From: Haliea alexandrii
Lineage (GTDB): Bacteria; Pseudomonadota; Gammaproteobacteria; Pseudomonadales; Halieaceae
Direction of reading: 5' to 3'
Length of the DNA: 64,000 bases
Assembly (NCBI RefSeq): GCF_003719295.1
Contig: NZ_RFLW01000001.1
Location: 1,754,955 to 1,818,954, forward strand
The notes beneath the pieces are model-generated. The model was not told the origin of the DNA and ran no database searches. It worked only from the letters and a program-made list of their open reading frames with translations. Both the position numbers and the translations under genes were made by a program. This document shows positions 1-64,000 of the stretch, one piece after another; within the stretch, counting starts at the first letter, position 1; each line of letters starts with the position of its first letter.

Positions 1-1296
<1,296 letters not shown>

Positions 1297-1360
1297 GCGG
1301 CACGCGGCGGTCGCCGCAGCCTGGCGTTATTATTATTCACAGCGAACATAGGACATCCAC

Positions 1361-1765
1361 ATGATTGTACGAGATATGGATACCGCGGCACGTGAAGGCC
1401 GCATGATCAAGGATCCCGGTGGCAACTGGGACAGCACGCGCCTGTTGCTGAAAGACGACAATATGGGCTTTTCCTTTCACATCACCACGATTTACGCGGG
1501 CGCGGACTTCCGCATGCACTACCAGAATCATCTGGAGTCGGTGTACTGCATGTCGGGTGAAGGCGAGGTCGAAACACTGGCGGATGGCAAGGTCTATCCC
1601 ATCGCTCCAGGCACGCTGTACATACTCGACAAGCACGATGAGCACAAGCTGCGTGCAACAACGGAAATGAAAATGGCCTGTGTGTTCAACCCGCCGTTGC
1701 ATGGCACGGAGGTACACAACGCCGAGGGCGCTTATGAACTCCATGCCGAACGCGTGGGCGCCTGA
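1361..1765 (+). CDS. ectC: L-ectoine synthase EctC
   Basis: Closes the ring of N-gamma-acetyl-diaminobutyrate to give ectoine, the compatible solute. At 134 residues it has the usual EctC length and is a single cupin domain: the metal-binding segment around [19 protein letters not shown], the turn [19 protein letters not shown], and the end [13 protein letters not shown]. The start [13 protein letters not shown] matches the family start. It lies between ectB and the ectoine-type aspartate kinase, the common ectABC-ask order. No ectoine hydroxylase (ectD) is present downstream. Confidence 0.97.
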
Positions 1766-1857
1766 GTATCGTGGGTGAGGTATCGAATATCACACAGGTA
1801 GCCGGGCCCGGCGGGCGCAGTGCGAAAGTGCGCTCCGGGCACAATACGGGGGAAGCA

Positions 1858-3300
1858 GTGAACAAGCATACCGTGGAGAAAATCGGCGGCACGTCAATGA
1901 GCAACTATGCCGCCGTTCGAGACAGCATCGTTTTCGGTCAGCGCAATGGCGAAACGCCCTACCAGCGCGTTTTTGTCGTTTCCGCCTATGGCGGCATGAC
2001 CGACAAGCTGCTGGAGCACAAGAAAGATGGCAAGCCCGGCGTGTACGGCCTGTTCGCCAGCAGTTTTCAGGACCGCAGCTGGGAAGAGGCACTGGACGCG
2101 GTGCGCGACAGCATGTTTGCGGTTAACGCCGAGCTATTTACCGATGCCCAGGCATTGCTCGAAGCCAATGAGTTCATCGGCGAGCGTCTCGAGAACGCCC
2201 GCAAGTGCCTCGAGGACCTGCATAGCCTGTGTGGGCACGGTCACTTTTCGGTGGAAGACCATCTGGTGACAGTGCGCGAAATGCTATCCAGCGTGGGCGA
2301 GGTCCACAGTGCCTGGAACATGGCGACCTTGCTGTGCCGCGATGGGTTGAATGCGCGCTTTGTCGACCTCAGCGGTTGGCAGGGCTCGGGCAGTCAGCCT
2401 CTGGACGCGTGCGTGCAGCAGGCGTTTGCCGATATCGACCTGGAGCACGAGCTGCCGATTGTCACCGGGTATGCTCACTGTAGCGAAGGTCTCATCACCC
2501 AGTTTGATCGCGGTTATAGCGAGATGACTTTCAGCCGTATCGCCGTGCTTACCGGCGCCCGCGAGGCCATTATTCACAAAGAGTTCCACCTCAGCAGCGC
2601 GGACCCGCGTCTGGTGGGTGAGGACAACGCCGTGCCTATCGGGCGCACCAATTACGATGTGGCAGACCAGCTGGCCAACCTGGGCATGGAAGCCATTCAC
2701 CCCAAAGCGGCCAAGGGCCTGCGCCAGAATGGCATCCCTCTGCGGGTGAAGAACACCTTCGAGCCGGAGCACACGGGTACCCTTATTACCGGCGACTACG
2801 TCAGCGACACGGCGTGCGTCGAGATCATCGCGGGTTGCCGGGGTGTGTATGCGTTGGAGCTGTTCGACCAGGACATGGCGGGCATCGTGGCCCACTACGA
2901 CACTGAGATCCTGCGTTGCGTGCAGCGCTTCAAAGGCCATATCGTTGGCAAGGATATCAATGCCAATACGGTGACCCACTACCTCGACGTCAACCTGAAG
3001 ACCGTCAAGCGCATAAAGAAGGCGTTGCAGGAGACGTTCCCGGAAGCGGAAATCCGTGAACAGAAGGTGGCGATCGTATCCGCCATCGGCAGTGACATGC
3101 AGGTGCCCGGCTTGCTCGCCCGGACTGTGGCGGCCCTGTCCAGTCACGATATCAGTGTGCTGGCCATTCACCAGTCGATGCGTCAGGTAGACATCCAGTT
3201 TATCGTTAACGACGATGACTACGAGCAGGCCATTCGCGGCTTGCACGCGACCCTGGTGGAACCCCATGACCACGGACGTGCGATCTGCCTGGCGTCCTGA
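1858..3300 (+). CDS. ask: Aspartate kinase, ectoine-pathway type (Ask_Ect)
   Basis: Phosphorylates L-aspartate, supplying aspartyl phosphate for the ectoine branch. The kinase core opens with TVEKIGGTSMSNY and carries EMTFSRIAVLTGAREAIIHKEF and NTFEPEHTGTLIT; two ACT-like segments close the protein (IVGKDINANTVTHY; VSAIGSDMQVPGLLARTV). I chose the GTG at 1858: it has a GGGGGAAG ribosome site 4-5 bases ahead and gives 480 residues starting just before the conserved KIGGTSMS. The frame could open at a GTG at 1771, but those 29 extra residues look unlike the family. Location after ectC marks it as the specialised Ask_Ect isozyme, which in studied species escapes the feedback control acting on the housekeeping enzyme. 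Confidence 0.93.
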   Translation: MNKHTVEKIGGTSMSNYAAVRDSIVFGQRNGETPYQRVFVVSAYGGMTDKLLEHKKDGKPGVYGLFASSFQDRSWEEALDAVRDSMFAVNAELFTDAQALLEANEFIGERLENARKCLEDLHSLCGHGHFSVEDHLVTVREMLSSVGEVHSAWNMATLLCRDGLNARFVDLSGWQGSGSQPLDACVQQAFADIDLEHELPIVTGYAHCSEGLITQFDRGYSEMTFSRIAVLTGAREAIIHKEFHLSSADPRLVGEDNAVPIGRTNYDVADQLANLGMEAIHPKAAKGLRQNGIPLRVKNTFEPEHTGTLITGDYVSDTACVEIIAGCRGVYALELFDQDMAGIVAHYDTEILRCVQRFKGHIVGKDINANTVTHYLDVNLKTVKRIKKALQETFPEAEIREQKVAIVSAIGSDMQVPGLLARTVAALSSHDISVLAIHQSMRQVDIQFIVNDDDYEQAIRGLHATLVEPHDHGRAICLAS

Positions 3301-3313
3301 TTGTCCTCCTTGG

Positions 3314-3332
3314 CCGCGCGCATTGCGCGCGG
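3314..3332 (+). other. GC hairpin after the ectoine operon
   Basis: Inverted repeat CCGCGCG/CGCGCGG (3314-3320 and 3326-3332, loop CATTG) 13 bases after the aspartate kinase stop. It sits where a terminator would be expected, but no T-run follows, so it is not a standard intrinsic terminator. It may protect the 3' end of the ectoine message or act with Rho. Confidence 0.4.
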
Positions 3333-3380
3333 CGTTGACCGACATCAATGCCCGAGTTCCAAAGCTGCCTTAATCTGTGC

Positions 3381-3401
3381 CCAGGGTGATGGACACCCTG
3401 G
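3381..3401 (+). promoter_or_regulatory. Perfect 8-bp inverted repeat upstream of ompW
   Basis: CCAGGGTG-ATGGA-CACCCTGG: arms at 3381-3388 and 3394-3401, five-base spacer. It ends 17 bases before the ompW start codon and just ahead of its AAGGAG ribosome site (3410-3415). It could be an operator for a dimeric regulator or a leader hairpin controlling access to the ribosome site. No known consensus matches well. Confidence 0.4.
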
Positions 3402-3418
3402 TCCACATTAAGGAGTTA

Positions 3419-4105
3419 ATGATGAAAAAGGTAACTAAACTCGCCCTGGCGGCAATGGTCGCGGGCATGGCAGTTAACGCTGCTGCCTACGAGCAAGGTG
3501 ATTGGATACTGCGTGCAGGCGCCGTGACCGTGGCGCCAGACGAGGACAGTGACAACATCGTGTTGCCCACGGCTCCGCCCACCGTACTCCCCGGGGTTTC
3601 TGTCGACAACGACACCCAGCTCAGCATCATTCCGGTTTACATGCTGACCGACAACTGGGCCGTGGAAGTGCTGGCGGCAACGCCGTTCGAGCACGACATC
3701 ACGGTCAATGGCGTGGGTATTCCTGCCGGCTCAATCAAGCACTTGCCGCCTACGGTGAGTATGCAATGGTATCCGCGTGGCGGGCAGCAAGGCTGGCAGC
3801 CCTATGTGGGTGCCGGTGTGAACTACACCTTTATTTACGATGAGAAAGTCGACCCTGCACTTGCCGGTGCGTTGAATGGCCTGATCGGCGCAACGGAAGC
3901 GGACCTGTCGCTGGATGATTCTTTCGGTCTGGCTGCCCAGGCGGGCGTTGATATTCCGCTCTCCGAAAACTGGGCCGTCAACCTGGCAGTCTGGTACATC
4001 GATATCGACACCACGGCCAAGATCCGTACCGATGTGGGGACCGTGGCGTTCGATGTGGACATCGATCCCTGGGTTTACAACGTCGGCATCGCGTACCGTT
4101 TCTAA
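3419..4105 (+). CDS. ompW: OmpW family outer membrane protein
   Basis: Small eight-stranded beta-barrel thought to let hydrophobic molecules across the outer membrane. The start at 3419 (MMKKVTKLALAAMVAG) is set by AAGGAGTT six bases upstream; a Sec signal peptide ends near AAA|YEQGDW at residue 23. The mature part has OmpW features: WILRAGAVTVAPDEDS, LTDNWAVEVLAATPFEHDI, the long turn before PTVSMQWYP, and a terminal aromatic in VYNVGIAYRF as barrel proteins need for BAM recognition. 228 residues, normal for the family. Monocistronic: a palindrome lies upstream and a good terminator downstream. Confidence 0.93.
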   Translation: MMKKVTKLALAAMVAGMAVNAAAYEQGDWILRAGAVTVAPDEDSDNIVLPTAPPTVLPGVSVDNDTQLSIIPVYMLTDNWAVEVLAATPFEHDITVNGVGIPAGSIKHLPPTVSMQWYPRGGQQGWQPYVGAGVNYTFIYDEKVDPALAGALNGLIGATEADLSLDDSFGLAAQAGVDIPLSENWAVNLAVWYIDIDTTAKIRTDVGTVAFDVDIDPWVYNVGIAYRF

Positions 4106-4119
4106 AGTAGTAGCGTCTT

Positions 4120-4152
4120 GGGGGTGCGCGCCAGCTCACCCCCGTGTTTTTT
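4120..4152 (+). terminator. Intrinsic terminator of ompW
   Basis: Seven-base stem GGGGGTG (4120-4126)/CACCCCC (4137-4143) with a ten-base loop, followed two or three bases later by TTTTTT at 4147-4152. It lies 14 bases past the ompW stop and before the convergent TauE/SafE-like gene. Confidence 0.85.
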
Positions 4153-4199
4153 CCGGCCCCGGTTCTTACCGTTGTCGTGTGCCTGCAAATTTTCTCCGC

Positions 4200-4904
4200 T
4201 CAGTGATGTTGGCTGTGATCCATAGGTGTGTCATGTTGCATGGTGTGCGCGCTGTGTTGTGCATGGGCCGCCGTCAGGTAGACCGTCCAGCAACCGGACA
4301 CCATCAGCAACAACCCCAATGTAACCTTCAGCCCCTTGCGGCGCAGGGCTGATTGCACGGCGCCCGCACCGAAGCTGGTGGCCAGCATGGCGGGCAGTGT
4401 GCCCAGGCCAAAGAACAGCATCATCAGTGCAGACTCGCCGGCGTCCTGGGCGGTGGCCGCCCAGGCCAGGCTGCTGTAAATTAATCCACAGGGCATGAGC
4501 CCCCAGCACAAGCCGAGGGCGATTGCCTGATACCAGTGGCGCAGGGGAAGCAGGGCGCTCGACCAGTGCTGCACTGGCCGCCAGAGAATGGCACCCCCGC
4601 GCTCCAGCCAGGTGAGTACGCGCCACCAATCCGCTATGTACAACCCCATGGCAATCAACAGTATGCCTGCCAGATAGCGCAGGGCCATGGTCCACGCCGC
4701 GATATCAATGCTGCCGGCAGCAAAGCCCAGTGCGGCGCCCAGCGCGGTATAACTCGCGATACGGCCACCGTGATAGGCCAGCGTCATGCCGGCACTCTTC
4801 ACACCGCCCAGCTGCAATGCGGCAGCGATACCGCCACACATGCCCAGGCAGTGTCCGGCGCCTGCCAGGCCAAGCGCGAATGCGCTACCGAGTTCCGCGA
4901 TCAT
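4200..4904 (-). CDS. TauE/SafE-like membrane protein of the cbb3 assembly cluster
   Basis: Polytopic inner-membrane protein, 234 residues, of the family (COG2836-like) often found after ccoS. It opens with helix one followed by GHCLGMCGG (residues 17-25), the hallmark of this group, and has further helices including GLCWGLMPCGLIYSSL. The end is unusual: about 20 residues rich in His and Met (HAQHSAHTMQHDTPMDHSQHH region), a likely metal-binding tail. The start at 4904 has GGGAGG upstream and lies inside the ccoS 3' end, so the two are co-translated. Family members are annotated as sulfite exporters, but with ccoI and ccoS next door a copper or haem-protein assembly role is more plausible; that is inference. 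Confidence 0.85.
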   Translation of the reverse strand: MIAELGSAFALGLAGAGHCLGMCGGIAAALQLGGVKSAGMTLAYHGGRIASYTALGAALGFAAGSIDIAAWTMALRYLAGILLIAMGLYIADWWRVLTWLERGGAILWRPVQHWSSALLPLRHWYQAIALGLCWGLMPCGLIYSSLAWAATAQDAGESALMMLFFGLGTLPAMLATSFGAGAVQSALRRKGLKVTLGLLLMVSGCWTVYLTAAHAQHSAHTMQHDTPMDHSQHH

Positions 4905-5067
4905 CGGGTTCCTCCCGGTTGCTGTTGTGCTCTTCATCCATGAGGATACGCGATGCCTCCTTGTCCAGGTCCTCATACTGGCCGCTGTCGATAGCCCAGA
5001 TCAGCAGGCGAATGACGATGACACAGAACACCAGAGCAATGGGTATCAGGAGATACAGGCTTTCCAT
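4885..5067 (-). CDS. ccoS: cbb3 oxidase assembly protein CcoS
   Basis: Sixty-residue protein with one N-terminal membrane helix (LYLLIPIALVFCVIVIRLLIWAI) followed by SGQYEDLDKEASRILMDEE, the conserved CcoS segment. CcoS is required for insertion of haem and copper cofactors into CcoN; its biochemical role is unknown. It follows ccoI by 13 bases and overlaps the TauE-like gene by 20 bases. Confidence 0.93.
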   Translation of the reverse strand: MESLYLLIPIALVFCVIVIRLLIWAIDSGQYEDLDKEASRILMDEEHNSNREEPDDRGTR

Positions 5068-5080
5068 CGGTGTTGCTACC

Positions 5081-7492
5081 TCAGCGCGGCACCCGATTCA
5101 GGCGCAGCGAGTTCATGACCACAATCAATGAGCTTAATGACATCCCCAGGGCCGCCGCCCAGGGTGGAATATAGCCGAGCGCGGCGAGGGGTATGCCAAG
5201 GCCATTGTAGCTCAGAGCCCAGACAAAATTCTGGCGGATAATGCCCACGCACTGGCGGGCCTTGGCGTGGCTGCGGATGACGGCGTTGAGGTTGTCGTCA
5301 TCAACCACGAAGTCGGCCTGGGCCCGGGCGAGATCGGTGGCGCTGGCAACGGCGAAAGAGGCGTTTGCGAGGCCGAGCAAGGGGGCATCATTGAGCCCGT
5401 CACCGACGGCCATGACCACCTCGCCTGCGCCCTGCCAGGCGCGTACCTGTTGCATCTTGTCTTCAGGGGAGAGCCCGGTGCCGACGAATTCGAACCCCAG
5501 TTCACGGCCCAGCCGGGCCCCTGCGCTGGAGCTGTCGCCGGTGAGGAGCGCCAGTGACATGCCTGCTGCGCGGGCAGCGGCAACCACCTCGGCGGCCTCG
5601 GGTCGCAGCGGGTCGGAGAGCCCGAACCAAGCCAGCGGCTGATCGCTGCTGCAGAGCGCCACCCAATAGAGTTCATTGTCTGGTGCATTGGGCAATGTGG
5701 GGGCGAGCTCACGGCAGAAACGCTCGCTGCCCATGCGATAGCGCTGGCCGTTCCAGCTCGCCTCGATGCCGGCGCCGGTGACGTACTGGGGCTCGCTGAT
5801 ACCTGTGATCGCCGTGCCCGTAAAGGCGTGAGCGATAGGGTGATTGGAATGTTGCTGCAATGCCGTTGCCAGCTCGATCAGGAACGCGTCATCGATGTCC
5901 GCGCAGACGCTCGTGGTCTCCAGGCGCAGCTTGCCCTGGGTCAGCGTACCGGTTTTGTCGAAGACTACGCGCTGTGCGTGGGCGAGCGCTTCGATGGCGT
6001 TTTCGCCGTGCACAATGACGCCCTGCGCGCGCAACGCACTGGCTGCCGCTGTCAGCGCTGCGGGTGTGGCCAGCGCCAGGGCGCAGGGGCAACTGACCAC
6101 CAGCACCGCCAAGCATATCCACAGTACCTGGTCGGGTGCAATCTGGCTCCACACCACACCGGTCAGGGCGGTGATGATGAGGATAGCGCCGACGAACCAG
6201 GCGGAGAGGCGGTCGGCCATGCGGGCGAGTGCCGGCTTGGCCCGTTGTGCCCGGTCCACACTGTTTTGTAGCGCCGCCAGACGGCTGTTTTCATAAAGCT
6301 GATCGACGCGCAGGTCAATGCTGCCTTCAAGATTTAGCGTGCCGGCGAACACGGCATCGCCCGGCGCCACGGTGCGCGGTACATGCTCGCCGTTGAAGGT
6401 GTCCTCACGGACGGCGCTGCTGCCGGTGGCAACCGTGCCGTCCACGGCGATGACTTCGCCTGCACGCACCCGCACTGTGTCGCCGGGCTGGACCTGGCGC
6501 CGGGATTGGCGGCGCCAGTGCCCGTCTGTCTGTTGTACGAGCACGGCAAGCGGTAGATGACTCTCGGCGTCGCGGCAAGCGATGGCATGACGGCGTCGCA
6601 CCCGTTTTTCGAAAAAGCGCCCCAGAAGCAAAAAAAATGTGAACATCACCACGGAATCGAAATAGACCTCGCCGGAACCGGTCACCGTTGCCCAGACGCT
6701 GGCGATAAAGGCAAGCCCGATCGCCAGGGCAACGGGCAGGTCCATGACCAGAGCGCCTTGGCGCAGGTGTCGCCAGGCGGTCACGAAGAACGGCTTGGCG
6801 GAGTAGCCAACCACAAAGCTGGCAACCAGCAGGCTCACCGTGCGCAGGAGGGTCTGGTGCTCCGTGGCAATGCCCTGCAGGTCACCCGCATGCAGGGCGA
6901 TGCCGAACATGCCTACCTGCATCATGCCGATGCCGGCAACCGCTACGCGGCGCAGGTCGGTGCGGTAATCCTGTTCCAGTTGTTCGCGTTGGGCGCTGGC
7001 CTGGAAGGGGCGCGCGCTGTAGCCGAGGGACTCCAGCAGGGCAAATACACGGCTTGGCTGCAATTGCTGCGGGTCGTAGCGCACACTCAGGCGCTGTTGT
7101 TGCAGGTTGACCTGGGCGTCCTGCACACCGGTCTCACGCAGCAGTGTTTGCTCAATAAGCCAAGTGCAGGCAGCACAGGTGACCCCGCCCAGCAACAGGC
7201 TGGCGTGCTCGCTTGCCGCGCTTTCGCGTCGGCAATATTGCGCGCGCAGGGTGGGGTCGTCATACAGGAGGTATTCGTCCGGTGTCGCCAGCGGCGCGTC
7301 GTTTGCTGGTTTTTCGCTGTAGGCGGTGCGCTGCCGGTAGAAGCTGCCCATGCCACTGTCGGCGATGAGGCTGGCAACTGCGCGGCATCCCGGGCAACAC
7401 ATGGGTTGGCTGATACCGTCAATGTCCACCGCAAAGTGGCTGCCCGGCGGTACCGGTTCGCCGCAGTGGAAGCAGGGTTGTACGCCCGTCAT
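5081..7492 (-). CDS. ccoI: Copper-exporting P-type ATPase CcoI (cbb3 assembly)
   Basis: P1B-type ATPase moving copper across the inner membrane for the cbb3 oxidase. 803 residues from the ATG at 7492, which begins MTGVQPCFHCGEPVPPG; the frame continues upstream inside ccoH but that part is unlike the family. In order: N-terminal Cys pair CFHCGEPVP and CCPGC, heavy-metal domain site GVTCAACTWL, membrane helices, the actuator domain, transmembrane CPCALALATPAA, phosphorylation site DKTGTLTQG, and hinge GDGLNDAPLLGLANA. The Cys-rich N-terminus before the metal domain is the mark of FixI/CcoI rather than CopA. Eight bases separate it from ccoH. Confidence 0.95.
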   Translation of the reverse strand: MTGVQPCFHCGEPVPPGSHFAVDIDGISQPMCCPGCRAVASLIADSGMGSFYRQRTAYSEKPANDAPLATPDEYLLYDDPTLRAQYCRRESAASEHASLLLGGVTCAACTWLIEQTLLRETGVQDAQVNLQQQRLSVRYDPQQLQPSRVFALLESLGYSARPFQASAQREQLEQDYRTDLRRVAVAGIGMMQVGMFGIALHAGDLQGIATEHQTLLRTVSLLVASFVVGYSAKPFFVTAWRHLRQGALVMDLPVALAIGLAFIASVWATVTGSGEVYFDSVVMFTFFLLLGRFFEKRVRRRHAIACRDAESHLPLAVLVQQTDGHWRRQSRRQVQPGDTVRVRAGEVIAVDGTVATGSSAVREDTFNGEHVPRTVAPGDAVFAGTLNLEGSIDLRVDQLYENSRLAALQNSVDRAQRAKPALARMADRLSAWFVGAILIITALTGVVWSQIAPDQVLWICLAVLVVSCPCALALATPAALTAAASALRAQGVIVHGENAIEALAHAQRVVFDKTGTLTQGKLRLETTSVCADIDDAFLIELATALQQHSNHPIAHAFTGTAITGISEPQYVTGAGIEASWNGQRYRMGSERFCRELAPTLPNAPDNELYWVALCSSDQPLAWFGLSDPLRPEAAEVVAAARAAGMSLALLTGDSSSAGARLGRELGFEFVGTGLSPEDKMQQVRAWQGAGEVVMAVGDGLNDAPLLGLANASFAVASATDLARAQADFVVDDDNLNAVIRSHAKARQCVGIIRQNFVWALSYNGLGIPLAALGYIPPWAAALGMSLSSLIVVMNSLRLNRVPR

Positions 7493-7499
7493 CACAGGC

Positions 7500-8012
7500 T
7501 CACGGCGTATCCTGTACGCCCTGTTGCAGGAGATCGGACTCGCCGACCACGCCGTCCAGCCGCCACGCGCCTTCCGCGCCATCGCGCAGGATCCAGTGCC
7601 AGCGTTCGGCAACCGGTGCGGGCAGGGCGCCGTTGTAGACGCCCGGACCAACCCGCTGCAGGTTAACCATGAAGTCCCGGTCCGATTCAATCGGGTGGGA
7701 AAGCACCAGCTCAAGCGACGTATCCGTAATCGCGCCGTCGGACACGTGCACCGTTACCTGCCCCGGCGTCAGCATCAGGCGCGCTGCAATGCCCAGCGCA
7801 CGCGCCTTCTCCTGCCGGTCCAACTGCTGGTTGATCGCCAGGCCGACCTTGTAGTATTCATCCACTACCAGATCATCGGCATGATTGTAGGCGGTGTAGA
7901 TCAGGTGCATGCTGATCACTACCACGCTGGCGGGCAGGGCAATCAGGAACCAGGGCCAGAACTGGCGATACCAGGGATGGATGTCGTCGTCGGCCAAGCG
8001 CGGTCTGTTCAT
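7500..8012 (-). CDS. ccoH: FixH/CcoH family cbb3 assembly protein
   Basis: 170 residues: a cytoplasmic N-terminal stretch (MNRPRLADDDIHPWYRQFWPWFLI), one membrane helix, then DEYYKVGLAINQQLDRQEKARALG, the conserved FixH segment, and a periplasmic beta-rich domain. In studied species CcoH stays bound to the oxidase and is needed for stable assembly. The start ATG overlaps the ccoG stop by four bases, so the pair is translationally coupled. Confidence 0.93.
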   Translation of the reverse strand: MNRPRLADDDIHPWYRQFWPWFLIALPASVVVISMHLIYTAYNHADDLVVDEYYKVGLAINQQLDRQEKARALGIAARLMLTPGQVTVHVSDGAITDTSLELVLSHPIESDRDFMVNLQRVGPGVYNGALPAPVAERWHWILRDGAEGAWRLDGVVGESDLLQQGVQDTP

Positions 8013-9418
8013 AAGGGCCTCATGAAGCGTGATTCGGAGCTGATCTGCAGTGATTCGCGGTCCGTGGCCCGTGCCGTGAACTCGATTTCCGTGCTGGGAA
8101 GTGGCACCAGCTCCGGAGCGATGCGCACGCGCAGGCTGATGCTGCGCACTTCGCCACCGTCTAGCGTATGCAGGGTGTCCCCAATGATCTCCGCGCCGTC
8201 GATACCGCTGACGTCAATTTCGAATTCGTGCATGGACTGCTCCATATTGACCAGGCTCAGCGTGTAAATGTTTTCGATATCGCCGTCCATGGTGGTCACG
8301 TACAGTTCGTTGCGGTCACGAATGACCGTCATTTCCAACGGTACGCGGCTGATGACGCGGTAGCTGAACAGGCCGACCATTACCGACAACACGAGCACAT
8401 AGCCGATCATGCGCGGACGTAGCCAGTGCGTCTTGCCGCCCTGCAGCTGGTGCTCGCTGGTGTAACTGATCAGCCCTCTGGGGTAGGACATCTTGTCCAT
8501 CACGGAGTTGCAAGCGTCGATACACAGCGCACAGCCAATGCACTCGTATTGCAGGCCGTCACGAATATCGATGCCGGTCGGGCAGACCTGTACACACAGG
8601 CTGCAGTCGATGCAGTCACCCAGTCCCTCTGCTCTGTGGTCGGCATCGCGCTTGCGTGAGCCGCGCGGTTCACCGCGGACGGGATCGTAGGATACTATCA
8701 GGGTGTCCTGATCGAACATCACGGATTGGAAGCGCGCGTAAGGACACATGTATTTGCAGACCTGCTCGCGCATCCAGCCAGCGTTGATGTACGTGGCGCA
8801 GGTGAAGAAGATCGTCCATAGCACCCCCCACTGGCCCGCTGACAGCGTCAGCAAGTCCGGCAGCAGCTCACGGATGGGATAAAAGTAGCCAACGAATGTC
8901 ATGCCTGTGAGGAATGCCACAAACAGCCAACCGCCGTGCTTGAGCACTTTGCGGCCCAGCTTCTCCATCGACCAGGGTGCCTTGTCGAGGCGCATGCGCT
9001 GGTTGCGGCTGCCCTCGAACCGCTGCTCGATCCACATGAAAATACTGGTCCAGACGGTTTGCGGGCAGGTGTAGCCGCACCACACGCGGCCAGCGAAAAC
9101 AGTGACCGCGAACAGGCCGAAGGCCGCGATGATCAGCAGAAAGGCGAGGAGGGGGAAGTCCTGGGGCCAGAATACCAGGCCGAGAATATGAAACTTGCGT
9201 TCGGGCAGGTCAAACCACACGGCCTGACGGCCATCCCAGGACAGCCAGGGGAGGAGAAAGTAGCCAATCAGCAGCGGCCAGCCGGTATACAGGCGGATAC
9301 GCTGGAAAAATCCCTCAATCTTGCGGGTGTAGATTTTCTCACGACGCTGGTAGAGGTCGATCTCGCTGACTTCTGCCGGCGCTACGTCCTGTACATCGAT
9401 AAGGTGTTTGTCGCTCAT
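8009..9418 (-). CDS. ccoG: Cytochrome c oxidase accessory protein CcoG
   Basis: Membrane iron-sulfur protein (469 residues) that reduces copper for delivery to cbb3 oxidase. N-terminal membrane helices contain VWCGYTCPQTVWTSIF; the middle has the ferredoxin-type cluster motifs CIDCSLCVQVCPTGID and CIGCALCIDACNSV, giving two [4Fe-4S] sites; another helix (MIGYVLVLSVMVGLFSY) leads to a periplasmic immunoglobulin-like C-terminus. First gene of the ccoGHIS assembly block, 73 bases after ccoP with a strong hairpin in between. Confidence 0.96.
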   Translation of the reverse strand: MSDKHLIDVQDVAPAEVSEIDLYQRREKIYTRKIEGFFQRIRLYTGWPLLIGYFLLPWLSWDGRQAVWFDLPERKFHILGLVFWPQDFPLLAFLLIIAAFGLFAVTVFAGRVWCGYTCPQTVWTSIFMWIEQRFEGSRNQRMRLDKAPWSMEKLGRKVLKHGGWLFVAFLTGMTFVGYFYPIRELLPDLLTLSAGQWGVLWTIFFTCATYINAGWMREQVCKYMCPYARFQSVMFDQDTLIVSYDPVRGEPRGSRKRDADHRAEGLGDCIDCSLCVQVCPTGIDIRDGLQYECIGCALCIDACNSVMDKMSYPRGLISYTSEHQLQGGKTHWLRPRMIGYVLVLSVMVGLFSYRVISRVPLEMTVIRDRNELYVTTMDGDIENIYTLSLVNMEQSMHEFEIDVSGIDGAEIIGDTLHTLDGGEVRSISLRVRIAPELVPLPSTEIEFTARATDRESLQISSESRFMRPL

Positions 9419-9457
9419 GCTGGATTACCGAGGATAGCTGACGCTGGGCGTCGTGAT

Positions 9458-9483
9458 GCCGGCCTTCCGGGCGGAAGGCCGGC
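9458..9483 (-). other. 11-bp perfect hairpin between ccoP and ccoG
   Basis: GCCGGCCTTCC (9458-9468), loop GGGC, GGAAGGCCGGC (9473-9483). No T-run follows on the minus strand (the direction of transcription), so it is probably not a simple terminator. Its position between the structural genes and the assembly genes suits differential mRNA stability or partial read-through. Confidence 0.6.
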
Positions 9484-9491
9484 GGGGCCGA

Positions 9492-10370
9492 TCAATTGCT
9501 CAGGCTGTACACGTAAGCCGCGAGGATGTGAATCTTGTCCTCTGTGAGGCTGTCGCCGAAGGCAGGCATCACACCGTTCCGACCCGCGCGCAGGGAGTGT
9601 GCGATCTGCTCGCGAGTGCCACCGTAGAGCCATATGCCGTTGGTCAGGTTGGGCGCGCCGAAGACAGCGTTGCCTTTCGCCTCAGGTCCGTGGCAGGCCG
9701 CACAGTACATCTGGTAGTGCTTTTCACCAGCGGCAGCCAGCTCGGGATCGACGGTGCGGCCGTTCAGCGACACGACGTACTCGGTGGCTTCGGCAATGCC
9801 GTCATCACCCAGGACGCTGGTCCATGCTGGCATGGCGGCGCGGCGGCCCTGCACGAGCGCCGTCTTGATGGCGTCCGGGGACCCGCCCCACAGCCAGTCG
9901 TTGTCGGTCAGGTTGGGGAAGCCATAGCGGCCCTTGCCATCCGCACCATGACACTGGGCACAGTTGTTGCCGAACAGGCGCATGCCCATTTTTACCACGG
10001 CCGGGTCTTCGGCGATCTCTTCGACGGACATGGCCAGATAGCGGCTGCGCATCTCACTGTAGCGCTCGTCTGCCGCGGCGACTTCCTCGCGGTGCTGTTC
10101 CAGCTGGGTCCAGCCAATCAGCCCGGGGTAATTGCCCATGCCGGGGTAGACAATCAGGTAGCCGATAGCCCAGACGATGGTAATGACGAACATGTAGAAC
10201 CACCAGGCGGGGAGCGGGTTGTCGTACTCCTCGATGCCATCGTGGGCGTGCCCCGTGGTCTGTTCCGTAGTGCCCTCGCCGCGCTTGCGGTTGGCAAGCA
10301 GGATCCAGGTAATGCCGACGATGGTGACGGTGGTCAGGATGATGATCCACCAGTGCCAGAAACTAGCCAT
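9492..10370 (-). CDS. ccoP: cbb3 oxidase dihaem subunit CcoP
   Basis: Membrane-anchored dihaem cytochrome c that passes electrons to CcoO and CcoN. 292 residues: two N-terminal helices (FWHWWIIILTTVTIVGITWILL and PLPAWWFYMFVITIVWAIGYL), then two cytochrome c domains with haem sites CAQCH and CAACH and axial-methionine regions near AAMPAWTSVLGDDG and NGVMPAFGDSLTEDK. The start codon overlaps the end of ccoQ, so translation is coupled. Last gene of ccoNOQP. Confidence 0.97.
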   Translation of the reverse strand: MASFWHWWIIILTTVTIVGITWILLANRKRGEGTTEQTTGHAHDGIEEYDNPLPAWWFYMFVITIVWAIGYLIVYPGMGNYPGLIGWTQLEQHREEVAAADERYSEMRSRYLAMSVEEIAEDPAVVKMGMRLFGNNCAQCHGADGKGRYGFPNLTDNDWLWGGSPDAIKTALVQGRRAAMPAWTSVLGDDGIAEATEYVVSLNGRTVDPELAAAGEKHYQMYCAACHGPEAKGNAVFGAPNLTNGIWLYGGTREQIAHSLRAGRNGVMPAFGDSLTEDKIHILAAYVYSLSN

Positions 10371-10542
10371 TCCTTGCTTCCTCCTGCTTGCTACGTTGAC
10401 TCAGTTCCTCATCTGCGAAGGGCAGGTTGGCGGCCTCGTCAAAAGATTTCTTGCGCTTGCTGCTCCAGGCCCAGATACACAGGCCGACAAAAGCGAATAG
10501 CAGCAGGGCAGTGCTAAGACCTCGAAGGTCGTTGATATCCAT
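10363..10542 (-). CDS. ccoQ: cbb3 oxidase small subunit CcoQ
   Basis: Short gene of 59 residues, starting MDINDLRGLSTALLLFAF and ending SKQEEARNG. One membrane helix (LSTALLLFAFVGLCIWAWS), then the CcoQ-type segment KRKKSFDEAANLPFADEE. CcoQ stabilises the assembled oxidase. It lies five bases after ccoO, and its final codons overlap the ccoP start (ATGGCTAG), with AGGAGG just ahead for ccoP. Confidence 0.92.
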   Translation of the reverse strand: MDINDLRGLSTALLLFAFVGLCIWAWSSKRKKSFDEAANLPFADEELSQRSKQEEARNG

Positions 10543-10547
10543 AGTCT

Positions 10548-11156
10548 CTAGCGCCTCGTTTGCAGCAGGGTGCCGAGCTGTTGCACATAGGCAATCAGCG
10601 CGTCGATCTCCAGCTTGCCCGCAACCGCGGCCTCCGCACCGGCGATATCTTCGTCAGTGTAGGGCACACCCACGGTCCGCAGTGCACTCATCTTGTTGCC
10701 GGTGGTTTCACCGCTGAGTTCACGTTCGAACAACCAGGGGTAGGCGGGCATGTTGGACTCCGGAACCACGTCGCGCGGGTTGTAGAAGTGCGCGCGGTGC
10801 CAGTCGTCGCTGTAGCGCTGGCCGACACGGGCCAGGTCCGGGCCGGTGCGCTTGGAACCCCAGAGGAACGGGTGGTCGTACACGAATTCACCGGCGACAG
10901 AATAGTGCCCGTAGCGCTCTGTTTCCGCACGCAGCGGGCGAATCATCTGCGAGTGGCAATTGTTGCAGCCTTCGCGAATGTAAATATCGCGCCCCTCGAG
11001 CTCCAGGGCCGGCAATGGCTTGAGGCCGGCGATGGGTTCATTGGTCTGCTTGATGAACATCAGTGGCACCAGCTCGACCAGGGTGCCGAAGCTGATGGCC
11101 ACGATGATCAGGATCATCATCAGGCCGACGTTCTTCTCTACGACTTCGTGCTTCAT
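10548..11156 (-). CDS. ccoO: cbb3 oxidase monohaem subunit CcoO
   Basis: Membrane-bound monohaem cytochrome c, second core subunit. 202 residues: N-terminal anchor ([23 protein letters not shown]), then the haem site [20 protein letters not shown] and the conserved [17 protein letters not shown]. The ATG overlaps the ccoN stop by four bases, so subunits I and II are coupled. Confidence 0.97.
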
Positions 11157-12601
11157 GCGTGACTCCCCTGTGCGGCACCAGCGGGCAGGGGCTGTGCGGC
11201 GACATCCTTGCGCGTGGTCATGTAGACGTTGTAGGCCATGATCAGCATACCGCCGAAGAAGATGGCGCCACCCGCGAGGCGAACAAGGTACCCGGGGTAG
11301 CTGGCAGCGACCGACTCGACGAAGGTGTAGGTGAGCGTGCCATCATCGTTGTAGGCGCGCCACATCAGGCCCTGCAGAATGCCATTTACCCACATGGACG
11401 CGATGTAGAGCACCGTACCAATGGTCGACATCCAGAAGTGGGTGTTGATCAACGCCGTGCTGTACATGCGCTCCTTGCCGAACAGGATCGGAATCAGGTG
11501 GTAGATACAGCCGATGGAGATCATGGCAACCCAGCCCAGGGCACCGGAGTGTACGTGACCGATGGTCCAGTCCGTGTAGTGAGAGAGTGCGTTGACTGTC
11601 TTGATCGACATCATCGGACCTTCAAACGTGGACATGCCGTAGAAGGACAGGCTGACCACCATGAAGCGCAGGATGGGGTCGGTGCGCAGTTTGTGCCAGG
11701 CGCCCGACAGGGTCATCATGCCGTTGATCATGCCGCCCCAGGAAGGTGCGAGCAGGATGATGGACATGACCATGCCGAGGCTCTGTGCCCAGTCGGGCAG
11801 GGCGGTGTAGTGCAGGTGGTGCGGGCCTGCCCAGATGTACACGGCAACCAGGGCCCAGAAGTGCACGATGCTGAGGCGGTAGGAGTAGACGGGGCGTTCG
11901 GCCTGCTTGGGCACGAAGTAGTACATCATGCCCAAGAAACCCGCGGTGAGGAAAAACCCGACCGCGTTGTGGCCGTACCACCACTGCACCATGGCGTCCA
12001 CGGTGCCGGAATAGGCCGAGTAGGACTTGGTCAGGCCCACCGGAATGGCTGCACTGTTGATGATGTGAAGCACGGCGACCGTGAGGATGAACCCGCCGAA
12101 GAACCAGTTGGCGACGTAGATGTGGCTCACCTTGCGCTTGACGATAGTGCCGAAGAACACGATGGCATAGCTCACCCAGACCACCGCAATCAGCACGTCG
12201 ATGGGCCACTCGAGCTCGGCGTATTCCTTGGAGGAGGTCATGCCGAGGGGCAGGGTGACGGCCGCCAGCACGATCACCGCCTGCCAGCCCCAGAACGTGA
12301 AGGCCGCCAGCTTGTCTGAAATTAGCCGCACCTGCGTGGTGCGCTGCACCACATAGTACGAGGTCGCAAACAGCGCGCTGCCCCCGAATGCGAAAATTAC
12401 CGCGTTGGTGTGCAGCGGGCGCAGGCGCCCGAAACTGGTCCAGGGCAGGTCGAAGTTGAGGATGGGGAAGGCGAGCTGGGCGGCGATGAGGACGCCAACC
12501 AGCATCCCCACAATACCCCACACGACCGTCATGATGGCAAACTGGCGAACGACCTTGTAGTTGTAGGTCGAGTGCTCCAGTGCAGCGTTGAGTTCACTCA
12601 T
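11153..12601 (-). CDS. ccoN: cbb3 oxidase catalytic subunit I CcoN
   Basis: Haem-copper oxidase subunit that reduces oxygen with high affinity and pumps protons. 482 residues, about twelve helices. Metal-binding His residues are visible in [15 protein letters not shown] (low-spin haem), [14 protein letters not shown] (CuB), [15 protein letters not shown] (CuB His pair) and [14 protein letters not shown]. The order ccoN-ccoO-ccoQ-ccoP is complete and in frame. A Yip1-family gene ends 54 bases upstream with no terminator between, so both probably use the FNR-box promoter ahead of that gene. Confidence 0.98.
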
Positions 12602-12655
12602 GTCTTGTTTCCACTGTCAGTAATGTCAGGCAGATCGCCCGCTCGATAAATGCCT

Positions 12656-13258
12656 TTACACATCGGTAAATGCTGGCCCGGCGCCGAGATCCCAGAGGAA
12701 CACCGTGGTGACCAGCAGGGACACCAGAATAACCAGGCCGACGCCGACCACGGCGGTGGAGAACAGGAAGCCCCGCTCCTCCGGAATATTCATCATGATC
12801 GGGATGCCCAGATACAGCAGGTACACCGACCAGCTCACTGCCACCACGCCGATCAGCAGGTCGACCCAGAGCAGCGGATAAAAGCCGGCAACACCGAACA
12901 CGAACATCGGCGTGACCGTCAGGCCGGCGATGGCAATGCCTTTGGCGAAAGACGTCTCGGCCCCGTAGGTGCCTGCCATCCAGTGGATGAAGTAACCCAC
13001 CGCGGTGACGCAGCCGACCATGGCGAAGTAGAACAGGATGCACAGCTGCAGGGCACTGTCGTAGGTCAACCGTATGGCCGGACCGTTGCCCACCGTCCAG
13101 CCGACGTCGGTGGTACCGAAGTACCAGGCTACCGCCGGAATCAGCGCGAGCACCCAAGGGTACAACACCAAAATGTTCAGGCTGCTCGATGGCAGGCTGG
13201 CAACGCTGCGCCACTGGGCGCCGGGTTTGGTCAATAGACCGATCGTGTGCTGGATCAT
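12656..13258 (-). CDS. Yip1 family membrane protein
   Basis: 200-residue membrane protein with about five hydrophobic helices and the Yip1/DUF1282-type end GIPIMMNIPEERGFLFSTAV. Function in bacteria is unknown. It is first after the FNR box and in the same direction as ccoNOQP 54 bases later, which suggests induction with the oxidase under low oxygen. The ATG at 13258 has GGGGAG about eleven bases upstream. Genes of this family occur in many bacteria without a cbb3 link, so a direct role in the oxidase is only a guess. Confidence 0.85.
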   Translation of the reverse strand: MIQHTIGLLTKPGAQWRSVASLPSSSLNILVLYPWVLALIPAVAWYFGTTDVGWTVGNGPAIRLTYDSALQLCILFYFAMVGCVTAVGYFIHWMAGTYGAETSFAKGIAIAGLTVTPMFVFGVAGFYPLLWVDLLIGVVAVSWSVYLLYLGIPIMMNIPEERGFLFSTAVVGVGLVILVSLLVTTVFLWDLGAGPAFTDV

Positions 13259-13331
13259 GTGTTGTTGTTCTCCCCAAAGATTAACTGGTGCCGGGCACAG
13301 ACGAAGTGTACCCGGCCGCTGTTACACGGCC

Positions 13332-13345
13332 ATGATGCAGATCAA
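13332..13345 (-). promoter_or_regulatory. FNR/ANR box upstream of the Yip1-ccoNOQP transcript
   Basis: ATGATGCAGATCAA matches the FNR consensus TTGAT-N4-ATCAA at 9 of 10 fixed positions (first base A instead of T). It lies 73 bases before the Yip1-family start codon, at a distance usual for class-II activation, and between that gene and the fnr-type gene itself. cbb3 oxidases are classic FNR/ANR targets. Confidence 0.75.
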
Positions 13346-13375
13346 GAAGCGGTGGACTGAGGTCACCGGGGTGTG

Positions 13376-14134
13376 TCAGGCCGCGAGATTGGCGGCCTGC
13401 TGAAGAGCTTCCTGATCCAGGATCTCGATTTCTTTGTTGTCCACCCGCAGCATGCCGGTTTTCTGCATCCGGCTGAACACCCGACTGATCGTTTCCACGG
13501 TCAGGCCGAGATAGTTGCCGATATCCACACGGGACATGGGCAGGCGGAACTGGCTCGCGCTCAGGTTGCGCCGCGCGTTGCGATTGGCGATGCTGAGGAG
13601 CAGGGTGGCGACGCGCTCGTCGGCGGAATTCTTGCTAAGCAGCGTGATAAGCAGCTGATCGTCCGTGATTTCCCGGCTCATGAGCTGAAACAGGTGACGC
13701 TGCAGGCTGGGCATGGAGGCGCTCAAACGCTCCAGTGAATCAAATGGTATGGCGCAGATAGCGGAGGTTTCGAGTGCCCGTGCCGAGGAGGCGTGGCTGT
13801 TGTTGCTGATGCCGTCCATGCCGAGGATTTCACCGGGAAAGTAGAAGCCCGTAACCTGTTCACGACCATCGCTGGTGGTGCGGTAGCCTTTTACGGCGCC
13901 GGAGCGCACGGCATAGATGGACTGAAACGGCGTGCCCTCGTGGTAGAGCAGCTCGTTTCGCTGCAGGGGCTTGCTGCGCTGGATGATGTTTTCCAGCTGT
14001 TCGAGGTCTTGGTGGTTGATGGCCAGCGGCAGGCAGATACGGCTCAGGCGGCAGGTTTCGCAGTTGACCTTGTACTCGTGGGTACACGAGCGCAGCGGCG
14101 CGGCTTCACTGACATCTTGCAGGCGCATGGACAT
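13376..14134 (-). CDS. fnr: FNR/ANR-type oxygen-responsive regulator
   Basis: Crp/Fnr-family activator that senses oxygen through a [4Fe-4S] cluster. From the ATG at 14134 (GGGGAG six bases ahead) it has 252 residues. Cysteines at 25, 28, 34 and 127 keep the spacing of E. coli FNR C20, C23, C29 and C122; an extra Cys lies at 17. The cyclic-nucleotide-like fold holds HEGTPFQSIYAVRSGAVKGY, and the C-terminal helix-turn-helix is LPMSRVDIGNYLGLTVETISR, whose E-xx-SR recognition pattern fits TTGAT half-sites. Its cognate box lies directly downstream in front of the cbb3 transcript. Confidence 0.94.
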   Translation of the reverse strand: MSMRLQDVSEAAPLRSCTHEYKVNCETCRLSRICLPLAINHQDLEQLENIIQRSKPLQRNELLYHEGTPFQSIYAVRSGAVKGYRTTSDGREQVTGFYFPGEILGMDGISNNSHASSARALETSAICAIPFDSLERLSASMPSLQRHLFQLMSREITDDQLLITLLSKNSADERVATLLLSIANRNARRNLSASQFRLPMSRVDIGNYLGLTVETISRVFSRMQKTGMLRVDNKEIEILDQEALQQAANLAA

Positions 14135-14220
14135 GCGGAACTCCCCTGATTTGTGACGGGCAGTATAGTGCATTTGCGACGGCTACTGAACCTCTATGAC
14201 GAGGCGCAGTTGAGCGGTTA

Positions 14221-15420
14221 CTAGCCCAGTGATGCCACGCTTTTGAGCACCAGCCGCACCAGCTCCGCCTGCCTCGAGACGCCGGTTTTGGCGAAGATGG
14301 ACTTGAGCTGGGCGCGCGCGGTGTGCTGGGAGATGTTCTGTGCCTCCGATACCTCGGCGAGGCTGAGCCCGCGAGACAGGAGAATGGCGAGGTTGGCCTC
14401 GGCCGGCGTGAGGTCGAACAGTTGCCCCAGTGTGCCCTGGGAGCTCGGTTCGTTGAGGTCCGGGTCGGAAATGAACACGGCGACACAGGGGCTGGACTGG
14501 CCCTCACCCCACTCGGAAACCGGCACCGGGCGCAGTACTAGGCCCAGCTGTGCCCGTTCGCCGCCACGCGGCACCCGCAGGGCGCGGATCACCGAGGCCT
14601 CGCCGCGATGCAGCGCCTTGATGATGGTCTCCAGCGCGGTTTGCAGCTCGCGGTTCTTGTCCCGATTTTCAATGACCAGATGTTGTCCGCGTATGCTGAG
14701 CCCGTTGTCATCCTCCAGCAGCGCCCGCGCGATGGTGTTGGCACTCAGCACGCGCCCCTGTTCATCGAGGATGATAGTGGCCACCGCCAGCTGCTCGACG
14801 GCCCCGGCATACAAGTTGCGCTCTGAAGCGGTGCGCCCGAGCGTGGCGTAAAGCTGGATGGAGAGGCGCAGGTGAGGGGCAATACGGGCCAGAACCGCGC
14901 GCTCATCGGCACTGAACGACGCCTCCTCGTGGCGCCGTGAGAAGCGCAGGCGGGCGAGCATGCCACCGGGCTCAACGGTGTCCAGGCCGAGTATGCGGAA
15001 CAGGCCGGCAGATTTCAGGTAGTGCTCGTAATACTCCGAGGCGACCAGTTCTGCATCGCTGAGAATGTCCTCCAGTGCCACCACCCGGTCTGGGGGCAGG
15101 TTGACGAAGGGGTCCAGCGCAAAGAACTGTTCGCGGTAGGCCGTGACCTCCCAGTCGGCGGGGTCCGACAGGGCTTTTGCCGCCCCCAGATCTGCTGCTG
15201 GCCGCACGCTGTTGAGAATCACGCCGCGGTCATCTTCTGCCGGAGGACGCAACACCAGCGACACAACCTGGCAATCGATCAGTTTGCGCAGCAGGGGCAG
15301 AGCCGATGACCAGGGCGGATTTTCCAGCGGTCCGCGATAGAGCGCGGCCACCAGCGCATCGTAGGCAGCCGGTACCGTGCCGACCGTAGCAACATCGAGC
15401 GGATCACTCCGCGCATTCAT
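14221..15420 (-). CDS. LuxR-family transcriptional regulator with N-terminal sensor region
   Basis: 399 residues. The last 65 form a LuxR/GerE helix-turn-helix (LTPAEANLAILLSRGLSLAE, ending ARAQLKSIFAKTGVSRQAEL). The preceding part looks PAS-like around residues 215-310 (AVATIILDEQGRVLSANTIA), and the first 200 residues are an unassigned sensor-like region. There is no acyl-homoserine-lactone domain and no receiver Asp, so the signal is unknown. Its ATG overlaps the stop of the upstream DUF1631-GGDEF-EAL gene (ATGA), so the two are made together. This suggests a link between a c-di-GMP-related protein and transcription. Confidence 0.85.
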   Translation of the reverse strand: MNARSDPLDVATVGTVPAAYDALVAALYRGPLENPPWSSALPLLRKLIDCQVVSLVLRPPAEDDRGVILNSVRPAADLGAAKALSDPADWEVTAYREQFFALDPFVNLPPDRVVALEDILSDAELVASEYYEHYLKSAGLFRILGLDTVEPGGMLARLRFSRRHEEASFSADERAVLARIAPHLRLSIQLYATLGRTASERNLYAGAVEQLAVATIILDEQGRVLSANTIARALLEDDNGLSIRGQHLVIENRDKNRELQTALETIIKALHRGEASVIRALRVPRGGERAQLGLVLRPVPVSEWGEGQSSPCVAVFISDPDLNEPSSQGTLGQLFDLTPAEANLAILLSRGLSLAEVSEAQNISQHTARAQLKSIFAKTGVSRQAELVRLVLKSVASLG

Positions 15421-18400
15421 TTTTCGATACTCGACAGATCCAGGGTGACCTCCGCGAGCGGTTTGGGGCGGCCGATGCCCCAGCCCTGCAGGTAGTCAAC
15501 GCCAATTTCCTGCAGTTTGCGGATGATGGCCTCGTTCTCCACCGATTCTGCAATCGTTTCCTGGCCCAGGAAGTGGGCGAGGTCATTGATCGAGCGCGCC
15601 ATGGCGTAATCGTTGCTGTCCTGGTCGATGCCGGTGATGAAACTGCCGTCGATCTTGACGTAGTCCACCGGCAGTTCGCGCAGGTAGTTGTGGCTGGCGA
15701 GGCCGGTGCCGAAGTCATCGATGGAGAACTTGCAGCCAATGTTGCGGAAGGCGCGTACGAAATCCGCCGCCTTGACCAGGTTGGAGATGGTGCCGGTTTC
15801 GGTGATTTCGAAGCACAGCCGGTTGGTGCCCACGCCGAATTCGGAGATCTGCTCGAACAGGAAGTCGAGGAATGCGTCATCGGTGACGCTGGCGCCAGAC
15901 AGGTTGATCGCCACACTGGGTACCACTTTCTGTGCATCCATCAGGGCGTTGATCCACATGAAGGCTTCGCGCACGACCCAGCGGTCTACCAACGTCATGA
16001 TGCCGTGACGCTCAGCGGACGTAATGAAGCTCTGGGGGGAGCTCAGTTTGCCAGTCTTGTCACGCATGGCCAGCAGCAGTTCATAGTGACGCGAGGTGGA
16101 GCTTTCGCCGGTCATTGCGGTCTTGACGATAGGCTGCGCTCGCAGCATGAAGCGCTCGCTGGAAAGCTCGTCCTCCAGTGCCTTGCGGGAGCGGCGTTGT
16201 TCACTGCGCAAGGTGCGCACGGTTTCTTCGCTGGCCTCGTACAGATGCACGCGGTTGCGGCCGAGCTGTTTGGCCTGGGTGACCGCTGCCTGCGCGTTGG
16301 CCATGACCGAGTCGACGTCCGGGCTGTAGTCCTGAATGGGCGCAATACCCACCGATACCGTGAAGCTGACCTTTTCGCCGTCGATGTCCACGCTGCCATC
16401 GGCGATATCGCTGCGTACCTGCTCCGCGAGTGTCTGCGCCTTCTCGATATTGCCATCCACCAGCAGTATGGCAAAGGTGTCTTCCTCCAGGCGCGCGGAA
16501 GACGTTTTGCGCCCGTGGAGCTGTGCCAGGAGCCGAGAGAATTCAAGCAGTACCTGGTCGCCGCTGATGCGGTCGTAGATGTCGTTGACCAGGCCGAAGC
16601 GGTCGATGTTGAGCAGCAGTATGGCGTGTTGCGAGTGGTGGGTGTGTGCATGGCGCAGCGCACGCCCGACCTGGTCGATGAAGATGTCGCGGTTGATCAG
16701 GCGGGTAAGAGGGTCGTGGTTGCGGGCGAAGCTCAGCGTGCGCTGTACGTCCTCCAGCGTGTTATACATGCTCTGGTCGACAACCGAAAGACGATCGGCA
16801 GGCGCCGGGGGCTGCGCACCACGGCTGAGCTGGCGCGCCAGCTGCACCTGGTTGAACTCCGCGACTTTCTGGCCGCGGTCGTTGACGAACAGGAAGCGCT
16901 CCCGGTCGTCGCTGATCCAGGCCAACTGGATGCGATGCTTGACCCCGGCCTTGTCGCGGTAGTTCAGCCACATGCCTTTGCCCAGGGTATCAACGCGCTG
17001 CACCCAGCGGCGCAGCCGTCGCGTTTTTGCCAGGCGTTCCTCCCTTGTGGGTTGTGCCTCGCCGTCCGTATCCTCGTCTGCTTCGCTGTCGCGCTGCAGC
17101 ATGTCCACGGTTATGTCGCCGGCAAGCACGCCGCGCAGCTCATCGAACACGGTCTGAATGGAGACGTTGCCGGGCAGGGCACTGCTGATCTGCTGTTCCA
17201 TCAGGTCGATGAAGGGCTCGGCTTCAAGGCTCCTTTCAACGCTCTGGTCTTCACTGACCTCGCCACGCTGCTGCTCGAGCAACCAGGTGGACAGCAGCTG
17301 CAGCGTGCGTCTCTGCTCTTCCCATTCATCGCTCTCCACGCCCTGTTTGATATGGGTCAGTACCATCAGGTCGCGCCAGCCGTGGTCAACCAGGTCCTGT
17401 AAAATGCGTGGGATTTGCCCCGGGGGCAGGCACTCGCGCACCACATTTTCCACCGCGTCGCGTGCGCCGCGCAGTTTTTCCTTGCCTTCCTGAGTCTTGA
17501 CCACCCGCTCGATATTGCGCGCGTGGGCTTGCGACTGCTGCCTGGACAGTCGCTCCACATGCTCCAGTGCTGCAGCGAATACGGCGGAATCACCGTCATA
17601 GTCGCGGACGATAGCCGCGACTATTTCGGCAACGCGGCTCTCCAGCATGCGGTTGGGGAAATTGGCCGAGCTGCCCAGCGCGGCCAGTTTATCGACCAGC
17701 GTGCGTGCCGGGTGGTCTGGCTGCAGGAAAAACTGCGGTTCGGTGAGCGCCAGCCGCGCCAACGGCAATTGCAGGTCGCTCAGTACAGGCTGCAGTTCGC
17801 TGCTGACATCGAGTTGCGAGCGAATGGTCTCGAACAGGCTGTCGATCATCTCGAGCTGATTACGGTTTTCCGCGCTCAGCGCCGCATCATCTTTCAATTC
17901 CGGTGTCTGTCCCAGCAGAAAGTCCGCAACGGCTGTTTCACCGGCTGCGGCCTGGGGTGACTTGCCGATCTGCTGCAACTGGGCGAGGGCGTTGATCAAC
18001 TTCTGGGTATCGAGCACCGCGCCCGCTTGTTGCGGCTGCTGTTCCACGTCACGCTTGAAATTCAGTGCGTTGATAACCGATGAGTACAGCTGCTGTGGGC
18101 GACTCTCCGCACCGCCACCCCCGTTCGCGCTGCTGCCTCCCATCCCCGCGTCCTGCTGGCGCCGGCGTGTACGATCAGGACGCTCATCTGCCTTGCGCAG
18201 CAGTGAGCCGTTGGCCAGGATCTCACCCTCGAGTTCCGGCCGGATTCCCGCCTGCTCAAGAATCTCGTTCAAGTGCCGGTACAGGCTGTCGAGGTTGCGC
18301 ACGAAGTGCCGGGCAAAAAGGTCATAGATGCGCTGGGTGAGCTGTTGCGGTACGCGGTACTCCTCGAGTACCAGTTGCAGCGATCGTGCCAGCTGTGCCA

Positions 18401-18845
18401 CGTGCTCGGGCAGGCGCAGTTTCAGCGGGTCGGTCTGCACCAGCTCTGCTACACGGATTTGCAGGGCTTCCATGCCAATGCGGTGCAGGTCCTCGCCAAC
18501 GTGGGCGAGGCGGTCAACTGCGAGATAGTTCTCGAAGGTGTGCAGGTCCACCAGGTCCATCGTTCCGCTTTCATCCATGACATCCCACCAGTGATGCAGC
18601 TCGGCGGCGGGCGGGGTCAGGTTGTCGTGGAAGTTGCGGTAATGGCCGAGGAAGCTGGCCAGCATGCCGCGCTGGTGGATTTGCAGAATGCCGATGGCAT
18701 CGGTGACCTGGGTGCGCGAGATCTGGCCCTGGCGCGGTGAGGGCGATGAGCGCAGGAGGTTCTCCGTGAGCTCTTCCAGAAAACGCGCAAAGCGGCGCTC
18801 CAGTTCGCGTTCACTGATCTGGCGGTAGGTGTCAAACGCGTTCAA
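15417..18845 (-). CDS. DUF1631-GGDEF-EAL protein, probable c-di-GMP phosphodiesterase
   Basis: About 1142 residues. The N-terminal two-thirds resembles DUF1631 (DLMVLTHIKQGVESDEWEEQ; later a PilZ-like stretch near RIQLAWISDDRERFLFVNDR). A GGDEF domain follows, with the signature changed to EEDTF at residues 787-791, so cyclase activity is unlikely. The EAL domain keeps its catalytic set: ELL for EAL, AINLSGASV, CFEITETG, SIDDFGTGLASHNYL, VKIDGSF, ESVENE and LQGWGIGRP. It should therefore hydrolyse c-di-GMP, with the GGDEF part perhaps binding GTP. I chose TTG at 18845 (AGAGAGG five bases ahead); a GTG at 18902 is open but has no ribosome site. Coupled to the LuxR gene. Confidence 0.88.
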   Translation of the reverse strand: MNAFDTYRQISERELERRFARFLEELTENLLRSSPSPRQGQISRTQVTDAIGILQIHQRGMLASFLGHYRNFHDNLTPPAAELHHWWDVMDESGTMDLVDLHTFENYLAVDRLAHVGEDLHRIGMEALQIRVAELVQTDPLKLRLPEHVAQLARSLQLVLEEYRVPQQLTQRIYDLFARHFVRNLDSLYRHLNEILEQAGIRPELEGEILANGSLLRKADERPDRTRRRQQDAGMGGSSANGGGGAESRPQQLYSSVINALNFKRDVEQQPQQAGAVLDTQKLINALAQLQQIGKSPQAAAGETAVADFLLGQTPELKDDAALSAENRNQLEMIDSLFETIRSQLDVSSELQPVLSDLQLPLARLALTEPQFFLQPDHPARTLVDKLAALGSSANFPNRMLESRVAEIVAAIVRDYDGDSAVFAAALEHVERLSRQQSQAHARNIERVVKTQEGKEKLRGARDAVENVVRECLPPGQIPRILQDLVDHGWRDLMVLTHIKQGVESDEWEEQRRTLQLLSTWLLEQQRGEVSEDQSVERSLEAEPFIDLMEQQISSALPGNVSIQTVFDELRGVLAGDITVDMLQRDSEADEDTDGEAQPTREERLAKTRRLRRWVQRVDTLGKGMWLNYRDKAGVKHRIQLAWISDDRERFLFVNDRGQKVAEFNQVQLARQLSRGAQPPAPADRLSVVDQSMYNTLEDVQRTLSFARNHDPLTRLINRDIFIDQVGRALRHAHTHHSQHAILLLNIDRFGLVNDIYDRISGDQVLLEFSRLLAQLHGRKTSSARLEEDTFAILLVDGNIEKAQTLAEQVRSDIADGSVDIDGEKVSFTVSVGIAPIQDYSPDVDSVMANAQAAVTQAKQLGRNRVHLYEASEETVRTLRSEQRRSRKALEDELSSERFMLRAQPIVKTAMTGESSTSRHYELLLAMRDKTGKLSSPQSFITSAERHGIMTLVDRWVVREAFMWINALMDAQKVVPSVAINLSGASVTDDAFLDFLFEQISEFGVGTNRLCFEITETGTISNLVKAADFVRAFRNIGCKFSIDDFGTGLASHNYLRELPVDYVKIDGSFITGIDQDSNDYAMARSINDLAHFLGQETIAESVENEAIIRKLQEIGVDYLQGWGIGRPKPLAEVTLDLSSIEK

Positions 18846-19057
18846 GCGAACCTCTCTGGCGCGGCCAACGGCCACTGTTGACCATCGTGCCGCGTATAAC
18901 ACTGCAACAGTGTTGCGCGCATTGCGTTCAGGTTGGCAGGTGACATGTCAGCTCTGATTCGGATGGGGAAACTCCCGCAGCACGGCGACCTTCAGGGCGC
19001 AGTATACCTGCACAGCACACAGCGACAAGCGCTGGTGTGGTGTGCTGAGGGCCCTCG

Positions 19058-21061
19058 CTAGGGTGTATTGGATGCCTTTTCCGGCAGCGCGAAGGCCATG
19101 ATGGCATCCCCCGCTGTCGACCAGCCGTGGCCGCCGGCCGCCAGCACGACGAATTGCCGCCCGCCCACAGTGGCCCGGTAGCTGAGAGGCGTCGCGTTCC
19201 CGGTGTAGGGCAGATCGTATTGCCACAGCTGCTCGCCAGTTTCGCTGGAGAAAGCGCGCAGGTACGAGTCGGTGGTAGCGGCAATGAAGATGACACCCGA
19301 CGCCGTCGTCAGAGGCCCACCGGCGTTGGGGGAGCCCGCTTCGAACCAGAAAGGCCACGGCGCCTGGCCGCGCGTGGTGCCCAGTGGCCGCGTCCAGGCG
19401 ACCTCACCCGAGCGCAGATCCACTGCCGTCAGGCTGCCCCACGGGCGCGGATTGCAGGGGGCACCCAGGGGCGAGAACAGCGGGAAACGGCGCACGCCAT
19501 AGGGGCTACCCTGCATCGCATAGTGTTCCAGTGGATACCCTGCCTCCGGGTTGAGCGCATCGTATTCCGCGCGGGGAAGCAGTTGCACTACCGTTGCCAG
19601 GTGCATCTGGTTGGCGATTAGCAGGCCGCGCTCGGGATCAATGCTGACGCCTCCCCAATTGATGCCGCCGGTGGTGCTGGGGTAGAGCACACTGCCCTCC
19701 AGGCTGGGGGGCGTGAACATACCTTCCGAGCGGTAGCGTGCGAGCTCCTTCTGGCAGGCAAGCTTGTCCAGCCACACCAGTCCGTCCATGTGTTCGGGCC
19801 CCAGTTTCGCGGGTTGGTGCAGCGGGCCGGGATGTGTGGGGAACGGCTGAGTGGGGGAGAGGGTCTCACCCGGTACACCGCCCTGTGGTACGGGACGCTC
19901 CTCCACCGGATACAGCGGCTCGCCAGTTTGTCGGTCGAGCAGGAATACGTGCCCCATCTTGGTGGCCTGTGCCAGCCCGGCGCGTCCACCTCCGACCCCG
20001 GGAATACGGAACAGGGTGGGCTGTGATGCCACATCATAGTCCCACACGTCGTGGTGCACGGTCTGGAAGTGCCAGCGCACTTTTCCGCTGTCGGCATCCA
20101 GCGCGACGACGGAAGAGCCGTAAGCGTCTATGCCATCGCGTTCCCCGCCAAACAGGTCCGGAGCCGGGTTGCCGGTGGGTACATAGATCAGGCCACGTTC
20201 AGGGTCGCCGGCGATGGGCGCCCAGACATTGGGGCTGCCCTGGTGGTAGCGCGCGCGGCCGAGGCTGTCGCGATGCCGCTCACGATAGGCTGCGGTGACC
20301 GGTTCCCAGGCCCACGCCAGCTGCCCCGTACGCACGTCGAACGCGCGCACGACACCCGAGGGAACATCCTTGCGCTCGTTGTCCGGAACCAGCGCGCCAA
20401 TCACCGCCAGGTCATTCTGGATCCAGGGCGGTGAGGTCGGGTAGTACACGAGGGGGTCGGCACCGCTGATATCTTCTTTCAGGGAAACACGTCCTGCGTT
20501 GCCAAAATCGGCACAGGGCTCACCGCTGCGCGCATCCAGGGCGATCAACTCGGCATCGCGCGTGCCATAGAGGATGCGCGCGCCACAGCTCGCGTCCGCC
20601 TCGGCAGGCTCCGCTGCGCGCCACAGGGCCACGCCGCGGCACACCACCGGGTACATGCCGCTGCGGCGGTTTTCCACCTCTGGATCAAACACCCAGCGCT
20701 CTTCACCGGTTTCGGCGTTCAGGGCGAATACGCGCCCGAACGGGGTGCAGTAGTAGAGCGTGTCGCCGTCAACCAGGGGTGTCACCTGCAGTGAGCTCAG
20801 GCCCCATTCACCGCTGCCGTCACTGAAGTCCCCAGAATGGTGGCTCCAGGCGAGTTCCAGCTGGTTGACGTTGTGCGGGGTAATGTCGGTGAGTTCCGCG
20901 TGCTGTCCGGCGTCCTTGCCGCCATAGTGGGGCCAGCCCTGGGCCGCTGCGCCGGTCTTAGCCGAGGCCACACCGGTGGGTGCGCCCTCGCTTGCGGCAT
21001 GGCAGCCTGTCGCCAGGGTAAAGGCGGTCAGGAGTGCGGTCAGGCTGCGCGGCGTCTTCAT
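19058..21061 (-). CDS. PQQ-dependent dehydrogenase (quinoprotein glucose/quinate dehydrogenase-like), exported
   Basis: 667-residue eight-bladed propeller quinoprotein. N-terminal export signal ends near LATGCHA (Cys20), a possible lipoprotein site. Unlike membrane glucose dehydrogenases it lacks the five N-terminal helices. Family landmarks: WPHYGGKDAGQHAELTDI at the start, TPLVDGDTLYYCTPFGRVFA, DSGKVRWHFQTVHHDVWDYD, GMFTPPSLEGSVLYPSTTGG, NQMHLATVVQLLPR and LTTASGVIFIAATTDSYLRA. The substrate, probably a sugar, cyclic acid or alcohol, cannot be read from sequence. No PQQ biosynthesis genes lie in the window. Its ATG overlaps the stop of the upstream SDR gene, so the two may oxidise the same compound stepwise. 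Confidence 0.9.
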   Translation of the reverse strand: MKTPRSLTALLTAFTLATGCHAASEGAPTGVASAKTGAAAQGWPHYGGKDAGQHAELTDITPHNVNQLELAWSHHSGDFSDGSGEWGLSSLQVTPLVDGDTLYYCTPFGRVFALNAETGEERWVFDPEVENRRSGMYPVVCRGVALWRAAEPAEADASCGARILYGTRDAELIALDARSGEPCADFGNAGRVSLKEDISGADPLVYYPTSPPWIQNDLAVIGALVPDNERKDVPSGVVRAFDVRTGQLAWAWEPVTAAYRERHRDSLGRARYHQGSPNVWAPIAGDPERGLIYVPTGNPAPDLFGGERDGIDAYGSSVVALDADSGKVRWHFQTVHHDVWDYDVASQPTLFRIPGVGGGRAGLAQATKMGHVFLLDRQTGEPLYPVEERPVPQGGVPGETLSPTQPFPTHPGPLHQPAKLGPEHMDGLVWLDKLACQKELARYRSEGMFTPPSLEGSVLYPSTTGGINWGGVSIDPERGLLIANQMHLATVVQLLPRAEYDALNPEAGYPLEHYAMQGSPYGVRRFPLFSPLGAPCNPRPWGSLTAVDLRSGEVAWTRPLGTTRGQAPWPFWFEAGSPNAGGPLTTASGVIFIAATTDSYLRAFSSETGEQLWQYDLPYTGNATPLSYRATVGGRQFVVLAAGGHGWSTAGDAIMAFALPEKASNTP

Positions 21062-21840
21062 GAGGCGCTGGTTGTATTGGCTGCCTGCAGGAAGGCCGGT
21101 TTTTCTCCGCCGCCATGCACCGCAATGCTGGTCCCGCTGATGTATGACGCCAGCGGCGAGGCCAGGAACAGGCAGGCATCGCCGATGTCCTCGGGCACTG
21201 CCATCCGGCCCAGGGGTATGGTGCGGCCCACCGCAGCCACGCCTTCGGCATCGCCGTAGTGCAGGTGTGACTGCTCGGTTTCAACCAACCCCGCGATGAT
21301 GGCATTGATCCGCACCAGCGGCCCCCACTCCACCGCCAGCGATTGGCCCAGGTTGACCAGGCCAGCCTTGGCTGCACCGTAGGCTGCGGTGCCGGGTGAC
21401 GGCCGGATGGTGCTGACGCTGGCAATGTTGATGATACTGCCGCCGGATGCCTGCGCCTGCATGACCCGGTTGGCGAGTTGTGCGGCGTGCAGCGCCGACG
21501 TGAGGTTCAGCGCAATGATCGACTCGTGAAAACGCGGTGACACCGTAGCCGCCTCTGCTTCGGGTGCGCCACCGGCGTTGTTCACCAGCACGTCCAGGCG
21601 TCCGAAGCGGGCTACCACCGCATCGACCATCGCTTCCAGTTGCTCGTATTTGCGCACATCACAGGCCACGAAAAAGGCCTCGCGCCCGCCCGCAGCGGGC
21701 AATTGCTCGGGTGGATTACGGCCACAGATAGCGACCTCCGCGCCGGCGGCCATAAAGCGTTCGCTGATGCCGCGGCCAACGCCTTTGCCGCCGCCTGTCA
21801 CCAGCACGACACGACCGTTGAAATCCATGGGGTTCTGCAT
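21058..21840 (-). CDS. SDR family NAD(P)-dependent oxidoreductase
   Basis: Classical short-chain dehydrogenase, 260 residues from the ATG at 21840, which has AAGGAG nine bases ahead. Rossmann motif VTGGGKGVGRGI, structural NNAGG, catalytic Ser in NIASVSTIRPSPG and YGAAKAG (Tyr-x3-Lys). The end has GHxxGT-like YISGTSIAVHGG. Substrate unknown. It heads a two-gene transcript with the PQQ dehydrogenase and is divergent from the F420 operon across a 209-base gap. Confidence 0.92.
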   Translation of the reverse strand: MQNPMDFNGRVVLVTGGGKGVGRGISERFMAAGAEVAICGRNPPEQLPAAGGREAFFVACDVRKYEQLEAMVDAVVARFGRLDVLVNNAGGAPEAEAATVSPRFHESIIALNLTSALHAAQLANRVMQAQASGGSIINIASVSTIRPSPGTAAYGAAKAGLVNLGQSLAVEWGPLVRINAIIAGLVETEQSHLHYGDAEGVAAVGRTIPLGRMAVPEDIGDACLFLASPLASYISGTSIAVHGGGEKPAFLQAANTTSAS

Positions 21841-22049
21841 AGTTCGCTGCTCCTTGTAGCGCGTGGCGGACAACTTGTGATCGGCGTGTGAATTGCCTAA
21901 TATGCCTCGGCCTCGCGCATCCTAACCCGGTCACAGAAAAACGGGAAACCGCGATGGACAAGCGGCCAATTTCAGGCAAACAGAGGCGCCGTCGGTAGAC
22001 TTTGCTGAACTGCCTGCCTCTCCACCAAGCAATCAGGACGTAGATAGTT

Positions 22050-22733
22050 ATGACAACAGAATCTTTGCCGGTACTCGCCATTCTGGGCGGCACCGGCGAT
22101 CTGGGTACAGGTTTGGCACGGCGCTGGGCGCAGGCAGGCTATCGGGTCATCATCGGCTCGCGGACCGAAGAGAAGGCCGAGCAGGCTGCCAGTGATCTGC
22201 GCGAAGTGATGACGGCGCGCGGTGTGTCCGCCGCCGTGGAGTCCATGGAAAACCTCGCGGCAGCAGAGGCCGCCGACATCGTCGCGATCACAGTCCCCTT
22301 CAGCCACCAGAAGAGCACGCTGGAACTGGTTGCGCCGGCACTGCAGGGCAAGATCCTGATTGACGTCACTGTGCCCCTGGTGCCGCCGCGTGTTGCCCGT
22401 GTGCAGTTGCCACCGGAGGGCAGTGCCGGACAGATTGCACAGGACCTGCTGGGCGAGACGGTGGATGTTGTGTCGGCGTTCCAGAACGTCGCTGCCGCGC
22501 ATTTGCAGGATGAAGGTGCCGTGGACTGCGATGTGCTGGTGTGTGGCAACAAGAAAGAAGCCCGCGCCGCCGTTATTACGCTGGTGGAAGCGGCGGGACT
22601 GCGTGGTTTCCACGCCGGCATGATCGCCAACGCCGCTGCTGCCGAGGCGCTGACCTCGGTTTTGATCACCATCAACAAGCAGTACAGCTGCCATGCCGGT
22701 ATTCGGATTTCCGGCCTGGACAGCCATGGATGA
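22050..22733 (+). CDS. npdG: NADPH-dependent F420 reductase (Fno)
   Basis: Moves hydride between NADPH and coenzyme F420. 227 residues with the Fno fingerprint: ILGGTGDLGTGLARRWAQAG, then VIIGSRTEEKAE, whose SR pair binds the NADP 2'-phosphate; later ITVPFSHQKSTLE, VDVVSAFQNVAAAHLQ and DCDVLVCGNKKEA. The length is normal. It is the first of four overlapping plus-strand genes that otherwise make F420, which is strong context support. Its stop overlaps the cofE start (ATGA). Confidence 0.93.
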   Translation: MTTESLPVLAILGGTGDLGTGLARRWAQAGYRVIIGSRTEEKAEQAASDLREVMTARGVSAAVESMENLAAAEAADIVAITVPFSHQKSTLELVAPALQGKILIDVTVPLVPPRVARVQLPPEGSAGQIAQDLLGETVDVVSAFQNVAAAHLQDEGAVDCDVLVCGNKKEARAAVITLVEAAGLRGFHAGMIANAAAAEALTSVLITINKQYSCHAGIRISGLDSHG

Positions 22734-23497
22734 GTGCACGGCTTGAACTGATTCCCCTGGAGGGCTTTCCCGAAGTCGCGCCAGGGGATGACCTCGCCAC
22801 ACTGATCCTCGCCAGCCTGGAGCACAACAGTTTGCAACTGCAGGCCGGCGATGTGCTGGTGCTGGCGCAAAAAATCGTCTCCAAGGCCGAAAACCGCTAT
22901 CGCCGCCTGGCCGAAGTCGAGCCGGGCGAACGCGCGTGCGAACTTGCGCGTCAGGCGGACAAGGACCCTCGCCTGGTAGAGCTCATCCTGCGCGAGTCCC
23001 GCGAGGTTTTGCGGGTACGCAAGGGGGTGATTATCGTCGAGCACCGCGAAGGCTATATTCACGCCAACGCCGGCATCGACCGCTCCAATATACAGAATGA
23101 CGCCGAAGATCCGCGCGTACTGCTGCTGCCGCAGGACTGCAATGCGTCCGCTGCGCGGTTGCGTGAGGCCCTCGGTGCGCGCTGCGGCATCGCGCCGCAG
23201 ATCATTATCAACGACAGTTCGGGCAGGGCCTGGCGGGTGGGGACTGTGGGTCTGGCGCTGGGTTGTGCGGGGCTCGACCCGCTGTTCAACCAGATAGGCG
23301 ATTGCGATCGTTTTGGTAACCGCCTGGAAGTGACGGAGCCTGCCGTGGCCGACGAGTTGGCGGCTGCGGCTTCCCTGGTACAGGGGCAGGCAGCCGAGGG
23401 CCTGCCCGTTGTGCTGGCCCGCGGTGCACGGTTGCGCCCTGCTGCGGGTGACGCGCGCACACTGCTGCGACCTCGTGAACAGGACATGTTCCGGTGA
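22730..23497 (+). CDS. cofE: Coenzyme F420-0:L-glutamate ligase CofE
   Basis: Adds glutamates to F420-0 with GTP. From ATG 22730 the protein has 255 residues and matches the CofE fold: LIPLEGFPEVAPGDDL, LQAGDVLVLAQKIVSKAENR, GYIHANAGIDRSNI, and IIINDSSGRAWRVGTVGLAL, with the acidic residues that bind metal and GTP. It stops where actinobacterial FbiB would go on into a nitroreductase-like FMN domain; that domain is absent. The ends overlap npdG and cofD by four bases each. Confidence 0.95.
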   Translation: MSARLELIPLEGFPEVAPGDDLATLILASLEHNSLQLQAGDVLVLAQKIVSKAENRYRRLAEVEPGERACELARQADKDPRLVELILRESREVLRVRKGVIIVEHREGYIHANAGIDRSNIQNDAEDPRVLLLPQDCNASAARLREALGARCGIAPQIIINDSSGRAWRVGTVGLALGCAGLDPLFNQIGDCDRFGNRLEVTEPAVADELAAAASLVQGQAAEGLPVVLARGARLRPAAGDARTLLRPREQDMFR

Positions 23498-24450
23498 CGC
23501 GGCTGGCAGGGCAGGTGTTGGCGCTCTCCGGCGGTGTGGGCGGCGCGAAACTGTGCCTCGGCCTGAGCGATTGCCTGCCTCCCGGGCACTTGCATATCGC
23601 CTGCAATACGGGCGACGATTTCCAGCATCTGGGGCTGACGATCTGCCCGGACATCGACACCGTGCTTTACACACTGTCCGGGCGCAGTGACACAGCCCAG
23701 GGCTGGGGACTCGCGGGAGAGACCTGGCACGTGCTGCAGGCGCTGGAGGGCCTGGAGGGTGACACCTGGTTTCGGCTGGGCGATCGCGACCTGGCAACGC
23801 ACCTCTGGCGAGCCGGCCAACTGTCGGCTGGTGTTTCCCTGTCGGCGGTTACCGCAGAGCTTGCGCGGCGGCTGGGCGTGGCGGCGTTCGTCTACCCCAT
23901 GAGCGACGATCCGGTGCCAACCCAGGTGCAGACGGACGAGGGCGAGCTGGCATTCCAGACATATTTTGTGCGCGAGCAGTGCCGCCCGCAGGTCAGGGGC
24001 TTCCGCTTTCAGGGCCTGGATCAGGCCCGTCTGCAACCGGAGCTCAAGGCGCTCTGCAAGGGTGAGAGTCTGGCCGGGGTGATTATTTGTCCTTCCAATC
24101 CCTTTGTGAGCATCGACCCCATGCTGCAGCTGGACAATTTCTGGCAGTCCCTGCGAGAGTGTGCGGTCAAGGTGGTAGCAGTAGCGCCTATCGTCGCCGG
24201 TCAGGCACTGAAGGGGCCTGCGGCAAAGATGCTGGCGGAACTCGGTCTGCCGGTGACAGCACTGGGCGTGGCAGAACATTACGCGCGGCACTATCCCGGC
24301 CTGGTCACCACGTTTGTGCTGGATCACAGTGACGCTACACTGGCGCCAGATATTGCGGCGCTCGGAATGGAGGTGCAGGTGAGATCAACGATCATGCGGG
24401 AGCGCGCGGCAAAGCAGGCGCTGGCGAACGACTGCCTGGAGCTGTTGTGA
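23494..24450 (+). CDS. cofD: 2-phospho-L-lactate transferase CofD
   Basis: Joins the activated phospho-acid to FO, making F420-0 (or its dehydro form). 318 residues with CofD motifs in order: LSGGVGGAKLCLGL, IACNTGDDFQHLGL, CPDIDTVLYTLSG, VYPMSDDPVPTQVQTDEG and ICPSNPFVSIDPML. GTG start at 23494 overlaps the cofE stop (GTGA); the end overlaps the next gene the same way. Whether it takes lactate-, enolpyruvate- or glycerate-derived donors cannot be told by eye. Confidence 0.95.
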   Translation: MTRLAGQVLALSGGVGGAKLCLGLSDCLPPGHLHIACNTGDDFQHLGLTICPDIDTVLYTLSGRSDTAQGWGLAGETWHVLQALEGLEGDTWFRLGDRDLATHLWRAGQLSAGVSLSAVTAELARRLGVAAFVYPMSDDPVPTQVQTDEGELAFQTYFVREQCRPQVRGFRFQGLDQARLQPELKALCKGESLAGVIICPSNPFVSIDPMLQLDNFWQSLRECAVKVVAVAPIVAGQALKGPAAKMLAELGLPVTALGVAEHYARHYPGLVTTFVLDHSDATLAPDIAALGMEVQVRSTIMRERAAKQALANDCLELL

Positions 24451-27400
24451 CGGCACCGGTGCACGTGGTTCTGCCGTTGAAGCGTCTGGACACGGCGAAG
24501 AGCCGGCTCGCTGAGACGCTGGCGCCGGTGCAACGTCGCGACCTGGTGCTGGCGATGGCGGGTGATGTGCTGACCGTTCTGGCGGCACACCCGGCAGTGG
24601 CCTCGATTACCGTCATCTCCGATGAACCGGAAGCAGCAACGCTGGTGACGGTGGACAAGGCGCGATTGTGGTCCGAGTCCGGTTTGCTGGCGGCCACCGC
24701 TGGCTCCGTGGCCAGCGGCGCGATGGCATCTTCTCCCCTGCAGGCACTGAACCAGGTGCTCACCGCAGCCTGTCAGCGCTTACGTTCGGCATTGCAGGAC
24801 CCCGATGCCCTGTTGATGGTCATGCACGCCGACCTGCCTTTCCTGGGCGCTGCCGACCTCGATGCGGCACTGGCGTGCCCGGAAGCCGCCAGTGGCCTGC
24901 TGGTCGGCAGCGATGAAGCGGGTACCGGCACCAACCTGATGTTGTTCAAGGCCCGGCTAGCGCCGCAGTTTGCGTTCGGTACCGGCTCTTGCGCGCTGCA
25001 CCTGGGCTGGGCACGCGCTCAGCAGCTAGCGGCGGGGGCGTTGCTGCGCGCCGGTTTGGCACGTGACATCGATACGCCCTTGGATATTGAACGCCTGTGC
25101 GCCTCGACTCATGCAGAGCTGGGTGCACGCACCCGCGACTGGCTCGCTCAATACGCCTCGGCGCGTCTCCGTAGCAGTGCAGAGGGCAGTACTGCGGCGC
25201 GCGTCGGCCTGGCCGCCTTGCGTGCCGATCTGATGACCGGCGCGCTCCCCTCTGAGGCGGATTGCCTGTCTCTGGCTGAATGCACTGACACCCCCGACCT
25301 CGTGGCGCTGGCGGGTGAGCTGCGCGATCGCGGGCACGGGCATGTCGTGACCTACTCGCGCAAGGTCTTCGTGCCGCTCACCCGGCTGTGCCGGGACGTC
25401 TGCCATTACTGCACCTTCGCAACGACACCGAAGCAGGTTACCTCACCCTATCTCAGCGTGGATGAAGTTCTGGCGCTGTGCCGGGAGGGCGCTGCCCAGG
25501 GTTGCCAGGAGGCGTTGCTGACTCTGGGTGAGAAGCCCGAGCTGCGCTACCGCGCCGCGCGCGAAGCGCTCGCCGAGATGGGCTTTGCCACCACGCTGGA
25601 ATACGTGGCTCATGTGGCCGGACGCATTCTGGACGAAACCGGCTTGTTGCCTCATATCAATGCGGGCTGCATGACCGCAGAGGAGATCGCGGCGCTGCGC
25701 CCCGTCAGCGCCTCCATGGGCATCATGCTGGAATCCGCTTCCGAGCGTCTGTGTACGAAGGGGATGCCGCACTACGGTTCCCCGGACAAGCTACCTGCGG
25801 AACGTCTGCGCACCCTGCAATTGGCCGGTGAGGCTGCCGTGCCATTTACCTCCGGTATTCTGATTGGCATCGGCGAAACGCGCCGTGAACGCATCGAGTC
25901 CCTGCTCGCGCTGCGCCGCGTGCACCTGCAGCACGGGCACCTGCAGGAGGTGATCGTCCAGAATTTCCGTGCCAAGCCCGGTACCCTCATGGCCCGTGCG
26001 CCAGAGCCCGACCTTGAAGACCTGCTCTGGACCCTGGCGGTGGCGCGCATTATTTTCGGCGCCAGCATGAACCTGCAGGCGCCGCCCAATCTCAGCCCCG
26101 GTGTGTTGCCGCAGTTGCTCGCGGCCGGCATTAATGATTGGGGTGGCGTATCACCGGTTACGCCGGACCACGTCAATCCGGAAGCGCCCTGGCCACACCT
26201 TGAGCACCTCGCGCGGGAAACCGCGGCGGCGGGCAAGTTTCTGGAACAACGGCTCACCATCTACCCTGCGTATGTGCAGCAACCGGAACAGTGGCTGGAC
26301 CCGGCGCTGCGAACCCCGGTGCTGAGGCAGCAGGATGCAGGCGGGTTTGCGCGCCGCGATGGCTGGGTGCCCGGTGAGGAGGCGCCGCTGCCAGCGGTAG
26401 AGGCAGAATTGCTGTCGGCGCCGCAGAGTGCCTTTGCGGTGTCATCCGAGCTGCGCGCGGTGGTGGAGCGTTGCGAGCGCGCGGAGCCGCTCGGTGAGGC
26501 CGATGTGGTGCGGTTGTTCGCGGCGCGCGGCGCCGAGTTCCGTTTTGTGGTGGATGCCGCCGATCGCCTGCGCCGCGCAGGCTGTGGTGATGACGTGAGC
26601 TACGTCATCAACCGCAACATCAACTACACCAATGTCTGTTATTTCAAGTGCCAGTTCTGCGCCTTCTCCAAGGGCAAGCACACGGAAGAGCTGCGCGGCC
26701 GGCCCTATGACATCAGCGCTACGGAGATCGCCCGGCGTTGCCGGGAGGCGTGGGCGCGAGGTGCCACTGAAGTGTGCATGCAGGGGGGCATCCATCCGGC
26801 CTACACCGGCCAGACGTATCTGGACATTCTGGCCACGGTGCGCGCCGCCACGCCTGATATGCATATTCATGCATTCTCCCCGCTGGAGGTGTGGCAGGGG
26901 GCGGCGACCCTGGGCCTGACTCTGCTGGATTACCTGCGTCAGCTGAAGGCGGCAGGCCTCGGCACTCTGCCGGGCACCGCAGCGGAAATCCTCGACGACG
27001 ATGTGCGCGCCACCCTCTGCCCGGACAAGCTGAACACGGCGCAGTGGCTGGAGGTGATGGAGACGGCCCACAGCCTCGGGTTTCGTACCACAGCCACGAT
27101 CATGTACGGTCATATAGAGCAACCGCAGCACTGGGCGCGCCACCTGTTACAGCTACGCGCAGTACAGGCCCGTACGGGTGGTTTTACCGAACTGGTGCCG
27201 CTACCGTTTGTGCACATGGAAGCCCCCATGTACCTGCGTGGCAGGGCTCGCCGCGGTCCTACCTTCCGCGAGGCGGTGCTGATGCATGCGGTATCGCGGC
27301 TGGTGCTGAACGGCTTCATCGACAACATTCAGACGTCCTGGGTGAAAATGGGCGAGGCGGGGGTGGATGTGTGCCTGAATGCCGGCGCCAACGACCTTGG

Positions 27401-27701
27401 TGGCACGCTGATGAACGAGAGCATTACCCGCGCTGCCGGCGCCGCGCACGGTCAGGAGTGGGCGCCCGATGTCATGGAGGCGCGGATTCACGCGCTGGGG
27501 CGTCATCCCCGCTTGCGCACCACTCTGTACGGCGATGCAGCCGCCGAGCGGCGCACCGTGGCCAACCGGGCAATTCCCCTGGTGCCCATAGAGAACGCCG
27601 ATGCTGGCAAGCACGCCCGGGATAAACGGCTCTTGCCGCACGTCGATGTCCCGGCCGCTATGCCGCCGGAGCAGGTGGTGATGATGGCGGCCTGCAACTG
27701 A
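24447..27701 (+). CDS. CofC-CofG-CofH fusion: guanylyltransferase plus FO synthase
   Basis: 1084 residues with three F420 enzymes in one chain. Residues 1 to about 230 are CofC: VVLPLKRLDTAKSRLAETL, MHADLPFLG (near 126-133), GTGTNLMLF and DIDTPLDIE; this part activates the phospho-acid with GTP. CofG follows, with radical-SAM cysteines C315, C319 and C322 in CRDVCHYCTFA. CofH comes last, with C731, C735 and C738 in CYFKCQFCAF. CofG plus CofH build FO from tyrosine and 5-amino-6-ribitylaminouracil. FbiC-type CofG-CofH fusions are known; CofC at the front is uncommon as far as I know. No frameshift is seen. GTG start overlaps cofD. Confidence 0.93.
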   Translation: MTAPVHVVLPLKRLDTAKSRLAETLAPVQRRDLVLAMAGDVLTVLAAHPAVASITVISDEPEAATLVTVDKARLWSESGLLAATAGSVASGAMASSPLQALNQVLTAACQRLRSALQDPDALLMVMHADLPFLGAADLDAALACPEAASGLLVGSDEAGTGTNLMLFKARLAPQFAFGTGSCALHLGWARAQQLAAGALLRAGLARDIDTPLDIERLCASTHAELGARTRDWLAQYASARLRSSAEGSTAARVGLAALRADLMTGALPSEADCLSLAECTDTPDLVALAGELRDRGHGHVVTYSRKVFVPLTRLCRDVCHYCTFATTPKQVTSPYLSVDEVLALCREGAAQGCQEALLTLGEKPELRYRAAREALAEMGFATTLEYVAHVAGRILDETGLLPHINAGCMTAEEIAALRPVSASMGIMLESASERLCTKGMPHYGSPDKLPAERLRTLQLAGEAAVPFTSGILIGIGETRRERIESLLALRRVHLQHGHLQEVIVQNFRAKPGTLMARAPEPDLEDLLWTLAVARIIFGASMNLQAPPNLSPGVLPQLLAAGINDWGGVSPVTPDHVNPEAPWPHLEHLARETAAAGKFLEQRLTIYPAYVQQPEQWLDPALRTPVLRQQDAGGFARRDGWVPGEEAPLPAVEAELLSAPQSAFAVSSELRAVVERCERAEPLGEADVVRLFAARGAEFRFVVDAADRLRRAGCGDDVSYVINRNINYTNVCYFKCQFCAFSKGKHTEELRGRPYDISATEIARRCREAWARGATEVCMQGGIHPAYTGQTYLDILATVRAATPDMHIHAFSPLEVWQGAATLGLTLLDYLRQLKAAGLGTLPGTAAEILDDDVRATLCPDKLNTAQWLEVMETAHSLGFRTTATIMYGHIEQPQHWARHLLQLRAVQARTGGFTELVPLPFVHMEAPMYLRGRARRGPTFREAVLMHAVSRLVLNGFIDNIQTSWVKMGEAGVDVCLNAGANDLGGTLMNESITRAAGAAHGQEWAPDVMEARIHALGRHPRLRTTLYGDAAAERRTVANRAIPLVPIENADAGKHARDKRLLPHVDVPAAMPPEQVVMMAACN

Positions 27702-27704
27702 GCC

Positions 27705-28406
27705 GTGGCTGCTTCGATACAGCTTGAAGCAAGCTGGCTGAAGCACCTGGCGCCTGAGTTTGAAAAGCCCTATATGCGGGAACTCAGGGCGTTTCTGGGT
27801 GCGGAGAAAGCCGCCGGGGTGCAGGTGTTTCCCCCCGGCTCCGAAATCCTCAACGCCTTTGCCCACACCCCGCTGGAGCGTACCCGGGTCGTTATTCTGG
27901 GACAGGATCCGTATCACGGCCCCGGTCAAGCTCACGGCCTGTGTTTCTCTGTGCGACCGGGCGTCGCTCCGCCACCATCCCTGCAGAATATCTTCAAGGA
28001 AATCGAGCGTGACCTCGGCATCGGGCGACCGGCGCACGGTAGCCTCACCCGCTGGGCCGATCAGGGCGTGCTGCTGTTGAACAGTGTGCTGACGGTCGCG
28101 GCAGGCCGCGCGGCCTCACACCAGGGCAAGGGATGGGAGCAGTTCACCGACCGGGTGGTGGAGCTGGTCAACCGCGAGTGTAGCGGCGTCGTCTTCATGC
28201 TGTGGGGCGGCTACGCCCAGCGCAAGGGCGCCGCGATAGACCGCGAGCGTCATTGTGTGCTCACGGCCCCACACCCCTCACCGCTGAGCGCATACCGCGG
28301 CTTTATCGGCTGTGGGCATTTCAGTGCAGCGAATGCGTGGTTGTCGGCACACGGCCAGCCCCCCGTCGACTGGCAGCTTCCACCTCAACCAAACGGCACC
28401 GAATAG
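27705..28406 (+). CDS. ung: Uracil-DNA glycosylase
   Basis: Family-1 UDG that removes uracil from DNA. 233 residues with all signatures: [20 protein letters not shown] (catalytic Asp), LLLNSVLTV, and [19 protein letters not shown] (catalytic His loop). It starts at a GTG three bases past the CofC-CofGH stop with no clear ribosome site, so translation is probably coupled to the F420 operon. Its last 22 bases overlap the convergent ygfZ. Confidence 0.96.
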
Positions 28407-29395
28407 GGTAGCGTCAGCACCTGCAACGGGACGCTGGCTTCGGGGGTCGTGTAGAGACCGTCTTCGGCGGCTGTTGCGCTTGTTGTCACCAGCACCAGGC
28501 GCTCTTCTTTGCTCGCCAGTGCCGTATTGATCACCGCACCCGCGGCCTGGTCCTGGCCGGCCCGGTACACGGGGGCACCCGCCTGCAGCCTGGCGTCGGC
28601 GGGGAGAGTCATAAGCAGCATGCGACGTTTGGCCTTGCCCTTGTAGTGCATGCGCGCGATCACTTCCTGCCCGGGGTAGCAGCCTTTGCGGAAGTTGATG
28701 TGCCCACAGAGGTCGTAGTTCAGCTGTTGTGGCAGGAACTCGCCGCTGGTGGTTGCCTGCAGCCGCGCAATGCCCTGACGCAGGTTGGCGGCTTGCCACT
28801 TTTCTTCGTCCGGCTGTGGAGTGCTCTGCGCCATGAGCGCTTCAGGCAGGGCCCCCTCTGCCGCCACGCGCACCCAGAGTTCAAGCGCCTGCGGGTCGGT
28901 AGTCGGTCGCAGTAACAGAGTTTCGGGCGCTGCCGTCCAGTCCAGAGCATCTTCAGGGAGTTCGGCGACGTGCTCGCGCAGGGCTGCCTGCCAGTTCTCC
29001 CCCTGAAGCCCCAACAGCCGCCAGTCCTCCGTGGCATCGCGCAGGGTGACTTTGGAAAACACCGCAAACCGACCGAGGCTCTCCAGCGTGCGCGCAAGAA
29101 TATCCCGCTGCAGTCGCAACAGCAGGGTGTCGGCTGATATAGCGAGGGCGATAAAGTCGGCCAGCACGCGCCCCTGCGGATTGCAAAAGCTGCCGTAGCA
29201 CGCCCGGCCGGTGTTGAGCTGACGAATATCGCAGCTGGCCTGATTGTGCAGGAAGTTCACGGCATCGGGTCCGCTCACCTCCAGTAGTGCTTCCGATTGC
29301 AGCCGGGTCAGGGATAGCCCTGCGGCGCTCCTCTGGGTGTTCTGCTTGTCTGACACGGTATCTTCTGCGCCTCCTGTGCGTTGGAAAACGGCCAC
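28385..29395 (-). CDS. ygfZ: tRNA-modifying / iron-sulfur repair protein YgfZ
   Basis: Folate-binding protein of the GcvT fold, used in upkeep of iron-sulfur enzymes such as MiaB. Up to 336 residues. The YgfZ signature is [20 protein letters not shown], with the N-terminal [16 protein letters not shown] and [10 protein letters not shown]. Start is uncertain: the GTG at 29395 opens the frame, while an internal GTG at 29356 has AGGAGG thirteen bases upstream. Divergent from sdhE, a common arrangement. Confidence 0.92.
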
Positions 29396-29423
29396 GGCTT
29401 AGCCTTGCGTGGCGCCGACACGC

Positions 29424-29429
29424 TATAAT
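29424..29429 (+). promoter_or_regulatory. Putative -10 box (TATAAT) for sdhE-ygfX
   Basis: Perfect TATAAT in the 72-base gap between divergent ygfZ and sdhE, 38 bases before the chosen sdhE start. No good -35 sits at 17 bases; TTAGCC at 29399 would give a 19-base spacer. Confidence 0.45.
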
Positions 29430-29467
29430 AGCGGTTTTTGATGTTTGCGTACCGCATGGGGGCTGTC

Positions 29468-29728
29468 ATGCTCGACACGGAAGAACACAATCGCATGCGC
29501 TGGGCCAGTCGGCGCGGCATGCTGGAGCTTGACCTGGTGCTGGAGCCCTTCGTTAACCAGTGCTATCCCCAGCTCGATGCCATCGACCGCGAGCGCTACC
29601 GGCAACTGATGCTCTGCGAGGATCAGGAGTTGTTCGGCTGGTTCCTGAGCAGGGAAATGCCCGACGATCCGGAGCTGGCCGCTATTGTCCGCAGCATACT
29701 CACCTTTACTCGTCCTGACCTGGACTGA
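29468..29728 (+). CDS. sdhE: FAD assembly factor SdhE
   Basis: Helps attach FAD covalently to SdhA. 86 residues from the ATG at 29468, which lines up with the E. coli start (M..NKARIHWACRRGM versus MLDTEEHNRMRWASRRGM). The RGxxE motif is present as RRGMLELD, and MLCEDQELFGWFL matches the second helix pair. Upstream in-frame ATGs at 29441 and 29456 would only add residues not in the family. The ygfX frame begins inside its 3' end. Confidence 0.9.
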   Translation: MLDTEEHNRMRWASRRGMLELDLVLEPFVNQCYPQLDAIDRERYRQLMLCEDQELFGWFLSREMPDDPELAAIVRSILTFTRPDLD

Positions 29729-30113
29729 CCGACGCCCACGTCCGGCCTGGTGCCTGCTCTGTCTGTGCCTGCTGCTGGCCATTGCCGAAGTGGCCGCACG
29801 CGGTTATGGCCTGTACGCGCTGCTGGCATTGCCATTGTGGGTCGGCGTTTCGCGCGCAGGAATGCCCGCCGCCAGTTACCACTGGCAGCTGGAAATTCAC
29901 GGTAGCCAGTGCTGGCTGAGCAGAACGCCGCGCGGTGCGCTGGCGCCGATTGCCATCACCGCTCACAGCGTGTTGCTGTCGCGCGTTTGTGTGCTGCAGT
30001 GGATACCTTTGGGCAGCCAGCAACGCCAGAGCCTGTGGCTCTGGGCGGCGGATTTCAGCGATGCTGACTACCGCGCACTGCGCCGCTGGTGGCTGGTGCA
30101 GGCCCGCCGCTAG
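29685..30113 (+). CDS. ygfX: YgfX-like membrane protein
   Basis: 142-residue protein with an N-terminal hydrophobic pair (WCLLCLCLLLAIAEVAARGY and LYALLALPLWVGV) then a soluble part ending LWLWAADFSDADYRALRRWW, which resembles the YgfX end (WLAADSMDEAEWRDLRR in E. coli). The sdhE-ygfX order is conserved. E. coli YgfX (CptA) was proposed as a toxin paired with SdhE, but that is disputed. The start is most likely a TTG at 29685, overlapping sdhE by 44 bases. The end overlaps the convergent peptidase gene by four bases. Confidence 0.75.
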   Translation: MSAAYSPLLVLTWTDRRPRPAWCLLCLCLLLAIAEVAARGYGLYALLALPLWVGVSRAGMPAASYHWQLEIHGSQCWLSRTPRGALAPIAITAHSVLLSRVCVLQWIPLGSQQRQSLWLWAADFSDADYRALRRWWLVQARR

Positions 30114-31642
30114 CGAATGAAACTCGCCAGGTCGTCCTTGAACCGGGCCATGGACGGCGGGTGCAGGTACATCATGTGGCCCGCTTTGTAGTAGGCCTCG
30201 GTAATGTTGTTGCGCAGCGCTTCGGGCAGGTCGATATGTTGCAGAAAGTGTCGTGTGGCACCCAGCGGCGTGGCGAGGTCGTAGTAGCCCTGCTGGACCA
30301 GCACGCGCATATGGGGGTTCTGGGTCATGGCATAGGCCAGGTCGACCGCGGTGTTGCCCACGGGTTGCGTGCCCACAGGGCCCGGGTGAGTATGCTCTTG
30401 CTTCCAGTTCCGCCACAGGCCCGCGGAAGTCACATAGGTCATGTCGGTTTTGACCCCCACAACTTCACGGTAGTAGTCGTTGAAGGTGGCGACGAAGGCA
30501 GGGCCCACCGCGGGGAAGAACGGATCGTAGGAAAAATCTTCCGCCACGTGGTTGATGGCATCGCCGACGAAGCGCGAGTCAATGCGCCCCACGGTCTTGC
30601 GTTTGGCGCGCAGCAGTTCCTTCGCAAAGCGCGCCTCGTCGATGCGCAGGTTGGCCCGCTCCCAGTAGTCGGCGCTGATGCCGGTGAAGCGCTGCAGGCC
30701 CTGCAACACGTTCTGCCGTGCAGACGCACTGGCGGCGTGCCCCTGTAGCAGCAGCGGCGCATACTCTTCCATTGCGAAGCGCTCCGCTTCCGCCACCATT
30801 TCCTCCACGGTTTCGGGGCGATAGTCGCTGACGCCGTGATACCAGGCTGTCGCCGCATACGTGGAGAGGTAGTTGACGTAGGGCAGATCGTTCGGTGTGC
30901 CCGCATTGCCGGCCACATAGTCCATGTAGGGTGATACCAGCACGACACCGTCGAGCGCAATGCTGTGGCGGCTGAGCAGGTCCCAGGCGACACCGCCGCT
31001 GCGTATGCCGCCGTAGCTTTCGCCGAGCAGGTACTTCGGTGAAGTCCAGCGGCCGTTCGCGGTGACATAGCGGGCGATAAAGTCGGACACGGTGTGGATG
31101 TCGTTGCTCACCCCCCAGAAGTCTTCACTCTTGCCTTTGCCGACCGCACGCGAAAACCCGGTGCCGACGGGGTCGATCATGATCAGGTCGGCCCGGTCGA
31201 GAATGCTGTACTCATTGTTGGCGTAGCGGAACGGGCCCTGTGTGGTGAAGGCGGTGTCGTCCACCACGGTACGCTGGGGGCCCAGTATGCCCATGTGCAG
31301 CCACATGGATGCGGAGCCCGGCCCGCCGTTGTAGGCAAACAGCAGCGGCCGGGTGCGGGAATCCGTGCCCTCCTGCAGATAGGCCGTGTAGCCGTAATGC
31401 GCAATCACGTCCCCGTCATCGTTTTTCATTTCCAGGGTGCCGGCGGTTGCCCGGTAGTCGATGTTCTTGCCGTCAATACGCACCCGCCCGCGGCTTTCTG
31501 CATGCAGGGGTTCCGGGATCGCGGCGGCCTCGGGGGGTGCGCTCGCGGTGTTTTCTTCCGCCGTCACGGCCTGCGCCAGCAGTATGGCGCCGAGGCACAG
31601 GGGCAGGAGCAGGGCAATACGGTTGATCAACAGCAGTTTCAT
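30110..31642 (-). CDS. S10 family serine carboxypeptidase-like protein, exported
   Basis: 510 residues from the ATG at 31642 (AAGGGAAC seven to eight bases ahead). N-terminal signal peptide LLLINRIALLLPLCLGAILL ending near VTAEE. S10 landmarks: FAYNGGPGSASMWLHMG (oxyanion region), DPVGTGFSRA, the nucleophile in LLGESYGGIRS, the Asp in QGYYDLATPLGAT, and the His in YKAGHMMYLHP. The expected role is removal of C-terminal residues from peptides in the periplasm. Divergent from the arylsulfatase across 215 bases without a clear promoter match. Confidence 0.9.
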   Translation of the reverse strand: MKLLLINRIALLLPLCLGAILLAQAVTAEENTASAPPEAAAIPEPLHAESRGRVRIDGKNIDYRATAGTLEMKNDDGDVIAHYGYTAYLQEGTDSRTRPLLFAYNGGPGSASMWLHMGILGPQRTVVDDTAFTTQGPFRYANNEYSILDRADLIMIDPVGTGFSRAVGKGKSEDFWGVSNDIHTVSDFIARYVTANGRWTSPKYLLGESYGGIRSGGVAWDLLSRHSIALDGVVLVSPYMDYVAGNAGTPNDLPYVNYLSTYAATAWYHGVSDYRPETVEEMVAEAERFAMEEYAPLLLQGHAASASARQNVLQGLQRFTGISADYWERANLRIDEARFAKELLRAKRKTVGRIDSRFVGDAINHVAEDFSYDPFFPAVGPAFVATFNDYYREVVGVKTDMTYVTSAGLWRNWKQEHTHPGPVGTQPVGNTAVDLAYAMTQNPHMRVLVQQGYYDLATPLGATRHFLQHIDLPEALRNNITEAYYKAGHMMYLHPPSMARFKDDLASFIR

Positions 31643-31857
31643 GGGGCGTTCCCTTCCAATGTGGCGCGGGGATTGTAGCAATTCCTGTGCGCGCCGTAAT
31701 GCTGATACGCGTGCCGGTGACTGCAGTGTGGCGTTGCAGCGTGCTGCGGTAGCGGGTTTGCGTATTTGTGCCGCTGGGGTGGATCCCCGTCGCACAGTGG
31801 CCACACGGTGGTCAGTCGTGCCCTAATGCGCGTGTTCTTAGACCTGAGGCGATTTGT

Positions 31858-33420
31858 ATGAGCACGCGTAACCCGATCCGTTATACCTCTCGACTGCTGG
31901 CGGCTGTTTTGCTGCTCGGTGTTTGCTCGGTGACTGCGGCCGCGAAAAAGCCCAATATTCTGGTGATCTGGGGAGACGACATCGGTTGGTCGAACCTCAG
32001 CGCCTACCACCAGGGTATGCTCGGGGGTAGCACCCCAAATATTGATCGCATTGCTCAGCAGGGTGCGCGCTTCACCGATTATTACGGTGAGCAGAGCTGT
32101 ACCGCCGGGCGCTCGGCCTTCATCACCGGTCAGCATCCCCTGCGCACCGGTCTGCTCAAGGTGGGCATGCCGGGGGCGGAGATTGGTCTGCAGGCGGAGG
32201 ACCCAACGATTGCGGAGTTGCTCAAGCCCCACGGCTATGCAACCGGGCAGTTTGGCAAAAACCACCTGGGTGACAAGGATGAGTACCTGCCGAGCAATCA
32301 TGGCTTCGACGAGTTCCTCGGCAATCTGTATCACCTGAATGCGGAGGAAGAACCCGAAACGTATTTCTATCCAAAAGACCCGGAATTCCGCAAGCGCTTC
32401 GCCCCGCGCGGCGTTATTCGCTCCTACGCGGACGGACGCATTGAGGATACGGGGCCTCTGAATCGCAAGCGCATGGAGACGGTCGACCAGGAGTTTACCG
32501 ACGCGGCCCTGGATTTCATGACCAGGGCCCAACGCGACGACAAACCGTTCTTTGTCTGGTTCAACGCTACCCGCATGCACAACTGGACCCGCCTGGCGCC
32601 GCAATGGGACGGTGCGTCGGGCTATGGCCTGTACGCCGATGGCCTTATGGAGCACGATAATCACGTCGGTCAGCTGTTGGATAAACTGGATGCGATGGGG
32701 ATCGCCGACGATACCATCGTGATTTATTCGACGGACAACGGGGCGCAAACAAATACCTATCCCGATGGCGGCGTGGAGCCATTTCGCGGCGAAAAGGGCT
32801 CGACCTGGGAGGGTGGCTTCCGCGTTCCGGCGATGATCCGCTGGCCCGGCGTAGTTGCACCCGGCACCGTCATCAACGACATTTTCTCACACCTGGACTG
32901 GATGCCCACGCTGCTTGCGGCGGCGGGTGAGCCGGGTATCAAGCAGAAGTTGCGCGGCGGGCACCGCATCGGTGGCCGGGAATTCAAGGTGTACCTCGAT
33001 GGCTACGACCAGACCGAACTGCTGGCGGGTGAGGGGCCGGGGAAACGCGACACTCTGTTTTACTTCGACGACAACGCCAATTTCAATGCGCTGCGCTGGG
33101 GCGACTGGAAGGTGCATTTCGCCTGGGCGATGCAGGGTTGGACGGGTCCGCGGGAGGCACTCAATTTCCCGCGGATCATAAACCTGCGCAGCGACCCGTA
33201 TGAAACCTCGATCGACTCGGGTTTGTATTCGCGCTTCTTCGCCGACCAGCTGTGGCTGTTTGTGCCGGTACAGCAGGAGGTCGGCAAGTGGCTGGCAACA
33301 TTCCGCGAGTTCCCACCGCGCCAGCCGACTGCGAGCTTCACGATTGATCGCATCATGCAACAGATGCAACAGATGCAACAAATGCGTGCTGCAGCGGCGC
33401 AGGCGGCTGGCGGTCCCTAG
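31858..33420 (+). CDS. Arylsulfatase, exported
   Basis: Type-I sulfatase, 520 residues from ATG 31858 (GAGG nine bases upstream). Signal peptide to about residue 28 (VTAAAKKPNILV). Metal-binding WGDDIGWSN, then the formylglycine site C81-TAGR with SAFITGQHPLRTG; the usual C-x-P-x-R proline is Ala here. Further active-site parts are GYATGQFGKNHLGD, YSTDNGAQTN and RGEKGSTWEGGFRVP. The end carries three tandem nine-base repeats giving MQQMQQMQQM. The sulfated substrate is unknown; marine polysaccharides are plausible. No formylglycine-generating enzyme gene is in the window. Confidence 0.93.
   Translation: MSTRNPIRYTSRLLAAVLLLGVCSVTAAAKKPNILVIWGDDIGWSNLSAYHQGMLGGSTPNIDRIAQQGARFTDYYGEQSCTAGRSAFITGQHPLRTGLLKVGMPGAEIGLQAEDPTIAELLKPHGYATGQFGKNHLGDKDEYLPSNHGFDEFLGNLYHLNAEEEPETYFYPKDPEFRKRFAPRGVIRSYADGRIEDTGPLNRKRMETVDQEFTDAALDFMTRAQRDDKPFFVWFNATRMHNWTRLAPQWDGASGYGLYADGLMEHDNHVGQLLDKLDAMGIADDTIVIYSTDNGAQTNTYPDGGVEPFRGEKGSTWEGGFRVPAMIRWPGVVAPGTVINDIFSHLDWMPTLLAAAGEPGIKQKLRGGHRIGGREFKVYLDGYDQTELLAGEGPGKRDTLFYFDDNANFNALRWGDWKVHFAWAMQGWTGPREALNFPRIINLRSDPYETSIDSGLYSRFFADQLWLFVPVQQEVGKWLATFREFPPRQPTASFTIDRIMQQMQQMQQMRAAAAQAAGGP
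33355..33381 (+). repeat. Three tandem 9-bp repeats at the arylsulfatase 3' end
   Basis: ATGCAACAG, ATGCAACAG, ATGCAACAA in tandem, in frame, coding Met-Gln-Gln three times. Copy number may vary between strains without breaking the frame. Confidence 0.85.
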
Positions 33421-33435
33421 GGCCATCCCGCGCCG

Positions 33436-34011
33436 CTAGTGCAGCAAGGCCTCGCAGATGTCCGCGAACGTGCGCGCCTGGGTGTGGTCCTGGTAGTCGA
33501 CATGCAGGCGCCGGGCGATCTGCCGCGCATCGAGCAGTCCGCGCAGGCTGATGCCATCGTTGGCGATCACCATCAGGTAATCCTGGCCGAGGTGCTGCAT
33601 CGTTTGCAGGATCCTGCCAACGCTCGCGTGCAGAACCTGGTCGTGGCGCACACCCTGTAGCGTTGAGCACGGCGTCATGACATCACCGACGGTCAGGTCC
33701 TGCCGTACCTTGCCGCTGGCGACTGTAATCTGCATGAGGCGCGATGACACCAGATCGCGGCGGGTGATGATACCTTTCAACTGCTCATCCATGTTGATGA
33801 CCAACTTCAGGCTGGCGTGTTCACGCTCGAGGAGCATGAGCGCTTCAGCGACACCGGTGTTGCTTTCCAGTAGCGGCGGAGCGTTGTAGTCAAAGTCCAA
33901 CAGCGCCTTGCTGGCGGGGCTGGATAGCTGCAGGTCACGCGGCAGCTCGGGCTGGTGAATGCGCTTGACGTCGGTCAGCGACAGTGTGTGCAGGGCTTTG
34001 AAAGCCTCCAT
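33436..34011 (-). CDS. CBS-domain protein
   Basis: 191 residues from the ATG at 34011 (AAGGAG seven bases ahead). Two CBS motifs: about residues 50-95 (LLESNTGVAEALMLLERE to GIITRRDLVSSRL) and 110-175 (VGDVMTPCSTL to GLLDARQIARRL). No partner domain is attached, so it is probably a stand-alone adenine-nucleotide sensor acting on another protein. Convergent with the arylsulfatase (15-base gap). Confidence 0.85.
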   Translation of the reverse strand: MEAFKALHTLSLTDVKRIHQPELPRDLQLSSPASKALLDFDYNAPPLLESNTGVAEALMLLEREHASLKLVINMDEQLKGIITRRDLVSSRLMQITVASGKVRQDLTVGDVMTPCSTLQGVRHDQVLHASVGRILQTMQHLGQDYLMVIANDGISLRGLLDARQIARRLHVDYQDHTQARTFADICEALLH

Positions 34012-34081
34012 TGAACTTCTCCTTGAGCACACGCGAGGCGTGCACCCTGTCGTTTAAGAAAAAAAACGTGACGGTGGAGGT

Positions 34082-34399
34082 TCAGCGGGCGGGTGGTGCC
34101 CTGGGGTGGTGCGGTAGGTAGGGCTGTGGTGTTGATCGTCGGCGCAGTGCAGCTGTGGTGGAGACGTAACGGTCAGATTCGGCGAGTTGCGCCTGTGTGC
34201 CGACGGGAACTGCCGGCTCAGCGTTGTTCTCTTCTGCAACGGGGTTGTCAAGGGTATCGACCTCGGCGGCCAGGCCTGCGCCGGGGTCGGTCGCTGCAAC
34301 AGCGGCGTGCTCGGCAGTACCGAGAAGACATGCAAGCAGCAGGGCAAGGGGAGCAACCCCTGTTAACCACCACCTACTTGGTTCCCGCATGCCTTGCAT
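34082..34399 (-). CDS. Small secreted hypothetical protein
   Basis: 105 residues from ATG 34399, with GAGG nine bases ahead. The first 32 residues are a signal peptide (WWLTGVAPLALLLACLLGTA ending AVAATDP). The rest is low-complexity, acidic first (VDTLDNPVAEENNAEPAVP) then basic and Pro-rich (RRRSTPQPYLPHHPRAPPAR). I recognise no family. A weak promoter (TTGACT, 17 bases, TGTACC on the minus strand, 34429-34457) sits upstream. A frame on the other strand overlaps but has no signal or ribosome site, so I favour this one. Confidence 0.55.
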   Translation of the reverse strand: MQGMREPSRWWLTGVAPLALLLACLLGTAEHAAVAATDPGAGLAAEVDTLDNPVAEENNAEPAVPVGTQAQLAESDRYVSTTAALRRRSTPQPYLPHHPRAPPAR

Positions 34400-34514
34400 C
34401 GGCCACCACCTCGTTGACACAGTGAAACGGTACACCCGCAGGCATCCCCCGAGTCAACAGGAATTGTGGTAGTAATGCCAATTCCGCGACGCAGGCAGTG
34501 CTTTGCAGCCCGGC

Positions 34515-36122
34515 TCAAGGTGAGGCAGGTATTGACTCTGCGCTGGTAGCCACGGGGGTGAGGACAGTGTCCAGCGCCTGCTTCAGTAGCGCGGGGTAGT
34601 CCAGCGTGTAGTGCAGGCCCCGGCTCTCTTTTCTTGCCTGCGCACAGCGGATCATGAGTTCCGCGACCATCGCCAGGTTGCGCAGTTCGAGCAGGTCATT
34701 GCTGACCTTGTAATTGCTGTAGTACTCGTTGATCTCGTCCTGCAGCAGCCGAATTCGATGCTCCGCGCGCGCCAGGCGTTTGTTGGTGCGCACGATGCCC
34801 ACGTAATCCCACATGAAACGCCGCAGTTCGTCCCAGTTGTGAGAAATCACAACGTCCTCATCGGAGTCCGTGACCTGGCTTTCGTCCCAGGGCGGGGCTG
34901 GTTGGGGAGGTGGACATTGTGCAATGTTGGCGGCGATATCGGTGGCCGCCGACTCGGCGAAGACGATGCACTCGAGTAACGAGTTGCTGGCCATGCGGTT
35001 GGCGCCGTGCAGGCCGGTGCACGACGCCTCACCAATCACATAAAGGCCGCCCACGTCGCTGCGGCCCGCGGTGTTTACTACCACGCCGCCACAGGTGTAG
35101 TGGGCGGCTGGCACCACGGGAATCGGCTCGCGCGAGATGTCGATGCCCAGTTCCAGGCAGCGCGTGCTGATGGTGGGGAAGTGCTCGTCGAGAAAGGCCC
35201 GGGGTTTGTGTGAAATATCGAGGAAAACACAGTCTACCCCCAGACGCTTCATTTCGTGATCGATTGCGCGTGCCACGATATCCCGCGGCGCGAGTTCCGC
35301 TCTGGGGTCGAAGTTGTGCATGAACTGACTGCCGTCGGGCAGGCGCAATTTGCCGCCCTCACCGCGAATTGCTTCCGTAATCAGGAACGACTTCGCTTTC
35401 GGGTGGTACAGGCAGGTGGGGTGGAACTGGTTGAATTCCAGGTTGGCCACACGACAGCCCGCGCGCCAGGCCATGGCAATGCCGTCGCCACTGGCACCGT
35501 CCGGGTTACTGGTATAGAGATACGCCTTGCTGGCGCCGCCCGTTGCCAGTACCACGGCCCTGGCCTGAAACAGGTCCACCCGGTCGCGTTCGCGGTCGAG
35601 TATATAAGCACCTTCGCAGCGGCCTTCGCGTGTAACCAGGTCCACCGCCACGCGGTGCGCAAAAACCTCGATGTTTTCTGCCGCAAGCACGCGCTCGGTG
35701 AGAACCTCAGAAATTGCTCGACCGGTGCGATCGGCTGCGTGGATAATGCGCCGGTGACTGTGGCCTCCCTCCATGGCCAGGTGGAACTCGCTGCTGGCGC
35801 CATGACGCAGGTCGAAGTCGACACCCTGCTCAACCAGCCACTCGACACAGGCACGACTGTTGCTGACGGTGAAGTGCACGGCCTCCGGGTTGCACAGTCC
35901 CGCACCGGCGACCAGTGTGTCAGCCACGTGCGAGTCCACGGTGTCGGATGAATCAAGCACCGCCGCCATGCCACCCTGTGCCCAGTAGGTCGAGCCCTCG
36001 TTGAGGTCGCCTTTGCAGATCAGCGCGACACGCAAATGCTGTGGCAGGCGCAATGCGGCGCTGAGCCCGGCAGCGCCGCCACCAATGACAAGGACATCGT
36101 GTTGCAGGAAAATGGCGGACAT
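34515..36122 (-). CDS. nadB: L-aspartate oxidase NadB
   Basis: FAD enzyme that turns aspartate into iminoaspartate, the first step of NAD synthesis. 535 residues, the usual length. FAD-binding [18 protein letters not shown], substrate loop [75 protein letters not shown] and [20 protein letters not shown]-like end. Divergent from rpoE, as in many gammaproteobacteria. A candidate promoter lies at 36155-36182. Confidence 0.97.
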
Positions 36123-36154
36123 GGCTGGGTGCTTGCTGCCTCAGGATGTGAAAT

Positions 36155-36182
36155 ATAGTATGTTGCTCAATAACTTACGTAA
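36155..36182 (-). promoter_or_regulatory. Candidate sigma-70 promoter of nadB
   Basis: On the minus strand TTACGT (36177-36182), 16-base spacer, TACTAT (36155-36160), 33 bases before the nadB start codon. The -35 is a partial match. Confidence 0.4.
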
Positions 36183-36254
36183 CACAGCTTACAGCAGGTC
36201 ACCGGGATGGCGAGTATAAACGAGGTATCCCGGAATAAGGAAATACACCATTGT

Positions 36255-36282
36255 GGAACTTTTTGGGCAACAACCCCTCTTA
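36255..36282 (+). promoter_or_regulatory. Sigma-E autoregulatory promoter of rpoE
   Basis: GGAACTT (36255-36261), 16-base spacer, TCTTA (36278-36282). The -35 is a perfect sigma-E element and the -10 is one base from TCTGA. It is about 103 bases ahead of the rpoE GTG, giving a leader of roughly 95 bases. Autoregulation by sigma-E is established for this operon in relatives. Confidence 0.75.
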
Positions 36283-36384
36283 CTGGCATCGTGGCGTGAG
36301 TGTGATTGTACAGATTGTGGTCGCTACCGAGCCGCCGGTTCGCAGCAATGAAATGCTGGTATTGAGCAGGAAAGGAGTCACGGA

Positions 36385-36969
36385 GTGACAGCGGCAGAGA
36401 CCGACCAGCAACTCGTGGCGCGGGTGCAGAAGGGCGATTCACGGGCGTTTGATGTGTTGGTACTGAAGTATCAGCACAAGATTTTCGGCCTGATCAGCCG
36501 CTATGTACACGATGCCGACGAGGTACAGGATGTAGCGCAGGAGGCTTTCATCAAGGCCTACCGGGCACTGCCCAGGTTTCGTGGCGACAGCGCTTTTTAC
36601 ACCTGGCTGTATCGAATCGCGATCAACACGGCAAAGAATCACCTGGTAGCACGCTCCAGGCGCCCGCCAGGATCCGATGTCGAGATTGATGATGCGGAGT
36701 ATTTTGAAGGCGGCGGTGCGCTGCGCGAGATTGAAACCCCCGAGAGTGCGCTGTTCGGTGAGGAGTTGAAACAGGTTGTTGACCGGGCGATTGCGGAATT
36801 GCCCGATGATTTGCGCACAGCGGTAACTTTGCGCGAGTTTGATGGTCTCAGTTACGAGGATATCGCGGAAGTCATGGATTGCCCGGTCGGTACCGTCCGC
36901 TCGCGAATATTCAGGGCCCGGGAAGCGATAGACCGGCAGGTGAAACAGCAGATCGATGGCGTGGCGTGA
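36385..36969 (+). CDS. rpoE: RNA polymerase sigma factor RpoE (AlgU)
   Basis: ECF sigma factor for envelope stress. 194 residues: sigma2 region with LVLKYQHKIFGLISRYVHDADEVQDVAQEAFIKAYRA-type core (positions about 24-60) and FYTWLYRIAINTAKNHL; sigma4 region with LPDDLRTAVTLREFDGLSYE and CPVGTVRSRIFRAREAI. GTG start set by AAGGAG seven bases ahead. Heads rpoE-rseA-rseB-rseC-degP and is preceded by its own promoter type. Confidence 0.98.
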   Translation: MTAAETDQQLVARVQKGDSRAFDVLVLKYQHKIFGLISRYVHDADEVQDVAQEAFIKAYRALPRFRGDSAFYTWLYRIAINTAKNHLVARSRRPPGSDVEIDDAEYFEGGGALREIETPESALFGEELKQVVDRAIAELPDDLRTAVTLREFDGLSYEDIAEVMDCPVGTVRSRIFRAREAIDRQVKQQIDGVA

Positions 36970-37023
36970 AGGCATCTGAGCGCACGCAGTATGAATTAGG
37001 ACAACAGGCAGAGGATGTGGGTA

Positions 37024-37626
37024 ATGACCGAGCAACTGCGTGAGTCTCTTTCGGCCTTGATGGACGACGAGGCAACGGAACTGGAGCTGCACCGGGTATT
37101 GGGCGAGCTCGAGAGTGATGCGGCATTGCGCCAGACCTGGGTGCGCTATCAGCTGGCGCGCTCGGCCATGGGGGGCCAACCCGTGAGTCACGCGCGACTG
37201 GATATTTCCCGCAGTGTAAGCGCGGCCATTGCGGCCGAGGCGGGTGCGGAAACCAGCCGCAGCAGCCTGCGCGAGCGCTGGGTGCGCCCACTGGCCAGCC
37301 TGGCGGTGGCGGCCTCGGTGACGGCGGTTGTCGTGCTCGGTGGCCAACAGTTGTATCAGGCGGGCAGCCTTGAGGGCCAGAGTGCGCCGGTGGCAGCCAG
37401 TGGCGTTTCCGCGGTGGGCTTTGTCAACAGTCTTGGCGCCGTGCCCATGCGTGCAAGCTACGGTGCGCAGGCCGTGCCCCAGCTGGAGCCAGCGGCGCGT
37501 ACGGCCTATCGCGAACTGGCACGCCAACGCATGTATCAATACATGCAGGAACATGCAGAGCACGCGGCGCTCAATTCCCCGCAGGGCCTGATTCCCTTCG
37601 CACGCGTTCCCCAGATAGAGGAGTAG
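37024..37626 (+). CDS. rseA: Anti-sigma-E factor RseA (MucA)
   Basis: 200-residue single-pass inner-membrane protein that holds sigma-E inactive until cleaved by DegS and RseP. N-terminal sigma-binding region starts MTEQLRESLSALMDDEATEL and has WVRYQLARSAM; membrane helix about residues 95-115 (PLASLAVAASVTAVVVLG); periplasmic C-terminus. I chose ATG 37024 (GAGG nine bases ahead); an ATG at 37015 would add MWV. RseA proteins diverge widely, and position supports the call. Confidence 0.92.
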   Translation: MTEQLRESLSALMDDEATELELHRVLGELESDAALRQTWVRYQLARSAMGGQPVSHARLDISRSVSAAIAAEAGAETSRSSLRERWVRPLASLAVAASVTAVVVLGGQQLYQAGSLEGQSAPVAASGVSAVGFVNSLGAVPMRASYGAQAVPQLEPAARTAYRELARQRMYQYMQEHAEHAALNSPQGLIPFARVPQIEE

Positions 37627-37632
37627 GTCTGC

Positions 37633-38586
37633 GTGAAGTGCGTTGCGCGGCAGCTTGCGTCCAGCGTTGTTTGCGGCCTGCTGTTCTGGGCTGGCGGTGT
37701 CGCCGCACAGGGTCCGGTCTGCAGCGAGGCGGACGCCGAAGCCCTGCAATGGCTGGCGCGCACGGTAAAAAGCCGTTCTGAGGTTGCTTATCAGGGCGTG
37801 GTGACGCTGCAGCGCGGCGACGACATGCAGGTCGTTCAGGTGGCCCGTTCGCTTGCCGATGGTTACTCCTCCGAGCACTTGACGCGCCTAACCGGGCAGG
37901 GGGCACAGGTCGTACGCCCCCACCATCCCCTCAATTGCACGCATCCCGGTGAACAGCTGCTGACACTGGGTGACAGGGTAGAGGCAGGCGACTGTGGCCT
38001 TGCCAGGTATTACCGCTTCGAGGTCGGCCCGGGGGAGCGTATTGCCGGACGGCAGTCGGTGAAGCTGGAGATCCAGCCTCGCGATATGTACCGCTACGGG
38101 TTCCTGCTGGAACTCGATCAGGACACCGCATTGATGTTGCGCGCCAGCACGCTCGGCCGGGGGGGCAAGATCCTCGAGCGGTTCCAGTTTGCTGATCTCA
38201 GCTACGATGAGCCGCTTGAGCCGCGCTCGGGCATGGACACCGTACATCCCGCGGCGCACCCGCACCCCGATGATCCCACCGCGGGTGCCCGGCTGTCCGT
38301 TCCCTGGATTGTAAGCTGGCTACCCAACGGCTTCACTGCCACAGACGCCGCCGATCCCGAGGGGCCGCGACGCACCTACACCGATGGTCTGGCCGTGTTC
38401 TCCGTGTTTCTGGAGCAGTTGCCGCGGGAGTTGCGCCCCGGTGAAGGGCTGGCCCGTCTCGGCAGCTCGCTGTCCTACACCCGTGGCATGCATCTGGCCG
38501 ACCAGCCGGTGCTGGTGACTGTGATCGGCGAAGTGCCCGTGAACACAGCGCGCATGGTAGCCGATTCCATCCGGGTGGCGCGCTGA
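37633..38586 (+). CDS. rseB: Sigma-E regulatory protein RseB (MucB)
   Basis: Periplasmic lipid/LPS sensor that shields RseA from cleavage. 317 residues, signal peptide ending near GGVAAQGPVC, then the LolA-like domain (EALQWLARTVKSRSEVAYQG, LLTLGDRVEAGDCGLARYYR, RDMYRYGFLLELDQDTALML) and the C-terminal domain with SWLPNGFTATD and DGLAVFSVFLEQL. GTG start, seven bases after rseA. Confidence 0.95.
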   Translation: MKCVARQLASSVVCGLLFWAGGVAAQGPVCSEADAEALQWLARTVKSRSEVAYQGVVTLQRGDDMQVVQVARSLADGYSSEHLTRLTGQGAQVVRPHHPLNCTHPGEQLLTLGDRVEAGDCGLARYYRFEVGPGERIAGRQSVKLEIQPRDMYRYGFLLELDQDTALMLRASTLGRGGKILERFQFADLSYDEPLEPRSGMDTVHPAAHPHPDDPTAGARLSVPWIVSWLPNGFTATDAADPEGPRRTYTDGLAVFSVFLEQLPRELRPGEGLARLGSSLSYTRGMHLADQPVLVTVIGEVPVNTARMVADSIRVAR

Positions 38587-39072
38587 ATGCTCATTGAGAG
38601 CGGCAGAGTGGTCGCGCTGGAAGCCGACAGCCTGTGGGTGGAAACAATCCGCCGCAGCACCTGCGGGGCCTGTGCCGCGCAGAAAGGCTGCGGCCACGGC
38701 TTGCTCAACCGCATCCGCGATGGCCAGCGTGGGCTGGTGCGCGTGCTGCCGGGTGAGTTCCGGTTGTCGGACTATCGCATCAATGACGAGGTCCAGATCG
38801 GGGTGCCCGATGATGTGATCGTGCGCGGTTCGCTGATTGTCTACATGCTGCCGCTGCTCACCCTGTTGGGCGGTGCGGCGCTGGCCTCCCAAGGGTTCCC
38901 TGCCGCGTCGGACTTTGCTGCAGCTGTGGGCATGTTGGTCGGTTTCGCCGCCGGGCTGATGCTCGTGCGCTGGCATGCCTGGCGGCACCGCGATGATCGC
39001 CGCCTGCAACCGGTGCTGGCTGGCGCCCCGGTGCGCGGCAGTTCGCCTGCCCAGGCATTGCACATTCATTGA
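38587..39072 (+). CDS. rseC: SoxR-reducing/sigma-E operon protein RseC
   Basis: 161-residue inner-membrane protein. N-terminal ESGRVVALEADSLWVE then the Cys cluster STCGACAAQKGCGHGLL, typical of RseC, and two helices (IVYMLPLLTLLGGAAL; FAAAVGMLVGFAAGLML). In relatives it helps reduce SoxR and modulates sigma-E. It starts directly after the rseB stop. Confidence 0.93.
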   Translation: MLIESGRVVALEADSLWVETIRRSTCGACAAQKGCGHGLLNRIRDGQRGLVRVLPGEFRLSDYRINDEVQIGVPDDVIVRGSLIVYMLPLLTLLGGAALASQGFPAASDFAAAVGMLVGFAAGLMLVRWHAWRHRDDRRLQPVLAGAPVRGSSPAQALHIH

Positions 39073-39104
39073 AAACCGTTTTTTCCAGACCAAGGATTTA
39101 CCGC

Positions 39105-40505
39105 ATGATTTCCAGTAAAACCCTGTCGACCGTGTTGTTTTTAGGTATTGCCTTGGTGGCGCCCGGGTTGTCCGCCCAGTCGCTGCCCGATTTCAGCAAT
39201 ATCGTGGATTCCGGGTCTCCCGCGGTGGTGAAGATCATTGTCGAGCACCCCGCCGGTCGCGCGGCGAGCGGACAGCCTGATATGGAGCAGATTCCCGAGT
39301 ATCTGCGGCGCTTTTTCGAATACCGGGGCGAGGCGCCTCCCCAGCGTCAGCGGATGTCCATGGGCTCCGGTTTCGTTATTTCTGAAGACGGTTTTATCGT
39401 CACCAACAACCACGTGGTCGATGGGGCTGACAGTGTGTTGGTGCGCATGATTGATCGCCGTGAGTTCGAGGCGGAAGTCGTGGGCACCGACCCCCGCTCC
39501 GATCTGGCCCTGCTGCGTGTGGCGGCAGACGGCCTGCCTTTCCTGCGTCTGGAGACGGGCGATGCGCTGAAAGTGGGCGAGTGGGTGTTGGCCATCGGCT
39601 CACCCTTCGGCCTGGATTACTCGGTGACCGCCGGTATCGTCAGCGCCATGGGGCGCAGCCTGCCCACCGAGGAAGGCGAGAACTATGTACCCTTCATACA
39701 AACTGATGTCGCGATCAACCCGGGCAACTCCGGTGGCCCCCTGTTCAACCTCAACGGTGAAGTGGTCGGGGTCAACTCGCAGATATTCACGCGCAGCGGC
39801 GGCTCCATCGGCCTGTCTTTTGCCATACCGGCGAGTGTGGTGCGCAACGTGGTCGCCCAGTTGCAGGAGCAGGGGCGCGTAACGCGCGGCTGGCTGGGTG
39901 TGACCATTCAGGACGTGGACAAGACGCTGGCCGAGTCCTTCGGCCTCGACCGGCCCCAGGGTGCGCTGGTGGCGCAGCTTGCCGAGGGTGGCCCGGCGGC
40001 TAAATCGGGCCTGCAGCCCGGCGACGTCATCCTGCGTTTTGACGGCAAGGATATTTCCACCTCCGCAGACCTGCCCCACGTCGTGGGCCTGGTCACGCCC
40101 GGTGACAAGGTGTCGGTAGAGGTGATGCGAGACCGCAAACGCAAGACCCTGCGGGTGACTGTCGGCGGGCTGGATGCCGATGACAGCTTTGCCCTGCGCA
40201 ATGAACGCGGTGGCGACGCCGGTGTGGGTCGCCTGGGGCTGCTGGTGGACGATGCGAGCCCGGAAGCACTGGAACGGCTGGGACTCTCCGGGGGGGTTGT
40301 GGTGCGTCAGGTGGCGCCCGACTCGGTGGCGTCGGATGCCGGTGTCGTGCCCGGTGACGTCATCACCATGCTCGGCTCCACGGCGGTCAAGGATGTGGAC
40401 AGTTTCGAGCGCGCGGAACAGCGGTTGTCCGCCGGCGATTCCGTGCCGCTGCGCCTGATCCGTCGCGGCTCCCCGCTGTTTATCGGGCTCAAGCTGCGCG
40501 ATTAG
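39105..40505 (+). CDS. mucD: Do-family periplasmic serine protease MucD/DegP
   Basis: Protease and chaperone for misfolded envelope proteins. 466 residues from ATG 39105 (AAGGA eight bases ahead); signal peptide ends near LSAQSLPDF. Catalytic triad: His in VTNNHVVDGAD, Asp in DPRSDLALLRV, Ser in NPGNSGGPLFNLNGEVVG. Two PDZ domains follow (RGWLGVTIQDVDKTLAESFG; VVRQVAPDSVASDAGVVPGD). Closing gene of the sigma-E operon, which fits its known role in tuning the stress signal. Confidence 0.96.
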   Translation: MISSKTLSTVLFLGIALVAPGLSAQSLPDFSNIVDSGSPAVVKIIVEHPAGRAASGQPDMEQIPEYLRRFFEYRGEAPPQRQRMSMGSGFVISEDGFIVTNNHVVDGADSVLVRMIDRREFEAEVVGTDPRSDLALLRVAADGLPFLRLETGDALKVGEWVLAIGSPFGLDYSVTAGIVSAMGRSLPTEEGENYVPFIQTDVAINPGNSGGPLFNLNGEVVGVNSQIFTRSGGSIGLSFAIPASVVRNVVAQLQEQGRVTRGWLGVTIQDVDKTLAESFGLDRPQGALVAQLAEGGPAAKSGLQPGDVILRFDGKDISTSADLPHVVGLVTPGDKVSVEVMRDRKRKTLRVTVGGLDADDSFALRNERGGDAGVGRLGLLVDDASPEALERLGLSGGVVVRQVAPDSVASDAGVVPGDVITMLGSTAVKDVDSFERAEQRLSAGDSVPLRLIRRGSPLFIGLKLRD

Positions 40506-40514
40506 GCTGCGGCA

Positions 40515-40546
40515 CCATGCCGTTGGCGTTTCCGCTAACGGCATGG
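40515..40546 (+). other. 14-bp hairpin between mucD and lepA
   Basis: CCATGCCGTTGGCG (40515-40528), loop TTTC, CGCTAACGGCATGG (40533-40546): a 14-pair stem with one G-U wobble, ten bases after the mucD stop. No T-run follows. It may end or stabilise the sigma-E operon message. A TACAAT at 40567-40572 just beyond could be the lepA -10. Confidence 0.65.
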
Positions 40547-40619
40547 CGGCAGGCAGGGCATTGGGTTACAATCGCGCGTCTTTTCGCCAGCACCCAATGA
40601 CCCTGACCGAGCAACGTGA

Positions 40620-42419
<1,800 letters not shown>

Positions 42420-42423
42420 CACG

Positions 42424-43263
42424 ATGACCATAGATTTCCCCCTGATTCTGGTGATTCTGGTGTTTGGCAGTGGCGCCATCTGGTTGCTGGATGCGCTGCT
42501 GTTTGCGCCCAAGCGCCGCCAGCGACGCGACGCGCTGCGCAGCAAATTTCCGGCCTGGGAGCAGGAAGGGAGCCGCGATGCGTTAGCCTATGATGCGCAG
42601 GTCGTCAGCACAGCCGCCGAGCCGGCACTGGTGGAATACTCGCGTTCGTTCTTCCCCGTATTGTTCGTGGTATTTGTGCTGCGTTCCTTTATCGTGGAGC
42701 CGTTCCAGATTCCGTCTTCTTCCATGGTGCCAACGCTTGAAGTGGGCGACTATATCCTGGTGAACAAATTCACCTACGGTCTGCGCCTGCCGGTCGTGCG
42801 CACCAAGGTGGTGGACCTGAATGAACCGCAGCGCGGCGACGTTATGGTGTTCTTCCCGCCACACATGAACGACACCTATTACATCAAGCGCGTGATCGGC
42901 CTGCCGGGTGATACGGTCAGCTATCGCAACAAGCGCCTTTCGGTGAACGGAGCACCGGTTGCCACTGAAGATCTCGCGGTGCTGCCCGGAGCGGGAGCGC
43001 GTTACCAGGTCAGCATGGAATCCCTGGGCGGCGAGCCGCATCTCATGCAGGCAGACCAGCTGCGCCCGGCGCGCGACTTCAGCGTTGTGGTCAAGCCGGG
43101 TCACTACTTCATGATGGGGGATAACCGCGACAACAGCAGCGACAGCCGGGTATGGGGTCAGGTGCCGGAACGGGATATAGTAGGCAAGGCCTTTGCGATC
43201 TGGATGCACTGGGACTCGCTGTTCAGTATTCCCAGCTTCAGTCGTGTCGGGTCCATCCAATAA
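42424..43263 (+). CDS. lepB: Signal peptidase I
   Basis: Removes Sec and Tat signal peptides. 279 residues: two N-terminal membrane segments (LILVILVFGSGAIWLLDALL; FFPVLFVVFVLRSFI), catalytic Ser in IPSSSMVPTLEVGDYILVNK, catalytic Lys in YYIKRVIGLPGDTV, and box E GDNRDNSSDSRVWG. Encoded right after lepA, as in E. coli. Confidence 0.97.
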   Translation: MTIDFPLILVILVFGSGAIWLLDALLFAPKRRQRRDALRSKFPAWEQEGSRDALAYDAQVVSTAAEPALVEYSRSFFPVLFVVFVLRSFIVEPFQIPSSSMVPTLEVGDYILVNKFTYGLRLPVVRTKVVDLNEPQRGDVMVFFPPHMNDTYYIKRVIGLPGDTVSYRNKRLSVNGAPVATEDLAVLPGAGARYQVSMESLGGEPHLMQADQLRPARDFSVVVKPGHYFMMGDNRDNSSDSRVWGQVPERDIVGKAFAIWMHWDSLFSIPSFSRVGSIQ

Positions 43264-43288
43264 GTCAGCCAGCTCGCGGGGTGAGGGT

Positions 43289-43675
43289 ATGAAATTGCGC
43301 CACAGACAATCGGGAATGTCTCTTCTGGGAATGCTTACTGTCGCCATCATGGTCGGCTTTTTTGTCATGTGCGGGCTGAAGATGGGCCCCAGTTATTTTG
43401 AATACATGACGGTCAAGGATGTGGTAACTCGGGTAGCCAACGAACATAATCCTGACGTTGACACCATCGCCGACATTCGGCGCAAGCTCGCCAACCTGTT
43501 CAACACGAACCAGATTTACGGCCTCAAGCCCAGCGAGATCGACGTATTTCGCAAAGATGGAAAAACCTGGATAGACGCCAATTACGAAGCGCGCATCCCC
43601 CTGTTTGGTCGTGTTGACGCCGTCATACGGTTTGATGACCTGGAATTTCAGGCGGGCGCCGGCGGCGCCTCCTGA
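43289..43675 (+). CDS. DUF4845 domain-containing protein
   Basis: 128 residues, one N-terminal membrane helix (QSGMSLLGMLTVAIMVGFFV) that looks like a prepilin-type start (RQSGMSLLGM), then a soluble part with GPSYFEYMTVKDVVTRVANE and AVIRFDDLEF. Start ATG 43289 has GAGGG upstream. This family is regularly found between lepB and rnc in Pseudomonas and relatives; its function is unknown. Confidence 0.88.
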   Translation: MKLRHRQSGMSLLGMLTVAIMVGFFVMCGLKMGPSYFEYMTVKDVVTRVANEHNPDVDTIADIRRKLANLFNTNQIYGLKPSEIDVFRKDGKTWIDANYEARIPLFGRVDAVIRFDDLEFQAGAGGAS

Positions 43676-43681
43676 TGTTAC

Positions 43682-44356
43682 ATGGATAAGCTGGCTCATC
43701 TGCAACGTCTGTTGGGTTATACCTTCAATGATCCAGCGCTGTTGCAATTGGCCCTGACCCATCGCAGCGCGTCCGGTACCAACAATGAGCGCCTCGAGTT
43801 TCTCGGCGATTCCATTCTCAACCACGTGATTGCCGAAGCACTGTTCCAGCGCCTGCCCAAAGCCCGGGAAGGTGACCTCAGCCGATTGCGCGCGAGCCTG
43901 GTTAAAGGCGACACCCTGGCCGAGATCGGCCGTGAGCTGCAGCTGGGTGAGTATCTGCGTCTGGGGCAGGGTGAGCGCAAAAGTGGCGGTCACCAGCGCG
44001 GGTCCATCATTGCCGATGTGCTGGAGGCTGTTACGGGCGCGATTTTGCTCGACGCGGGCGTAGAGGCCTGCCGTGAATGCTTGCTGCGCTGGTTTGACAG
44101 CCGCTTACAGGGCCTGCAACCCGGCACGGTGCGCAAGGATCACAAGACGCGTTTGCAGGAGTTCCTGCAGGGACGTGGCATGGCGTTGCCGGCGTACGAA
44201 CTGGTGGCTGTCAAGGGCGAAGACCACAATCAGCAGTTCCATATTCAGTGTGTACTGCCGGCCCCCGCAGGTGCTTTTCCCGGCTCTGGCAGTAGCCGTC
44301 GCAAGGCAGAGCAGGCCGCTGCCCAAGCTGCGCTGGAGGCGCTGTCCAATGTCTGA
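43682..44356 (+). CDS. rnc: Ribonuclease III
   Basis: Cuts double-stranded RNA in rRNA and mRNA maturation. 224 residues: signature [20 protein letters not shown], ending with metal-binding [15 protein letters not shown], and a double-stranded RNA-binding domain from about residue 155 ([20 protein letters not shown] to [18 protein letters not shown]). Its stop overlaps the era start by eight bases. Confidence 0.97.
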
Positions 44357-45257
44357 GACCACCGAGGCAAACCTGCGTTGCGGCTATGTCGCCATTGTGG
44401 GGCGCCCCAATGTGGGTAAATCCACGCTGCTCAACCACCTGCTCGGCCAGAAGATCAGCATCACCTCGCGCAAACCGCAAACAACGCGCAACCAGGTGCT
44501 GGGAATCAAGACCGAGGACGATTGCCAGATTATCTTTGTCGACACGCCCGGCCTGCATCAGGTGGAAGCGAGGGCGATCAACCGTTACATGAATCGCGCG
44601 GCAAGCAGCGCCATTCGCGATGTCGATGTGATCGTCATGGTTATCGATCGCACCGCCTGGACGGAAGAGGACGAGTGGGTGCTGCAGCGTGTGAAGCAGT
44701 CAGGCCTGCCCACGTTGCTGGTGGTGAACAAGGTTGACCTGCTGGACAACAAGCAGGTGCTGTTGCCACACCTGCAGGGTTTAGCGGAAAAAATGCCCGA
44801 GGCGACAATTGTGCCGCTGTCAGCCCTGCGCGGGCAGAACCTCGAGGCCCTGGAGGGAGAGATTCGCCAGCGCCTGCCGCACTCGACGCATTTTTTCCCC
44901 GAGGACCAGATTACCGACCGCAGTCAGCGGTTCCTTGCGGCTGAAATGGTGCGTGAAAAAATCATGCGCCAACTCGGCGACGAATTGCCCTACGCGGTCG
45001 CTGTCGAAATTGAGGAGTTCAAGCAGGACGGCGCCATCCTCAACATATCGGCCCTGATCCTCGTTGAGCGCGACGGGCAGAAACGGATCCTGATCGGGGA
45101 GGGCGGTAGCCGCCTGCGCAGCATTGGCACGGAGGCGCGGCGCGATATGGAACGCCTTTTTGACAGCAAGGTGATGTTGCGATTGTGGGTGAAAGTGAAG
45201 TCCGGCTGGTCCGACGATGAGCGGGCGCTGCGCAGCCTCGGCTACGACGATCGCTGA
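44349..45257 (+). CDS. era: GTPase Era
   Basis: GTPase needed for 16S rRNA maturation. 302 residues from ATG 44349. G1 [21 protein letters not shown]2 [15 protein letters not shown]3 VDTPGLH, G4 NKVDLL, G5 SALRG; KH domain with [20 protein letters not shown]. rnc-era overlap and order are conserved. Confidence 0.98.
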
Positions 45258-45274
45258 CCGGTGCCTGTGGCGTC

Positions 45275-46003
45275 ATGCGTGTCTCACTCCAGCCAGCCTA
45301 TCTCCTGCACAGCCGCCCTTACCGCGACAGCAGCCTGCTGCTGGACATGTTCACCGCGGAGCACGGACGGGTGTCGCTGATTGGCCGCGGCGCACAGCGT
45401 CGCAGCCGTGGCGGCTCGCAGGCCGCCCTGCTGCAGCCCTTCAGGCCGCTGTTGGTCAGCTTCGCCGGGCGCGCCGACCAGAAGCCGCTGCTGGCGGTAG
45501 AGGCCGCCGGTGCTGTGCCGGCACTGCGCGCCGAACGCCTGTTCAGCGGTCTCTACCTCAACGAATTACTCGTCCGATTGCTGCAACGCCACGATCCACA
45601 ACAACCACTGTTTGCCCTTTACGGTGCTACGCTTGAATGTCTCGCCACCAAACCGGTGGTGGATGCCGACCTGCGGCGTTTCGAGTTCGGTCTGCTGGAT
45701 GCACTGGGCTATGGCTTCGACCCCGCGCACGATGGCCACAGTGGTTTGCCGGTAGTGCACGGCGGATGGTATCAGTATCAGGCTGAATTCGGCCTGGTCG
45801 CTTGTGACACTGCGGCCGTGGCGCCGGGCGCGCGCTTTGCGGGAGGTGATTTACTGAGTATCGCCGCAGGCCACTATGACGGCGAATATGGCGCGGCGGC
45901 AAAGCGGCTGTTGCGGCACGCATTGGCCAGCCATCTGGGTGAGCGGCCGCTGCATAGCCGGGAGCTGTTCCGCCAGTTTCGCAACGCGGGCCGCCAGCAA
46001 TGA
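45275..46003 (+). CDS. recO: DNA repair protein RecO
   Basis: Loads RecA with RecR in recombinational repair. 242 residues: N-terminal OB fold (QPAYLLHSRPYRDSSLLLDM, FTAEHGRVSLIGRGAQRRSR), then a helical part (LFSGLYLNELLVRLLQRHDP, FEFGLLDALGYGFD) and RLLRHALASHLGERPLHSRE. The stop overlaps acpS by four bases. pdxJ, often found here, is missing. Confidence 0.95.
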   Translation: MRVSLQPAYLLHSRPYRDSSLLLDMFTAEHGRVSLIGRGAQRRSRGGSQAALLQPFRPLLVSFAGRADQKPLLAVEAAGAVPALRAERLFSGLYLNELLVRLLQRHDPQQPLFALYGATLECLATKPVVDADLRRFEFGLLDALGYGFDPAHDGHSGLPVVHGGWYQYQAEFGLVACDTAAVAPGARFAGGDLLSIAAGHYDGEYGAAAKRLLRHALASHLGERPLHSRELFRQFRNAGRQQ

Positions 46004-46371
46004 TCGCCCTGGGCACTGATATCCTGGAAATCGAACGCATTACCGCGGTGGTGGAACGCCTGGGCGAACGTTTTGTGCAGCGTATTCTTACGCCGGCTGA
46101 GCGGGCGGAGTATGTGGCGAGTCAACAGGGCGTGCGTCTGCTGGCGAAGCGGTTTGCGGCCAAGGAAGCCGTCGCCAAGGCGCTGGGCACCGGCATCGGT
46201 CGGGGCGTGAGCTGGCAGGATATCGAAGTGCAGCACGACGCGTTCGGCGCGCCACGGGTCGTACTCTCTGGCGGTGCTGCCGAAGTGGTCCGGCGCCGCG
46301 GCGGCACCACGGTGCTGCTGTCACTTGCCGATGAGCAGGCCTACGTGGTGGCGTTTGCCGCCCTGCAGTAG
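46000..46371 (+). CDS. acpS: Holo-[acyl-carrier-protein] synthase
   Basis: Transfers phosphopantetheine to acyl carrier protein. 123 residues: IALGTDILEIERI holds the metal-binding Asp, RLLAKRFAAKEAVAKALGTG the second site, then GVSWQDIEVQHDAFGAPRV. ATG overlaps recO stop (ATGA). Confidence 0.97.
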   Translation: MIALGTDILEIERITAVVERLGERFVQRILTPAERAEYVASQQGVRLLAKRFAAKEAVAKALGTGIGRGVSWQDIEVQHDAFGAPRVVLSGGAAEVVRRRGGTTVLLSLADEQAYVVAFAALQ

Positions 46372-46411
46372 ACATCGTTATACTGGGCAGCCCCTCGGGT
46401 TACGGTGAGTC

Positions 46412-47308
46412 ATGTCCGAATATCCCACGATCGAAGAATGCATCGGCAATACGCCGCTGGTGAAGTTGCAGCGTCTGCCCGGCGCTACGTCCAATACCCT
46501 GCTGGCCAAGCTGGAGGGGAACAACCCCGCCGGCTCGGTAAAAGACCGCCCGGCACTCAGCATGATTGCCGAGGCCGAAGCGCGCGGTGATATACGCCCC
46601 GGGGATACGCTGATAGAGGCGACCAGTGGTAACACGGGTATCGCCCTGGCCATGGCGGCGGCGATTCGCGGCTACCGTCTGGTATTGATTATGCCCGCGC
46701 ACATGAGCAGTGAGCGCAAGCAGGCCATGTCCGCTTACGGTGCCGAACTGGTGGAAGTCAGCCAGGCGGAGGGCATGGAGGGGGCACGCGATCTTGCCAT
46801 GGCCATGGAAGCTGAAGGCAAGGGGCACGTGCTCAACCAGTTCGGTAACCCCGACAACCCGCTGGCGCACTATCGCGGCACGGGCCCGGAAATATGGCGC
46901 CAGACCAGTGGAACCATTACCCACTTTATCGCGTCCATGGGTACTACCGGTACCATCATGGGGGTGTCGGCCTTTCTCAAGGCTCAAAACCCCGATATCC
47001 AGATTATTGGACTGCAACCAGTGGAGGGCTCCAGCATTCCTGGCATCCGGCGCTGGCCGCAGGCTTATCTGCCGGCCATTTTCGATGCCGCCCGCGTGGA
47101 CCGTGTGCTGGATATCTCACAGCAGGAATCCGAACACCACATGCGCCTGATGGCGCGGAAAGAGGGTATTTTCTGCGGTGTTTCTTCTGGCGGCGCCATC
47201 GCCGCGGCCCTGAAAATCTCCGCTGAAGTGAGCAATGCCGTCATTGTCGCCATTGTATGTGACCGCGGTGATCGCTACCTTTCCACAGGCGTTTTCGCCA
47301 CCTCCTGA
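46412..47308 (+). CDS. cysM: Cysteine synthase B (CysM)
   Basis: PLP enzyme making cysteine or S-sulfocysteine from O-acetylserine. 298 residues. IGNTPLVKLQ, PLP lysine in NNPAGSVKDRPALSM, EATSGNTGIALAMAAAI, phosphate-binding GTTGTIMGVSAFL, and SGGAIAAALKI. CysM rather than CysK by AGSVKDRPA, the shorter length and QPVEGSSIPGIRRWP. Start MSEYPTIEECIGNTP is typical. Confidence 0.95.
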   Translation: MSEYPTIEECIGNTPLVKLQRLPGATSNTLLAKLEGNNPAGSVKDRPALSMIAEAEARGDIRPGDTLIEATSGNTGIALAMAAAIRGYRLVLIMPAHMSSERKQAMSAYGAELVEVSQAEGMEGARDLAMAMEAEGKGHVLNQFGNPDNPLAHYRGTGPEIWRQTSGTITHFIASMGTTGTIMGVSAFLKAQNPDIQIIGLQPVEGSSIPGIRRWPQAYLPAIFDAARVDRVLDISQQESEHHMRLMARKEGIFCGVSSGGAIAAALKISAEVSNAVIVAIVCDRGDRYLSTGVFATS

Positions 47309-47321
47309 GGCACCCCGCACC

Positions 47322-49553
47322 ATGGTTCGAGTCCGGGAGCAATCGCATATCACCTCGACGGGTGAGATCGACCTTGAGCGCTGGTTGGCACAGCTGCCTA
47401 CCCTGCATCGCGAGGACGATGAACATCGTCTGCTGGAGGCCTGTCGTCTGGTCCGGGCCGCCCGTGGCCGCCCTGGGCGCGATCTGCCTGACTGGGCGCA
47501 CGATCCCGATTGCTTTGCGGCGGGACTGGATATCGCACTGATTCTGGCGGAGCTGCATGTAGGTACCGATTGCCTGGTGGCCGGTGTTCTCTACCGCGCC
47601 GTGCGCGAGGAGCGGCTGACACTGGATGAGGTGGAGCATGGTTTTGGCGGGGGCGTCAGCCACCTGCTCAGCGGTGTTCTGCGCATGGCCGCCATCAGCG
47701 ATCTGCAAACCCAGATCGATTCGCCTGTGCTGGGCCAGCAGCACGGCCAGAAAGACAACATTCGCAAGATGCTGGTAGCGCTGGTCGACGATTTTCGCGT
47801 GGCCTTGATCAAGCTTGCCGAGCGCACCTGTGCTATCCGGGCTGTGAAGAATGACGAGGAGCGGCGCTGGTCCATTGCGCGTGAGGTGTTTGATGTCTAC
47901 GCACCGCTGGCGCATCGGCTCGGCATTGGCCATCTCAAGTGGGAGTTGGAGGACCTCTCCTTCCGCTACATCTACGGCGATGCCTACCGCAAGATCGCCC
48001 GCCTGCTGGACGGCAAACGCCTGGAGCGCGACCGTTATATCGCCCGTGTTGCCGAAGAGCTGACCCGTGTGCTGGGGGAGGCGGGGCTGCAGTTCAACAT
48101 CAGTGGCCGCGCGAAGCACATCTACAGTATCTGGCGCAAAATGCAACGCAAGGGTATTGGTTTCTCGCAGGTGTACGATATTCGCGCGGTGCGTATTCTG
48201 GTGCCGGAAATCAGGGATTGCTACGCAACGCTGGGCCTGGTGCACGGGCTGTGGCGCAACATCCCGAACGAGTTTGACGATTACATCGCCAACCCCAAGG
48301 AGAACGGCTACCGCTCACTGCACACTGCGGTGATCGGGCCCGAAGGCAAGATACTCGAGGTGCAGATTCGCACCACCCAGATGCATGAAGAATCCGAGTT
48401 GGGCGTATGCGCGCACTGGCGTTACAAGAAGTCGGATGTGCCTTCGAACCTGGCGAGCAGCTACGAAGAAAAGATTGCCTGGCTGCGTCAAGTGCTGGAC
48501 GTGAACGACGTGATCGGCGACAGCAGTGATGTCGTCGAGCAGTTCAGCTCGGACCTCGCGCAGGACCGGGTCTACGTGTTTACTCCCAATGGGGATGTGG
48601 TGAATCTCACCTATGGCGCGACGCCGCTGGATTTTGCCTATCACGTACACACCGAAATCGGCCACCGCTGTCGCGGCGCCAAAGTGAACGGAGCCATCGT
48701 ACCGCTTACCTACACGCTGCAAACAGGCGAGCGCGTGGAGATTCTCACCAGTCGCCAGGGCGTCCCCAGGCGTGACTGGCTGCAGTCGGGATTGGGGTAT
48801 CTGCGCACCTCCCGCGCGCGAGCCAAAGTGCAGCAATGGTTCAAGGCGCAAGCGCGTGAAGATAACGTGGATGCCGGCAGGCACTTGCTGGAGAGAGAGT
48901 TCCGTCGCCTCGCATTGACCAGCGTCGACTACCGCCGCGTGGCGGACAAGGTTCACATGCCGACGGTCGACGACATGTATGCTGCCGTGGGCGCGGGTGA
49001 CCTTGCGTATTCCACGGTTCTGAACGCTGCACAGTCGCTGGTGGAGAAACGCGCCGAACCTCAACTGCAGGTGGCGCGTCCGGGCAATGACCCGCTGTCG
49101 CGCGATCAGATTCGCGTGCAGGGCGTGGGCAACCTGCTGACCCACATGGCTGGCTGCTGTAAACCTCTGCCGGGCGATGCGATTACCGGCTTCATCACGC
49201 GGGTACGCGGTGTGAGCATCCACCGCAGTGACTGCGCACGGCTGCTGGACTTGCAGCACAGCGCGCCTGAGCGGGTAATTGAAGTGGCATGGGGCGAGTC
49301 GCCGCGCGAAAACTACGAAGTGGATGTCGCCATTGAGGCCTATGACCGACAGGGGCTGTTGCGCGATATCACAAATCTCTTCGCCAACGCGCGTATCAAT
49401 GTGCTCGCTATCGCCACCCAGACCAACAAGAAAAAACATACCGCGACCATGCGTCTCACCGTGGAAGTGCCGGATCTTGGCGCTCTGTCAAAACTGCTGG
49501 AACGAATCAGCCGCCTGAGCAACGTGGTGTCCGTTGCTCGGGTATCGGAGTGA
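47322..49553 (+). CDS. relA: GTP pyrophosphokinase RelA
   Basis: Ribosome-bound synthetase of (p)ppGpp in amino-acid starvation. 743 residues from ATG 47322. The N-terminal hydrolase region has lost the HD catalytic motif (VAGVLYRAVREERLTLDEVE), so it is the synthetase-only RelA type, not SpoT. Synthetase: GRAKHIYSIWRKMQRKG, YDIRAVRILV, NPKENGYRSLHTAVIGPEGK, EVQIRTTQMHEESELGVCAH. TGS: VYVFTPNGDVVNLTYGATPL; C-terminal ACT: ITNLFANARINVLAI. The frame opens 87 bases earlier inside cysM, but homology begins here. Confidence 0.96.
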   Translation: MVRVREQSHITSTGEIDLERWLAQLPTLHREDDEHRLLEACRLVRAARGRPGRDLPDWAHDPDCFAAGLDIALILAELHVGTDCLVAGVLYRAVREERLTLDEVEHGFGGGVSHLLSGVLRMAAISDLQTQIDSPVLGQQHGQKDNIRKMLVALVDDFRVALIKLAERTCAIRAVKNDEERRWSIAREVFDVYAPLAHRLGIGHLKWELEDLSFRYIYGDAYRKIARLLDGKRLERDRYIARVAEELTRVLGEAGLQFNISGRAKHIYSIWRKMQRKGIGFSQVYDIRAVRILVPEIRDCYATLGLVHGLWRNIPNEFDDYIANPKENGYRSLHTAVIGPEGKILEVQIRTTQMHEESELGVCAHWRYKKSDVPSNLASSYEEKIAWLRQVLDVNDVIGDSSDVVEQFSSDLAQDRVYVFTPNGDVVNLTYGATPLDFAYHVHTEIGHRCRGAKVNGAIVPLTYTLQTGERVEILTSRQGVPRRDWLQSGLGYLRTSRARAKVQQWFKAQAREDNVDAGRHLLEREFRRLALTSVDYRRVADKVHMPTVDDMYAAVGAGDLAYSTVLNAAQSLVEKRAEPQLQVARPGNDPLSRDQIRVQGVGNLLTHMAGCCKPLPGDAITGFITRVRGVSIHRSDCARLLDLQHSAPERVIEVAWGESPRENYEVDVAIEAYDRQGLLRDITNLFANARINVLAIATQTNKKKHTATMRLTVEVPDLGALSKLLERISRLSNVVSVARVSE

Positions 49554-49561
49554 GTAAAGCC

Positions 49562-50374
49562 ATGTCGACCACACCCTACACCCTTGCCGACCTGCTGCGT
49601 GTGATGCAGCGCCTGCGTGACCCGGAAAGCGGTTGCCCCTGGGATCTGCAGCAGGACTTTCGCAGTATCGTGCCCTCCACCCTCGAAGAGTGTTACGAGC
49701 TCGCCTCCGCGATAGAGCACGGTGATTATCCCCACGTTGCCGAAGAGCTGGGCGACGTGCTTTTCCAGGTGGTGTTTTATGCGCAGTTGGGGCGGGAGCA
49801 GGGACTATTTTCGTTCGACGAAATTGTGCATACCCTGGTGGACAAATTGCTGCGCCGCCATCCGCATGTATTTGCCTCAGGCGAGATAGAGGGGCGCGTG
49901 GATGCCCGACATGATGTTGCCGAGGTAAAGCGCAGCTGGGAGGCGATCAAGCGCGAGGAACGAGCCGCTCGCGCGCAGCGGGGCATCATGGACGACGTGC
50001 CTGTAGCGTTGCCCGCACTGCCGCGTGCGCAGAAACTGCAAAAGCGGGCAGCTCTGGTCGGCTTCGACTGGCCTGACGCGGCTGCAGTGCTGGATAAACT
50101 CGACGAAGAACGGGGCGAGTTGCAGGACGCCATGGCGGCGGGCGATGCGGCAGCTGTGGCGGATGAAATGGGCGACCTGTTGTTTACCTGTGTGAACCTT
50201 GCGCGGCGGTTGGGCCTCGATGCAGAAGCCACGTTGCGTGCCGCGTCGGCGAAATTCGAGCGGCGCTTCCGCGTTATGGAGGCCGCGTTAGCCGAGGCGG
50301 ATGGGCGTGGGCTCGCTGCCCTGACCAGCGAAGAGCTTGAAGCACTCTGGGTAGCGGCCAAAGCGCGCACCTGA
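49562..50374 (+). CDS. mazG: Nucleoside triphosphate pyrophosphohydrolase MazG
   Basis: Hydrolyses NTPs and dNTPs to monophosphates; E. coli MazG lowers ppGpp effects. 270 residues with two MazG domains: first LRDPESGCPWDLQQDFRS, ECYELASAIE, EELGDVLFQVVFYAQLG; second ELQDAMAAGD, ADEMGDLLFTCVNLARRLG. A GTG at 49550 overlapping the relA stop is an alternative start; the ATG at 49562 fits the family better. The relA-mazG order is conserved. Confidence 0.95.
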   Translation: MSTTPYTLADLLRVMQRLRDPESGCPWDLQQDFRSIVPSTLEECYELASAIEHGDYPHVAEELGDVLFQVVFYAQLGREQGLFSFDEIVHTLVDKLLRRHPHVFASGEIEGRVDARHDVAEVKRSWEAIKREERAARAQRGIMDDVPVALPALPRAQKLQKRAALVGFDWPDAAAVLDKLDEERGELQDAMAAGDAAAVADEMGDLLFTCVNLARRLGLDAEATLRAASAKFERRFRVMEAALAEADGRGLAALTSEELEALWVAAKART

Positions 50375-50383
50375 GTTCGGCAC

Positions 50384-50401
50384 GCGCCCCCCCGGGGGCG
50401 C
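50384..50401 (+). other. GC hairpin between mazG and adk
   Basis: GCGCCCCC/GGGGGCGC (50384-50391 and 50394-50401), two-base loop as written, nine bases after the mazG stop. No T-run follows, so it is a weak terminator candidate at best. Confidence 0.4.
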
Positions 50402-50526
50402 CCGTCCGGGGCTTGTGCAATAACCCGCCCCTGTGTATGGTTACCGCCCTTATTCGTACGGCCATATTGCTTCGCTGCGCAGCGGCACGGGTTAGAGCTG
50501 CAAGACAACCTCGAGGATGCATCTGA

Positions 50527-51174
<648 letters not shown>

Positions 51175-51236
51175 TCAGGCCGGTTGCAATGCTGCGCTGA
51201 AAGCGCGAGCCTTCTCAGACCGAGTTTCCTCCCCGT

Positions 51237-51277
51237 GTAACGACGACGTGCGACACGTTGCGTGCGCGTCGCGTTAC
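51237..51277. repeat. Imperfect inverted repeat upstream of the AlgP-like gene
   Basis: GTAACG-A-CGACG (51237-51248) pairs with CGTCGCGTTAC (51267-51277), one bulged A; inner wobble pairs extend the stem to about 15. It lies in the 182-base gap between adk and the AlgP-like gene, 80 bases before the latter. It could be an operator or a transcript hairpin. Confidence 0.35.
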
Positions 51278-51356
51278 AAATGCACTGTTGTAAGCCCTCG
51301 TGAATATTGCTATTTTGCCTGCAACTCTGGGATCACAAAAGTTGGGGATATCGCGT

Positions 51357-52262
51357 ATGGCAACGGCCAAAGGCAAGGCGAAAGCAAAATCCGGCGCACG
51401 TAAGGCACCGGCCAAAAAGGCGCCGCGCAAGAAAGTGGCTGCCACCTCAAAAAAAGCATCAGCATCTGCCGCAGCAGAAAAGCGCGCGCGCGATGCGCTG
51501 GCGAAACTGCAGGCAACTGTAGAGTCGGAAAAAAAGGCGTTGGCAGATGCGCGTGCCCAGCTCAAAAAGGCGCGCAGCGATGCGGATGCACGTGCGAAAA
51601 AATCTGCGACCAAAGCGGTTGAGCGTGTGAACAAACGCCTCGACAGTGCTCGTGGCAAGTTGGACGCCATGCGCCAGCGGGTGAAAGAAGTGATTGCGGA
51701 AGCGCAGCTGGCGGGCCACCGCATGGCTGCTGAAGAACGCATTCTGGCCAAGAAGGCTGAGCTCGCCGCCAAGGCAGAAGTCGACAAGGCGCGCGCACTG
51801 GCGCGGCACGCACGGCAGTGGAGTAAAGAGCGCGCCAAGGCTGACGCCGAAAAGCTTTCAGCCGTGGAGAAAAAAGTGCTGGCAAAGTTGCGCGCCGCAG
51901 AGAAAAAGGCCGAAGCAGCGGCCAAGTCTGTATTTGGCCGGGCGCGTAGCGGGCAGAAGTCAGTTGCCTCAGGCGTTGATTCGGCGCTGTCTCGCGCCGG
52001 TAAACGAACGGCAAAAAAGGCGCCCGCCAAATCCGCAGGGAAGAAGTCGGCAGCGAAGAAGCCGGTAGCCAAAAAATCGACAGCCAAGCCCAAAGCCGCT
52101 GCCGCTGGCAAAGCCGGCACCCAGGCGAAAAAACCCAAGGCTGCAGCGAAGAGAGCGCCCGCAAAGAAAACTGCGCCGAAGAAAAGCGCACCGAAAAAAG
52201 CGGCTGCACCCAAGCGAGCGACTGCAACCAAGCGTAAGGCGCGAGCCAAAGCGCCCGCCTGA
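51357..52262 (+). CDS. AlgP/histone H1-like lysine-alanine-rich protein
   Basis: 301 residues from ATG 51357 (GGGGA eight bases ahead). Lys/Ala-rich start (AKGKAKAKSGARKAPAKKAP), a central coiled coil about residues 40-180 (KRARDALAKLQATVESEKKA), and a basic tail of KKPVAKKSTAKPKAAA-like repeats from about 225. This layout matches Pseudomonas AlgP (AlgR3), a histone-like DNA-binding protein, though low complexity makes homology hard to prove. Ends at a strong terminator. Confidence 0.75.
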   Translation: MATAKGKAKAKSGARKAPAKKAPRKKVAATSKKASASAAAEKRARDALAKLQATVESEKKALADARAQLKKARSDADARAKKSATKAVERVNKRLDSARGKLDAMRQRVKEVIAEAQLAGHRMAAEERILAKKAELAAKAEVDKARALARHARQWSKERAKADAEKLSAVEKKVLAKLRAAEKKAEAAAKSVFGRARSGQKSVASGVDSALSRAGKRTAKKAPAKSAGKKSAAKKPVAKKSTAKPKAAAAGKAGTQAKKPKAAAKRAPAKKTAPKKSAPKKAAAPKRATATKRKARAKAPA

Positions 52263-52280
52263 TTAGCGCAGGTCAGCGAT

Positions 52281-52313
52281 AACCCGCCCCGGATGCCCGG
52301 CGCGGGTTTTTTT
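52281..52313 (+). terminator. Intrinsic terminator between the AlgP-like gene and mobA
   Basis: AACCCGC (52281-52287)/GCGGGTT (52302-52308), with a GC-rich loop able to pair inside, running into seven T's at 52307-52313. Eighteen bases past the AlgP-like stop; mobA is convergent. Confidence 0.88.
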
Positions 52314-52334
52314 CTGCCTGCAATATGTCGTCAG

Positions 52335-52907
52335 TCAGTCAACGCTGTCGGGGGTATTGCAGTTGAGGAAACACGCCGCGTTGAATTCGGCGGTGACCAC
52401 GTGCTGGCGCGCGTACCAGCCCTTCACCGAGCGCCCGCCAGCAGCGAGATACGTCTCCAGTGTTGCCAGAGCGCGGTGGCGCAACAGGGCGTGGAGGTAA
52501 TGAGGGCTGCCCTCGGTGGTGGCGTATGCAATGTCCGCGTGCGGGGTCGCCTCTAGTGCCTGCAGGAGGGTTGTGGCGAGGTCCCGTGGTACCAGCGGCG
52601 TATCACAGGGCGTCAGCAGTAGCAGAGGTGCAGCAACGGCAGGCAGTGAATACAGGCCGGCGAGCGGACCATCGTAGCCGGGGACATCCCTGAAAACCTG
52701 ATCGGCATACCCGGCATACGCCGTACTGTTGCGATTACAGCTGATGTAAAGGGTGTTGACCTGGGGCCGCAGCCTGGCGGCGACCTGTGCGATCAATGGC
52801 TGCCCGCGCCAGGGCAAGAGGCCTTTGTCACGCCCGCTCATGCGCTGCCCGCTGCCGCCGGCGAGTATCAGCCCGGCTATGCGCCCGCTCTGCTCTACAT
52901 TATTCAC
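52335..52907 (-). CDS. mobA: Molybdenum cofactor guanylyltransferase MobA
   Basis: Attaches GMP to molybdopterin to form the bis-MGD cofactor. 190 residues: GLILAGGSGQRMSGRDKGLL nucleotide loop, DVPGYDGPLAGLYS, and LLLLTPCDTPLVP with the metal-binding Asp. Start MNNVEQSGRIAG. No other molybdenum genes are in the window. Divergent from tsaB. Confidence 0.95.
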   Translation of the reverse strand: MNNVEQSGRIAGLILAGGSGQRMSGRDKGLLPWRGQPLIAQVAARLRPQVNTLYISCNRNSTAYAGYADQVFRDVPGYDGPLAGLYSLPAVAAPLLLLTPCDTPLVPRDLATTLLQALEATPHADIAYATTEGSPHYLHALLRHRALATLETYLAAGGRSVKGWYARQHVVTAEFNAACFLNCNTPDSVD

Positions 52908-52927
52908 CGGTTTCCTGCCCTCCCAGG

Positions 52928-52956
52928 TTCAGGCTATCCACTTGCTGTGAGATAAT
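52928..52956 (+). promoter_or_regulatory. Candidate promoter of tsaB-uppP
   Basis: TTCAGG (52928-52933), 17-base spacer, GATAAT (52951-52956), 67 bases before the tsaB start in the mobA/tsaB divergent gap. The -10 matches at five of six bases, the -35 only at three. Confidence 0.35.
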
Positions 52957-53022
52957 TAAGGTCGGCGGCAGCGGTTTTTGCAATGCAGCCTGTTGTCGTC
53001 ACTGTCTCCTGTAGCGGACCCT

Positions 53023-53721
53023 ATGACAAGTATTCTCGCGATTGATACCTCTACCGATGCCTGCTCCGTGGCCCTGTTGACCACCGGTACGGTGCGGGTG
53101 TTGCAAGAGCACGCACCGCGGCGGCACAACCAGTTGCTGCTGGGCATGCTGCGCGAGCTTATGCCCGGCGGCCCCGATGGTCTGGATGCGGTTGCTTATG
53201 GCTGTGGGCCGGGTTCTTTCACTGGCCTGCGCATTGCCGCCAGTGCGGCGCAGGGTATCTGCTTCGCCGCACAGTTACCCGCGTTGCCGGTGTCTACGCT
53301 TGCTGCGCAGGTGCAGTCCGCTATTCGCCTCGGCCTGGCCGGCGAGGGGAGTTGTGTGCTGAGTACACTGGATGCACACATCGGCGAATTGTACTGGGCG
53401 CTGTATCAGGTTGTGGATGGGCGTCCGCATGCCGTATCAAGCGAAGCGGCCTGTCGGCCCGAAGCACTGGTTATTCCAGGTGCCGAGCAGGTTGTGGCGC
53501 TGGGTGGCGGCATGCGCTATCACACGGACATGACGGGCGCCTGTCAGGCGCGTTTCAGCGCGGTGTATGACACGTTGCTACCCAGCGCTGAGGATATCCT
53601 GCCGCTCGCCGAAGCGGCGTTTACGGCGGGTGCGTGGCAACAGGCGGAGGCCATTTGCCCGGTGTATGTGCGCGATGAAATTCGCTGGAAGAAGCTTGCC
53701 GAACAGGGGCCCCAAAGCTGA
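53023..53721 (+). CDS. tsaB: tRNA threonylcarbamoyladenosine biosynthesis protein TsaB
   Basis: Part of the TsaBDE complex making t6A37 in tRNA. 232 residues from ATG 53023. ILAIDTSTDACSVALLT, HAPRRHNQLLLGMLREL, and AYGCGPGSFTGLRIAASAAQ are typical; like other TsaB it lacks the TsaD metal site. It ends one base into uppP. Confidence 0.95.
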   Translation: MTSILAIDTSTDACSVALLTTGTVRVLQEHAPRRHNQLLLGMLRELMPGGPDGLDAVAYGCGPGSFTGLRIAASAAQGICFAAQLPALPVSTLAAQVQSAIRLGLAGEGSCVLSTLDAHIGELYWALYQVVDGRPHAVSSEAACRPEALVIPGAEQVVALGGGMRYHTDMTGACQARFSAVYDTLLPSAEDILPLAEAAFTAGAWQQAEAICPVYVRDEIRWKKLAEQGPQS

Positions 53722-54521
53722 TGGATATCCTGCAGGCGATGTTCCTCGCCTTTCTGCAGGGCCTCACGGAGTTCTTGCCGATCTCCAGTTCTGCACACTT
53801 GGTTATACCTTCGCTGGTGCTGGGTTGGCAGGATGAGGGGCTCACTTTTGATGTTGCCGTGCACGTGGGCACACTGCTGGCGGTCGTGACGTATTATCGG
53901 CGCGATCTGCTGGCAATGACGGGGAGTTGCCTCGGCCTGTTGCGGGGGCGCGGCAACAATGCGGACACGCAGCTGGTGTTTTATCTCGCGGTGGCCACAG
54001 TGCCGGTGTGTGTAGTGGGCTTCCTCGCCGATGACTTCATCGAATCGCAGCTGCGCAGCTTGCCCGTGATTGCCACGACAACGCTGCTGTTCGGATTGCT
54101 GCTGGGATTGGCTGATCGTCATGCGCGGCTGGCGTCGTCTTTCGCCACGCTCACTCTTGGCATTGCCCTGATTATAGGCCTGGCACAGGCTCTGGCCCCG
54201 GTACCCGGGGTGTCGCGCTCGGGCGTCACGCTGACAGCGGGACTGTTGCTGGGCCTGAACCGTGCCACGGCGGCGCGGTTTGCCTTCCTGCTGTCGATAC
54301 CCGTGATCGCCGGTGCCGGCCTCCTCAAAGGCATACAGCTGGTCGAGGAGGGCGCAGCAGTCGACTGGGCGTTGATGGCTGCGGCCGCCTTGCTGGCCGC
54401 GGTGACCGCCTACGCCTGTATTGGTTTGTTCCTGCGCCTGTTGGAGAGGGTCGGCCTTATGCCCTTTGTCTACTACCGCATCGTATTGGCCGCGGTGCTG
54501 TATACGCTGTGGCTGCGTTAA
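53721..54521 (+). CDS. uppP: Undecaprenyl-diphosphate phosphatase UppP (BacA)
   Basis: Recycles the lipid carrier for cell-wall synthesis. 266 residues, eight or so helices. Signatures [20 protein letters not shown] and [20 protein letters not shown] (the PGxSRSG phosphatase loop), with Glu in the first. Overlaps tsaB by one base (TGATG-type junction). Confidence 0.97.
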
Positions 54522-54546
54522 CGCTGTTTCTGGGAGCGCTTTGACT

Positions 54547-55857
54547 ATGCACGTCGATGAATTCAACCGCGAGTTGCTGGCTTTTCTGGCCGCTGCGACC
54601 ACGCCCTTCCATGCGGTCGAGGTATTGGCCACTCGCCTGCAGGCTGCGGGCTTTACCCCGTTGCAGGCAGAGCAAGCCTGGCCGCTGCAGGCGGGCGGGC
54701 GTTACTACTTGACGCGCAATGACAGTTCATTGATCGCGTTTACCGTCGGTACCGAGTGTCCACCGGAGGCGGGGGTACGCATGGTCGGGGCGCACACCGA
54801 CAGCCCCTGCCTGATGGTGAAACCCACACCGGAAAAGCGGCGCGCCGGCTATTTCCAGCTGGGCGTGGAGGTTTACGGCGGCGCCTTGCTCAACCCCTGG
54901 TTTGATCGCGACCTGTCGCTCGCCGGGCGTGTGAGTTTTGCGGATGGCGGTGGAGTCCTGCGCACGGCCACCGTCGATTTTCGCCGGCCGCTGGCGGTGA
55001 TTCCCAGCCTCGCCATTCACCTGGACCGCGAGGCCAATCAGTCGCGCAGTATCAACCCGCAAACAGACATTCTCCCGGTGCTGTCACTGCAGGCAGATGC
55101 GGCGTTACCGTCTTTCCGCGAGCTGTTGCGCGAACGCCTGCTGGAGGAACATCCCGACTGCGGTGTAGCGGAGGTGCTGGACTATGAGCTCTCATTTTAC
55201 GATACACAGCCTCCGGCGCTGGTTGGCCTGCACAGTGAGTTCGTCGCCTCGGCCCGTTTGGACAACCTGTTGAGCTGCTTCACCGGGCTGCAGTCGTTGC
55301 TCGCCGCGGATGGCAGGCAGAGCTGCCTGCTGGTGTGCAATGATCATGAGGAAGTCGGCAGCCTGTCCACCTCCGGCGCTCAGGGCCCGATGTTGCTTTC
55401 TACCCTGCGGCGTATGGTGCCAGACGAAACCGCGCTGGCCAGGCTGGTTGCACAGTCGGTGATGATTTCGGCAGACAACGCCCACGGTATTCACCCGAAT
55501 TACGCTGACCGGCACGATGACAACCACGGACCGCTGCTGAACGCGGGGCCGGTGATCAAGATCAACGCGAACCAGCGTTACGCCACCAACGCCGAGACTG
55601 CCGGCCTGTTCCGTTTGCTGGCCAGGGAGGAAGATGTGCCAGTCCAGAGCTTTGTGGTGCGTTCGGATATGGGGTGTGGCAGCACCATCGGCCCGATTAC
55701 TGCCGGTGGCACCGGCGTTCGTACCCTCGACATCGGCGTACCGACTTTTGCCATGCACTCGATTAGGGAGCTGGCGGGGCGTGATGACGCCGCGAACCTT
55801 TCCCGTGTGCTGCGGCGCTTCTATAATCAACCCGGGCCATTGATAGGAAACTCATGA
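54547..55857 (+). CDS. apeB: M18 family aminopeptidase
   Basis: Zinc aminopeptidase, 436 residues from ATG 54547. Metal ligands: His in [15 protein letters not shown], Asp in [14 protein letters not shown], Glu pair in [15 protein letters not shown], Asp in [17 protein letters not shown], and the late His in [12 protein letters not shown]. The [21 protein letters not shown] segment is typical of M18. Overlaps trpS by four bases. Confidence 0.95.
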
Positions 55858-56861
55858 CTACACAACGCGTTCTCACCGGCATTACCACTACCGGTACGCC
55901 GCACCTGGGCAACTTTGTGGGTGCCATTCGTCCGGCCATTGCGGCGTCAAACGACCCGGCGATAGAGTCCTTCCTGTTCCTCGCGGATTACCACGCGCTG
56001 ATCAAGTGCCAGGATCCGGCACAGGTGCGCCAGTCCAGCAAGGAAATTGCCGCGACTTGGCTGGCCCTGGGCCTGGATACCGAGCGGGCGGTTTTCTATC
56101 GCCAGTCAGATATTCCGGAAATTACCGAGCTCACCTGGATCCTCTGCTGTAATGCCGCCAAGGGCCTGATGAACCGTGCGCACGCCTACAAGGCGGCAAC
56201 TCAGGCCAACGAGGAGGCGGGGGAGGACCCCGATTTCGGCGTGACCATGGGGCTGTTCAGCTATCCTGTGTTGATGGCTGCGGATATTCTCATGTTCGGT
56301 GCCCATCGCGTGCCGGTAGGGCGTGACCAGATCCAGCACGTGGAGATGGCGCGGGATATCGCACAGCGCTTCAACCACAACTTCGCGCCCTTATTCACCT
56401 TGCCGGAAGCCGTGATTGAAGACCACGTTGCGGTACTGCAGGGCCTGGATGGACGCAAGATGAGCAAGAGCTATCACAATACCATTCCCCTGTTCCTGCC
56501 GGAAAAACAGCTGCGCAAGGCGATCAACAAGATCAAGACCAACCTGCTTGAGCCGGGTGAGCCGAAGGACCCCGATGACTCAACCGTGTTCCAGATCTGG
56601 TCTGCCTTTGCTTCCGCCGAGGATACCGCGCGCATGCGAGCGGATTTCGAGGCAGGCATTGCCTGGGGGGAGGCCAAGCGGCAACTGTTTGAGCTGGTGA
56701 ACGACACGCTGGCGCCGGCGCGCGAGCGCTATGAAGCGCTACTCAATGATCCCGGGCACATCGAGGCGGTGTTGCAGCGTGGCGCCGAGCGCGCCCGGGC
56801 CTACAGCGTGCCGTTGCTCGCACAGGTGCGCGAGGCGGTGGGCATTGGCGCCATGCGCTGA
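55854..56861 (+). CDS. trpS: Tryptophan--tRNA ligase
   Basis: Class-I tRNA synthetase. 335 residues: HIGH as PHLGN in [54 protein letters not shown], and KMSKS as [16 protein letters not shown] overlaps the aminopeptidase stop (ATGA). The downstream gap is 57 bases to a convergent gene with no clear terminator. Confidence 0.98.
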
Positions 56862-56918
56862 GCAGTTTGCTGTGGTGCCGGCCGCACGCGAGATGTGTGG
56901 CCAGGCCCCTCGGTCGCG

Positions 56919-58979
56919 CTAGCTGGCGTCCCAGCCGTAGCGCAGTTCCAGGAAGACGCCGCGTGGCCGGCCAACAAAGTAGCGGTAGTTGCCAAAGCCG
57001 ACATCGGCGCGTTCAGCATAGTCTTCGTCAAGCAGGTTGGTCACGCGCAGTGTGGCGCCCAGTTGACGTGTCAACGAGGCGCTCATGCGCAGGTTCAGGA
57101 GCGAGTGGCCCTCGTACTTGAACTGGTTTTCCGGCTCCAGGTAATACTCGTCCATGTAAACCCATTCCAGTTCGGCGACCGGCGCGCTGCCGTGCCGGGG
57201 CGCGAATTCCCAGCCGACCCGGGCGCTGCCGAACAGGCGTGGCGCGGTATCGATATCGTTGCCGTCGATGGATGCGTTCACACCCAGTGGCAGAGCGTTA
57301 TTGGCGTAGCGGTGGCGTGCGGCGCTGGCATCGAGTGCGGCGTACCAGGCGTTGCTGCTGCGGTAGTCCAGGCTCAGCTCCAGTCCGGTATGCTCAGTAC
57401 GTGCACCGCTCACGTTGCGGCGGTCGGCATCCTGGAAAATCACCTCGTCCTTGTTCATGTGATACAGCGACAGGTCGTAGCCAAAGCCGGCACCGTTGTT
57501 GCCGCGCAGCCCCAGCTCGATATTGTCCATCACTTCGGAATCCAGGTCGGCAACCGATTGCCCGGACTGCAGGCGGTACAGCTCACTGGTATCCGGGGCA
57601 CGGAAGCCGTTGGCCACCCGCAGGTAAACGCTGTGGCCCGGACGCAGCAGGAAGCTCGCGCCGGCATTCACCGACCAGTCAGTGAAGCTGTCGCTACGGT
57701 CTGCTACGCGGAAGAAACGGCAAGCCGTGGCCTCGGGCGCGCACACCGAGCCATCTGGTCCACGGTTGTCATAGTCGTAGTGGGTGTACTCCACGCGCAG
57801 GCCGCCATCCAGTGTCCAGCGGTCGGACAAGGCGTAGTTTGCCTGTGCCCAGGCCGCCCCAACGCTGGCATCCACGGTGTAATCGTAATGCGTGCCCTCC
57901 GGTTGATTCGGGCTGAACGGCTGCGCCTGCACTTCCTGCAGCGAACCTTCGGTCATTTCGAGGTCTACGCCGCCCACCCAGCTGAGCGCACCCTGTTCAA
58001 CGTGCAGCGCGGTTCTCAGGCCGAGGGATTCATGGGCATTGGTTTCCACCGGCTGCCAGGGCAGGAAATGCTGCAGGAACTCCATGCGGTTGCGGCGCAG
58101 ATACGGGGTGATGCTCAGCTGCATGGCGTCCCCGAGGTCGCGGGTGGCCTCACTGTAGAGGCGCAGCGACCAGGCATCCCGGTAGGCTTCCGGGTTGGGA
58201 TTGCTGCGGCGCAGGTCGTCATCCTTGTAGGCCTCAAACCCCTGAATGAACCCGGCGGTTTCCTGATTGAGGTTGGCGCCATCCAACACGGTCCGAAAAC
58301 TCCAGATGTCGCCTGCGTAGTCGTGCCGCAACGTGAGCTTTTCCTGATCGTAGCCGGAGTCATCCTGGTAGCCACCATCAGTGGCCACATTGCCTCTGAG
58401 GCTGAACGCGTGGCGGCCAGCCCCGTGATTAAGGCTCAGTTTCGCCCGGTAATAGTCGTCGGGGCCGGTTTCCAGGGCGATCTGCTGCCCCGCTGCCGGG
58501 TTGGGGGCGGCGCTGAGAACATTGATCACGCCGTGCAAGGCGTTGGAGCCGTAACTGGCACCCGCGGGGCCCTTGATAACTTCAATGCGGCCGGCTTGCT
58601 CCAGATTGGCATCGAACAGCTGGTTGACGTTGCAGAAACCGGGTGCGCGCAGGCTGATGCCATCCGCCGCCACGAAAAATGAACCACAGCCCCCCGCGCC
58701 GGTCAGCACCGGCGAACGCAGGGCGGTAAGGCTCTCCTGGCCGTTGCCGCGGCTTATCCAGGCGCCGGGCACCTGCTGCATGATTTCGTTGGGGTGGGTG
58801 TGGCCGATGAGCGTCAGCGCCTCGTCGTCCACGATAGACCAGGACAAGGGCAGACGGCTGGCGTCCTCGCTGATACGTTTGGCGCTGACAATCACCTGCT
58901 CCATAACCGGTTCGCTACTGGCAGCAGAGGTGAAGAGGGCGACGAGGAGGGTGCTTGTCAGTGTCTTGCTAGCGTGCAT
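56919..58979 (-). CDS. TonB-dependent receptor
   Basis: Outer-membrane transporter, 686 residues. Signal peptide LTSTLLVALFTSAASS; TonB-box-like VMEQVIVSAKR; plug domain (PNEIMQQVPGAWISRGNGQE, IEVIKGPAGASYGSNALHGV); then the barrel, ending VFLELRYGWDAS. The plug has an added pair of Cys in GAGGCGSFFVAADGISLRAP and FCNVNQLF. RBS AGGA eight bases before ATG. It lies three bases after a truncated haemoglobin gene. Substrate unknown; an iron or haem link is plausible from the neighbour. Confidence 0.92.
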   Translation of the reverse strand: MHASKTLTSTLLVALFTSAASSEPVMEQVIVSAKRISEDASRLPLSWSIVDDEALTLIGHTHPNEIMQQVPGAWISRGNGQESLTALRSPVLTGAGGCGSFFVAADGISLRAPGFCNVNQLFDANLEQAGRIEVIKGPAGASYGSNALHGVINVLSAAPNPAAGQQIALETGPDDYYRAKLSLNHGAGRHAFSLRGNVATDGGYQDDSGYDQEKLTLRHDYAGDIWSFRTVLDGANLNQETAGFIQGFEAYKDDDLRRSNPNPEAYRDAWSLRLYSEATRDLGDAMQLSITPYLRRNRMEFLQHFLPWQPVETNAHESLGLRTALHVEQGALSWVGGVDLEMTEGSLQEVQAQPFSPNQPEGTHYDYTVDASVGAAWAQANYALSDRWTLDGGLRVEYTHYDYDNRGPDGSVCAPEATACRFFRVADRSDSFTDWSVNAGASFLLRPGHSVYLRVANGFRAPDTSELYRLQSGQSVADLDSEVMDNIELGLRGNNGAGFGYDLSLYHMNKDEVIFQDADRRNVSGARTEHTGLELSLDYRSSNAWYAALDASAARHRYANNALPLGVNASIDGNDIDTAPRLFGSARVGWEFAPRHGSAPVAELEWVYMDEYYLEPENQFKYEGHSLLNLRMSASLTRQLGATLRVTNLLDEDYAERADVGFGNYRYFVGRPRGVFLELRYGWDAS

Positions 58980-58982
58980 AAC

Positions 58983-59411
58983 TTATCCTGCGGCAATAAT
59001 GTTCGGGTTGTTGCGCGGTGAGTCGTCGTTGTCGCGATTCTGCACTGCCTGTGCAATACGCTGCAGAGGCACACGCAGCATGTCCTTCACGGTGTCGCTG
59101 GCGCCGCCTTCCTGCAACGCCTGCTCCATGCACCACAGCCACTGCTCGGTCATTTTCGGGCCGATGTGGAAAGGCGCATGGGGCTCGGTCAAACACACGC
59201 CACCGTGCTTTTCCGCATACCGGGGCGGGCCGCCCATCCAGCCTGTGAGGTAGTCTGTTAACCGCTCGGTCACGGGGCCGAGGTCATCCGCGTGCATGGC
59301 GCGCAATTCGGCGACCTCGGCACGGGTATCCATGATGCGATAGAAGTCCTCGCACAGGCGCCGGATGCCGGCGTCACCGAGGATGGCGTAGGGGGTATTG
59401 GGTGTGGTCAT
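58983..59411 (-). CDS. Group II truncated haemoglobin
   Basis: Small haem protein of 142 residues from the ATG at 59411, which begins MTTPNTPYAILGDAGIRRLC. Group II features: LTDYLTGWMGGPPRYAEKHG (the GGP-x-Y-x3-HG motif) and the proximal His in TEPHAPFHIGPKMTEQWLWCM with Trp G8. Likely binds oxygen, NO or peroxide. It is transcribed with the TonB receptor that follows three bases later. Confidence 0.9.
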   Translation of the reverse strand: MTTPNTPYAILGDAGIRRLCEDFYRIMDTRAEVAELRAMHADDLGPVTERLTDYLTGWMGGPPRYAEKHGGVCLTEPHAPFHIGPKMTEQWLWCMEQALQEGGASDTVKDMLRVPLQRIAQAVQNRDNDDSPRNNPNIIAAG

Positions 59412-59526
59412 AGTCGCGGTTTGAGTTGTGGTGACAGATGCGGGGCAGTGTACGCGCCGCGGCCCCGAATGTCGTCCCCACAGGGCCGGCAGAGTGAACC
59501 ACGGGCGGTGCAACAACGCGGCGGGA

Positions 59527-60555
59527 TTATAGCAAATCGGTCATGGATACGCCGATGCCGATACGGCTCTGGTGAAGGTCGTAATCAATCAGGCTCTCGC
59601 CGTAGCCGTTGAAGTATTGAACATAGCCCTTGAAGCGTCGATTGACCGGAAAAGTCCATTCCAGCTGTACCGAGCCGCGATTCTCCGACTGCAGGTTGTT
59701 GCGCAGCTGTACGGCAAACTCATGCTGCTCCCACTTCCAGATACCGGTGAGGTCGCCGTAACCCATATAGTCTTCGATATCTGGATTATCGTCACTGCTG
59801 CCGCTCTCCGGAATGCGGTACCAGCCGCGCACATTCAGGGTCATGCGGCGGCGTTCAAAGGCGGCACCGGCCACAATGCGGTTCCAGCTGCGTGACAGGT
59901 CACCCCCCTGACCATTGGACTCGTGCACGAAACCCACGTCCCACAGGGTGTTGGTGAAGCCCCAAAAGCGCCAGTTATTGGCGAAGGACAGCGTTACCTC
60001 GGGCTGGTAGTTGGTCTCGCGAAAAGGTGAAGACTCGTTGTAGAGTTGCCACCAGTTGCGCTGCGTGTAAGCCACCCACAAGTGGTTGTTGCGCCCGAGA
60101 ATGTTCTCCCAGGCTATGGTTTTCAGGCTCAGCTGGAACTTGGCCTCCAGCCGATCCATGGGCTCGTCGGGCTGTTGCAAGGCCCAGGCGTCGCGGTTCA
60201 AGGTGTCACTGTAGGTTAGTGGCAGCAGGTAGTTGCGGTGGTGAGGGGTGATCACCCAGGCGTTGCCGGTGATTTCTGCTTCCTCGGCGATGCGCTTGCC
60301 GAACAACAGTTCTTCTTCCGCCAGATTGACGGGTTCGACGGCCTCTTCCTCCAATCCTGGCTCACTGGTACCCGCGCCCCAGCCGCGGGAGGACTCCTCG
60401 GTATCGGGCAGGCCCGGAGCACTGCGCCCAGCGGCGGTGTCATAGCAGGCCAGGCGAGCCTGGTCATCGCTGATAGAGACACAATTTTCGGCCAGCGCTG
60501 CGGGCGCTGCTGTCATTGCGGACAGCAGCAAAAGGAAGGTGCGATACTGTTTCAT
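59527..60555 (-). CDS. pldA: Outer membrane phospholipase A (PldA)
   Basis: Calcium-dependent lipase keeping phospholipids out of the outer leaflet. 342 residues: signal peptide FLLLLSAMTAAPAALAENCV, an acidic N-terminal extension of about 70 residues, then the twelve-stranded barrel. Active-site His-Ser in DVGFVHESNGQGGDLSRSWN and Asn in GYVQYFNGYGESLIDYDLHQ. Length is larger than E. coli PldA (289) because of the extension. Confidence 0.94.
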   Translation of the reverse strand: MKQYRTFLLLLSAMTAAPAALAENCVSISDDQARLACYDTAAGRSAPGLPDTEESSRGWGAGTSEPGLEEEAVEPVNLAEEELLFGKRIAEEAEITGNAWVITPHHRNYLLPLTYSDTLNRDAWALQQPDEPMDRLEAKFQLSLKTIAWENILGRNNHLWVAYTQRNWWQLYNESSPFRETNYQPEVTLSFANNWRFWGFTNTLWDVGFVHESNGQGGDLSRSWNRIVAGAAFERRRMTLNVRGWYRIPESGSSDDNPDIEDYMGYGDLTGIWKWEQHEFAVQLRNNLQSENRGSVQLEWTFPVNRRFKGYVQYFNGYGESLIDYDLHQSRIGIGVSMTDLL

Positions 60556-60649
60556 GAGCTCAGAGCAGAGAATGAATCGTCGAACAGTGTAGCGGAACCG
60601 CCGGCTCAGGGACAGGCGGCCCTGGGTGCAGGGTCCCGGCCTGCTCTGC

Positions 60650-60655
60650 TAGAAT
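60650..60655 (+). promoter_or_regulatory. Putative extended -10 promoter of purC
   Basis: TAGAAT with TG one base upstream (TGCTAGAAT, 60647-60655), an extended -10 element, 78 bases before the purC ATG. No convincing -35. Two palindromes lie between it and the gene. Confidence 0.5.
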
Positions 60656-60690
60656 CGCGCCTTGTTCCGTGCGGCCTGTCGCGCGCGCAC

Positions 60691-60716
60691 ATCAATTGAT
60701 TGCTCCTGCAGGAGCA
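60691..60716. promoter_or_regulatory. Two abutting palindromes in the purC leader
   Basis: ATCAATTGAT (60691-60700) directly followed by TGCTCCTGCAGGAGCA (60701-60716); both are perfect palindromes. They end 17 bases before the purC ATG, inside the predicted leader. The second contains AGGAG but is too far for the ribosome site, which is probably GGGAAT at 60722-60727. They do not match the PurR box. They may be repressor sites or an RNA hairpin. Confidence 0.55.
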
Positions 60717-60733
60717 CAACTCGGGAATCTGTC

Positions 60734-61837
60734 ATGAGCCTTGCCCACACTGTGTTGGCGGTGAACAACGACCTTCCATTGCGTGTGGGGGCCCCGGTCC
60801 ACTCGGGCAAGGTGCGCTCGGTTTACTGGCTCACCGCGAGCGACAGTGAGCGACTCATCCGCGAACGCGATTACCCGGTGGCGGCGGGAACACCGCTCGC
60901 CGTGATGGTCATCAGTGACCGCATTTCCGCTTTCGAATGCCTTTGGGAGGCCGAAGAAGGTCTTGCCGGTGTGCCGGGCAAGGGCGCAGCGCTCAACGCT
61001 ATTTCCAACCACTGGTTTCAGCGCTTCCGCGAGCACGGGCTGGCGCCCAGCCACATCCTCGAAACACCGCATCCGCTGGTATGGATTGTACAGAAAGCGC
61101 GGCCGGTGATGATTGAAGCCATCGCCCGGCAGTACATCACCGGTTCCATGTGGCGCGCCTACAGTAAAGGTGAGCGTGTATTCTGCGGCCTGCGCCTGCC
61201 GGAGGGGCTCACGCGCGATCAGCAGTTGCCGGACCTGCTCATTACCCCGTCCACCAAGGGTATTCTGCGCGGTATTCCCGGCGTACCCGAACAGGACGAC
61301 GTCAATATTACGCGCACCGACCTGGTCGATAATTTCAGCGCGTTTGGTTTTCGTTCAGCCGCTGACGTAGGGCATTATGAGTCGCTCCTACGCGCCGGGT
61401 TCGAGGTGATCAGTCGTGAACTCGCGTCACTCGACGAGGTATTCGTGGACACCAAGTTCGAGTTCGGCTACGTGACCAACGCCGACGGCGAGCAACAGAT
61501 GATCTACATGGACGAAGTCGGCACGCCGGACTCTTCGCGTATCTGGGACGCCCCCGCCTGGCGCGATGGGCGGGTGGTGGAGAACTCGAAGGAGGGGTTT
61601 CGCCAGTTACTGCTCAGTCACTTCCCCGACCCGGACATCCTCCTCAACAAAGACCGCATGCCCGAGCGCCTCGCGCTGGCGCGCGATACCTTGCTGCCGG
61701 CATCGGTGCTGCAGCAGGTTGCGGCGACCTATACCGGCCTGGCGGAAAAAATCACCGGCCGACCGCTGCCACGCAGTGACGACCCGCGCCGCGAGATCCT
61801 CGATATTCTGGGCGCCGAGTTCGGCCTGTTGGCCTGA
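60734..61837 (+). CDS. purC: SAICAR synthase PurC (long form)
   Basis: Phosphoribosylaminoimidazolesuccinocarboxamide synthase, purine synthesis. 367 residues from ATG 60734, the long form rather than the 237-residue E. coli type. [32 protein letters not shown]-like [38 protein letters not shown] and [13 protein letters not shown]. Preceded by two palindromes. The next gene follows nine bases later. Confidence 0.96.
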
Positions 61838-61846
61838 GCTGGCACT

Positions 61847-62602
61847 GTGCTCTCCGACCCCGCGTTCTACCTCGTCAGTGTGCCCGCGGTACTGCTCTAC
61901 GGCATCGCCAAGGGCGGCTTTGGTGGCGCCGTGGCGATACTCGCTGTGCCACTCATGGCGCTGGTCATGTCGCCCACCCAGGCGGCGGGCATCCTGCTGC
62001 CGATTCTGGTGGTGATGGACGCGTTTGTGGTACGCACTTACTGGGGCCACTTTGATCGTCGCGCACTGCGGCTGTTGCTGCCGGGCGCTCTGGTCGGCAT
62101 TGCCTTGGGCTATCTCACCGCAGGTGCGATGGACGACAACTACATGCGCATACTGGTGGGCCTGATATCCATGCTGTTTGGCCTGCAGCAATTGCTCGGC
62201 TTTGCCGGGCGCGCCAGTGGCCAGCATCGCGCAGGGCCCGCCGCCGTCTTTGGCACACTGGCTGGCTTTACCAGTTTCAGCATCCATGCGGGTGGGCCGC
62301 CACTGACCATGTACCTGTTGCCCAAGCGCCTGCCACCGTTGTTGTTTGCCGGCACGGCGGGCCTGTTCTTCGCGGTGGTCAACGTCGTCAAGCTGATGCC
62401 GTACTACTGGCTGGGCCAGTTCACCGCCGCGAACCTGCTGTACTCACTGATTCTGGTACCGCTGGCGCCGCTGGGTGTGTGGGTCGGGCATGCGCTGGTC
62501 AAACGTTCGCCCACAGGATTCTACTACCGGGTCATCAGTTTTTTCCTGGTGGTGCTGGGCGTGAAGTTGCTCTGGGACGGGCTGTCGGGGCTGCTGATTT
62601 GA
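61847..62602 (+). CDS. TauE/SafE family permease
   Basis: 251 residues with about eight helices in two halves. Motifs of the family: GIAKGGFGGAVAILAVPLMA in the first half and GFTSFSIHAGGPPLTMYLLP in the second. Members move sulfite, sulfoacetate or similar organosulfur anions; the substrate here is unknown. GTG start, nine bases after purC, so probably co-transcribed. Confidence 0.9.
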   Translation: MLSDPAFYLVSVPAVLLYGIAKGGFGGAVAILAVPLMALVMSPTQAAGILLPILVVMDAFVVRTYWGHFDRRALRLLLPGALVGIALGYLTAGAMDDNYMRILVGLISMLFGLQQLLGFAGRASGQHRAGPAAVFGTLAGFTSFSIHAGGPPLTMYLLPKRLPPLLFAGTAGLFFAVVNVVKLMPYYWLGQFTAANLLYSLILVPLAPLGVWVGHALVKRSPTGFYYRVISFFLVVLGVKLLWDGLSGLLI

Positions 62603-62676
62603 GCGCTGTAACGGTGGTATAGCGCCCGCAGATTGCCTATAGTGGAGCGGTTACATGTTTCCGAATGGAGAGTCCC

Positions 62677-63354
62677 ATGTCGCGACTAACAATAAGCGTA
62701 ATCACGCTGGCAGCGGCGGTATTGGCAGGCTGCGCAACCACTCCTGAAGTCACCGACGACGGACTGGTCCGTGCCGACGGGCACCGTTTTGCTGATGTCT
62801 ACGTGCGCCCCGGTGCAGACCTTGCGCACTACCAGCACCTGCAGATAGCCGATTGCGAGGTGGCGTTTCGCAAGAACTGGCTGCGCGACCAGAACCGTGA
62901 CAGCCGCAGTGTGACCACCCGCCTGCGTCAGGATGATGCAGACCGCATTCGCGGCGATATGGCCACGGCCTGTGATGAAGAGTTTCGCGCAGCGTTGCTC
63001 AAACCACCCGCCTACTCACTGGTGGAGGCGCCCCGGGAGGGTGAGGACACCCTGATCCTGCAGCCGGCCATTGTGAACCTGGATATCAATGCCCCGGATG
63101 TGCAATCCTCGGCCCGCGTCCGCAGTTATACCACCTCCGCTGGCGAGATGACGCTGGTGCTGGAGCTGGTGGACGGTGTGACCGGAGAGGTGCAGGCTCG
63201 GGTTGTCGACCGCCGGCGCGGTATCGACCAGGGCATGCTGCAGTGGACCAGCAGTGTAACCAATCGCGCAGAATTCAATCGCATCCTGAAACGCTGGGCC
63301 GATCTGTTGCGTGACAGCTTCGACCGTGTGCGCGCCGGGCCGGATGCCGTTTAA
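62677..63354 (+). CDS. DUF3313-like lipoprotein
   Basis: 225 residues from ATG 62677 (GGAGAG upstream). Lipobox LAGC at residues 16-19 (AAAVLAGCATTPEV). The rest reads like DUF3313: DGLVRADGHRFADVYVRPGA, YQHLQIADCEVAF, LILQPAIVNLDINAP and LELVDGVTGEVQARVVDRR. Likely anchored in the outer membrane, function unknown. A TATAGT at 62638-62643 may be its -10. Confidence 0.8.
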   Translation: MSRLTISVITLAAAVLAGCATTPEVTDDGLVRADGHRFADVYVRPGADLAHYQHLQIADCEVAFRKNWLRDQNRDSRSVTTRLRQDDADRIRGDMATACDEEFRAALLKPPAYSLVEAPREGEDTLILQPAIVNLDINAPDVQSSARVRSYTTSAGEMTLVLELVDGVTGEVQARVVDRRRGIDQGMLQWTSSVTNRAEFNRILKRWADLLRDSFDRVRAGPDAV

Positions 63355-63369
63355 CAGGAGGATCAGGCT

Positions 63370-63771
63370 ATGAAGATCGTTGAGGTGACATCCCGCGTTG
63401 CCGTCTCCGAGCAAGTGGGGATCGCCGATGTGCCGGCGATCGCGGCTGCCGGCTTCAAGGTACTCATCAACAATCGCCCAGACGGCGAGGCGCCGGGTCA
63501 GCCCACGTCCGCAGAATTTGCTGCAGCGGCGGCAGAGAACGGCCTGCAGTACGTGTACTACCCGGTAACCGGCATGAACTTCCCCGGCCCCGACTTGCCC
63601 GGCCTGGCAGCGGCGTTCGACAATGCCGAGGGGCCTGTGCTGGCGTTTTGTCGCAGTGGCACGCGCTCCATCAACCTGTGGCTCGCGACGCGATCAGCAG
63701 AGGATCTGCCGGTTGCACTGCAACGGGCTCGCAGCCTGGGTTACGACCTGTCGTTCATCGGCCAGCAGTAA
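63370..63771 (+). CDS. TIGR01244 family sulfur transferase/phosphatase
   Basis: 133 residues of a dual-specificity-phosphatase-like fold (DUF442). Conserved VSEQVGIADVPAIAAAGFKV, INNRPDGEAPGQPTSAEF, YYPVTGMNFPGPDL and the Cys loop AFCRSGTRSINLW (CX5R), with the nucleophile Cys and Arg present. Some members are fused to beta-lactamase-like sulfur dioxygenases, hence a sulfur role is suspected. AGGAGG lies eight bases before the ATG. Confidence 0.88.
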   Translation: MKIVEVTSRVAVSEQVGIADVPAIAAAGFKVLINNRPDGEAPGQPTSAEFAAAAAENGLQYVYYPVTGMNFPGPDLPGLAAAFDNAEGPVLAFCRSGTRSINLWLATRSAEDLPVALQRARSLGYDLSFIGQQ

Positions 63772-63776
63772 GGGCC

Positions 63777-64000
63777 ATGCAGCCGAAAGAAGAGCCGCTG
63801 GCGCAGCGCAAAGCGCCAGAGTCCAGCGATGGCGACCTCAAAGTTGTACCTGCACGACCGGCGAGCACCGTGGTCTTGCTGCGCGACGGGCCTGAGGGTC
63901 TGGAAACCTTGCTGCTCAAGCGCAACAAGGCATTGCTGTTCGCAGGAGGCTACTGGGTGTTCCCTGGCGGCGCCCTGGAAGCGAGCGACTGGGAGCAGGC
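63777..64000 (+). CDS. Nudix-type hydrolase (3' partial)
   Basis: 74 codons before the window ends. Starts MQPKEEPLAQRKAPESSDGD with AGGG just ahead, then VPARPASTVVLLRDG, TLLLKRNKALLFAGGYWVFP and GGALEASD, the front of a Nudix domain of the NUDT19-like group. The Nudix box itself lies beyond the window. Five bases after the TIGR01244-like gene, same operon. Confidence 0.8.
   Translation, partial: MQPKEEPLAQRKAPESSDGDLKVVPARPASTVVLLRDGPEGLETLLLKRNKALLFAGGYWVFPGGALEASDWEQ

Follow-up and report, generated by a model that had tools for sequence, protein, structure and literature searches.

One of the F420 enzymes closest to the protein described here is FbiC, the two-domain FO synthase (PRK09234), which is itself a fusion, CofG then CofH, and carries both CX3CX2C motifs. 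CofC/FbiD (TIGR03552; structures 6bwh, 7p97, and 2i5e) is a separate protein in relatives with split genes, where its open frames are mostly 200-320 aa. According to passages of PMC8498797, CofC/FbiD relies on its CofD/FbiA partner for activity, and the product that it activates is unstable. Excerpts of PMC6450877 speculate that the GTP site of CofC forms only on contact with the CofD partner, and excerpts of PMC8764529 report that CofC holds its product tightly. Another fusion among F420 enzymes, FbiB (CofE with a nitroreductase domain), is known from mycobacteria, as described in part of PMC6450877. The window analyzed here, a 64,000-nucleotide stretch of a Halieaceae genome, encodes a protein with a complete CofC ahead of FbiC, whereas FbiC is CofG plus CofH only in the portion of PMC8498797 that describes it.

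A three-domain gene in an F420 operon

The fusion is the last gene of a tightly packed operon on the + strand, npdG-cofE-cofD-cofCGH:

22050-22733, + strand: npdG, NADPH-dependent F420 reductase, first gene of the operon (TIGR01915, 207.4 bits)
22730-23497, + strand: cofE, F420-0:glutamate ligase, without a nitroreductase domain (TIGR01916, 259.3 bits)
23494-24450, + strand: cofD, 2-phospho-L-lactate transferase (TIGR01819, 263.9 bits, cut-off 257.45); its stop overlaps the fusion start (GTGA)
24447-27701, + strand: cofC-cofG-cofH fusion gene, 1084 aa, GTG start, 4-nt overlap with the cofD stop
27705-28406, + strand: ung, uracil-DNA glycosylase (NCBIfam matches), next gene downstream, outside the F420 pathway

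The cofE/cofD and cofD/fusion junctions are 4-nt GTGA overlaps. The npdG/cofE junction is likewise a 4-nt overlap, given the chosen cofE start: the TIGR01916 match is on a longer frame (22541-23497), from residue 69, and the start was read as an ATG overlapping the npdG stop. Beyond the operon, an SDR gene (21058-21873) separates npdG from a gene on the opposite strand (19058-21061, - strand) for a 667-aa PQQ-dependent dehydrogenase-like protein, whose TIGR03074 match (681.9) is below the cut-off of 832.65 and covers only profile positions 126-783 of 783. Also on the - strand, 15417-18902 encodes a 1161-aa protein in which DUF1631 precedes GGDEF and EAL domains. The whole genome has 16 luciferase-like PF00296 matches over cut-off, and these are many candidate F420-dependent oxidoreductases.

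The fusion gene is a single uninterrupted open frame, and a first-pass annotation of the sequence had its frame, length, three domains, and motif positions right. NCBIfam matches, all over their cut-offs, place CofC at residues 7-219, CofG at 302-623, and CofH at 684-1029:

24459-25103, + strand: CofC guanylyltransferase domain, residues about 5-219
24822-24848, + strand: MHADLPFLG motif, residues 126-134; D129 corresponds by alignment to metal-binding D116 of Mycobacterium tuberculosis FbiD and is invariant in fused proteins
24921-24947, + strand: GTGTNLMLF motif, residues 159-167; T162 corresponds by alignment to FbiD T148
25104-25250, + strand: fast-evolving linker (residues 220 to about 268) that connects CofC to the FbiC part
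25350-26315, + strand: CofG radical-SAM domain, residues 302-623 (TIGR03550, 496.1 bits, cut-off 213.35)
25389-25412, + strand: CofG Fe-S cysteines C315, C319, and C322, invariant in 19 fused proteins
26496-27533, + strand: CofH radical-SAM domain, residues 684-1029 (TIGR03551, 565 bits, cut-off 374.1)
26637-26660, + strand: CofH Fe-S cysteines C731, C735, and C738, invariant in 19 fused proteins

The CofC match (TIGR03552, 109.5 bits against a curated cut-off of 105) places the N-terminal part in the CofC family. CofG and CofH share one chain, as in an FbiC FO synthase, and the CofGH model PRK09234 scores 1144.7 bits (cut-off 1018). Both CX3CX2C radical-SAM motifs are present, and all six cysteines are kept in 19/19 fused proteins (the window's own included); the FbiC part is predicted to make FO. 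As many of the relatives are metagenome bins, an assembly or sequencing error that deleted a stop codon could be suspected. However, CofC and CofG share one frame in 8/8 genomes searched from the window's genus (its own included), in records titled Seongchinamella unica strain GH4-78 and Mangrovimicrobium sediminis strain SAOS 164, and in single-contig assemblies (G084, G068, and G206). We take such a slip to be refuted by the agreement within the genus and the single-contig genomes, and give it practically no credence.

The CofC sites are intact. The eight substrate or metal contacts of M. tuberculosis FbiD (K17, L92, D116, T148, G163, S166, D188, and D190; the Mg and PEP residues are listed in PMC8764529) are all kept by alignment, as K12, L101, D129, T162, G178, S181, D207, and D209, although the fused-protein alignment does not show T162 as invariant or nearly so. 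The domain is under purifying selection (dN/dS 0.11-0.23) and evolves several-fold faster than the FbiC part. In a predicted model, it shares the fold of solved CofC/FbiD proteins, with 7p97 and 6bwh tied as top structural matches. It could still be proposed that the CofC part is a decaying passenger whose job is done by another nucleotidyltransferase; its TIGR03552 margin is only 4.5 bits, and the best stretch of the Pfam CofC match (41.7, gathering score 22) spans only residues 6-60. Set against this are the eight kept residues, the purifying selection, and the genome scan, in which no second CofC exceeded the cut-off and the next listed TIGR03552 match reached 38.4 bits. A passenger is consequently very improbable, and the degenerate CofC that the first-pass annotation had named as a way for its reading to fail is not what alignment and selection reveal.

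Repeated changes between fused and split genes

Among 93 loci with both CofC and CofG (CofC at least 150 bits, CofG above 400 bits, one locus per genome), 31 are fused and 62 split, which is no prevalence, as loci were partly picked for being fused. The fused loci span six families of one order. Loci without a CofG match and truncated ones, e.g., the fused but cut G339 and L164, were left out of this set. Genome scans reached from the family to the phylum level. Within Halieaceae, CofC was over the cut-off in 88/140 genomes, 20 of them fused (one, G067, is cut at a contig end). In the order, it was over the cut-off in 96/390 genomes, 13 of which are Halieaceae; among the remaining 83, 11 have CofC in a frame of at least 1010 aa, with CofG in the same frame in 11/11, and G339 adds one further fused but cut frame. 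CofC passed the cut-off in 15/369 genomes of the class and 4/398 sampled genomes of the phylum, and in each scan, the sole fused one was the window's own genome. Among the 80 named loci in the matches listed, which are no census, both parts were found in 61 (3 fused and 58 split, including L216, with CofC 4.2 kb off), and no CofC was found in 19.

Some candidates were set aside. Long CofC frames in G442, G319, G988, G008, and G298 were rejected as fusions and regarded as chance open frames; they held no further F420 domain (NCBIfam, E 1e-6), with one weak related-family match in G988. The matches in G047 fall in a 1088-aa frame with a stop, CofC being in a 269-aa frame, and it was not counted as fused. 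One genome of genus g12 (G070; L254 = G070:C4:1-9000, and L255) encodes a fused CofC-FbiC within a full operon; the same contig holds, at a distance of about 40 kb, another npdG-cofC-fbiC set, with the genes separate and fbiC running to the contig end. Two metagenome bins titled Klebsiella pneumoniae (L185 and L186) have FbiC with 57 and 71% identity to Pseudomonadales ones and are probably mislabelled.

In all 62 split loci, cofC precedes fbiC on the same strand, and the cofC stop and the CofG match are 82 to 286 nt apart. This order is not universal in the order, as at least 11 loci outside the 93-locus set have CofH sequence ahead of CofC (L064, L066, L068, L070, L072, L082, L083, L101, L118, L119, and L121), where a fusion by joining neighbors is therefore impossible. 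Our proposal, in line with the cofC-then-fbiC order of all split Halieaceae loci read that have both genes, is that neighboring cofC and fbiC would have been joined in frame several times, with some reversals possible.

The fused or split state has changed several times among the relatives, so that the joint was made or lost repeatedly. On a CofC plus CofG tree without linker columns, no fewer than 10 changes of the label are required, 7 of them forced by starred branches, in a quick search with several long branches flagged. A single clade of all fused rows was rejected by the AU test (p-AU 5.25e-5). With two long rows removed, a carefully built tree of 53 rows from Halieaceae and f47 requires 7 changes (5-7 over the bootstraps), and starred branches force 4 of these. 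Around the window's genus, a split member of another genus (G024) forms a polytomy with two groups of fused members of the window's genus, one with linkers of 48 aa and the other with linkers of 76 aa. The trees do not separate fusion from fission; repeated gain is favored because relatives outside the order (the class and phylum matches over the cut-off) are unfused and because the linkers of fused proteins align poorly among themselves.

The linker, the junction, and the proposed function

The first-pass annotation had suggested channelling of the two precursors that CofD joins as one possibility, and for this the linker offers no support. Between domain matches, its length varies from 47 to 119 aa among fused loci (two rows with meaningless values left out), its dN/dS is the highest of seven regions in 6/7 species pairs, and the AF2 model breaks there, with pLDDT <50 at residues 243-252. 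Even the halves of FbiC appear to pass their intermediate by diffusion, according to part of the review PMC8498797. The CofC and FbiC domains are most likely independent modules on a flexible tether. Internal initiation close to the former fbiC start could also make two proteins from the one frame, and in-frame start codons do occur in the linker, e.g., an ATG at residue 263. However, the scan of the window's gene showed a Shine-Dalgarno-like piece before 0/7 internal start codons, and such a piece was found in 3/17 validly examined fused genes (19 were scanned; G053 and G277 were left out for a misplaced anchor), leaving internal initiation a slim chance.

The fusion is specific to one junction of the operon. 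Over distinct operons, cofC/fbiC is fused in 31/142, and no fusion was found at cofD/cofC (0/132), cofE/cofD (0/111), or npdG/cofE (0/55). Split CofC proteins run a median of 34 aa past the conserved part, and a median of 143 nt separates the cofC stop from the start of the CofG domain; at the other two measured junctions, the medians are 0 and 4 aa, and 2 nt (CofD and CofE tails measured with full-length queries from the window). Of the three measured, cofC/fbiC alone has spare residues on both sides, and 4-nt overlaps in the right frame are similarly frequent at all three (35/111, 41/132, and 40/111). A dispensable CofC tail and an N-terminal extension of FbiC would let a small indel join both enzymes unharmed, and the joins probably recurred because, of the three junctions measured, only this one has such residues on both sides. 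Permissive geometry is the simplest reading of the specificity, which could also be due to selection for the joint; the origin of the joins would seem to have been neutral or weakly selected. Within this conserved operon, the state has changed repeatedly at a single junction while three neighboring ones serve as internal controls, which makes it testable whether fusions spread for kinetic benefit or by mere junction tolerance.

We consider it probable that the gene encodes a trifunctional F420 enzyme, made of neighbors joined by a fast-evolving linker, in which the modules act independently and their ratio is fixed. The N-terminal CofC would activate a phospho-acid of the phosphoenolpyruvate (PEP) or 2-phospho-L-lactate type with GTP, the C-terminal FbiC would make FO, and FO and the activated acid would be joined by CofD, whose gene lies immediately upstream and overlaps the fusion by 4 nt. 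That two branches of the F420 pathway are joined in one chain, as first annotated, agrees with the sequence, as does a fixed precursor ratio, a single chain implying 1:1:1 CofC:CofG:CofH. With independent modules on a flexible tether, the consequence would be this ratio and one translation start fewer, rather than substrate channelling. Since CofC needs CofD, the fusion also ties FO synthesis to the one CofD-dependent enzyme, CofD itself being separate and overlapping in the operon; such linkage would allow a CofD complex.

An alternative gives the tether a larger role, as an assembly platform that sets CofC beside the FO synthase, with CofD docking where FO is released. It draws on the reported CofD dependence of CofC (PMC8498797, in part), its tight product binding (PMC8764529, in part), and the several changes at cofC/fbiC against zero at the three other junctions; if true, both FO and the unstable GTP-activated intermediate would be captured locally. 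However, the linker evolves fast and its length varies, CofD is fused to its partner CofC in 0/132 junctions, spare residues are seen only at the fused junction of the three measured, and the portion of PMC8498797 on FbiC reports diffusion between its halves. We regard a platform as unlikely, though not negligible. We are similarly doubtful that joins were favored because the trifunctional chain draws CofD into a complex for F420-0 assembly, a convergent metabolon linking both branches in which FO and the unstable activated acid would meet without leaving the complex.

Comparison with known F420 enzymes

The CofC part of the trifunctional reading can be compared with the 3-phosphoglycerate (3PG)-type CofC of Mycetohabitans (7p97), whose fold it is predicted to share. 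In that enzyme, S162 of Mrhiz-CofC is needed for 3-phosphoglycerate (PMC8764529, in part); this serine is absent from the window's CofC, which by alignment has G178 there, as FbiD has G163. Were PEP the substrate, a dehydro-F420 reductase would still have to be assigned in this genome; in archaea, it is likewise unidentified according to part of PMC6450877. FbiB joins two late steps, whereas the window's CofE has no FbiB-type nitroreductase domain and TIGR03553 is without a match in the whole genome.

The first-pass annotation had allowed that the same fusion might already be described across many genomes. It is indeed found in many (31/93 loci), but no description of a CofC-CofG-CofH fusion was found in the literature text searched; protein-architecture databases were outside this search, and a mention elsewhere is possible. 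The fusion is thus recurrent and undescribed in the literature searched, and the enzymes themselves are already known. It is real and, going by its sequence, probably a working but mechanistically modest variant of them. Should this reading of the enzyme hold, both CofD precursors come from a single gene, which would be useful for F420 production in other hosts. While CofC/FbiD stands alone in split relatives, here it is the N-terminal part of a 1084-aa chain, and the fusion extends the two-domain view of bacterial FO synthase by a third domain.
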